Shown: positions 1-40,344 of the stretch, piece after piece
Position numbering within the stretch: position 1 is the stretch's first letter
Layout of the letters: every line of letters starts with the position of its first letter
Assembly: GCA_013416795.1 (NCBI GenBank)
Contig: RQSC01000017.1
Span: forward strand, 211,304 to 251,647
Length of the DNA: 40,344 bases
Reading direction: 5' to 3'
Source: Prasinococcaceae sp. CCMP 1430
Taxonomy: Eukaryota; Prasinodermophyta; Palmophyllophyceae; Prasinococcales; Prasinococcaceae
The notes under the pieces: generated by a model
The model's database searches: none
What the model was told of the DNA's origin: nothing
The model's input: the letters and a program-made list of their open reading frames with translations, nothing else
Program-made: the position numbers and the translations under genes

Positions 1-146
1 CCCCCCCCCCCCCCGCCGCCCCCCCTCCACCTCCTCCCCCCATCCATTCCTCCCGTAGCCACACTGCGCGTCCGACTCGCCTCCCCTCCTCCCCGTTCCC
101 CCTCTCATCAGAGCGCGCGCACTGTGTGCGAGGGCCCAGCGCGACC
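1..146. other. C-rich upstream flank of first gene
   Basis: The window opens with a C-run (1-14) followed by C/T-rich, low-complexity sequence up to the first start codon. It is the probable promoter/5' UTR of the small + strand gene at 147. No TATA box or conserved element is seen. Confidence 0.4.
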
Positions 147-829
147 ATGAGCCAGCCGTACTCCACATGGACGGAGGGCGAGGAGATGAAACCTCCAGGC
201 GGCAACGCCAACACCGTGGCGAAGAACGTACGTGTGTGCTCAGTGCCGCCACTGCGGTGGAAGAGACGGCAGTGACAGTGAAAGCAGCGGCGGAGGCGCT
301 TCGAATGCGCGCGCATGCGTTGGCGCCGAGCTGCAGTCGCTTCTCGCGCGCGCGCCTGGGGCAACGCCGGTCTCCTTCTGCTCGCCGCCGCCGTGCCTCG
401 CTCTAGTATTCGCGCTGCCCTCAATCTCACACCGCGTCCGCTTCGCTCCCCGACCGCACTCGCTTGGGTCCGCCCGCGTGCTCGTCCGGCGCACTCGTAC
501 CGTTGCGCCCCGTGCTCCGCGTGCGCGTAGAACCTCCGGCACGACTGGTTCAACGAGATGCGTGACGAGGGCATTCTCCCCGACAACCGCTGGAAGTTCA
601 TGCCCAACAAGGACAACATCGCGCCGCGGCCCGCTGATTGGGAGCAGCCAGGTACGCAGCGCAGAAGGGCGACACGTCGCTTCGCGTGCCCTCGAGCGTG
701 GCCGTCCGCGAAGCGCGAGCAGCGCCATTAGCGCCACTTTGGCCAGCCACCTCCACCACAGGGACTGACAAGCGCCTACCCGTGCTCGCAATCGTGCCCG
801 CTCGCACATCCACAGACTTCAGCGATTAG
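147..829 (+). CDS. Small hypothetical protein, three exons
   Basis: Proposed exons are 147-227, 531-651 and 816-829, giving about 72 aa. The start ATG has a good context (GCGACCATGA). Exon 1 encodes MSQPYSTWTEGEEMKPPGGN and ends in phase 0 at a GTACGTGT donor. Exon 2 begins after a GCGTAG acceptor, encodes a Trp/Asp-rich stretch (HDWFNEMRDEGILPDNRW) and ends in phase 1 at GTACGCAG. Exon 3 after CATCCACAG gives a short DFSD tail; a CTGAC branch-point-like sequence lies about 50 nt upstream. An alternative acceptor at 761 would give a longer tail (exon 762-829). Neither signal peptide nor membrane segment is visible. The size and acidic/Trp composition recall small accessory subunits of organellar complexes, but I do not recognise the family. 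Confidence 0.5.
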
Positions 830-921
830 CAGCTTGCACCTGCCGACTGAGCGCGCGCACGTCCTTGAGCTCGGCGCGGCCGCGTAGCTGTCGTGTGTTC
901 CATACACGTCGGGCGCGTGCG

Positions 922-927
922 AATAAA
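922..927 (+). terminator. AATAAA poly(A) signal candidate
   Basis: A canonical AATAAA lies 93 nt downstream of the stop codon of the small + strand gene, in the short gap shared with the convergent mitochondrial carrier. It is one of very few AATAAA hexamers near a gene 3' end in this window. Confidence 0.45.
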
Positions 928-972
928 GAATGTCGTATGATACATGCACCAGCGCGCGTGCAGCGCGCACGC

Positions 973-1902
973 TCAGGATTCCTCGGCGCGCTCGAGCTGA
1001 CCCTTGAGCCAGCTGAACACAGCGAACTGGATGGCGTTGCTCGGCCCGATCTTGACAAGGTAGACGCCCGCGCCGCGGTAGAGGCGCCGCACACCGCCGT
1101 CCGCGACGAGCCTGCGGCCAGCCTGCAGGTAGCTCTCCTTGGCGGGCGCGCTGCCGTCCGCAAGTGGCGCGCTCTTGTACTGCAGCCGTCGGCGGATGGT
1201 ATCATTTGGATAGATGAGGAGGCCCGCGAACGTGCCCGCCGCCCAGCCATAGACTGCGGGCGCCCACACGGCGTCGCCTAGGGGCTTGTCCCTGCGCAGC
1301 GCACCGAAAACGCCGAAGCGGATGCCCTCAACGGCCACGGCGCCTCCCAGCGTGGCGCTCCCTCCCGCGTACAGCGCGCGTAGCCCGTGGTGCCCCTTGG
1401 TCGCCTCCATGAACGCCGCATGCCACAGCTCCGCGGCGGTGCCCCTGCCGCCCGAGTGGATGCCGCCTGCGTGGCGCGTGCGCATCAGATCGATGGGGTA
1501 CGTGAGACCGCCGGCGGCGAGGCCCGCCAGCCCGCCTGCTAGCATGTCGCTGCCCGTGGCCTTGCTCAGCGCGTCCTGCGTCGCGAAGAGCGTGCCCTTG
1601 GCGATGATCGCGCGCGACACATTGAGGCCGTTGCCGCGCCACAGGCCCGTGACGCCCTCCTCGCGCACGACGGCCGCGAACGCGGCGACCGGCGCCTCAC
1701 CGGACGCGAGCGACGTCTGCATTAGCAGCCTCACGCGCTCGAGCGGCGCCACCACCGTCTTCGCGACTGCCCCCGCCGCGCCCCCCACCGCCAGCGCCCA
1801 CGCCGTCTGCAGCACGTGAGAGGCCGCGACGCCGCCGAGCGCGCCGCCGCCTCCCTGCTGCGGCGGAAGGTCTGCGCCGCCCGGCGCCCCCGCCACTGCC
1901 AT
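973..1902 (-). CDS. Mitochondrial carrier family (SLC25) protein
   Basis: A single-exon gene of 309 aa, a typical length for six-helix mitochondrial solute carriers of the inner membrane. Three tandem repeats each carry the Px[DE]xx[KR] signature: APLERVRLLMQ, YPIDLMRTR and YPNDTIRRRLQ. The start is the first ATG in frame at 1902; the longer frame upstream opens only from non-ATG codons. The third repeat lacks the RRRMMM signature of ADP/ATP translocase, and the overall pattern looks closer to the CoA / ATP-Mg-Pi / nucleotide-cofactor carrier branch (SLC25A42/A16/A24-like). The substrate therefore cannot be assigned. The N-terminus is Gly/Ala-rich. The gene converges on the small gene upstream in the window. 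Confidence 0.88.
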   Translation of the reverse strand: MAVAGAPGGADLPPQQGGGGALGGVAASHVLQTAWALAVGGAAGAVAKTVVAPLERVRLLMQTSLASGEAPVAAFAAVVREEGVTGLWRGNGLNVSRAIIAKGTLFATQDALSKATGSDMLAGGLAGLAAGGLTYPIDLMRTRHAGGIHSGGRGTAAELWHAAFMEATKGHHGLRALYAGGSATLGGAVAVEGIRFGVFGALRRDKPLGDAVWAPAVYGWAAGTFAGLLIYPNDTIRRRLQYKSAPLADGSAPAKESYLQAGRRLVADGGVRRLYRGAGVYLVKIGPSNAIQFAVFSWLKGQLERAEES

Positions 1903-2690
1903 CCCTGCGGGCGGGCAGGCGGACGAGGTGGGGCGGGGTGGGGTGGGGGTCTTTCCCCGCACGCGCGCGCGGCGTGGCGCGTGTGAGCCCTCTGCCGCCA
2001 CGCGCCCACGCACACGCCCTCGCGGCGCGCGCATGCGGCGCGGCGCAGCGCGCGGTCAGCCACGCGCCCAATTCGCGCTCGCGCGCGCCGCGAATTGCCC
2101 CAACAAATCGCTCCCAGAGCGCGCCGCGCCTCGCGGCGAAACTCCACTGCCGTCGAATTCGGATGGCGGACCCGGATCCCGGGCAGCCGTCCACGGTCTA
2201 GTCCTATTCATCCTAAACCAGACTGGGCAATTCAGTTTGACCCGGTCAAGACCCGGTCACCTCAGCGGTGCCCACCGACCTCTCCCACTCGCACGCCCAG
2301 GCCGATTTTTGATTTTTCTTTTTCTTTTGATTATCCATGCCATAGCATTGAATTTGATGGCGCCGACGGGGAAAAGCCGGCGCGCCGGCGCGCGGCCGAT
2401 CGGCGGAGCGCGATCTCGACGTTCATTCTGACGTGAGCCCACCGCCGCGGACCTCTTTTTTCTTTTTTTTTTTGGCGTGCGCGCGGATGTTGATGTGGGG
2501 CACATCCACATCCACATGACATCATGTGCAGTGCGACGGCACGACGGTTTTTTTGATTTAGATTTAATGGGATTTTCCGCACTGACTGCACTGCTGCGTG
2601 GCGGGCAGGCGCCACTCAGCGCGCGCCCGGGCCCGCCCCCTGCCCCGCCCCCCCCCCTCCTTCCCCCCGGCGAGGGCGGGAGAGGGAGCG
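1903..2690. promoter_or_regulatory. Divergent promoter region, carrier / STT3
   Basis: A 788-bp non-coding gap between divergent start codons. It contains a G-run block (about 1927-1951, four or more GGGG tracts on the + strand, quadruplex-capable), two copies of GACCCGGTCA (2239-2248 and 2250-2259), T-rich tracts (2306-2330, 2454-2475) and a C-run block just before the STT3 start. No RNA gene is recognised. Confidence 0.5.
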
Positions 2691-5305
2691 ATGGTGGCGG
2701 CGTCGATGGCCCGCGCGGCGGCGGCGCGCGTGCTGCAGCTCGCCGCCGTCGTGGTGGCGATGGTCTCGGCGTACAAGTGCGTGTCGCGCGGCGGCGGTGG
2801 CGTCTCGCGCCGATCGCAGCGCCCGTGCGATGCGCGCGCCGCGCGCGGCCCTCGCGGTGCCGAAGCGGTCGCCGCCCACCTGCGTCTTTGACCCGAGTTC
2901 TGACGGCGCGATCCGACCGCCTTCCTCCAATGCCTGTCTTCCCGCCCCGATCTCCGCCTTTGGCCCCGCGCGCGTTTCCTTGTCTTCGCCCCCGCGATCG
3001 CAGCATCCGCCTGTTCGCGGTGAAGAACTACGGCATGCTGATCCACGAGTTCGACCCGTGGTTCAACTTCCGCGCGACGCAGTACCTGGCGGACCACGGC
3101 ACGGAGAAGTTCTTCAAGTGGTTCGACTACATGAGCTGGTACCCGCTCGGCCGTCCGGTGGGCACGACCATCTACCCGGGCATGCAGTTCTCCGCCGTGT
3201 ACATCTGGCGGGCGCTGAACGAGTACCTGGGCGTGGAAATGTCGCTGAACGACGTGTGCGTGATGGTTCCTGCGTGGTTCGGCGCAGTGGCGACCGCACT
3301 GCTCGGCCTGCTGACGGCCGAGTGCAGCGGCAGCGGGTGGGCGGGCGCGGCTGCGTCGCTGGTGATGGCCGTCGCGCCCGCGCACATCATGCGCTCGGTG
3401 GCCGGTGGCTTCGACAACGAGTCGGTGGCGATCACCGCCCTGTGCCTGACCTTTCTGACGTGGAACCGCGCCATCCGCGACGAGCGCAGCTGGCCGTTTG
3501 GCGTCGCCGCGGGCCTCGCGTACGTGTACATGGTGTGGGTGTGGGGTGGCTACGTTTTCGTGCTCAACATGGTTGGCTTGCACGCAGCGTTCCTGGCGCT
3601 CACCGGCCACTTCTCCATGGGGCTGTGGAAGGCGTACTCGCTGTGGTATGTGATCGGCACCTACGGTGCCATCCAGCTGCCGGTGGTCGGCCTGCGCCCC
3701 CTCAAGTCGCTCGAGGAGCTCGCGCCCATGGGCGTGTTCTTCATGCTGCACCTGCTCGCGTACTGCGAGTGGCAGCGCGGCAAGAAGAACCTTTCCAGCT
3801 CGCAGCACAAGGCGCTCATCTTCCGGGCCTTCGCCGGCGCCGGCGCGGTCGGTGCTGTGGGCGTGGCCATGCTCTACCCGACGGGCTACTTTGGCCCGCT
3901 GTCAGCGCGTGTGGCTGGCCTCTTCGTCAAGCACACGCGCACTGGCAACCCGCTCGTCGACTCGGTAGCCGAGCACCAGCCAGCTTCGGCCGACGCCTAC
4001 TGGGCGCACCTCCACATGCTGTGCTATTTCGCACCCGCAGGTTTCGTGCTCTCACTCTTCAGGCTCACGCGTGCCAACTACTTCCTGGTGCTCTATGGCC
4101 TGACCGCGTACTACTTCGCCAACCGCATGAACCGCCTCATCATCCTCATGGGCCCCATCGCCAGCGCACTGTCGGGCGTGGCCATCGGCAAGGGCAACTG
4201 CTGGGCGGTGGACCAGTTCATCGCGCTCGTGAGGTTCCTGGTGTCGGGCGGCAAGGTCGCCGGGCCGAAGGAAGGCGGCAAGGTCGGCGGAGACGCCAAG
4301 GAATCCAAGGACACCAAGGGCAACAAGTCCACTCCGAGCAAGTCGTCGAAGAGCAAAAAGCAAGCCGCCGTGGTAAGCGAGGACGACAGCCTCGCCGACA
4401 CATTCCGCGTGATGAGAAAGCAGCTCGGCAAGCCGCTGGAGTCGGTGTACTACAGCAAACCAGGCGTGCTGGGGCGCGCGGCCCTCGCCGCATGGATCGT
4501 GTACGCCACCGTCACGTACCTCGCGAGCTTCTGGGCGTATTCGCACCGCTTCGCCGCGCAGATCTCACAGCCGTCGATCATTTTCAAGGGTCGCCTGCAG
4601 GACGGCAAGGAGATCATGGTGACCGACTACCTGGATGGCTACAACTGGCTCCGGGAGAACACACCCGAGGACGCGCGCGTGATGAGCTGGTGGGACTACG
4701 GCTACCAGATCACGGGCATTGGCAACCGTACGACGCTTGCCGACGGCAATACGTGGAACCACGAGCACATCGCGCTGCTTGGCCGTGCGCTCACCAGTCC
4801 CGAGCGCAAGGCGCACAAGATCGTCCGCCATCTGGCAGACTACGTGCTCGTGTGGGCTGGCGGCGGCGGCGACGACCTCGCCAAGTCACCGCACATGGCA
4901 CGCATTGGCACGAGTGTCTTCCCCGACATCTGCCCAAATGATCCTCTGTGCAAGGGCTTCGGCTTTTACGACCGCCAGCAGACGCCAACGCCCTCGATGG
5001 CTGCCAGCCTGCTGTACAAGCTTACGCAGCACAAAGTGCGCCCGGGCGTGGAAGCCAACTCGACGCTCTTCAAGGAAGTGTGGAACTCGCGCTACGGCAA
5101 GATGCGCATCTTCAAGGTGCTCCGCGTGTCCAAGGAGTCGAAGGAGTGGCTGGCGGACCCGGCGAACAGGCTGTGCGACGCGCCCGGCAGCTGGTACTGC
5201 CCGGGTCAGTACCCGCCCAAGCTGCCTGGCCCGCCGAAGAGCTTCAAGAAGCTCGACTACGACGAGGCGCAGAAGGCCCAGCCGTTCATGGGCACGCGCG
5301 AGTAA
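2691..5305 (+). CDS. STT3: Oligosaccharyltransferase catalytic subunit STT3
   Basis: Two exons, 2691-2776 and 3004-5305 (intron 2777-3003, GTGCGT...GATCGCAG), giving 795 aa. It is the ER-membrane catalytic subunit that transfers the dolichol-linked glycan to Asn in N-X-S/T sequons. Hallmarks are HEFDPWFNFR at about 43-52 (first DxD-type acidic motif in the first lumenal loop), GGFDNES (second acidic motif), multiple hydrophobic helices, and WWDYG at 591-595, the sequon-binding motif, followed by GYQITGIGNRTTLADGNTW. The first exon encodes the cytosolic start and first helix. Splicing restores a continuous YNIRLFAVKNYG junction. A Lys/Ser-rich insert (about residues 450-480) precedes the lumenal domain. 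Length matches the family. Its presence implies N-glycosylation of the secreted proteins in the window. Confidence 0.95.
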
Positions 5306-5557
5306 GGCTCGCGGCGGGGCGGGGGCGCGCGGCGTGCCGGCCTCACTATTCCATGTTGGCTCGCACGCGCTCAGGAGGCACCCTTTGTACGCGCACTGCG
5401 AGGATTAAGATAGCAGCTTGCTTCCGACGCGCACGCGCGCCAGGCGGTACGCCCGCGCTCGCGCGGCTCGCGCGCGACATCGCTTTGAACGCAACCTCCC
5501 GCGCAGGTCGGGACCCTTCATTTCTACCCGCGCGGGTGGGGCATCGCGCGACATGGC
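5306..5557. other. Convergent 3' gap between STT3 and WDHD1
   Basis: A 252-bp gap between two convergent stop codons. GC-rich, with no AATAAA or TGTAA near either stop and no ORF with recognisable content. Confidence 0.4.
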
Positions 5558-8512
5558 TCATGCCTTTGTCTTCTTGCTGCCCTTGCGCCCGCCGATTATG
5601 GTGCTGCTGAGCTTGCGCTTCTTCTTCTCGGCGCTGCCCTGCATGTCTTTCACAGCGGCTGCGAGGCTGCTGGGGCCCTTCGAGGGCGGGTCGGCTGTCA
5701 CCTTGCGCGCGAATGGATTGGCAGCCCTGGGCTTGTTCATCGCCGCAGCGGCAAGCGCCTTCTTTGTTGCGACCAGCTCGTCCTCATCCTCGTCCTCCTC
5801 GTCGTCATTACTCTCGTCGCCATCCTCAGTCTCCTCTCCCTCGTCGGCTCCCGCAGCCGCGGGGCCGTCCTGCGCGAGGGGGGCAGGTGCTGCTGTCTTG
5901 CGCGCGGCTGAGGTCTTGCCGAAGGCAGAGGTGGCCCTCTCCTCCCTGCGCTGCTCACCGTCGGCGTCGAGGTACGTAGACGGCGCGACTGCGGCCACGG
6001 GCGCAGCATGTGTTGGCGCGGTGTACGCAGCTGCGGCAGCAGCGGCCTGCGCGGCCTGCGCCTCCCTCGCCTCGAGCAGCAGGCTCATTCGCTCCGACAG
6101 TGCCGGTTTCCGGAGCGCGTTGGAGAGCTTAATGGCGCCCTCCAGCGACGCGTCCCTGTTGAGCATGGCAGCGAGCTCGAGCGCACGCTGGAGCTTGTCT
6201 GCCTTGCAGCACGCCTGCAGCAGCCTCAACAGGTAGCCATCCATTTCCTTCTCGGCTTTCAGTACCTCCTCCTCAGCGCGGCTCACGCCATCCATGTCAT
6301 CGTCCACGTCGTCATCGTCGCGATCCTTTGCATCATCGTCGGCGGCAGCGGCGGCCGCGCGGCGCACACCGAGGCGTGCCGCGGCACTGAGCAGTGCAGT
6401 CTCGTACTCGCCCGTACCTGCCATGTCCGAGGGCACCGATGGGGGCACCAGGTCTAGGAATGACATGACCGGCCGCGGCGTCACCGAGGGAACGTCGACG
6501 TTGTTCAGCACGACGCAGCACAGCTCGGCATCACTGAGCCCGACGGTCCAGTACCGCTCGCTGCCCGTCTGCTGGGCGTGCGACGCGCTGAAGATGGGCG
6601 ACCACGCGCCCGCGCCACCGGCCAGCTGGCAGCGAACCAGCCCGGCGGAGTCGGCGGCAGCCATCGCTCCCCCCTCAGCGAAGCCAAGCCACGTGAGAGT
6701 CGAGCCAGCCGTCAGCGGCAGGCTGGTCTCCGCCAGCTGGCTCGCTTCGAGCGCATCGAAGGTGGTGACACGCAAGCGCTGCTCGCCGAGAGCGCCGGGC
6801 GCTGCCGCGTGCCACGCCACTGCGACATCGCGGCCACGCGCGGCCATGCACACTGTGGGCCCCGGGATCGACAGCACGGCGCGCTGGACACCCGCGGGCG
6901 AGAACAGGCGCAGATTCCCGACGCTGGTCGCCACAGCCACGAACGTGGTGCCGGCGCTCACGGCCACTGCGTCCTCGCCCGAGGGCAGGGACAGCTTCCA
7001 CTCAGCGTTGCCACCCCAGCTTGTGAACGGGCGATACGCGATGACAGAAGCGTCACCGGCGGCGTTGCGACCCCTGGCAAGGACCATGCCCTTCACACTG
7101 AGGGACGCCATGGTGAACACGTCGTAGTCGACGAAGGCCGGGACGCGCGCACCGCGGGTGGTGTCGTGCAATTCGACCTCGATGACCTGCTCGCCGGCAT
7201 CGTCGCCGGCGCGCGCGATAATGCGCCCGTCGAGCGACAGCGCCAGGAAGCGCACGCCGCTCTCGTCCGGGGGAGTCTCGCCAACCTGGAAAGCAGGCTG
7301 AGGGCCGACCGCGTCATAGCCGCGAGCGGCGCGCGGCGCGACGCGGCCCGCATCGGCGTCACCGGCGACATCGGTGCCCTCGACACCATCTCCGTCGCCC
7401 TGGTCCATCGAGTCGTCGTCGAAGCGATAGAGGTCCGCCACGTCCTTCTCCCTCGCACGGTCGGCGTCGGTGAGAGGGGCGGTGGGCGGCGGCATGTGGT
7501 CGGGAATGGGGTTCTCCCAAACGCCGTACTTGCCGCTGGTGTCGATGACAGTGAGGGCGTTTCCCTCTGGCTTCCAGGCCAACCCACATGCGATGGCGTT
7601 GTCGAGGCGCAGCCTGTCGAGGTCCTCCTTCTTGGCTACATCCCACAGCATGACGCTCCCGTCGAGGGCCGCGGTGGCGCAGTACATGCCATTGGCAGAG
7701 AAGGAGATCACCGACACGTCCGCGACGTGGTGGCCCTTGAGCTCGAAGGCCTGCCTGAAATCCTCGCGACGCAGGACGACCACGCCCTTGTTGTCCCTGC
7801 CGGGCACGGCGAGGAACGACCCCTCCGCCCCGCGCCAGGCGCAGCGGTTGCGGCCGCCGAGCGGTGTGCCGAGCTCGTCCTCCTCGATGACGGGCGCGAT
7901 GCGGCGCTCAGTGTGGCGCAGCCCACCGGACTGCACGTCCCAGATATGCAGCGTGCCGTCGGTGCCCACGCTGGCGAGCAGCTCTCCCTTGGGATCGTAC
8001 GCCAAGCTCGCGACCGGAAAGCCGTCGGCAGCCTTGAACACGCGGAAGACCTTGTAGTCGGACGTGTCGATCAGCTTGATCGAGTCGTCGTCGCCCGCGG
8101 CAGCAATGGTGTTGCCGCTCGGATCGTAGGCACACGCGCGAATCGGCAGCTCGAAGCGCGTCACGTTGGCCTCGAAGGTGCCCTCAGGGTGCGAGTACAC
8201 GCGCAGCGTGCGGTCCTCCCCGCCGGTGATGAAGTGCGTGCCGCGGGGCGACATGGCCACGCAGTGCACGCCGCCCGGCGCGTCGTCGTCGCCCGCGAGC
8301 GTGTTGTCGCCATCGTCGCCCTCCTCGAGCTCGCGCACGGTGACGTGCTGCTTCGAGCCGTCCTCGGCGACGCCCACGCCCTCGCCCTCGCACCGGTGCA
8401 CCTTGGCGAACGAGTCGGCGCCGCATGTGAGCAGGTGCGTGCCGTCGGCGTCGTACACGACGTCGCACACGCCGCCCATGTGGGCGACGGCCGTGCTGCG
8501 CAGCCGCGGCAT
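5558..8512 (-). CDS. WDHD1: WDHD1/And-1/Ctf4 replisome adaptor
   Basis: A single open frame of 984 aa. The start is the ATG at 8512 (CCGCCATGCC); upstream codons in frame are non-ATG. WDHD1/Ctf4 is a trimeric hub linking CMG helicase to polymerase alpha in the nucleus. The N-terminal ~320 residues form WD40 repeats (VYDADGTHLLTCGADSFAKV, LLASVGTDGTLHIWDV, MYCATAALDGSVMLWDV). The middle SepB-type beta-propeller includes TVGLSDAELCCVVLNNVDVP and TPRPVMSFLDLVPPSVP. A helical module follows (EMDGYLLRLLQACCKADKLQ). An acidic linker (DEGEETEDGDESNDDEEDED) precedes a basic C-terminus with an NPFARKV motif and KKKRKLSS. The human protein's HMG box is not evident, so the layout is nearer the fungal/plant form. 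No introns are needed. Confidence 0.93.
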   Translation of the reverse strand: MPRLRSTAVAHMGGVCDVVYDADGTHLLTCGADSFAKVHRCEGEGVGVAEDGSKQHVTVRELEEGDDGDNTLAGDDDAPGGVHCVAMSPRGTHFITGGEDRTLRVYSHPEGTFEANVTRFELPIRACAYDPSGNTIAAAGDDDSIKLIDTSDYKVFRVFKAADGFPVASLAYDPKGELLASVGTDGTLHIWDVQSGGLRHTERRIAPVIEEDELGTPLGGRNRCAWRGAEGSFLAVPGRDNKGVVVLRREDFRQAFELKGHHVADVSVISFSANGMYCATAALDGSVMLWDVAKKEDLDRLRLDNAIACGLAWKPEGNALTVIDTSGKYGVWENPIPDHMPPPTAPLTDADRAREKDVADLYRFDDDSMDQGDGDGVEGTDVAGDADAGRVAPRAARGYDAVGPQPAFQVGETPPDESGVRFLALSLDGRIIARAGDDAGEQVIEVELHDTTRGARVPAFVDYDVFTMASLSVKGMVLARGRNAAGDASVIAYRPFTSWGGNAEWKLSLPSGEDAVAVSAGTTFVAVATSVGNLRLFSPAGVQRAVLSIPGPTVCMAARGRDVAVAWHAAAPGALGEQRLRVTTFDALEASQLAETSLPLTAGSTLTWLGFAEGGAMAAADSAGLVRCQLAGGAGAWSPIFSASHAQQTGSERYWTVGLSDAELCCVVLNNVDVPSVTPRPVMSFLDLVPPSVPSDMAGTGEYETALLSAAARLGVRRAAAAAADDDAKDRDDDDVDDDMDGVSRAEEEVLKAEKEMDGYLLRLLQACCKADKLQRALELAAMLNRDASLEGAIKLSNALRKPALSERMSLLLEAREAQAAQAAAAAAAYTAPTHAAPVAAVAPSTYLDADGEQRREERATSAFGKTSAARKTAAPAPLAQDGPAAAGADEGEETEDGDESNDDEEDEDEDELVATKKALAAAAMNKPRAANPFARKVTADPPSKGPSSLAAAVKDMQGSAEKKKRKLSSTIIGGRKGSKKTKA

Positions 8513-8706
8513 GGCGGCGGACACGCCGCGCCGCGCGGGGCACGGACGCCGCGGGAAAGCGGCGGGGAAGCGGCGAGCCGAGCCGAGCCGAGCTGGGACA
8601 GGCGAGGCGGCGGAGGAGTTTCCCTCCCGTCCGCGCGCCGCGCCGCCCGCGCCGTGTGGCGCCCCCCTCCCCCCTCCCCTCCGAGCAGCACTGCGAAACG
8701 GGCGCG

Positions 8707-8733
8707 TTTTGCGCGCGCGCGCGCGCGAAAATT
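8707..8733 (-). promoter_or_regulatory. E2F-like element upstream of WDHD1
   Basis: A (GC)n core flanked by TTTT and AAAA. Read on the minus strand, in the direction of WDHD1, it contains TTTTCGCGC, which fits the E2F/DP consensus TTTSSCGC. It lies about 200-220 bp upstream of the start codon. The functional assignment is an inference. Confidence 0.4.
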
Positions 8734-8762
8734 TGTAAGCGCCGCGCGCCGCCGCCCGCCGC

Positions 8763-8820
8763 GTTTAGGTTTTGAATGCGGATCATTGTTTAGGGGTGAT
8801 GAGTTTAGGGTTACTGTAAA
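8763..8820. promoter_or_regulatory. Telo-box-like cluster (TTTAGGG repeats)
   Basis: Three TTTAGG-type motifs within 58 bp: GTTTAGGTTTT, TTTAGGGG and TTTAGGGTTACTGTAAA (8804-8820). The last is nearly identical (one mismatch) to 39474-39490. The rest of 8513-9262 is GC-rich and holds no gene I can support. Confidence 0.5.
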
Positions 8821-9262
8821 TACCACCCTCTCCCGCTATCGCGCTGTGGCTCCGAGTAGGGTCCGACTCTGCAGTGCTTTCGTATGGATAAGACGCGCAA
8901 AAGCGGGCGCGACGGCGAGCGAACCTCAACTCTGGCCGCGCAACCCTTACCGCGCCGGCACCGATCGGGGCGGCCGGGGCCGCTCGACAGCCGGCGCGCG
9001 GCGCGGCGCGAGGGGCGCCCGCCCACACGTCCAGGCGGGCCTGGCATTCGCAGTGCGCCCGTCCCGAGCACGTGGGCCGAACGCGGCCTGCTGGCGATGG
9101 ATCGCCCCATCGCGCAGCCCGGGCGGCGTGGTGTCGCATGCATCGCGTATACAAATGTCCCCAGCATGCTCACGAGTGTCACCGTTGCTACAGGGCCCTC
9201 CGCGGCTGCGCGCGCGATCGCACGTGCACGCACTCGCGCTCATGCCACGCTGGGGCGCCAAG

Positions 9263-9334
9263 TCAGTCCACCTGGTTGTAGTAGTCACTCTGATCGTGGT
9301 AGTCACAGTACTGAGTCAGTGTATTTATACTCAT
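9263..9334 (-). pseudogene. Degenerate Tyr-rich repeat remnant 3' of CUB
   Basis: Just past the stop that ends the CUB frame, 24 codons in a different frame read MSINTLTQYCDYHDQSDYYN..., which resembles the Tyr-rich array unit. It suggests the array once continued downstream of the CUB domain, or that another frameshift separates them. Confidence 0.4.
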
Positions 9335-12019
9335 GGTCCGGCGCCCTGCCCAGCGTCCCCGCCGCCGTCCCCATGAGGATCGGCAGCGCCCTCCTCGCCC
9401 TCCCCGGGAGGATCCGCCAAGTCGCCATAGATCGCCAGCCTGAAGCCACTGCGCGTCACTGAACCGTCCGTTTTGAAAGTGATCGTCAACTGCTCGTTCG
9501 GCGCGACGGTGCCTGCGGGGGGAGCTTGGGTGCCGCAGTACTTGGTGCCTTCGACCGAGACGTCATCATACACGCAAAAGGGATGGGACTCGAGGTCGAA
9601 AGCAGTGAAGCTGTAATTGGCCGGACCATCGATGAGGATGGTTCCGTCCTGGTTGTCGCCGTAATCGCTCGGGTGGTTCAGCGACGTGACCACGGCGCTG
9701 AGAGCGCCCGGGCAGCCGTAGCCGTAGCATTCGTATTCGACGTCGCCGCTGATCTCCACAAACGGCGGCGGCTGACCGTACTCTTGGTCGTGGTAATCAC
9801 TGTGATTTTTGGTCGTGGTAATCAATGTACTCTTGGTAGTTGTAATCACTGTAATTTTGGTCGTGGTACTCACTGTACTCTTGGTAGTTGTAATCACTGT
9901 AATTTTGGTCGTGGTACTCACTGTACTCTTGGTAGTTGTAATCACTGTAATTTTGGTCGTGGTACTCACTGTACTCTTGGTAGTTGTAATCACTGTAATT
10001 TTGGTCGTGGTAATCACCGTACCCATAGTCGTAGTAATCACCGTAACCATGGAGGTGGTAATCACTGTAATTTTGGTCGTGGTAATCACTGTACTCTTGG
10101 TAGTTGTAATCACTGTAATTTTGGTCGTGGTAATCACTGTACTCTTGGTAGTTGTAATCACTGTAATTTTGGTCGTGGTAATCACTGTACTCTTGGTAGT
10201 TGTAATCACTGTAATTTTGGTCGTGGTAATCACCGTACCCATAGTCGTAGTAATCACCGTAACCATGGAGGTGGTAATCACTGTACTCTTGGTCATGGTA
10301 CTCACTGTACTCCTGGTAGTTGTAATCACTGTAATTTTGGTCGTGGTAATCATCGTACTCGGGAGGATCCGCCAAGTCGCCATAGATCGCCAGCCTGAAG
10401 CCACTGCGCGTCACTCGGGTGGTTCAGCGACGTGACCACGGCGCTGAGAGCGCCCGGGCAGCCGTAGCCGTAGCATTCGTATTCGACGTCGCCGCTGATC
10501 TCCACGAACGGCGGCGGCTGACCGTACTCGTAAAAAAAGTCGATACAGCCGTAGTCAGATTCGCTCGCACCCCATGGCGAGCGATTTCTGAGCCACACCG
10601 CGACGTTCGAATCCTGCTCGCAGAAGGCCACCGACTCCCCGTATCCGATGGGTTGGGCGCCCGCATTTGCCAGGGCGTACTGCACGGGACGGAGGGCAAG
10701 GAATCATTCAGACACGGTTGGAGTCAGCGTGCGGCGCGCACAAGACTGCCCGCGACCCCTCAAAGGTCCGTCGGTGCACACGCGAGTTGCTGTGTGCGCG
10801 TCCCAAGAGCGTCGGTACTGACACCCTCACGCACTCCCAACTCGAATGCGCGCTCGGACACGCGCGCACGCACCTCCTTGGTCTCCCAGGTCCCATTGTC
10901 TGTCGGCGCCCGGAGCTCGATAACCGTACTGGCATCGACGTCGAATCTGAACATGTCATCGGAGACAACCGACATGTAGCACGCCTCCTTGCCAAGCATA
11001 TTTAGAGACGACCCGTCACTGAAGTACGAAACTGTGCCAGCGTGGAAGTGACACGCCAGCAACGTGCCGTGGGATGGGACGATGACATGGTTCGAAAAGG
11101 AGATGGCCATCGTCGTGTCATCGGACAAACCTGCCGCCGTGAGCTGCCACCTCTCCAGCCTGCAGTCCTCGTCGCCCACGTTCTTGAGCTCCACGTATGC
11201 AGGCACGAAGTCGTCGGTGGGGCCTTCTGTCCAGCTCCCGTTTGTCCAGCTCCCGTTCGCCGGCGTCTCCGTGTAGTGGCCAAGATTCACCTCCGTCACC
11301 ACGACGCTCGAAGCGTTGCAGCGCTTCGCGCGCATGACTGTAGAGACGTTGGCGGCGTAAGAAGTCGCGTTCTGCAAACGCAGCAGATCGTCGGCCGCGT
11401 TGCGCGTTGGACGCGCGGCCTCGTGCGTCACCATGTAGTACATCCCGTTGTCCGCCCTCCTCACCTCCTTGCACTCGTACTCCCACGCGTCCGTGCGCTG
11501 GCACATCGAGTTCCCGTGATTGTTCATGTAATCCAAATCATCGAGAGCCAGATTGGCAGGGATGACCACTCGCCCGGTCGGTCCAGTGCGCGTGTCGCCC
11601 CGGATATACGTGTACGGGTCCAGGCCATCGTCACAAACGCCCTCGTCGCTCAGCGAATACGCCACCTCCGATTCCATGGGCAGCGACCCACACGTGTCCT
11701 GAAATACACTGTAGCTGTGGCCGTAGCCGTAGCCGTCGCCGTGGACATCGTCGCCGTAGGGGTACTCATACGAGTGACCGCTGTCATCACTGCCGCCGTC
11801 ACCTGGGGGCACAGTGTAGGTGGCGGGCGAAGGCGGGGGTTGGTCGTAGAAGCGCAGCGCGCGCGCACGTGTGTTCTCGCCCACATCCGTGTCGCCGCGC
11901 GGTCCGGCCAGGTACGTGCGCTCGGGCTCGTGAGTGCGTGTCTCGTCTACGTGGGTGTCCTGGACGCACAAGGGCTCCTCCTCGACGGCGGCAGCAGCCG
12001 GTTCAGGTACAGCAAGGGC
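9331..12019 (-). CDS. Secreted LTD/CUB protein with Tyr-rich repeats, frame-broken
   Basis: Proposed pieces, in transcript order. Exon A (12019?-10835) begins after a CCACCCACAG acceptor; no in-frame ATG is near and an N lies at 12116, so the signal-peptide exon is missing. It ends at a GTGCGTGAG donor. Exon B runs from 10679 after CCGTGCAG. Exon A is acidic/Tyr-Gly-rich, then has a lamin-tail-like beta domain (VVVTEVNLGHY, AYVELKNVGDEDC) and tandem NGSW sequons. Exon B leads to EYGQPPPFVEISGDVEYECY, a shortened CUB start, then the Tyr-rich array (about 9781-10349), then a complete CUB domain (TAFDLESHPFCVYDDVSVEG, KYCG, SGFRLAIYGDL). Three different frames carry these parts: a shift at the 10413 junction and another near 9810. 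Probably extracellular and N-glycosylated. Either the consensus has errors here or this copy is damaged. Confidence 0.6.
9781..10349 (-). repeat. 48-bp / 24-bp tandem array encoding Tyr-rich peptide
   Basis: About 570 bp of 24-bp half-units arranged as 48-bp units encoding DYNYQEYSEYHDQNYS (16 aa) on the minus strand. A higher-order period is visible: the variant segment encoding HLHGYGDYYDYGYGDY recurs exactly 216 bp apart (CCATGG at 10047 and 10263). Because units are multiples of three, other frames also stay open (Thr-rich ITVITTTKS on the minus strand; VVVITVILVV on the plus strand). The Tyr frame is chosen because it shares DYHDQEYG with the flanking CUB exon. Confidence 0.85.
10356..10530 (-). 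repeat. Truncated duplicate of CUB-coding segment
   Basis: Matches 9404-9460 joined to 9670-9785 almost base for base (one clear mismatch in the second part). Relative to the downstream copy, 209 nt (9461-9669) are missing at the junction CACT|CGGG. As 209 is not a multiple of three, the joined halves are out of frame with each other. Confidence 0.8.
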
Positions 12020-12115
12020 CTGTGGGTGGCGGTGGGTGGAACAACACCGCGATGGGCGTCGCTCTGACTCCCATGTCGGCAACCTCAGCGTACGATGTCA
12101 CCCTACAGTCATACA

Positions 12116-12116
12116 N
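12116..12116. other. Single ambiguous base (N)
   Basis: An isolated N, about 100 bp upstream of the first recognisable coding sequence of the LTD/CUB gene, whose 5' exon cannot be found. It may mark a collapsed or unresolved gap. Confidence 0.6.
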
Positions 12117-13438
12117 CGCGCCCCGCGCTACGCCACGGCGCCCCGCCCCGCCGCGGGCCACGGCCGCTGGCGCATATCAAATCGCACCCGCCGACCGCCG
12201 CCGCCGACTTGTGGTGCGGGCCGATCTTTTTCGAAAGCCGTCGGATTTTTATTTTTTTTTTCAATTTTTTGCTTCCGTTTTGTTTGTTTTGTTTTGTTTT
12301 GTTCGGTTCGGTTCGGTTCGGTTTGCCTTCGGCGAAGCTGTTTTATTTTATTATTTCTTTTATTTCTTTTTTATTCTTTTCTCTCTTTTATTTTCTTTAT
12401 TTCGTTTTGACTTCAGTTCGCAGCTGCGAAACTTTTTCTTTGCTGCGAAATTTCGTTCTACCGCAAAAAATCGCCCGCCGCCGCGCCGGCGCCCGCGCCG
12501 GCCAGCCAGCTTGCGCCGCCGCGCGCCGCCCCCCCCCTGGAGGTGGCGCGGCCCGGCACTCTGCCCGAGCGATGCCCTGGCTCGTACCCGCCAACCAACA
12601 ACAACTCCCCCCAAGCCCCCTCCCCCACCCCACCCCCTTTGCCCCCCGGCCAGCCCCGCGCTGTGCCGGCTGCCGGCCAGGTCGCGCCGCGCGCGCTCGG
12701 GGAACAGCGGGGCGGTATTAGGGTTAAAATCGTAACCTAAACATCTGGTCGAGGCACCGCACGCGCAGATGTGGGTGAAATGAGGTGATGTGGTGGACCG
12801 TTTTGGAACCCTGCGTTCGGCGCGGTCGCGGTCGCGCGCGCGCGCCGCGGCGCCCAAAACGGGCGCGGGTGTGGGCGCGTGGCTGGTGTCGAGTTGTGAC
12901 CGCGGGGGGAGGGTGGGGTGGGGTGGGGGAAGGGGACGGGGAGGGCCGGCAGCCTGCCCGCACGCACGGCGCCCAAACAGTCCTTTTTTTTTTTAGGACG
13001 AATTTCGCACCGCGCGTCCGCATCGGGTGCGCGCGATGCGGGACGCGCGCGCGAGAGCAGGCGACAGTTGCGGGAGTGGACGGGCGAGAACGTGGCCGCC
13101 ATGTAGTCTCCCCGTCTCGACTTGGCCTCCGCGCACGGGGAGAGGCACGAGAGGGCGCTGGGGGTGCTGCTCCGCGCCAACCTGCGCGCGCGCGTTTTTC
13201 TTCGCCCGATTTTTCGATGGCAAAGGCCCGGAAAACGGGCACGCGCTTCCGCAGCGGCGAGTCGCTGCGGCTGCGGCTGCGCGCTGCGAGTCGCGCGGCA
13301 CGCGCGCTCCCCTAGCTCCCCCGCAGCGGCACCAACGCGCTCAAGTCGCTCTCAGGGGGCTGCGCTCAGACGCTGCTCGGGAGTGTGGCGGGTACGCTCG
13401 GGAGAGAGAGAGATCGAACGCGCACCCTACCGAGTGGG
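12117..13438. promoter_or_regulatory. Intergenic region upstream of PF16
   Basis: About 1.3 kb without a supported gene. It holds a T-rich tract (about 12226-12445) with (TTTTG)n then (TTCGG)n microsatellites, a telo-box-like imperfect inverted repeat TTAGGGTTA...TAACCTAA (12718-12740), a G-run block (about 12904-12945) and a T10 run before AG (12986-12998) that could be a 3' splice site for a 5' UTR intron. Confidence 0.45.
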
Positions 13439-13689
13439 ATGCGCGCCCCGCAGCAGTCTTTGCGCCTTGGCCGGCCGGCCGGCAAGGCGCCGACCGTGTA
13501 CGCCGACGGCGACTCTGCGAGCGAGCGCTCGCGGCTGTGTTCGCCCTAGGCACGCGAAACGTCACCCTGAGCTCGCCTCGCCTGTGCTCCACTGCTCACA
13601 CGTGCGCCACACCTTTTCGCCCTACTCCCGCGTGCACTCTCGCCGCCAACGCACCCGCCACCCGCCGCGCCCCGTACTCGCTTGCACAG

Positions 13690-15204
13690 GTTTTCGAGAC
13701 ATACCAAAAGAACCGCGTCACGTTTGTGCAGACGGTGGCTGAGTTGGCGACCCGTCCACAGAACATCGAGGCGCTGCAGAGCGCGGGCGTGATGTCGCTG
13801 CTACGGCCGTTGCTGCTCGACAATGTGCCCAGCATCCAGCAGAGCGCTGCGCTCGCGCTCGGCCGGCTTGCCAACTACTCGGACGACCTCGCCGAGGCGG
13901 TAGTTTCCAACGAAATCCTTCCGCAGCTCGTGTACTCGCTCTCCGAGCAGAACAGGTTCTACAAAAAGGCCGCTGCATTCGTGCTGCGCGCTGTCGCCAA
14001 GCACTCTCCCGCGCTGGCGCAGGCCGTCGTCGACTCGGGCGCGCTCGACTCGCTCGTTGCGTGCCTTGAGGAGTTCGACCCGGGCGTGAAAGAGGCCGCG
14101 GCGTGGGCCCTCGGCTACATCGCGCGCCACAACGCCGAGCTTGCGCAGAGCGTGGTGGATGCGGGCGCCGCAGCACTGCTCGTGCTGTGCGTGCAGGAGC
14201 CCGAGATCAACTTGAAGCGCATCGCGGCGTCGGCGCTCTCGGACATCGCCAAACATGGACCGGAGCTCGCGCAGGCGGTTGTCGACACGGGTGCCGTCGC
14301 CTACATTGCGCCGCTCATCGTGAACCCCGACAGCAAGCTAAAGAGGCAGGTGTGCTCGTGCCTCGGGCAGGTGGCGAAGCACTCGGTTGACCTTGCGGAG
14401 GTCGTCGTCGAGGCGGAAATTTTCCCGAAGATCCTGGTGTGCCTGAAGGACATTGATGCGCAGGTGCGCAAGTACGCCGCAACGTGCATCCGGGAGGTGG
14501 CCAAGCACACGCCTGAGCTGGCGCAGCTGATCGTGTCGAACGGTGCGGCCGGTGCGCTGGTGGACTACGTGAACGAATCGGAGGGAAACAACAGCCTGCC
14601 GGGCATCATGGCGCTGGGCTACGTCGCCGCGTTCTCCGAGACGCTCGCGTTGGCAGTGATCGCGTCGAAGGGTGTGCCGCCGCTGTACGCGGCCCTCGTG
14701 AAGGAACCCGAGGACCACATGAAGGCGGCGAGTGCGTGGTCGCTGGGGCAGGTCGGGCGGCACTCCCCTGACCACGCCAAGGCGCTTGCTGACGCCGGGG
14801 TGCTGCCCGCTCTCGTGGCGACGCTCATCGCGCCCGAGAGCAGCGAGGACCTGCAGACGAAGTGCAAGCGCGCGCTCAAGTACATTGTGGAGCGCCTCAC
14901 TTACCTGCCCGCGCTCGATGCGCTGCTGCAGGAGAGCGGCCTGCCTGAGGCCATCGTGAAGTACGTGTTGCAGCAGCTCGCCAAGGTGCTGCCCAACGAC
15001 GCCGAGGGCCGCCATGCCTTCGTCACCAGCGGTGGCTTTGCGAAGGTACAGCAGATCGAGGCGACACAGGCGGGATCCGACATCAAAGAGTCCGTCGATA
15101 TCATCAACAGCTGCTACCCCGAGGAGATCGTGCGCTACTACTCGCCAAACTACGCCGCGTCGCTGCTGGAGAAGCTCGAGACGTCGGCGGTACCGGTCGC
15201 ATAG
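13690..15204 (+). CDS. SPAG6: PF16/SPAG6 armadillo protein, axoneme central pair
   Basis: The exon from 13690 (after TTGCACAG) gives 504 aa covering nearly the whole family length. PF16/SPAG6 stabilises the C1 microtubule of the ciliary/flagellar central pair, so the organism should have motile 9+2 flagella. Eight or so armadillo repeats are visible: ELATRPQNIEALQSAGVMSL, ALALGRLANYSDDLAEAVV, EQNRFYKKAAAFVLRAVAKH, DPGVKEAAAWALGYIARHNA, KRIAASALSDIAKHGPELAQ. The conserved C-terminus SCYPEEIVRYYSPNY is present. The family normally begins about 8-10 residues earlier. A candidate first exon is 13439-13495 (MRAPQQSLRLG..., donor GTGTAC, phase 0), but its sequence is unlike the usual N-terminus, so the start is uncertain. 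The gene converges on EED. Confidence 0.92.
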   Translation, partial: VFETYQKNRVTFVQTVAELATRPQNIEALQSAGVMSLLRPLLLDNVPSIQQSAALALGRLANYSDDLAEAVVSNEILPQLVYSLSEQNRFYKKAAAFVLRAVAKHSPALAQAVVDSGALDSLVACLEEFDPGVKEAAAWALGYIARHNAELAQSVVDAGAAALLVLCVQEPEINLKRIAASALSDIAKHGPELAQAVVDTGAVAYIAPLIVNPDSKLKRQVCSCLGQVAKHSVDLAEVVVEAEIFPKILVCLKDIDAQVRKYAATCIREVAKHTPELAQLIVSNGAAGALVDYVNESEGNNSLPGIMALGYVAAFSETLALAVIASKGVPPLYAALVKEPEDHMKAASAWSLGQVGRHSPDHAKALADAGVLPALVATLIAPESSEDLQTKCKRALKYIVERLTYLPALDALLQESGLPEAIVKYVLQQLAKVLPNDAEGRHAFVTSGGFAKVQQIEATQAGSDIKESVDIINSCYPEEIVRYYSPNYAASLLEKLETSAVPVA

Positions 15205-15387
15205 ACCGAACCCTTGGTCTCCCTCGCTGTCATCCTTGTAAATTTGATCACTAGCCACTGCAGCCAGGGTGCGTGCGCTGCGTGCCTTGTCCGTACCGGT
15301 ACTGTACCCGCGCGAAAGCAAAAATGATCACAATTACAGGTCGCAGGAAGTGCGGGGCATCTCACGCCTCCACGCGGCCGCCCCACA

Positions 15388-16877
15388 TCACCGCCCGTTG
15401 GCACGCGCGCTCGCTTTCGGTGCGTGGGTGCCGGCTCGGTTATCGACGTCCTTGTCGCTGTCATCGCTGCATTGCATGTGCAGCGGCGCGATGTGAATGT
15501 CAGCATTTCGAGGTCTGCGATGCCTGATGCACAACGGTGTCAGCAGCATGGCGCAGGCAGCCACGCGTGCGACGCACCTGCTCGTGAGCGCCGCAGAGTC
15601 GTCGAATCGGTACAGCGCACCGTTGTCGGCGCAGGCAACGACCATGCGGCCGTCCGCAGAGGGCGAGGCCATGCGAACGGGCCGCTTACAGCGCGGCAGG
15701 CTGAGCCTCAGCGGTGCCGTGGGCGGGCTCGCGCGCGTGTCCCAGACGTACACGCGGCCGTCAACTGTGCCCACCGCGAGTGTCGAACAGCCCAAGTCTA
15801 GCCCGAAGCGCATAAACCAAATCGAGCAGTCCGCGAACACATACTGCTGCAGCAGCTCCGCGTCGCCGGTGCCGTACGGGTATAACGGCAGTGTCTTCGA
15901 CAGGCCAGTCGACGACTCAAACCAGCCAGGCGGCTGCGGTGCCGCGCGCTGTCGCGTAGCGTCCTCGACGGGTCGCCACATCAGGATGCGGCTGTCGACG
16001 CTCTTGGTGAGCAGCAGATCGCCCACCCACCGGACGCAATCCACGTAATTGCTGTGCACGAGATGCGTGGAGAAATCCGCGTAGGTCACAAAGCGCGTCT
16101 CGAACCTCCCTGGCGGCCCCTCCCACACGGCGGCCTCCTCGAAGAGCTGGGCGTGACGCTCAAGCTCCCACACGCACACCGTGTTGTCCATACCGCAGCT
16201 CGCGAGGCGCAGGCCGCTCGGATGCAAGTCGCAGCTGAGCACCTCGTTCTTGTGGCCGCCCGTGCCTGCGAGGATCATGATGCACACGCCCGAGCGCAGG
16301 TCCCACACCCGTATGGCCTCATCCTTGGACGCGCTGAAGAGCATCCTTGGCCGCAGCGGCGACACCTTGAGATCGTTGACAGCATGGCCGTGGCCGAGCA
16401 GCACGCGGCGGCACTCGCCCGCGTTGCAGTCGATGGCCTTGATCGATCCTTTCTCGCCGGCCACGATGAGCAGTGGCGCGCCCGTGCTCTCGTCGAGCGA
16501 CCACGCCAGCGTGTACAGCTTCTCCTCCGGGTCGTCGTCGGCGTAGCACTGCAGCAGCCGCAGCTCGCACCCCGGCGGCGGCTTCGCCTCGTACACGTGC
16601 GCGCGGTTCGCGCCCACGGTAGCGAACACGTTGGAGTGTCGCAGGTCGACCAGATTGAACGCCAGACCGTAAATGGGCTCGCCGTGCGCCTCGGACACGC
16701 GGTTGGTGAACGTGTACGCCCGCGGCGTGAGGCGCGGCAGCGGCCGCTGCTCGCCGGCGCCGGCGCCCCCGGTGGCGCTCGCGCGGTGCGTTTCGCGCGG
16801 CCGCGAATTCGCGCGCGCCGCGAAAGCGCGTGCGCGCGGACCCGCGCGCGCGGGGAGAAAACGCGGATGAGCACCAT
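15388..16877 (-). CDS. EED: EED/FIE/ESC Polycomb (PRC2) WD40 subunit
   Basis: A seven-bladed WD40 protein; EED reads H3K27me3 and stimulates the EZH methyltransferase in the nucleus. Family-specific stretches are NVFATVGANRAHVYEA, YTLAWSLDESTGAPLLIVAG, LLGHGHAVNDLKVSPLRPRM, LFSASKDEAIRVWDL, GHKNEVLSCDLHPSGLRLAS and NYVDCVRWVGDLLLTKSVDS. The frame is open upstream of 16698 without an ATG. A tentative model is exon 1 16877-16842 (MVLIRVFSPRAR) joined to 16746 through a 95-nt intron (GTCCGC...GCGAGCAG), preserving the PRAYTFTNRVSEAHGEP lead-in typical of the family. The donor is weak, so the 5' end is provisional. The C-terminal ~50 residues after the last blade are polar and not conserved. About 113 bp separate it from the divergent orphan exon at 16991. 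Confidence 0.9.
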
Positions 16878-16990
16878 TTCAATGCGTGTTACGGTTTTTG
16901 CGCGGACAGACGGGCGGGTGTTGACACGCGCGACGCGCCAGACTGCGCGCGGGCGGCAGTCACCTCCCCCCCTCCCCCTGTCCGGGCGCC

Positions 16991-17139
16991 ATGGCGCGCG
17001 GCACGCTCACCCTCGCCGCCGTGGCGGCGCTCTTCGTGGGCGCGAACGCCGGCGCGGTCGACCTCACGCAGGACAACTTCGACGCGAAGGTGTTCGGCGA
17101 GGGCAAGGCCGCCTTCATCAAGTTCCTCGCGCCTTGGTG
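16991..17139 (+). pseudogene. Orphan first exon of a PDI/thioredoxin-like protein
   Basis: The ATG at 16991 (GCGCCATGG) starts a signal peptide (TLTLAAVAALFVGANAGA, likely cut after ANA) followed by the first half of a thioredoxin fold: VDLTQDNFDAKVFGEGKAAF and IKFLAPW. The exon stops inside the active-site segment at TG|GTGCGTGC, phase 2, where the family continues W-C-G-H-C-K. No downstream exon supplying CGHC is present before the SLC37 gene at 17659, on either strand. The acceptor-like CTCTCCTTTTCAG (about 17312-17324) leads into sequence with no thioredoxin similarity. Best read as the remnant of a gene broken by rearrangement, or as an assembly join; trans-splicing is not excluded. Confidence 0.6.
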
Positions 17140-17658
17140 GTGCGTGCGCGGCGAGCGCCGATCGGCAGACCTAAAAAAAAGTGGAGCAGGGGGGGGAGGG
17201 AGGGGAGGGGCCCGTGTGGCATCGACGGCGGCGCACGCGACGCGACAGCCCGACAGTCTGTCGCTCGGAGGCGCGCCGAAAACAACGCAAAGTGCGCGCC
17301 GCCGGCTGGCACTCTCCTTTTCAGGATCATTTCGTGGGTTCGGAGCGCACGAAGCGCGTCGCTTCGCTTGCCTTTCGTGCGGATCCCCAGTATTTGTCCG
17401 GTCGTCGCCGCCCGCCCCGGGGCATGCTGTATGGCTCACGGCATCTGGCTGCCTGGGCATGTTGTGTGGTGGTGGTGGATGCGAGAGTGCGCATGCGCGT
17501 CCCACAGCGCGTGCGCCTCCCCGCGCGCGGGGGGCGCGAGAGGGGAGGCGGGCGCCCTCCGCCAATCCCACGCGGCCCGTGCGGGGCGCGGCAGGGCGCG
17601 GCGGGGGGAGGAGAGGTTGGGGAGTGGGCGCTGCTCGCCCGGCGGCGCGGCGGCGGCC
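17140..17658. other. Gap between orphan exon and SLC37 gene
   Basis: 519 bp without a supported exon. It contains a purine/G-run block (17181-17209) and a polypyrimidine acceptor-like site near 17324. Presumably it includes the promoter/5' UTR of the SLC37 gene. Confidence 0.35.
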
Positions 17659-19257
17659 ATGGCCGCGCGCGAGGGCGGCCCCGTGGGCCTCGCCCTGCTG
17701 CGCGACGTGTTCGGCATGCACCTGACCACCGAGGCGTGCAAGGCGCTCACGCTGCTGGTCACCTTCCTGGCGTATGCGAGCTTTCACATGAGCCGCAAGG
17801 CGCCGTCGGTCGTGAAGAGCGTGCTGTGCCCGTCGAAGGGGAATAGCAACGCCCTCGCGCGGCGCTCACACCGCCTCCTGCGCGTCAACCAGGGTGGCTG
17901 GGCGCCCTTCAATGGCAAGGATGGCAAGACAGAACTGGGGAACCTGGACATGGCATTTCTGCTCACGTACGCCGTGGGCATGTTCTTCACGGGGCACATC
18001 GCCGACCACATGAACCTGCGCCACTTTCTAGTGATTGGACTCGTCATGTCGGGCCTCTTCACGGCGCTGTATGGCGCGGCCTTCTTCTGGGATGTGCACG
18101 ACGTTTACTACTTCCTCTTCGTGCAGGTGTTCGGGGGGCTCTTCCAGAGCATGGGCTGGCCGGCGGTCGTAGCCGTCGTCGGGAACTGGTTCGCAAAGGG
18201 CAAGCGCGGCCTCATCATGGGAATCTGGAACTCGCACACGAGCGTGGGCAACATCCTCGGCGCGACGGTGCCGGCTGCTGTGCTGCACTTTGGGTGGGGC
18301 TGGTGCATGGTCGTGCCAGGCGCCGTCATGGGCGCTATCGCAATCATCGTGGGGCTCTTCCTGGTGGTCGACCCCACCGAAGTCGGCCTGCCCAGCCCGT
18401 ACAAGAAGGAGAGCGAAGCCGGCAGCTCGCACATCGGGGGTGACAACGAGACGGGACTTCCGCGCGCCAGCGGCGACGCAGTGAGCGCCGTGACAGAGCG
18501 CACGGCGAGCTCCTCTAGCCTCGCGAGCAGCGGCTCCGGCGGTGCAGGCAGGAAGGCCGACTCGGTTAGCTTCGTCCGCGCTTTGTCTATTCCAGGCGTG
18601 GCAACCTTTGCGTGCTCGCTCTTCTTCGCCAAGCTGGTGGCGTACACGTTCCTGTACTGGTTGCCCTTCTACGTCAACAACACGGTCATCGGCGGTAAGT
18701 CGATTGGCCCCACTGAGGCAGCCAACCTGAGCACGCTCTTTGACGTCGCGGGCATCCTCGGCGGAGTCGTTGCAGGCTACCTGAGCGACCGCACGCGCGC
18801 GAGCGGTACCATCGCCACGGGCTTCCTGATGTTCGCCGTGCCCGCATTGTACATGTACCAGGCGTGGGGCCACGTGAACCTGATCACGAACATTATCCTC
18901 ATGATGCTGTCGGGTTTCTTCGTCAACGGGCCGTACGCTCTCATCACGACAGCCGTGAGCGCCGAGCTGGGCACGCACGAGAGCCTCAAGGGCAACGCCA
19001 AGGCACTTGCGACGGTGACAGCGATCATTGACGGCACGGGCAGCCTCGGCGCGGCGGTGGGCCCGCCGCTCACCGGCCTCATTTCCAGCTCATACGGATG
19101 GTCGAAAGTTTTCTTCATGCTCTATGTTGCAGCGGGCTGTGCGGCTCTCATGCTCTTTCCCGTGGTCTCTGCGGAGTACCGCAGGAGCCGCAAAAAGCGC
19201 GAGCGCAACAGGGACAGCCAGCCGGAAGAGAGCGAAGACGCGCCGCTGCTCGAGTGA
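17659..19257 (+). CDS. SLC37-type sugar-phosphate/phosphate antiporter (MFS)
   Basis: A single exon of 532 aa; start ATG in a strong context (GCGGCCATGGC). SLC37 proteins exchange glucose-6-phosphate or glycerol-3-phosphate for phosphate, mostly at the ER membrane. The N-half shows [45 protein letters not shown] (helix 2/loop) and the highly conserved [20 protein letters not shown] with [12 protein letters not shown] polar central loop (about 250-310) separates the halves. The C-half has [30 protein letters not shown] and [19 protein letters not shown]. Twelve hydrophobic helices fit. The C-terminus is acidic with a dileucine-like EDAPLLE tail. SLC37A3/A4-type specificity cannot be decided from sequence. 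Ends 104 bp from the convergent DnaJ-thioredoxin stop. Confidence 0.93.
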
Positions 19258-19361
19258 GCGAGGAGTGCGCATGGGGCCACGCAGTGCCATAATCAGCTCG
19301 AATAATAATACCAGCACCTTTGTGCGCCACGTGTGCAATTTGCTGATGCGCGCGCGCCGTG

Positions 19362-21715
19362 CTACGACGATGCTTGCGCCTCAGCGGCCGCGGCAGCGCG
19401 CTCATTGAAGTCCTTCAAGGCGATCTCCTTCACCATGCTGACATACTGCTCCTTGTCGTTGCACTGCGTCGCCGCCGTGCGCATCGAGCGCGCGTGTTAG
19501 CAATGGCATCGCACCACGCCTGCCCAGGGGCCCTAAGCGAGCGAGAGAACACCGCGCGCGCGGCGCAACGGCTACGCACCCCCGCGCATGTTTGCCTAAA
19601 CTCCTCGACGATGGCGCGCAGCTGCTTGAGGCGCAGCTTGCTGTAGTCGGCCCCTGGGTCGAGCGTCGTCCGCTGCTCCATCGGCGGGAAAGGCGGCGGG
19701 CCCGGCGGCGGGGGTGGCTTGTACTTGTCTGCCGGCGGTGTGTACACGAATTTGGGGTTCTTCACCATCGCATCGCACTTCTGGGCCGTCTTGTAGCGGT
19801 CAGCCCACTTGAGCAATGACTCGTAGTTAGTCTCACCCTCGAAGGTCTCGTAGGCGGCGATCGGCAGTGACCCACTGCTCGTGGGCTGCTCGCTGTCCGC
19901 CTTTGGCGTCGGCGCTTTGTCCGGACAGAGCGCCAGAAAGGAGGGCTGCTCGTCGGTCTTGATGCCGAACTCGTGCATGAGCGCCTCGTTGGAGCCGCGT
20001 ACTTCCGCGAGGCTTGCAGAGGATCGCACGGCGTGCGCGAGCGAGATCACCGCCGGGGATGTCTCGTATTTCTCTGTGAAGAAGACGAAGAGCACGCGCG
20101 CTTTGCTCGCGCGCGCGGCGACCAGCGCGTCTTCGAGCTGCGCGCGCCGACGGAGCTGCGTCACCTGCGTGAGCAGCTGCGGTGAGCCCTTGATCGTGTC
20201 CATCGCCCACTTCGAGATTGTCTTGGCGTTTCTCTCCCTGCCACTGAATTCCACCCCTCGAAGCGCGCTCCCTGCAAACAACTTAATGGTTGGGTAGCCG
20301 CGCACGCCCTGACAGAGCTCCTCGTGTTCAGAGCAGTCCACAGCGCCAACCGAGACAACGCCCTTGAATTTTCCGGGGAGCTCTTCGAACTCGGGCGCAA
20401 GCCGCCGACAGTGGCCACAGTTGGGGCTGTAGTACTCGACCAGCCAAATGTGACGAGAGTTCTCGCTGGGGAACTGCGCCGTGAAGGAAACGTGTCAGAG
20501 CGCGTGCGCAGCGCGCGTGCGCGAGCCTCGAGCGCCTGTGCGTGCGAGCACGTGGTGTGCGCGCGCGGTGCTGGACTCCCGTTCGCACCTTGCCTGTCCG
20601 CAGTCGTTTCACAGGCGAGGACTTCGAGTACATGGGCTCCTGCCGCTGCTGCTGATGGTGACCTCCGAACCCACCACCGCCAAAGCCCCCACCAGGAAAG
20701 CCTCCACCACCGCCGCCGAAATGGAAGTGCTGCCTTCCTCCTCCACCTCCCCCGCCGCCGAAAAATTCCTCAAACATGCGAAAGGGGTCGCCTCCCCGTT
20801 GCTGGCCGCCAGCTCCCGCGCTTTGGCCCTGCTCGTGCCGGCCCACGCCTGCGCGGGTGCGCGAGTATCGCGGTGTCAGCGTTTGCAATAGAAGTGCGTT
20901 CGCAGAGCGCCCCTGCCCGCACCACGGTGCGAGCGCGTGAAAGAAAAAGGCGCACCGCGTGCAGGCGCGCCGCGTGCAGTGCACGCACCTTCGTGCCCCG
21001 CCTGGTCGTACGCCGCGCGCTTGTCCGGGTCACTGAGCACCTCGTACGCCACGCCAATGTCCTTGAACTTAGCCTCGGCTGTCTCGCGGTCGTCGGGATT
21101 CTTATCGGGATGCCACTCCATCGCGAGCTTGCGATATGCCGCCTTGATGTCCTTGTCGTTCGCGTTCCGCTTCACGCCGAGCACCTGCGATCGTGTGCGC
21201 AGCAGGAGTGCGTGTGAGGGTGGGTGGGGCGGGGTAGCGACAGGGAGCACCGCGGCGTCAGCGCCGAAGCGGACGTCTCTTCGCCCCGCGCTGGCGATCG
21301 TCTTTATGCGCGTCTCCCATCCCCCCTCGCGGCGTGAGGGCTAGGGCAACTCGGGTGGCGGGCTCTTCCCCACGCGCACGACGAGCGAGTGCTGTGCAAC
21401 ACGTGCCACAGCGCTCCGTAGCTTCGAGCTGCGCCCGCCCACCAGCGGCAGCAACTGTACACCGGTGGCAGCGGCAGCGCGCGAGCGCTGTCGCACCTTG
21501 TAGTGGTCTGGCTTGTCGTCCTTGGGTGTCGGTCGCCTGCCACCGCCGCTGCCTCCGAAGCGCTGCCTGGAGCGCTGGCCGCTGCGCTGCGCCCCCGCGC
21601 CGGGCGCCAACGCCGCGAGCGCGAGCGCGAGCAGCGCAAGCGCGAGTCGCTGCGCGCCCCGCCGTGCGCCCCGCCGTGCGCCCTGCCGCGGCCATGCGGC
21701 CGCCGCAGCCGCCAT
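19362..21715 (-). CDS. DnaJ-thioredoxin ER chaperone/reductase
   Basis: Five exons: 21715-21497, 21184-20989, 20848-20589, 20473-19580, 19463-19362; all junctions keep frame, giving 556 aa. Residues ~20-42 form a hydrophobic signal/anchor. The J domain (about 69-138) has HPD at 98-100 and [21 protein letters not shown] Gly/Phe-rich stretch follows ([21 protein letters not shown]). The thioredoxin domain has [20 protein letters not shown] with C244-x-x-C247 and a cis-Pro segment [12 protein letters not shown] second thioredoxin-like region without Cys pairs and a SAP-like tail ([18 protein letters not shown]) end the protein. The order resembles ERdj5/DNAJC10 and DNAJC16 but with fewer active thioredoxin modules; no KDEL is present. 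The likely role is Hsp70-assisted folding and disulfide handling in the ER. Four of four donors are GTGCG. Confidence 0.9.
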
Positions 21716-22583
21716 CGCAACTCGGCCGCCTCCCAGACCCGCTCACCCACTCACCACTCCACCCCACCCCACCTCGCCGCTCACGTGCAGCCGGCCTCTG
21801 ATCAGCGCACGCCGCCGCGAGGGCGCCACGCCCCCTCCCCCCCGGCGCGCTGTGGCGCCCCCGGCGCACAGGTCTCGAGGGCGCTCTGCGAGGACGGGTG
21901 GCCGACTGTGCCCAAGCGGCACCGCGTGGTCTTCCGACCGATCAGCGCGCGCCGCGAGGGCGCCACGCCCCCCTCCCCCCTCCCCCCCTCCCCCCCCCCT
22001 CGCGCACGCGCGCTGTGGCAGCTCCATCCCGTACTCCGTGCAGCAGCGGCTCCGCCGTGGCAGATCGCTCGCGCGCGCGCGGCGCAGCCAATCGCGTCGC
22101 AGCGCAGATATGAACCCTGATTGGTGTTACAAAACCTCAAACACGCCGATTTGACCGACCAGCCTCGACGGCCGCGTTCGATGGAGCGGGCGCGGCCGCG
22201 CGCGCGGCGCCGCGCGCGCCGGCGCGGCCGGGGATGTGGGGCGTACATCCGCCGGGCTGATTTTTTTGTCGTAACCCCAACCATGCCGTGGATGGTGTGA
22301 GTCACATCACGTGGGCCCGTGATGTGCGTCTGAGTCCGTCTGAGTCATCTGATTCGGATCTCCCGTGGGTACATATGTCGTGCTGATTGGAGTGGCGTGT
22401 GTCGATGAACGTCNGGGGGGGTGGCGCGCGGGGAAGCGTGCAGTGATCGCCAGCGCCGATGACTCTGACCCTTGACTGTGCACGCGCGCGCGTGCGTGCG
22501 CGCCCCGCTGATCGCACCCGCTCGCCCGCCTGCCTGCGCCCGCGCCATGCACGCCCGCGCCATGCACGCCCGTGCCCTTGCAG
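21716..22583. promoter_or_regulatory. Divergent region between DnaJ-thioredoxin and SR protein
   Basis: 868 bp. It contains two direct repeats about 140 bp apart (21800-21848 and 21940-21983; shared GATCAGCGC and GCGAGGGCGCCACGCCCC), a C-rich block, an AACCCTGA telo-box variant near 22112, a (C/G)GCG-rich palindromic patch (22190-22232) and an N at 22414. The missing first exon of the SR gene should lie here but is not seen. Confidence 0.45.
22414..22414. other. Single ambiguous base (N)
   Basis: An isolated N in CGATGAACGTCNGGGGGGG, 170 bp upstream of the first recognisable SR-protein exon. The exon encoding the N-terminal half of RRM1 is absent, so the N may hide a gap. Confidence 0.6.
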
Positions 22584-23309
22584 TATGGCCGCATTCGCAG
22601 CATCGACATCAAGCCGCGTGGGAACAGCGCGTTCGCTTTCATCGAGTTCGACGACGACCGCGATGCCGATGAGGCCGTGTACCGCCTCGACCGCTTCCGC
22701 TTCGACGGCCGCCCTCTGCGCGTTGAGCTCAAGAAGGGCGGCGGGCCGCGTGACGGCGGGCGCGAGCGCGAGCGTTCCGGCCGCGGCGGCTACGATGACG
22801 GGTACGGTGGCGAGCGCCGCGATCGCGACCGCGCAGGCGGCGCGCGCGCCACCAATGCGAAAGCCAAGAGAACGCCCTACACAGCCAAGGTGAGCGGCCT
22901 GCCCCAAAGCGCCTCGTGGCAGGACGTAAAGGACTTTGTGCGCCCCGTCGCTCGCCCCGCCTTCGCGGAGGTGATGCGTGACGGTGATGGTGTGGTCGGC
23001 GAGGCCGACTTTGACACCGAGGAGGACCTGCTCGCCGTGATCGAGAAGCTGAATGGCACCGAGTTCAAGAACAGATTCGACGCCGCGCAGGTCAGCATCG
23101 AGCGCGTGAGAGAGAACTATCCGGCGCCTGCGCCTCCCGCCGACGAGCAGGCCGCACCCGCCGACACCAATGCTGAGGACACCCGCCGCCGCGACGATGG
23201 TGATGCTCGCGACGAGGAGGAGGAAGCTGAGGAGGCCGCGGCTGCAGATGCCGCGGCTGCGGACACCGCGGCTGCGGGTGCTGGCGAAGAGGCACCCGCA
23301 GACGAGTGA
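22584..23309 (+). CDS. SRSF1-like splicing factor, 5' exon missing
   Basis: The exon begins after GTGCCCTTGCAG in phase 0 and encodes 241 aa. It opens in mid-RRM1 (YGRIRSIDIKPRGNSAFAFI contains the RNP1 region), so the exon with start codon and RNP2 (typically IYVGNLP) must lie upstream; none is visible. An Arg/Gly/Glu-rich linker (RERERSGRGGYDDGYGG) leads to a pseudo-RRM with SASWQDVKDFVRPVA, matching the invariant SWQDLKD core of SRSF1/ASF-type SR proteins. The C-terminus is not an RS domain but an acidic Ala/Glu tail (DARDEEEEAEEAAAADAAAA). The expected role is 5' splice-site selection in the nucleus; loss of RS repeats would alter partner binding. Ends by TGA. Confidence 0.85.
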   Translation, partial: YGRIRSIDIKPRGNSAFAFIEFDDDRDADEAVYRLDRFRFDGRPLRVELKKGGGPRDGGRERERSGRGGYDDGYGGERRDRDRAGGARATNAKAKRTPYTAKVSGLPQSASWQDVKDFVRPVARPAFAEVMRDGDGVVGEADFDTEEDLLAVIEKLNGTEFKNRFDAAQVSIERVRENYPAPAPPADEQAAPADTNAEDTRRRDDGDARDEEEEAEEAAAADAAAADTAAAGAGEEAPADE

Positions 23310-23476
23310 GCCACGACCGCGGATGGAGGTTCTCCGCCGGCGCTGCGTGTGCATGTATGTGCGCGAGCATGTGAGAGCGATTTGCCTCGCCAGAGCGCAG
23401 AATTAAATCTGCTGGTAATAATGTGGTCACTAAGGGAGGACAGAGAAAGGGTGTGCCCAGGCATGGGTACGTGACG
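23310..23476. other. Convergent 3' gap
   Basis: 167 bp between the SR-protein stop and the SANT/Tudor-like gene stop. It contains GTGCATGTATGTG (about 23350-23360) and AATTAAAT near 23401, the only A/T-rich patch, which may serve 3' end formation. Confidence 0.35.
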
Positions 23477-25706
23477 CTAGAGCAGGCCCAGGTCACGGGC
23501 GACGCGGGTGCGCTTGGGCCTCTCGCCCTGCTCAGCTGCCCCAGGCGATCCGGTGCCAAACGTATCGCAGTCCGTATCCGCGCTGCTGCTCTGAAGGCGA
23601 GGCGCGCTGCCTCGCCCGCCGCTGCCGCTGTCGCCACCCGTCGACACGAGCGCTCCTAGCAGCGCCCCCCCGTCACCGCTGCTCACCGCTTTTGCGACAG
23701 CCGCTGTCTGGATACCATCGCGTGCACGCGCATCGGCAGCAGTCTTTGCGCGCTTGGCACTTTCCCTCCTTTCGAAGCCAGAAGCCTGCTCATGAGCAGC
23801 TGTCACACCGCTGAACCCGCTTGCCTTGGCGCGCCTGCTGGCCGCGGCACCCGCACCCGCCCCCCCGCTATCGCCGTCGGCAATACTTTCGCCCTCGGTC
23901 TCAACTTCCGTGTCCACCTCGGTATCAGCCTCCTCCTCCAGTGTGACTTTGCAAGCCGCGCCGTCGCCGCTGGCCCGGTCGCGGTGCTCGCCGCCGTTGC
24001 TAACGTTGGTGGTGTCCCTGCCACTCAGTCCAGCGCCGCCCTTGTTTTGGTCATTTCCAGATGATTGCTTCAACTTGTCCGCGCCACCCTTGCGCTTGGC
24101 GTCGTTGAAGGCCCATGCACCCATCTTTTTGTCAACGCAGCGCCACTGGGAGGCATGCATCGGGGGCGCAATAGCCGAATCGTTGGCGTAGAGCTCGTAG
24201 TCTGGAATTTGCGAGAAGCCCGACCAGCGCATCGTCAGGCGACCTGCCGCCAGGTCACGCGCAACTACAGCAGACTGGTAGTACAGACCATCGAAGGCAT
24301 CGCGCACCATAAGGTTGCGCCCCACCACAAAGCGCTTGGCGTTGGCAGCCATAGCCTCAACAGGGTCAGCAAAGGACCCGCCCGCGCCCACAGCCTGCGG
24401 CCGACCCTGCAGCGGAGCCTGTGCCTCACGCGCCGCGTGCGCGGTCTTCGCGCACGCATCTACCCTCGCTCCGCCCGTCAAGTGCTTGAACTCGATCACA
24501 TTGTAGGTTGGATCCTTCGATATGCAGATGTGCATAAGCACATCTGTGACAGAAGCCAAGGGCCACGGGCGTGGTCGCCACCACGGACACGTCAACGGAT
24601 GCGGTGCATGCTCGACGGCGCATCAATGCGGCGGGCAGGCGCGAGGCGCGCCGACAGCGAGCGCCGAGGCCTGCGCGCGAAAACATGCGCGCACCTTTGA
24701 TAGAGTCGAAGTAGTCGTGCCCTTCCACACCCGCACCTACGCCATGCCGCTGTGCACCGGGCCGCAAGAAGAAGACCTCGCCGCGCTCGTCGCCATGCTC
24801 GAGGCGCCATCCGCGCTGCACGAGTGACGGCCACATGCGCCGCAGAAAGGCCACGCGCTGCGTGACCTCGCCCACTGAGCTGTACAGCAGCGCATCAGCT
24901 ACCTGCGCAAGCGTTCGCAGCGGTGCGAGCTCCTCGAAAAACTCGGCGGGCGTTAGCGCGCTCAACGCGCGTGCGCCACGAGCCTCCAAGTCGAAGGCTG
25001 ACGCAAATGCGCGCGGTCCGACGAGCGGCAGCACTTCGGTGACGAAGTCCTCGAGCTCTCCCTCGCTGCCGTCCACCTTGTCAAAAAGAGCGGCGAGCGT
25101 GGCGTGCGAGCCAGGAGCCGCGGCGCTCATGATGCGGTGCCTCGTCGAGCGCCAGCGTTCACCACGCGTGAGCCGCCCCCTCAACATCCCGAAGTTTGCC
25201 GCGCCTTTGAAGCGCCTGTACTCCATAGAGCGCTTGAAGGTGCTGTAGTAATGCAAGAGCAGCGTACCCACATCGAGGTTCATGAGCTTTGCTACGAGCT
25301 GCATCTTCTTGGGAAATAGATGCATGAGCACCACGAAGAGCTGTTCGTTTGCAGACGAGAGCCGTGGGCGTGGTGCGGGGAGCATGACTGTATCGCCGGG
25401 CCTCGAGCACAGCAGGTCACCTCGCTCCTCGGCGGCGGCGGCGGCCACGGCGGGCATGCGCGCGGCAACCAGCGAGCCGAGCGGCGCCTCAGGTACCTCT
25501 GCCTGATATTCAGACCCCACGCGGCTCGAGTGCGGCTCGTGGTCTTTCAGTGTGGCCGCGTGTATGCTCGGCGATGCGGGCGGAGGGGGCGGTATTGTGT
25601 TGCTCCTCAGCGCTCGCTCCTGCCGCGCGTCCCTGCCCCCGCCCGCGCCGCTGCCCTGCGCCTGCGCGACACGTACAGCTGCCGCATCGCCCACCCCGCC
25701 CACCAT
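23477..25706 (-). CDS. SANT/Myb-like plus Tudor-like nuclear protein (tentative)
   Basis: Two exons, 25706-24695 and 24543-23477, phase 1 junction (AAAG|GTGCGC ... CTGTCACAG|AT), giving 692 aa. The start is the first in-frame ATG (GGCGCGATGG). Residues ~130-190 read EQLFVVLMHLFPKKMQLVAK and HYYSTFKRSMEYRRFK, a pattern reminiscent of SANT/ELM2-type helices followed by a basic patch. Exon 2 contains GRNLMVRDAFDGLYYQSAVV and LTMRWSGFSQIPDYELY, with a Tudor/chromo-barrel look. The last ~200 residues are low-complexity, acidic then basic (EEEADTEVDTEVETEGE; ESAKRAKTAADA; KRTRVARDLG), typical of nuclear proteins. I do not recognise a named family. A chromatin-associated role is an inference from these weak resemblances. 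Confidence 0.65.
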
Positions 25707-26336
25707 CGCGCCCTCGCAAGGCACCGAGCCCACGGGCAGCACGCCTCGCGATTCGTGACGGTGCGCACCCCTGCCCGCTCGCGGCCGGCCGCAAAGTCCG
25801 CCGCCCCCCGCGCCCTCCGCCGCGCCCTCGGCCGCGAGCGCGCCGCAGGGGCCGCAGCTGTCAGGGCTGCGCGCGGCCCGCCGATGGCCTCCGTGACGTC
25901 CCCCTCCTCACACACCCACCCACCCACCCACAGCCGAGGCGTCTCCACACCGCCCGCGGTGCCCCCCTACGCCCCGCCGCTCCAATCCACAGGTGTGCCA
26001 CCCGAGCGCGCGCGCGAAAACCGCGGCTGTTGTACGCTTGGCTTTGTTTTCGCCCCCTGCGTTCGGCCCCATCGTACTCCGGGTTTCCCCCGCGCTCCGA
26101 TGCGCCAGCATACGGACAGCGGCGCGGCGCGGCGGCAGCGGCAGCGTAGCCAAGCTCCCCCCGCCCCCAACCCCCGCCCCTCCGCCTGGAGCTCCAGCGC
26201 CTTGCAGGGCTCGGCAGCGGACGTCGCCACGAGGCGGCGCGGGGCACGGTGGCATCGCGCGGGAGCGGGCCGTGACGGGACGGGTGAGTCGAAGCGGCAG
26301 AGCGGTGGACAGACAGGCGGGACTGTGCATGTATAG
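25707..26336. promoter_or_regulatory. Intergenic region upstream of SANT/Tudor-like gene
   Basis: 630 bp between the HPAT stop and the next start, both on the minus strand. GC-rich with a (CCCA)n-like run (25914-25932). TGTGCATGTATAGTTAC lies next to the HPAT stop (26322-26340). No gene seen. Confidence 0.4.
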
Positions 26337-28115
26337 TTACAGGGCGCGCAGGGAGGTGCTCGTTGAGCTTTCTGGCCAGCCGGGAATGTTGGCAGACGCC
26401 TCGTTGACAGCCTTAACGAGCATGACGACGAGCTCGGGCACGCCCTTCGGAGGCAGCGCCAGATTCTTGGGCGGGTACTCGTTGGCGTAAGAGCGCTTGT
26501 CGAAGCGCCACTCGCCGATCTTGCCCGGCGTGAACTCGCCCTCCATGGTGTAGTCCATGCCATAGGTGTAGTGTATTTGGTAGAACTTCCCCAAGTGCTT
26601 GTCCCATGGCGGCTGCGCCTGGAAGTGTGGGACGGTGTCGTGCGGAACACCCACCATGGTGGCCGCCATCGTGTATCCGTACATCTCGAGCACCCAGCCC
26701 CACGCCTTGTCGGCCTCGGGATCGTTCTTAAGCGCGATGGAGACGTTCATCCACACCGGCGCAATGCGCGCGAGGTCGTCTGCACGCAGCTGCACAGGCG
26801 AGCTGCCAATTTTCGCCATGGAAGCGAGCTGGTCCTTCTCCAGCGGACCGGTGAAGCGCTGCACGAGGTCGGGGTACTTTGTGGGCTCGATGTAGAAGAA
26901 GGGGAACGCGGCCGCGCGCTCGCCCTGCATGAGGTTGGGTAGCGGGCGCAGCAGCAGGTGGTCGGGCTCGGCCATCAGCACGTAATCCTCCTCGATCGAG
27001 ATCTCCCCCCGGGCGAGCTTCTCCGCCCACTGCACGAACGCGTACGGCCGCGAGAGCACCACAAAGCCGTGATCGCCGCCCTTGTTGGAGAGGTTTTCGA
27101 CCACTACCGTAGGTATCTCGTCCATGAGCTCGTCGGGACGCCCACTGTGCAGGATGCGCGTGAAGCCCCCCATCGCGCCGTCGGGGCCCTGCGCCGCGCG
27201 CTGCTTCTTGTAGTGATAGTACATGACACGCGTCTGCCACTGCACGTACACCGCTTGGTTGGCCGTCACCAGCACGTGGAACTTGCGCTTGGCGCCCGGC
27301 GCGTTCGCGTCGGCCTCCGGCCCGCGCGAGGGTCCCGCGTGCAGCGCGCCGCTCGTCCACACCGAATCGGCGCTCATCACGGGCGGGTTGGCAGGATCAG
27401 GCACGTTCTTGAGCCAGCACGCGCCTTTGACGCTGCCGGCACACCCGTCCTCCTCGGGGCAGTACACCCACACGTTGCACGGCTTCGTACCCGCCGCGTC
27501 CGCGTCAAACGACCGACACGCGTCACAGCACTCCTCCAGACTGCTCGTGACGTGGTGCTCGCCCCACTTGACCACGTCGCCCCCGTACTCGGTGCCCTCC
27601 TCAGCGTGGCACGGCAGCGCCTCCGCGTCCGCACCACCGCTGCTGCCCCTCGCGTCCCCGCCGCGCGCGCCGGACTGCTCTGCGTCGGGCTTCTGCACGG
27701 CCTTCTCGTACATGTTGATGCCCTGCGCGCGCTCGGCGTCCGCACCCGCGCGCACGGCCGCGACGGCCGCCTCGAAGCGCGCGAGCTGCTCGTTACCCTC
27801 GGCGAGGTTGGGTCGTGCCTCGCCCGAGCCCCGCACCTGCTCCTGCTCCTGCCTCTCGCGCTGCACGGGATCGCCCGCGACGTCTCCGGGCACGCCCGCT
27901 CCGCCTCGCCGCCCCCCGCCGGATGGATTGCCCGCTGCTGCCGACCCGTGCACCTCCTTGAGTCTCGTGAAGTCGTGCTCGCCGTGCAGCCACGCGCTCG
28001 CGTCGTAGCTCCGCGCGAGGTCCGAATGGCCGAGCAGCGACGACACAGCCGCGTACCCCATCGCGCCGGCGAGCAGCAGCAGCACCGCCTGCACCCTGCT
28101 CGGCCCCCCCGCCAT
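26337..28115 (-). CDS. PAN-domain hydroxyproline O-arabinosyltransferase (HPAT)
   Basis: A single exon of 592 aa; start ATG at 28115. Residues ~5-25 form a type II signal anchor (VQAVLLLLAGAMGYAAVSSL). A stem with charged residues follows. Residues ~169-257 are a Cys-rich PAN/apple-like module (SSLEECCDACRSFDAD, CNVWVYCPEEDGC, GACWLKN). From F279 the HPAT/SERGT catalytic domain matches plant HPAT1-3 closely: FHVLVTANQAVYVQWQTRVM, MGGFTRILHSGRPDELMDEI, YVLMAEPDHLLLRPLPNL (acidic metal-site region 381-386), FPFFYIEP, NVSIALKNDP, KIGEWRFDKRSYANEYPPKN. The family adds arabinose to hydroxyproline of extensin-like proteins, or galactose to Ser (SERGT), in the Golgi. Which sugar is used here is not decided. 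It stands divergent to the LamG gene. Confidence 0.92.
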   Translation of the reverse strand: MAGGPSRVQAVLLLLAGAMGYAAVSSLLGHSDLARSYDASAWLHGEHDFTRLKEVHGSAAAGNPSGGGRRGGAGVPGDVAGDPVQRERQEQEQVRGSGEARPNLAEGNEQLARFEAAVAAVRAGADAERAQGINMYEKAVQKPDAEQSGARGGDARGSSGGADAEALPCHAEEGTEYGGDVVKWGEHHVTSSLEECCDACRSFDADAAGTKPCNVWVYCPEEDGCAGSVKGACWLKNVPDPANPPVMSADSVWTSGALHAGPSRGPEADANAPGAKRKFHVLVTANQAVYVQWQTRVMYYHYKKQRAAQGPDGAMGGFTRILHSGRPDELMDEIPTVVVENLSNKGGDHGFVVLSRPYAFVQWAEKLARGEISIEEDYVLMAEPDHLLLRPLPNLMQGERAAAFPFFYIEPTKYPDLVQRFTGPLEKDQLASMAKIGSSPVQLRADDLARIAPVWMNVSIALKNDPEADKAWGWVLEMYGYTMAATMVGVPHDTVPHFQAQPPWDKHLGKFYQIHYTYGMDYTMEGEFTPGKIGEWRFDKRSYANEYPPKNLALPPKGVPELVVMLVKAVNEASANIPGWPESSTSTSLRAL

Positions 28116-28422
28116 CTCCGCGCGCGCCCTTGTGGCCACGCGCGTAACTCACCGGCGCGCCGTCCGCGCGCGCGTGCGCGCGCGAGGGGCGGGGGTGGGG
28201 TGGGATGGGAGGGGGGGGGGGGGGGCTCGCGCCGCGCGCGGTGTGCTGCGCCGCACGAGTTCGACCACCGGCCACCCCTGTAGTATCGCGCGAATTCGCA
28301 TTCGCACCCGTCGCTTGCTTCCGCCGGGTCCATGCCGAGTATGTGAAGTTGCGACGGTTGTGTGTGCGTGCGCGTGCGCGCGTGCGTGCGCGTGCATGTG
28401 CGTGCATGTGTGTGTGTGCGTG

Positions 28423-28485
<63 letters not shown>

Positions 28486-28495
28486 TTCATTGAGG
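28116..28495. promoter_or_regulatory. HPAT / LamG divergent region with (GT)n microsatellite
   Basis: Holds a G-run (28198-28226) just upstream of HPAT and a GT/GC-rich microsatellite (28359-28479; pure GT from about 28429) ending at TTATTTTTTCATTGAG, which may be a 3' splice site. If so, the microsatellite would lie in a 5' intron of the LamG gene. Confidence 0.45.
28359..28479 (+). repeat. (GT)n / (GCGT)n microsatellite
   Basis: About 120 bp of alternating purine-pyrimidine sequence, with an uninterrupted (TG)n tract over the last ~50 bp. It lies immediately 5' of the signal-peptide coding sequence of the LamG gene. Confidence 0.9.
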
Positions 28496-28820
28496 AGAAG
28501 GCGCGGGCGCCGCCATGCCTGGCGCTGTCCCTCGGGCTGGCGCTGCTCGCGGCGCAGGGCACGCGCGCGCTCGACACGGCGTGGCGCTGCGACTCGGCAG
28601 AGCTCGAGGACAGCAACGCCGACCACCCGTACATCGCCACCGAGGCCGGCGCTGTCGACCTCGCCGGGAAGAGCTTCACGCTCGAGGCGTGGGTGAAGCG
28701 CTACAGAATGAACGCCACAGAACAGGTCCTCTCGCAGGGCGACGTCCAACCAGCGGAAAACACCAAGCAGGTGCGGAGAGGGCCGCACCAGCGCGCGCAT
28801 GGGCTGCGTCTCTCTCCCTC

Positions 28821-28913
<93 letters not shown>

Positions 28914-30081
28914 GCAAGCGCGTGCGACCCGGCAGCCGTTGCTGACAGCCCCTCACCTCGCAGTCCCTGTTCTTCGGCTTCGCCGGCGAGGGTATCGGCT
29001 CCAACACGTTCCGCTTCTCGCTGCACGCCGACGACGCCATCAGCATGCGCCTGCAGCCCTACGCTGACGACGTGGGACACTGGCATCACTGGTGCGCGAT
29101 CTCGCGCTTGGCGCGGGAGAGAGAGGATGGGTGGGGGAAGTGGCCTTTACCAGAACACGCACGCTGACGGCCCCGACCCCCACCACCACCCACACGCCCG
29201 CCCGCCCGCTCTCCCGCACACACATACGCACGCGCACGCATGCGCCCGTACCGCACCCACTGCTACCTTCTGCGCTTTCTCCCTCGCAAGGGCTGCGACG
29301 TTCGATGCCGACAGGCGAGAGCGCCGGCTGTACCGGGACGGCGTACTGGTGGGTTCGGCGCCATCGGTGTCGAGCTACAGAGCGACCGGCGCGCTGATCC
29401 TCGGGCGCCACCACGATTGGACCGGCGGTGACGGCGAGGCGCGCGACGCCCTGCGCGCCGAGGTAGGCACAAAGGCGTGCTCTCACGCGCGCGCGCACGC
29501 GCGCACACGCCCGTGCTTACACACGCACGCATGCACGCACGCACCCACGCACGCACACACACACACCTACACAATGCTCACATACACACACACACACAGG
29601 TGGACGAGGTTCGCGTGTGGGGCGCCGTGCTCACGCAGGCACAGCTGGCGTTCTACTCGCAGAAGCGCCACAACTACGTGCTCACGCAGCACCCGCACAG
29701 GGAGATGCTGATGCTCTACTACATGTTCAATGGGTGCGCGCGCGCGCACGCTCGCGCTCCACCACGCAGGCGTGTGTGTGCGCGCGCGGCACACACACAC
29801 ACGCACATACACACGCGCTCGCTCGCGAGCGCGCGCTCACGCTCCCCACAATCACGCGCGAAAAAACGCGCCTGCGTAGGGTCCCAGACAACGCTACAAG
29901 CGTGACGGACGTGTCCTCTGCGGGCGCGCACGGCTCCATCTTCGGCGAGGGCTCGGCGTTCGAGGGCGTGCCCGGCGTGGGCAAGGGTGGCTGCTGCAGC
30001 TCGCGGTGCAAGCTCTGCGGCGCGGCCGACGGTGACGTCAACCTGCCGTCGAGCCCGGGGCTGCTGGCGTCGACCTACTGA
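28496..30081 (+). CDS. Secreted LamG/concanavalin-fold protein, five exons
   Basis: Exons: ?-28770, 28964-29091, 29291-29462, 29600-29733, 29880-30081; all junctions keep frame (phases 0,2,0,2). The first visible exon carries a signal peptide (CLALSLGLALLAAQGTRA). The start codon is not found in this frame except inside the (GT)n tract, so the 5' end is open. The LamG/jelly-roll pattern is clear: DLAGKSFTLEAWVKRYRM, SLFFGFAGEG, HADDAISMRL, HWAATFDADRRERRLYRDGV, ALILGRHHDWTGGDGEARDA, VDEVRVWGAVLTQAQLAFYS. The last exon adds a Cys cluster (GGCCSSRCKLCG) and NATS sequon. Likely secreted or surface-exposed; ligand unknown. Introns consist largely of CT, GT, CA and CG dinucleotide repeats. Confidence 0.8.
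28821..28909 (+). repeat. Compound (CT)n(GT)n microsatellite in LamG intron
   Basis: About 55 bp of CT dinucleotides run directly into about 33 bp of GT dinucleotides, within the 193-nt intron between 28770 and 28964. Confidence 0.92.
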
Positions 30082-30116
30082 GCGGAAACGTGGGAAACAA
30101 CTTCAATCCCGAACTG

Positions 30117-30160
30117 TGTATGTACAGTAAGATTGTGTAGACTACAGTGTACATACTGTG
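30117..30160. terminator. Palindromic TGTA elements at convergent 3' ends
   Basis: TGTATGTACA (30117-30126) and GTGTACATACTGTG (30147-30160) fill the 88-bp gap between the LamG stop and the coiled-coil gene stop. A near-identical CTGTACATACTCTG occurs after the NOPCHAP1-like stop (32805-32818). They may act in 3' end formation (UGUA is the CFIm recognition core); inferred. Confidence 0.4.
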
Positions 30161-30169
30161 GATGGTAGA

Positions 30170-31720
30170 TTAGTCCTCGAGCGCCTGCTGCAGTGCCGCG
30201 CGCGCGCGCTGCGCCTCGGTGATGGCCGCGTCTCGCGCGGCGCCCCCAGCCTTCTCCTGCAAGGACAACGTCCGCGCACGAAAGCCCTCCAGCATCTCCG
30301 CGAGGTCAGCATCCGCGGCCGCACTCTCGCCGGGGAGGTCCGCAAGCGCTGGCGATTCCGGCGCGAGAGTTGCAGCAGCCGGCGAACGCGCGGAGTGCTC
30401 AGGCGAGTCTTGAGCGCGCGTTTTCGGGCTCGAAGCGACGATCTGCACTGCGCGTATCGCTGCCGCGAGCCGAGAGGACTTCGAAGTCCTAGGGGCGCCG
30501 ACCGCTGCACTGCGCGAGGACGCGCGCGGGCGCGGAGGCGACCGCGAAGCAAGCTCGAGCCGAGGCGGCGGCTCTGACACGGGTAGCGACTTTGTCAGTG
30601 GCACCACCAGGCCTGCTGCCGCCTCCGTGGCCGCCTTCGCCACACTGGCAGCGGCAGCGACGAGCACTCCCTGTTGCTCTATCTGTTGCTCCGCCAGCTT
30701 CCCCTCGCCCGCGAGCTCCGCACTTGAGACCTTGGAGCGGAATCCCGTCTGCTTGAGGAGCAGTTCGTTGTACTTTTCAACGAGTTCGTCAATCGCCGCG
30801 CAATGCTGCGCCTTCATTCGCCGCATGGCCTCGGTGTGATCCTCCTGCGCTGCCGCCACCGCACACGCATACTTCTCCTCCACCGCGCGCAACTTCGCGT
30901 CCGCCGCGCGCTCCAGCTCGTCCACCACGCGCGCGTGACGCTGCTCGCAGGCGGTGATCGCCGCCTCGCGCTCGCGCTCGCCACGCTCGCGCGCCTCTCG
31001 CAACGCCTCAGCCAACGAGTCGCGCTCCGCCTCTGCTCTATCCATCAGCGCCTGCACGTCCCCTAACCGCTCCTCCGCCAGCTTGCAGCGCCACTTGAGC
31101 TCGGCGAGAGCCTCAGCAGACGCACCCAACCGCTCACCCATCGACACCACCAGGTTTGCCTGTGTGTCGCTCATTGCTGCGACGTGTGATACCGTGCGCG
31201 AATGTGACGCGGTGGCGCGTGGCACGAGCGCACCGCCGCTCCCATCTCGGAGCGTGAGAGTGCCGACACCACCGCCATCACCGCGGCTGCCAATGCCCCA
31301 CACGGACGTGTCATTGAGCGCGTGGTGCGCGATGGATGCTCGCATACGCGTAGAGCCGGCTGATGTTGCACGGCTAGCGGCACCTCCAACGACGACGGGG
31401 AGCGGCTCGTGCGGCGCTGGCGGCGAGACGTTGAAGGGTCTCTCAAGCGTGCCGCGCTCGAGCTGCTCGAGCAGCGCGCGCGCGTGTGAGTTTCTTGTCC
31501 GCTTCTCACCCGCATCCTGCATGGGTGCGCTGAGACGCGCAATCCACGCGCGAGCCAGCGAGCGCGCGGCCCCGCGCAGCGCGCCCCCGCCGGCCACGCG
31601 CTCGACGGCGAGCGCGAGCCGCTGGTAGTTGCGCTCGAGCACGAGCGCCGACTCGGCGCTCAGCCCCTCCAGCGCGGCGCTGGGCACGCCGGCCTTCCCC
31701 ACCGCCAGGGCCGCCGCCAT
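30170..31720 (-). CDS. Coiled-coil protein of unknown function
   Basis: A single exon of 516 aa; start ATG at 31720 (ACGCGATGG). Residues ~1-75 are Ala/Arg-rich helical sequence (ALVLERNYQRLALAVERVA). A Ser/Thr/Gly-rich disordered part follows. Residues ~195-325 form a strong coiled coil: LAELKWRCKLAEERLGDVQA, MDRAEAERDSLAEALREARE, QRHARVVDELERAADAKLRA, MRRMKAQHCAAIDELVEKYN. The C-terminal ~150 residues are low-complexity Ser/Pro/Ala with a last helix (AAITEAQRARAALQQALED). A cytoskeletal, centriolar or flagellar role would be plausible for such a protein in a flagellate, but nothing in the sequence proves it. Confidence 0.75.
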   Translation of the reverse strand: MAAALAVGKAGVPSAALEGLSAESALVLERNYQRLALAVERVAGGGALRGAARSLARAWIARLSAPMQDAGEKRTRNSHARALLEQLERGTLERPFNVSPPAPHEPLPVVVGGAASRATSAGSTRMRASIAHHALNDTSVWGIGSRGDGGGVGTLTLRDGSGGALVPRATASHSRTVSHVAAMSDTQANLVVSMGERLGASAEALAELKWRCKLAEERLGDVQALMDRAEAERDSLAEALREARERGEREREAAITACEQRHARVVDELERAADAKLRAVEEKYACAVAAAQEDHTEAMRRMKAQHCAAIDELVEKYNELLLKQTGFRSKVSSAELAGEGKLAEQQIEQQGVLVAAAASVAKAATEAAAGLVVPLTKSLPVSEPPPRLELASRSPPRPRASSRSAAVGAPRTSKSSRLAAAIRAVQIVASSPKTRAQDSPEHSARSPAAATLAPESPALADLPGESAAADADLAEMLEGFRARTLSLQEKAGGAARDAAITEAQRARAALQQALED

Positions 31721-32118
31721 CGCGTGAGCCGTGGACCTAGACACCCGCTTTCCGCCCCGCCTCACGTCCGCCCCAACCCCGCCCACCCGCCCACCCCGCA
31801 CAAGGCGCGTGCTGTGCCACTGTGTGCTTGCATGCGCCTGGGCACACGCAGTTGCTTGCGATTCAAAAAAGCTTCTTTGAGCTTTTCCCCCCTTGCCAGG
31901 CAGGTGGAAGCGCGGCCCCGGCGGCTTCGCCACACCACGCGGTGCGCAGGCCAGGGAGAGGGCGAGGGCGAGGCGAGACGAGGCGAGGGACAAGGCGGTG
32001 CGGGCCTCAGGGAGCGCAAGAGCCCGTGGGCGGGCGGGCGTGGAGCGCGCGGGTGGAGTGGGCGGGCGGCGGGCGAGCCGGCGTGGGCGCCGGGCCGCGC
32101 AGCGCTGCCGTTGGGGCG
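31721..32118. promoter_or_regulatory. Bidirectional promoter, coiled-coil / NOPCHAP1-like
   Basis: 398 bp between divergent starts. It includes an A/T-richer patch with inverted TTGCGATTCAAAAAAGCTT / AAGCTTCTTTGAGC (about 31855-31885). No telo-box-like motif is seen. Confidence 0.4.
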
Positions 32119-32778
32119 ATGGGCTCGGGCAGGGGCGACGACGCTGGGGGCGGCGGCGGCGGCGATGTGCCAAAGCAAGGCTCTGAAGGCACCGGTGGCG
32201 TCGTTTCACAGCCTCGCCGCGAGCGGCTGGAGTTCGGTGCGACTGACCTGCCGCTGCCGCCGTCGCTGCTGCTTCAAGGGGCGCCTACACCGAGCGAGCG
32301 ACCCTCCATCGGACCTGTTGGCGAGAGCCCACTGCTTGCGCGCCTACAAGCCTTCCTTCCCGAGATGGAGCGCCAGAACGCGCAGCTTGAAGCGGCCATC
32401 GCTGCGCATCCGGAAGGCAACGCCGCGTTCGACATCGAGAACCTCGGCGGCAAGGCTGCGCAAGGGACAGGTGGCACGGGCATACGCGTCACATGCGGCA
32501 GCGAGGGCGAGGGCAGCAGCGACGACGGCAGCGACAGCGATAGCGACGAAGACGATGAGCCTGAGCACATCGAGATGGACATTCAGCCGGGCGTGCTCGA
32601 GCTGCGCTCGGCGGCGGCGCTCGCAGCAGCGGAGCGCGCGATGGCCGCGGGGGGGGGCGCCGTCGTTGACGCGGAAGACGACAGCGACAGCAGCGACGAT
32701 GAAGGGGGAGGCGGCGGCGGCAGCGAAAGCGACACCAAAGGAGCTTCCAAGCGCAACGCGGGCATCACGGAGCTTTGA
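32119..32778 (+). CDS. NOPCHAP1: NOPCHAP1 (C12orf45)-like box C/D snoRNP assembly factor
   Basis: A single exon of 219 aa; ATG in GGGGCGATGGG. Two blocks match the animal NOPCHAP1 protein in order and spacing: SPLLARLQAFLPEMERQNAQ (human form has SPLLDQVQTFLPQM), then AAHPEGNAAFDIENLGG (human PPGRFNIENIDG), and after an acidic Ser/Asp insert, HIEMDIQPGVLEL (human VIQMDVALFEM). The remainder is acidic, CK2-site-like (SSDDGSDSDSDEDDEPE; DDSDSSDDEGGG) with a basic end (KGASKRNAG). In animals this protein bridges NOP58 and the R2TP/RUVBL complex during snoRNP assembly in nucleoplasm/nucleolus. The identification rests on short motifs I recognised, not on an alignment. Confidence 0.75.
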   Translation: MGSGRGDDAGGGGGGDVPKQGSEGTGGVVSQPRRERLEFGATDLPLPPSLLLQGAPTPSERPSIGPVGESPLLARLQAFLPEMERQNAQLEAAIAAHPEGNAAFDIENLGGKAAQGTGGTGIRVTCGSEGEGSSDDGSDSDSDEDDEPEHIEMDIQPGVLELRSAAALAAAERAMAAGGGAVVDAEDDSDSSDDEGGGGGGSESDTKGASKRNAGITEL

Positions 32779-32918
32779 GCGCATGCGCGCGCACGACAAG
32801 CTCACTGTACATACTCTGCTACCTAGAGTAGGCAAATTGTCGAGGTTACAAACAGGTCACACAAGCGCAGCGGGCGCTGTGTGGTGAGTAGTGTACAACG
32901 CGTCGCGAGTGTCGAGCC

Positions 32919-33946
32919 TCAGTCGTAGAGCGAGTACTCCACAGGAGTGCGTAGGGGCCCTGAGGTCATGTCGTCGTGGATGAGCTCAACCAACGCGCGC
33001 CCAACTGGTCCCGCCTCCCCGTCACCGATGGGATTGCCATTCCACCGCACCACGGGCGTCACGTGCACGCCGCCGCCGAGCAGCATCGCCTCGACAGCCT
33101 GCTCCGCCTCGGCGGGGCTAATGTCGGCGTACACGCAGCGCTTGATACCGATGGCCTCGGCCGCGGCTCCGCCATCATTCTCCAGCAGGTCGATGACGCG
33201 CTTAAGTGTGAGGCCTCGCAGCACGTTCTCCGCCCGGGGAGTCACCAGCTCACGCTCGCGCGTGATGAAGGCGACGTTGGCGGTGGGTGCCTCGTTGACA
33301 AATCCGCCAGCGTCCAAAAAAATGCCGTAGTCAGCACCGGCGGCATGCCCTGCCTCCACGGCCATTACATTGGGAAGGTAGTTGGTCGACTTGATCTGAC
33401 GGTGCGCCAGGGATACGCATGGGCGGGTACGGGTCAGCGCAGTGCCTTGTACATGACCTGGCATGGGGTGGGCAGGGCCGCGCCGTCGGGCGTGCGCACG
33501 CACAGCACCGCGCCGAGCACACGCACCGAACAGAACGGCGCAGGCTTTGGAGGGATGTGCGGGACAACGGCGCACGACACGCCCTGTGGCACTGCCAGCG
33601 CCAGTGGCTCGACCGCCACGGCGTAGAAAGCAGAGCCCGGCGCCTGCTGCTCCACCCCCACCCCTTCGCCGCGTTTCGGCCGTGCGACCCCGAAGCCTCC
33701 CGGTCCCGACGACAGCCAATAGCGCAGGGCGCCGTCTCGCACCCCCGATGCGGCAGCAGTCGCGAGCAGCGCATCCCGGATGAAGGTCCGGCCGCCGCCG
33801 GGGAGGCAGAGGCCGACGGCGGAGGCGCTGGCCTCGAGCCTGTCCAGGTGCTCCTCCAGCATGTAAACAGCACCGCCGATGATTATGGCCGTGTCAAACA
33901 CGGCGTCGCCGCGCGTGCACAGGTGGTCCGACATCGGGACCACCAT
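32919..33946 (-). CDS. Class IV PLP aminotransferase (DAAT/BCAT/ADCL fold)
   Basis: Exons: upstream part to 33527 and 33395-32919 (intron 33526-33396, GTGCGT...CGTCAG, phase 0). From the first in-frame ATG at 33946, 298 aa; the frame continues open upstream to 34111 and there encodes a typical family lead-in, FYSSLTDAVTREGAAMVVPM, so the true start is in an upstream exon not located. Motifs: SDHLCTRGDAVFDTAIIIGG, LEEHLDRLEASASAVGL (PLP-phosphate region), PPKPAPF, IKSTNYLPNVMAVEAGHA with the Lys expected to bind PLP, GFVNEAPTANVAFI and TPRAENVLRGLTLKRVIDLL. Plant D-amino-acid transaminases and branched-chain aminotransferases share this pattern. Substrate and compartment are undecided; the Ala/Gly-rich upstream stretch could belong to a targeting peptide. 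Confidence 0.88.
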
Positions 33947-34111
33947 GGCGGCGCCCTCGCGCGTCACAGCGTCGGTCAGTGACGAGTAAAACGCGCGTGC
34001 GTGCGTCCCGCTGCCGCCCGCAGCAGCTGCCGTTGCAGCCGCATTGGCAGCCTCGACCGCGTCCGCGCCGCTATGCAGGTGGCGCGAGCAAATAGTGGCA
34101 GCGGCGCCGCG

Positions 34112-34585
34112 TCAGAACGGAGCGCGTGCGTTGTCGATGCGTGTGTGTGAGTGCGCGCGCGCGCACGTGCGCGTGTACGCAATCCCAGTGGACAATACTT
34201 GCCGCCGTCCCGCCCGCGCTGCGCGCCGCGCGCCCGCACCTGAGCAGGCGCACCGCGCCCCCTCCCCCCCTCCTCTTCCCCGCCGCCCTGCGCCGCGTCC
34301 CGCCTGGCGGCCCCCCTCGCGGAGTTGTGGATAAGGATTAAACCCTACCCTAAATACGCGAGTTCATGGAGGCTTCATGTTGGGGTTGACCGGTCCAGCG
34401 CCGGGGGGCCCGCCCCTCCGGTGTGCCACCTCAGCGGCGCGAGGGAGGCCGAGTCAGGCCAGCCCAATCGCCGCGCGGACCGTGCGCGCCGCCCGCGTCC
34501 GCGTCTGTCTCTGTGCTCCCCCGACGTCGCGCCGCGGCCGGTCGTCCGTTCGACGTTCGACGACGACCGGCGCAGCGGGGCCTGT

Positions 34586-34618
<33 letters not shown>

Positions 34619-35677
34619 TGTCTGCGGTCGTGCGGCTCGCGGCGCCGCGTGAGAGCCGTTCGCCCGCGCCGCAGCCGCAGCGCGCCTCGCGCCTCGCGCC
34701 TCGCGCCTACGATACCAGTTCAAGAAAATTCCCATTCGCGCGCGCATGGCTGCGCGGCACGCGCTGCGTCGATGGCATATTACCTCTATGTGCCGGCATC
34801 GGAAGCATCCGCGGGCGCTCCCGGGAGGCATCTCGCCCGGGCGCCCGTTTTCCCAATCGCCGCTTTGGGCGCGCGAGTCGCCCCGCGATTTGGCGCGCGC
34901 CGCGGGCGCCCGGCGGCCGGGATCGCACGCGAGCCCCTTGGATGGTGTTGTTCGCGCCGTAGTAGTACTGATCGACCAGCGCCCACCCCCCGCCGCCACT
35001 CCCCCGTCCTCCGCACGCAGCGCCTCGCGCGCTCTGTGGCGCACCCGCGCCACATCCGCACATCAAAACGCATGCGAACGCGGCGGGCGCGCTGCCAGCC
35101 ACCCAGTCTGCGCCTGCGCGCAATCGTCGGTCGCGCAATCCGCACGCGAGCAAACATTGGGTATGCGCTATTCAGGGTTTATGTTTGATCTGCCGTCGGT
35201 AGCATCTGCTGGTTGATTGCGCCAGGCCCTTCGCGGTGTTGGCGGGTCGAGGTTCGGGTTGAGGATGGATCGCGGTGCAGTGCATCGTGGGGGGGGGCAC
35301 GGTGTCCCGATGGCGCTGACATGACCCGGTCAATCGGTCATGCAGGCATGATTATGCGGGTCTAGATGTGTCATTTGGGGGTGAGACACGGTCATTCCAT
35401 CGGATGACCGGGGGTGGGGGCGGGGGCGCGGCGAAAGTGTGTTGACGATGCGCGCGTGTGGCGGGAACGCGCGGAGTATCGCGTGCTGCGCGCAGGGTGG
35501 GTGGGTGGGTGGGTGAGGAGGGCGCCTGCCCGGCGGCGCGGCGAGGGGCTGGGGCGGACAGCGCACGGGGGCGGATGGGTGGTGGGGCGGGATGGGAGGG
35601 GATTTGCGGGGCCTGAGCCACATCGCACGCGCGGCGCAGGGCGAAGAGCCTGCTGCGAGGCGCGCGCGCGCGCCGCG
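34112..35677. promoter_or_regulatory. Intergenic region, aminotransferase / FTHFS (divergent)
   Basis: About 1.6 kb without a supported gene. It holds a telo-box-like TTAAACCCTACCCTAAAT (34338-34355), a (CCTG)n microsatellite (34581-34624), a (GCGCCTC)n mini-repeat (34681-34707), a variant TTCAGGGTTT (35171-35180), GACCCGGTCA (35323-35332) and a short inverted repeat GGTCATTCCATCGGATGACC (35390-35409). No tRNA or snRNA is recognised. Confidence 0.45.
34581..34624 (+). repeat. (CCTG)n microsatellite
   Basis: About eleven CCTG/TCTG tetranucleotides in a row, within non-coding sequence. Confidence 0.92.
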
Positions 35678-37620
35678 ATGCAGTCGGACCTGGAGATCGC
35701 GCGCGGCGCCACCCTCCTCCCGCTCGAGGAGGTGGCTGCCAAGGTCGGCCTCACCGCCGCGGAGCTCGCGCCTCGCGCGGAGGGCGTCGCCAAATTGCGG
35801 TGGAGCGCGCTCAAGGAGCGGATGATCGACTGCGGCGGCGGGTGCGGCACGCGCCTTGCCGCGAGGCGCTGCGCGCTTCCCCGCGCAGTGAGGCGGCGTG
35901 CCCCGCCACGATTCGGCGTTCGCGCATGGACCGCGGACGAGGGCCGTGAGGGTGCGATGCGAGTGCGTGCGCGCCGTCGCGCGACCTCGCTGACGCGCGA
36001 TCGTCACACCGTCTGTGTATCTCCCCGCGCTCCCCGCGCCCCGCGCGCAGTGGCGGCGGCAAGCGCGGCTCGATGGTCCTCGTGACCGGCGTCAACCCGA
36101 CCCCCTTCGGCGAGGGAAAGACGGTCACAACCATCGGGCTGTCGCAGGCGCTGTGCCGTGCGGGCGAGTCGGCCTTCTGTGTCATCCGCGAGCCGTCGAT
36201 GGGGCCCGTTTTCGGCGTCAAGGGCGGCGCCGCAGGTGGTGGCTATTCGCAGGTGCTCCCGATGGACTCCATCAACCTGCACTTCACCGGTGACTTGCAC
36301 GCCATCACGTCCGCGCACAACCTGCTGAGCTCGATGGTGGACAATCACATCAAGCACGGCAACGCTGAGCGCATCGACGCGCAGCGCGTCTTCTGGCCGC
36401 GCGTGCTTGACCTCAACGAGCGCGCGCTCCGCCAGTGCGTGATTGGCCTGGGCGGGGCGGCTAACGGCGCGCCCCGAGAGGAGAGGTTCGACATCACCGC
36501 CGCCTCGGAGGTCATGGCCATCCTCGCGCTTGCACAAGACTACAAGGACCTCAAGGCGCGCCTGGCGCGCATCGTGGTGGCCCAGCGCGTGGACGGGACC
36601 CCGGTCACCGCTTCGGACCTTCGCGCCGACGGTGCGATGGCGCTGCTGCTCAAGGACGCGCTGCTGCCCAACTTCGTGCAGACCTACGAGGGCGATCCCG
36701 CGCTGGTGCACTGCGGTCCCTTCGCCAACATCGCGCATGGCAACTCGAGCGTGGTGGCGGACCGTGTGGCCCTGGGCTGTGCGGACTACGTGGTTACCGA
36801 GGCGGGCTTCGGCTCGGACATGGGCGCCGAGAAGTTCTTCAACATCAAGGCGTCGTCGTCGGGCGCGCTACCCGACTGCGTGGTGATCGCAGTGACCGTC
36901 CGTGCCATGAAGCTCCATGGCGGGGCGTTTGGCCCGAAGCCCACGCGTCCGGACCCCGAGATCGTGAAGCAGCTTGACGAGCCCGCCGCACGGAAGGGTG
37001 CCTCCACCAACCTTGCACGCCACGTGTCCAACATGGCGCGCTTCGGCGCGCCAGTGGTCGTGGCGGTCAACCGCTTCCCAACCGACCACCAGGCCGAGGT
37101 CGACGCGCTGCTTGAGGAGGCCCGTACTGCCGGGGCGACGGCGGCGGTGGTGAGCAACGTGCACTCTCAAGGTGGCAAGGGCGGCGCAGAACTGGCTGCG
37201 GCGGTGAAGGCCGCGTGTGCGGCGCACGCGGAGGCGGGCAGGCCGCACACGCCGCTCTTCGCAAAGGATGCCCCTGTCATCACCAAGGTCGAGACCATCG
37301 CCAAGGAGATCTATGGCGCATCGGGCGTTGAGCTGAGCTCGAAGGCGCAGGCCGAGCTCAAGCGCCTCAAGCGCTGGGGGCTGGATACCCTCCCGGTCTG
37401 CATGGCCAAGACGCAGTACTCTTTCAGCGACAACCCCAACGCGCTGGGTTCGCCCAGCGGCTTCGTGGTGCCCGTCAAGGAGCTGCGCCTCAACGCGGGC
37501 GCGGGCTTCGTGGTGGCCATCCTGGGGTCCGTGATGACCATGCCCGGCCTGCCCGCGGAACCTGCGGCTGTCAACATGCATTTATCGGACGATGGCGAGC
37601 TAGTGGGGGTCTTCGGCTAG
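35678..37620 (+). CDS. Formate-tetrahydrofolate ligase (monofunctional FTHFS)
   Basis: Exons 35678-35841 and 36051-37620 (GTGCGGCA donor, CCGCGCGCAG acceptor, phase 2), 577 aa, close to the ~557-630 aa of monofunctional bacterial and plant enzymes. It makes 10-formyl-THF from formate, THF and ATP for C1 metabolism. The nucleotide loop PTPFGEGKT is at 71-79, followed by VIREPSMGPVFGVKGGAAGG (THF/formyl-phosphate site), DLHAITSAHNLLSSMVDNHI, GPFANIAHGNSSVVADRVAL, EAGFGSDMGAEKFFNIK and the C-terminal PKNLAL-free end MTMPGLPAEPAAVNMHLSDD. There is no dehydrogenase/cyclohydrolase domain, unlike animal MTHFD1. The N-terminus (MQSDLEIARGATLLPLEEVA) looks cytosolic. The ATG at 35678 is the first in the frame. 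Confidence 0.95.
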
Positions 37621-37744
37621 GTCCAGGTAAATGTCGAAGTCTCAGTGAAGTTTGCCTATGTCGTGGTCGTGACAGAGCGTTGGTATACTAGCTTAGGAAG
37701 GGCAGCTGTGCCGGTGTCGTTGCACAGTGCGGTGAGTCTCCTCT
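37621..37744. other. Convergent 3' gap
   Basis: 124 bp between FTHFS and the polytopic protein stop codons. Slightly A/T-richer (TTGGTATACTAGCTTAGG); no AATAAA. Confidence 0.35.
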
Positions 37745-39474
37745 TCAGGGCAGCGTGAGTAGACTGGCAAGGAAGCCTGGGTTGGACCTCAACCAGAGCG
37801 TTGCGTAGAACAGCACCGACGATGCAAACAGCACTGCTGGCGCGAAGAGCCGGTCATCCCTATCAAGCACGAAGCGATAGTAGTGCTGGCTCACCCAGAG
37901 CGAGAGGAACACGTAGGCGGTGTTGGTCGCGGCCGGAGCGCCACACGTGGCGCCCGCGGCGGCCGTCGCCAAAAGAGTTGCCAAGTAGGCCACATCACGC
38001 AACCACCACGGCTCGCCCTGCGGCCTGGGGTACAATGGCATCGTTTCGATCAACCCCGACAAGCCCAGGGCGAGGGTGCCGAATGTCGCCACCCCTGGCT
38101 GGAAGACAGCCAGAACTGTTCTGGGGGCAACGCCCGTAGACTTGGCGGCCTATTCAGCTCGCGCCGGCATGCAGGCGACGCGGCCAGCCGTGTCAGCGCC
38201 GCGCGTGCATGTTGATGGGTGCGTAAAGGCTGGGGAACGCCAGGGCAAAGCGGCGCGTGAGGGGGCAGGGCATGCGGCACATCGAGCGGAAATAGACATC
38301 CTCTCAGCGGCCCATCACGTACGTAGAACGTCGCGAGGAGAACAACTGAGGACACCCTCGTGGCCTCCATCCTCCGTTTTGACTCCCAGCCCACGCCGAA
38401 GCCGAAGAACGTGGGCACGCACATCAGGCCAAGGGCGGAGAACAGCCCCGCCACAGCGGCCGTCCCGAGCGCTTTCGAGTCGTACATCACCGCCGCCGGC
38501 CCCAAATACGAGGTCGCCCAAAGGCCAAAGGTGCTCGCGAGTATCTCGTTCACCCATTCGCTCCTGTCCGAGGAGTGGACCCCCAGGCCATCCGGCCCAA
38601 TCAGGGGCGGGTGCCGCGCAAGCGACCAGAAGAAGAGCGGCCACGCGAGCACGCACGCGGCCAACGCGACCTGATGGTGCGCGTTCTCGCTGCCGCGGAA
38701 GCGCTCAGCGGCGAGCAACGCGTAAGCAAGCAACGCCCAGGCGAGCGCCTCGACCAGCGGGCGTCCTGCGCGCGCTATCAGACGCGCGGCCGCGCGGGCC
38801 CTCTTCAAGAGCGCGCTCCACAGCGGCATCGCAATCAGCGCGATGGAGGGCCCCACCGAGAGCGCGATCCCCGCCACTGCTACGGTACTAGCAACGTTGA
38901 CGAGCGAGAATGCCGATGCGAGTCTGCCAAATAGGCCACCACCTGCCGCAGCAGCCTTGGCTGCAGCGGGAACGCCGACGAGGAGGTCTTCCCGCGTCAG
39001 CGCAAGTGGCGCCTCTAGCAGGCCCCGCGCTGCCGCCAGCACGTCCGCTTCAACGCTTGCGTTTGTGCGCAGTTTCTCCGCGAGCTCCCCGAGGGCAAAC
39101 CCGGTGGCAGCGTCGCGCGGGAGCAGCTCGCGCGGCCCGTTGGCGAGTAACCGCCGCGCGGTGCCTAACAGCCACCAGACGCCGGGGTCTGGCAGCGCCG
39201 CCGCCGCCGCCGCGGGGCCGCCTGGCCCCGCTGCGGCCCACCACGAGGCGCAGCTGAACGCCACCGGCCACAGCAGGAAGCGGGCCGAGAGGCGCGCCCC
39301 CCACGAGCGCGCAGCGTCCTTGGTCATGAATGCCGTCTGCGTCTCGAGATCTTCGCCGCGGTAGAGGTTGCCAAGCACCTCGGTGACCGGCAGGCTGGCG
39401 TGCGCCGGTGCACGCACCGGCATGTGACATGTGGCACCCAGCAGCGCCGCGCGCGCTCCAACTGAACTCAGCAT
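37745..39474 (-). CDS. Polytopic membrane protein of unknown function
   Basis: Exons 39474-38323 and 38098-37745 (intron 38322-38099, GTACGT...TCTTCCAG, phase 0), 501 aa. The start ATG directly abuts a telo-box-like element. An N-terminal segment of ~30 residues lacking acidic residues (MLSSVGARAALLGATCHMPV) could be an organelle-targeting peptide. Hydrophobic segments include FLLWPVAFSCASWWAA, LVNVASTVAVAGIALSVGPS, IALIAMPLWSALL, LVEALAWALLAYALLA, VALAACVLAWPLFFWSL, GTAAVAGLFSALGLMC, VATFGTLALGLSGLIE and a further two or three in exon 2 (AYLATLLATAAAGATCG; LFAPAVLFASSVLFYATLWL). I do not recognise the family. Eight to nine helices suggest a transporter or membrane enzyme, but no catalytic motif is evident. 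Confidence 0.7.
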
Positions 39475-39490
39475 TTAGGGTTACAGTAAA
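39474..39490 (-). promoter_or_regulatory. Telo-box-like TTTAGGGTTACAGTAAA at start codon
   Basis: On the minus strand the element reads TTTACTGTAACCCTAAA and runs into the ATG of the polytopic protein (CCCTAAATG). It differs by one base from 8804-8820. The remaining gap to 39765 shows nothing else. Confidence 0.55.
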
Positions 39491-39765
39491 CCCTTCCTTC
39501 GCCAGCCGGCGACTGGCGTAGATGACGGCACGGCGAGCACTAACGAGCACCGTCGTCGCCGTGGTAGTGTGCGTGACGACCGTGCAGCTCGTGCTCTGGA
39601 GGCGCTACGCCTTGTGAGGCAGCGCGCTCGACAAGGTGCGCCGCGTGCTCAAGTCGCGAGACTCCGCAGTTTAGGAGCGAGTGTTCGTGGGAGGGACCGG
39701 CAAGGTAGTTCTCATGGCCAGTGTTTACAGCACGAACCCATGGTACGAGCGCACTGGCGTCCGTC

Positions 39766-40320
39766 TCAAAAGTATGGGGCGTACGTCTCCTCTATCTCCT
39801 TGGAGAGCTTGAGCGGTATGCTCACCGCGCGCGCGCCCACCGTGTCGCACCAGGGCCGCTTGCGCGTGGCGATAATCTGCTGCACGACGTCGTCCGCCAC
39901 CCCCCACTCCTCCAGGAAGCCTGCGACCACATCCATCTGCTCCATGAATTGCGCCTCGCTCATCTGAAAGGACTGCATCTCAAAGTACTTCCACATGACC
40001 TGGCAATAGAAGCCGAACTTGTCAGGCTGCAGTGGGTCGCGCCGGCGAACGATGCGCACCTCGTACGACGCACCGTACTTGTCGTTCATGAGCTGGCGCA
40101 GCCCCCAGCCGTCGAGCCGCTCGCGCTCGTCCGCATTGCCAGCTCCTCCCTCGTCTGCGCCAGCGCTCGCAGCAGCGGCAGCGGCGGGGGCATACTGCGC
40201 CATGAGCTTCTCTCTCAGCGCCGCCGTCGCCTCGTCCTCTTCCTCCTCCTCGGCCTCGGTGTAGTCCTCTGAGTCGCGCGGCTTTGCGCACGTGGCCACT
40301 CGCGCCCGCGGCGCCCGCAC
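39766..40320 (-). CDS. DUF3067 plastid-type protein, 5' truncated by window
   Basis: 184 aa of open frame. Its upstream end is at a probable acceptor (CGCGTGCAG|GTGCGG) four bases from the window edge region, so the start and targeting-peptide exon lie outside. After an acidic/Ala-rich linker (DYTEAEEEEEDEATAALREK) comes the DUF3067 core: LRQLMNDKYGASYEVRIVRR, FYCQVMWKYFEMQSFQMSEA, QFMEQMDVVAGFLEEWGVAD, VVQQIIATRKRPW and AVSIPLKLSKEIEE. The family is found in cyanobacteria and plastid-bearing eukaryotes; its function is unknown. This is the strongest sign of a plastid in the window. Confidence 0.8.
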   Translation of the reverse strand: MRAPRARVATCAKPRDSEDYTEAEEEEEDEATAALREKLMAQYAPAAAAAASAGADEGGAGNADERERLDGWGLRQLMNDKYGASYEVRIVRRRDPLQPDKFGFYCQVMWKYFEMQSFQMSEAQFMEQMDVVAGFLEEWGVADDVVQQIIATRKRPWCDTVGARAVSIPLKLSKEIEETYAPYF

Positions 40321-40344
40321 CTGCACGCGCGCGCGCGGCCCTGC

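Follow-up and report, generated by a model that had tools for sequence, protein, structure and literature searches.

Domains and repeats of the locus

The window, the whole stretch of DNA analysed here (40,344 nucleotides), covers positions 211304 to 251647 of contig C58 in the 24.5-Mb genome (145 contigs) of Prasinococcaceae sp. CCMP 1430. The feature under study lies on its minus strand, where an exon resembling a lamin-tail domain (LTD), a putative intron, a truncated CUB domain, a tyrosine-rich tandem array, a complete CUB domain and a short tyrosine-rich remnant follow one another in that order (Table 1).

Table 1. Features of the locus, listed in the direction of reading; positions are those of the window.
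Feature	Position	Strand	Basis
Exon 1, LTD-like, with six N-X-S/T sequons; open frame 12097-10760	10874..12019	-	445-aa ORF
Short Tyr/Gly-rich stretch SYEYPYGDDVHGDGYGYGHSYS within exon 1	11710..11790	-	Read from translation
LTD-like stretch, sub-threshold	11054..11230	-	PF00932, 15.7 bits (cut-off 34.3)
Putative intron, 194 nt, GT-AG, phase 0 (GTGCGT...CCGTGCAG)	10680..10873	-	Frame and splice-site inspection
CUB copy 1, truncated; 209 nt of core missing, frame broken at about 10415	10360..10529	-	Alignment to copy 2
Tyr-rich array, 22 clean octads with two invariant Tyr each	9827..10354	-	TRF, octad decomposition, autocorrelation
Degenerate array edge with frame shift (A-run and substitution, about 9803-9810)	9772..9826	-	Sequence against consensus unit
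CUB copy 2, complete; CUB domain 9436-9696	9405..9783	-	PF00431, E 2.9e-9, 37.6 bits
C-terminal Tyr-rich remnant QYCDYHDQSDYYNQVD, in the array's frame and not that of CUB copy 2	9263..9330	-	ORF listing

The array occupies about 9772-10357; TRF reports one array (9778-10360; period 24, 24.2 copies, score 688), and octad decomposition gives it a unit of 8 residues, or 24 nt, with the consensus [SG][DE]Y(HD/NY)Q(N/E)Y. Its tyrosine frame is the ORF 10423-9797, and the clean octads within this frame are 31.8% tyrosine and contain 44 aspartates and glutamates, 14 histidines, nine N-Y-S sequons and neither lysine nor arginine. Two octad types, DYNYQEYS and DYHDQNYS, are broken up by HLHGYG-DYYDYGYG (the pair C-D) in the order BABCDBABABABCDBABABABA, and this order produces a higher-order period of 216 bp, recovered by autocorrelation with 94.9% identity at lag 216. 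The tyrosine-dense array of the initial annotation, about one-third tyrosine, is therefore real and its 216-bp period is borne out, while the 16-residue unit described there is a dimer of the two octad types. The motif GTGAGT, which resembles a splice donor, occurs within E-type octads and the acceptor-like TACAG at most octad boundaries (9827-10354), so that splicing within the window array is conceivable.

The complete CUB domain scores 37.6 bits (residues 36-122 of its ORF; 37.3 bits in the genome search), above the curated cut-off of 21.4 bits for PF00431. Its best matches in the PDB include cubilin (the closest, E 4.8e-16) and procollagen C-endopeptidase enhancer (E 5e-12), but these CUB proteins, like MASP, lack the combination of CUB domain, tyrosine-rich array and LTD-like part seen in the window, and outside the CUB part there is no credible match. 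Over 170 aligned nucleotides the truncated copy upstream of the array shares 169 with the downstream copy; the 209 nt absent from it correspond to positions 9461-9669 of copy 2, a length that is not a multiple of three.

The match of the 445-aa ORF to PF00932 (residues 290-348, E 0.02) falls below the curated cut-off in the window exon, and the score is not raised by removing the putative intron (15.9 bits, E 0.017). Run on one sequence, AlphaFold2 gives the LTD-like piece an all-beta model with a mean pLDDT of 41, too low to use. Among the domains that had been proposed for this region, the CUB domain is thus confirmed and the N-glycosylation sequons are readable in the LTD-like exon, while the lamin-tail domain is reduced to a weak assignment by resemblance. 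The predicted intron, if spliced, can link the LTD-like frame with CUB copy 1.

As assembled, the window copy is rearranged and is not a single open gene. Three breaks interrupt its frame: at the 209-nt gap, in the last array unit (an extra base beside the A-run, plus the substitution), and before the tyrosine-rich tail (about 9300-9320). The spliced frame extends no further than the beginning of the array, and the earlier proposal of LTD, array and CUB in one protein finds no support in the assembled frames. A gene-wide single open frame was rejected, as were tiny introns (11-28 nt) at the breaks, which are implausible. Neither a start codon nor a signal peptide could be placed for the window gene, and the assembly is patchy at its 5' end: a single N at 12116 is flanked on one side by 127-131 bp that match contig C121 at about 99-100% and on the other by 323 bp (12138-12460) that are 100% identical to C52:494509-494831. 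A 98%-identical CUB fragment on contig C72 is likewise bounded by a single N, and the position of such Ns beside near-identical fragments suggests forced joins in the assembly.

We accordingly give an even chance to the reading that the window locus is a pseudogene, or that its structure (the second CUB copy, the 209-nt gap, the shifted frames and the 5' end) is partly an artefact of assembly, its paralogs being functional genes; this reading concerns the window locus only, and is compatible with the others considered below. It draws on the three frame breaks and on the single Ns here and on C72, as well as on the difficulty of assembling a near-perfect 24-bp array with short reads. Against it, N is absent within 9263-12115, one of the breaks coincides with a deletion at a microhomology, an ordinary biological event, and the unit at the array edge carries several changes, not one homopolymer error.

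The array at other loci

A genome search with the tyrosine-frame protein finds a second array on contig C76, in a stop-free ORF of 1359 aa in which RCC1 repeats (PF13540, E 2.5e-59) and a Pro-rich hinge precede 30 octads, followed in turn by an LTD-like part (24-28 bits, below the PF00932 cut-off) and a further uncharacterised region; array, RCC1 repeats and LTD-like part all lie in one frame. A DNA search yields a third array, at about 74% identity, on contig C95. The ORF of 1248 aa at this locus contains a TM-like segment (recognised by eye) and the diverged array (NQEYSEYYDNQEYSEYHNQEYS...), together with a ZU5 domain that scores 27.8 bits (cut-off 21) and a C-terminus rich in Pro. Both of these ORFs use the minus-strand tyrosine frame, and a plus-strand reading of the window array (the LVVVITVI frame) was rejected for this reason. 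It is mainly these two paralogs that support the original view of the array as a coding, extracellular-type, tyrosine-rich module. On C76 (319500-326500), RCC1-type repeats continue, in different frames, upstream of the 1359-aa ORF; the RCC1 repeat array, too, is therefore frame-broken in the assembly.

When Q[DE]YS[DE]Y is scanned for genome-wide as a degenerate DNA pattern, there are 28 matches, all of them in the window, C76 and C95 loci (reversed control, 0), and this motif scan reveals no fourth copy of the array in the genome. Searches of viral contigs and of 84,980 bacterial and archaeal genomes returned pattern matches only, none of which was confirmed by tblastn; the window has no match in Rfam, and for algae a literature search on tyrosine-rich repeats combined with CUB or LTD found nothing relevant.

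The arrays share codons that are rare elsewhere. In the C95 array seven of eight serines are encoded by AGT and seven of nine glutamines by CAA, whereas outside the array the two paralog ORFs use AGT for 10 of 222 serines and CAA for 8 of 63 glutamines. Since convergence would not copy codon choice, these shared rare codons show that the arrays descend from a single DNA element, transferred from gene to gene. We thus show that the tyrosine-rich octad array is a coding module of three otherwise unrelated modular genes, one that has spread as DNA; it would illustrate how a low-complexity module can pass between genes in this manner. A change in array length by unequal exchange fits the higher-order periods, which differ between the window (216 bp) and C76 (264 bp, 97.1%), and with the nearly identical CUB copies these agree with the recent exchange suggested initially.

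The CUB domain, too, has moved between genes. Profile search of the contigs finds it to be otherwise rare in the genome, and the window CUB DNA is 89% identical to one CUB in a subtilisin-CUB-trypsin-CUB protein on contig C32; at the protein level, identity to the first CUB of that ORF is 82%. The C32 ORF itself (104187-105503, 736 aa) is an unusual double-protease chimera, with a subtilase, a CUB domain, a trypsin, a second CUB domain and Pro-rich hinges.

The null reading is that the array is a coding minisatellite, expanded in a linker region and copied between genes by recombination, with a composition of little or no specific function. The homogenised sequence and the different periods at two loci are what such a minisatellite would give, and the window copy tolerates frame breaks. 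In the window and C76 arrays an open tyrosine frame is weak evidence, as four of the six frames are open there, and GC3 in these arrays (0.585 and 0.633, respectively) is lower than in the host ORFs (about 0.78-0.83). Both tyrosines of the octad are retained in 52 of 52 octads while the remaining positions vary, although in homogenised arrays most of this conservation could stem from recent copying and not from selection. We nevertheless consider the minisatellite reading unlikely: all three arrays are oriented and framed alike within their host ORFs, and in C95, a single diverged array, no frame but that of tyrosine is open and the Q-E-Y-S-[DE]-Y pattern persists.

Possible roles of the tyrosines

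Cross-linked coats are repeatedly built with tyrosine-rich extracellular repeats. We propose as the most likely role, with somewhat less than even confidence, that the array is a disordered, N-glycosylated extracellular linker whose tyrosines are cross-linked in a matrix by heme peroxidase and peroxide. As an acidic module, disordered to judge from its composition, it would sit outside the cell as a linker, a location to which the CUB domain, sequons, Pro-rich hinges and TM-like segment point. Its regularly spaced tyrosines, many of them in Tyr-X-Tyr (12 in the window array and 17 in that of C76), would be oxidised, with peroxide, by a heme peroxidase of the cell surface and would couple to (iso)dityrosine, whereby proteins with CUB, LTD-like, RCC1-like or ZU5 modules would be fixed into the cell coat; unequal exchange, by changing array length, would raise or lower the number of sites for cross-linking. 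Such a matrix or glue role is made plausible by the Tyr-X-Tyr motifs, by the paralogs' Pro-rich hinges and by the genome's peroxidase genes.

There are two animal-type heme peroxidases in the genome, one of them DUOX-like. The latter (C38:3800-11000, ORF 250-4953, plus strand) combines an animal heme peroxidase domain (E 2e-110) with EF hands and a ferric-reductase-like TM part below cut-off; a neighbouring ORF (4889-5425) resembles a NOX C-terminus by eye. The other (C130:400-5500, ORF 3-3485, plus strand) carries a heme peroxidase domain (E 5e-136), FG-GAP/ASPIC repeats and a C-terminal TM-like segment, and is by its architecture a candidate membrane-anchored surface peroxidase. Peroxidases have other roles, and their presence in a genome is not specific to cross-linking.

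Cited systems, together with these peroxidases, lend circumstantial support. Tyr-X-Tyr is needed in vitro for extensin cross-linking (PMC8160292), and in the cuticle of C. elegans tyrosine cross-linking is driven by DUOX as the source of peroxide (PMC3447965). The animal cuticle thus resembles the proposed system in the coupling of extracellular tyrosines by DUOX/heme peroxidase, for which the algal genome has a DUOX-like gene, although the cuticle substrate is collagen and evolutionarily unrelated to the array. Like extensins and chimeric extensins (HRGP superfamily), the array proteins are modular, probably extracellular proteins with Tyr-X-Tyr in repeats, and the C76 and C95 paralogs carry Pro-rich hinges; a long Pro-rich block is absent from the window copy. 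Points against cross-linking are the three frame breaks of the window copy, for which no signal peptide was identified, and the absence from the octads of the Ser-Pro(3-5) blocks which accompany Tyr-X-Tyr in extensins. The octads are acidic and bear N-glycosylation sequons; Pro-rich stretches occur elsewhere, in the two paralogs only, and on its sequence the array fails the classical definition of an extensin. We know of no sequence relation between the array and the isodityrosine wall proteins of Chlamydomonas, which, unlike the array, are hydroxyproline-rich glycoproteins. Isodityrosine cross-links occur in Chlamydomonas walls and reinforce those of the zygote, a green-algal matrix hardened by tyrosine coupling as we propose for the array (PMC6912462). 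Classical extensins, with their Tyr-X-Tyr blocks, are reportedly absent from green algae, which have long chimeric ones (PMC4769139).

The strongest chemical rival to cross-linking is sulfation, in which the [DE]-Y runs would be substrates of a tyrosylprotein sulfotransferase (TPST) and the array a surface segment of strong negative charge, either hydrated or binding metal. The 33 and 49 [DE]Y per array, in the absence of lysine and arginine, suit the plant TPST, which prefers Asp-Tyr near acidic residues, and TPST has been reported in chlorophytes, where its canonical peptide substrates have not been found (PMC13074997). The genome has four Sulfotransfer_2 matches, yet proteins of this family have many other substrates and the four are TPST candidates only. 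Sulfation would also leave the Tyr-X-Tyr motifs and the His-containing interruptions unexplained, and we regard it as improbable.

A broader version of the cross-linking proposal takes the tyrosine-rich minisatellite for a transferable cross-linking cassette: several surface proteins of one alga, otherwise unrelated, would have received it in frame by copying, and with it a shared, peroxidase-coupled anchorage in the coat, its length being tuned by unequal exchange. We find this extension rather doubtful. The octad at three loci of a compact algal genome that also has a DUOX-like gene would make a small, testable system for tyrosine cross-linking of an algal coat.

Other genes of the genome

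The window also encodes PF16/SPAG6, with its best match in the PF16 axoneme structure 7n6g, from Chlamydomonas, and a hydroxyproline O-arabinosyltransferase with an N-terminal PAN domain (26340-28148, minus strand; HPAT, E 2.9e-130). Chlorophyll a/b-binding proteins are numerous in the genome, and the best of them (C68) matches green-type LHC proteins in the PDB, being closest to the very long LHCI chains of 9vfj (431-1048 aa). From these genes we conclude that the organism is a green-type alga with flagella. Some LHC matches fall in ORFs of 2598-6555 aa, which may represent LHC polyproteins or long overlapping ORFs.
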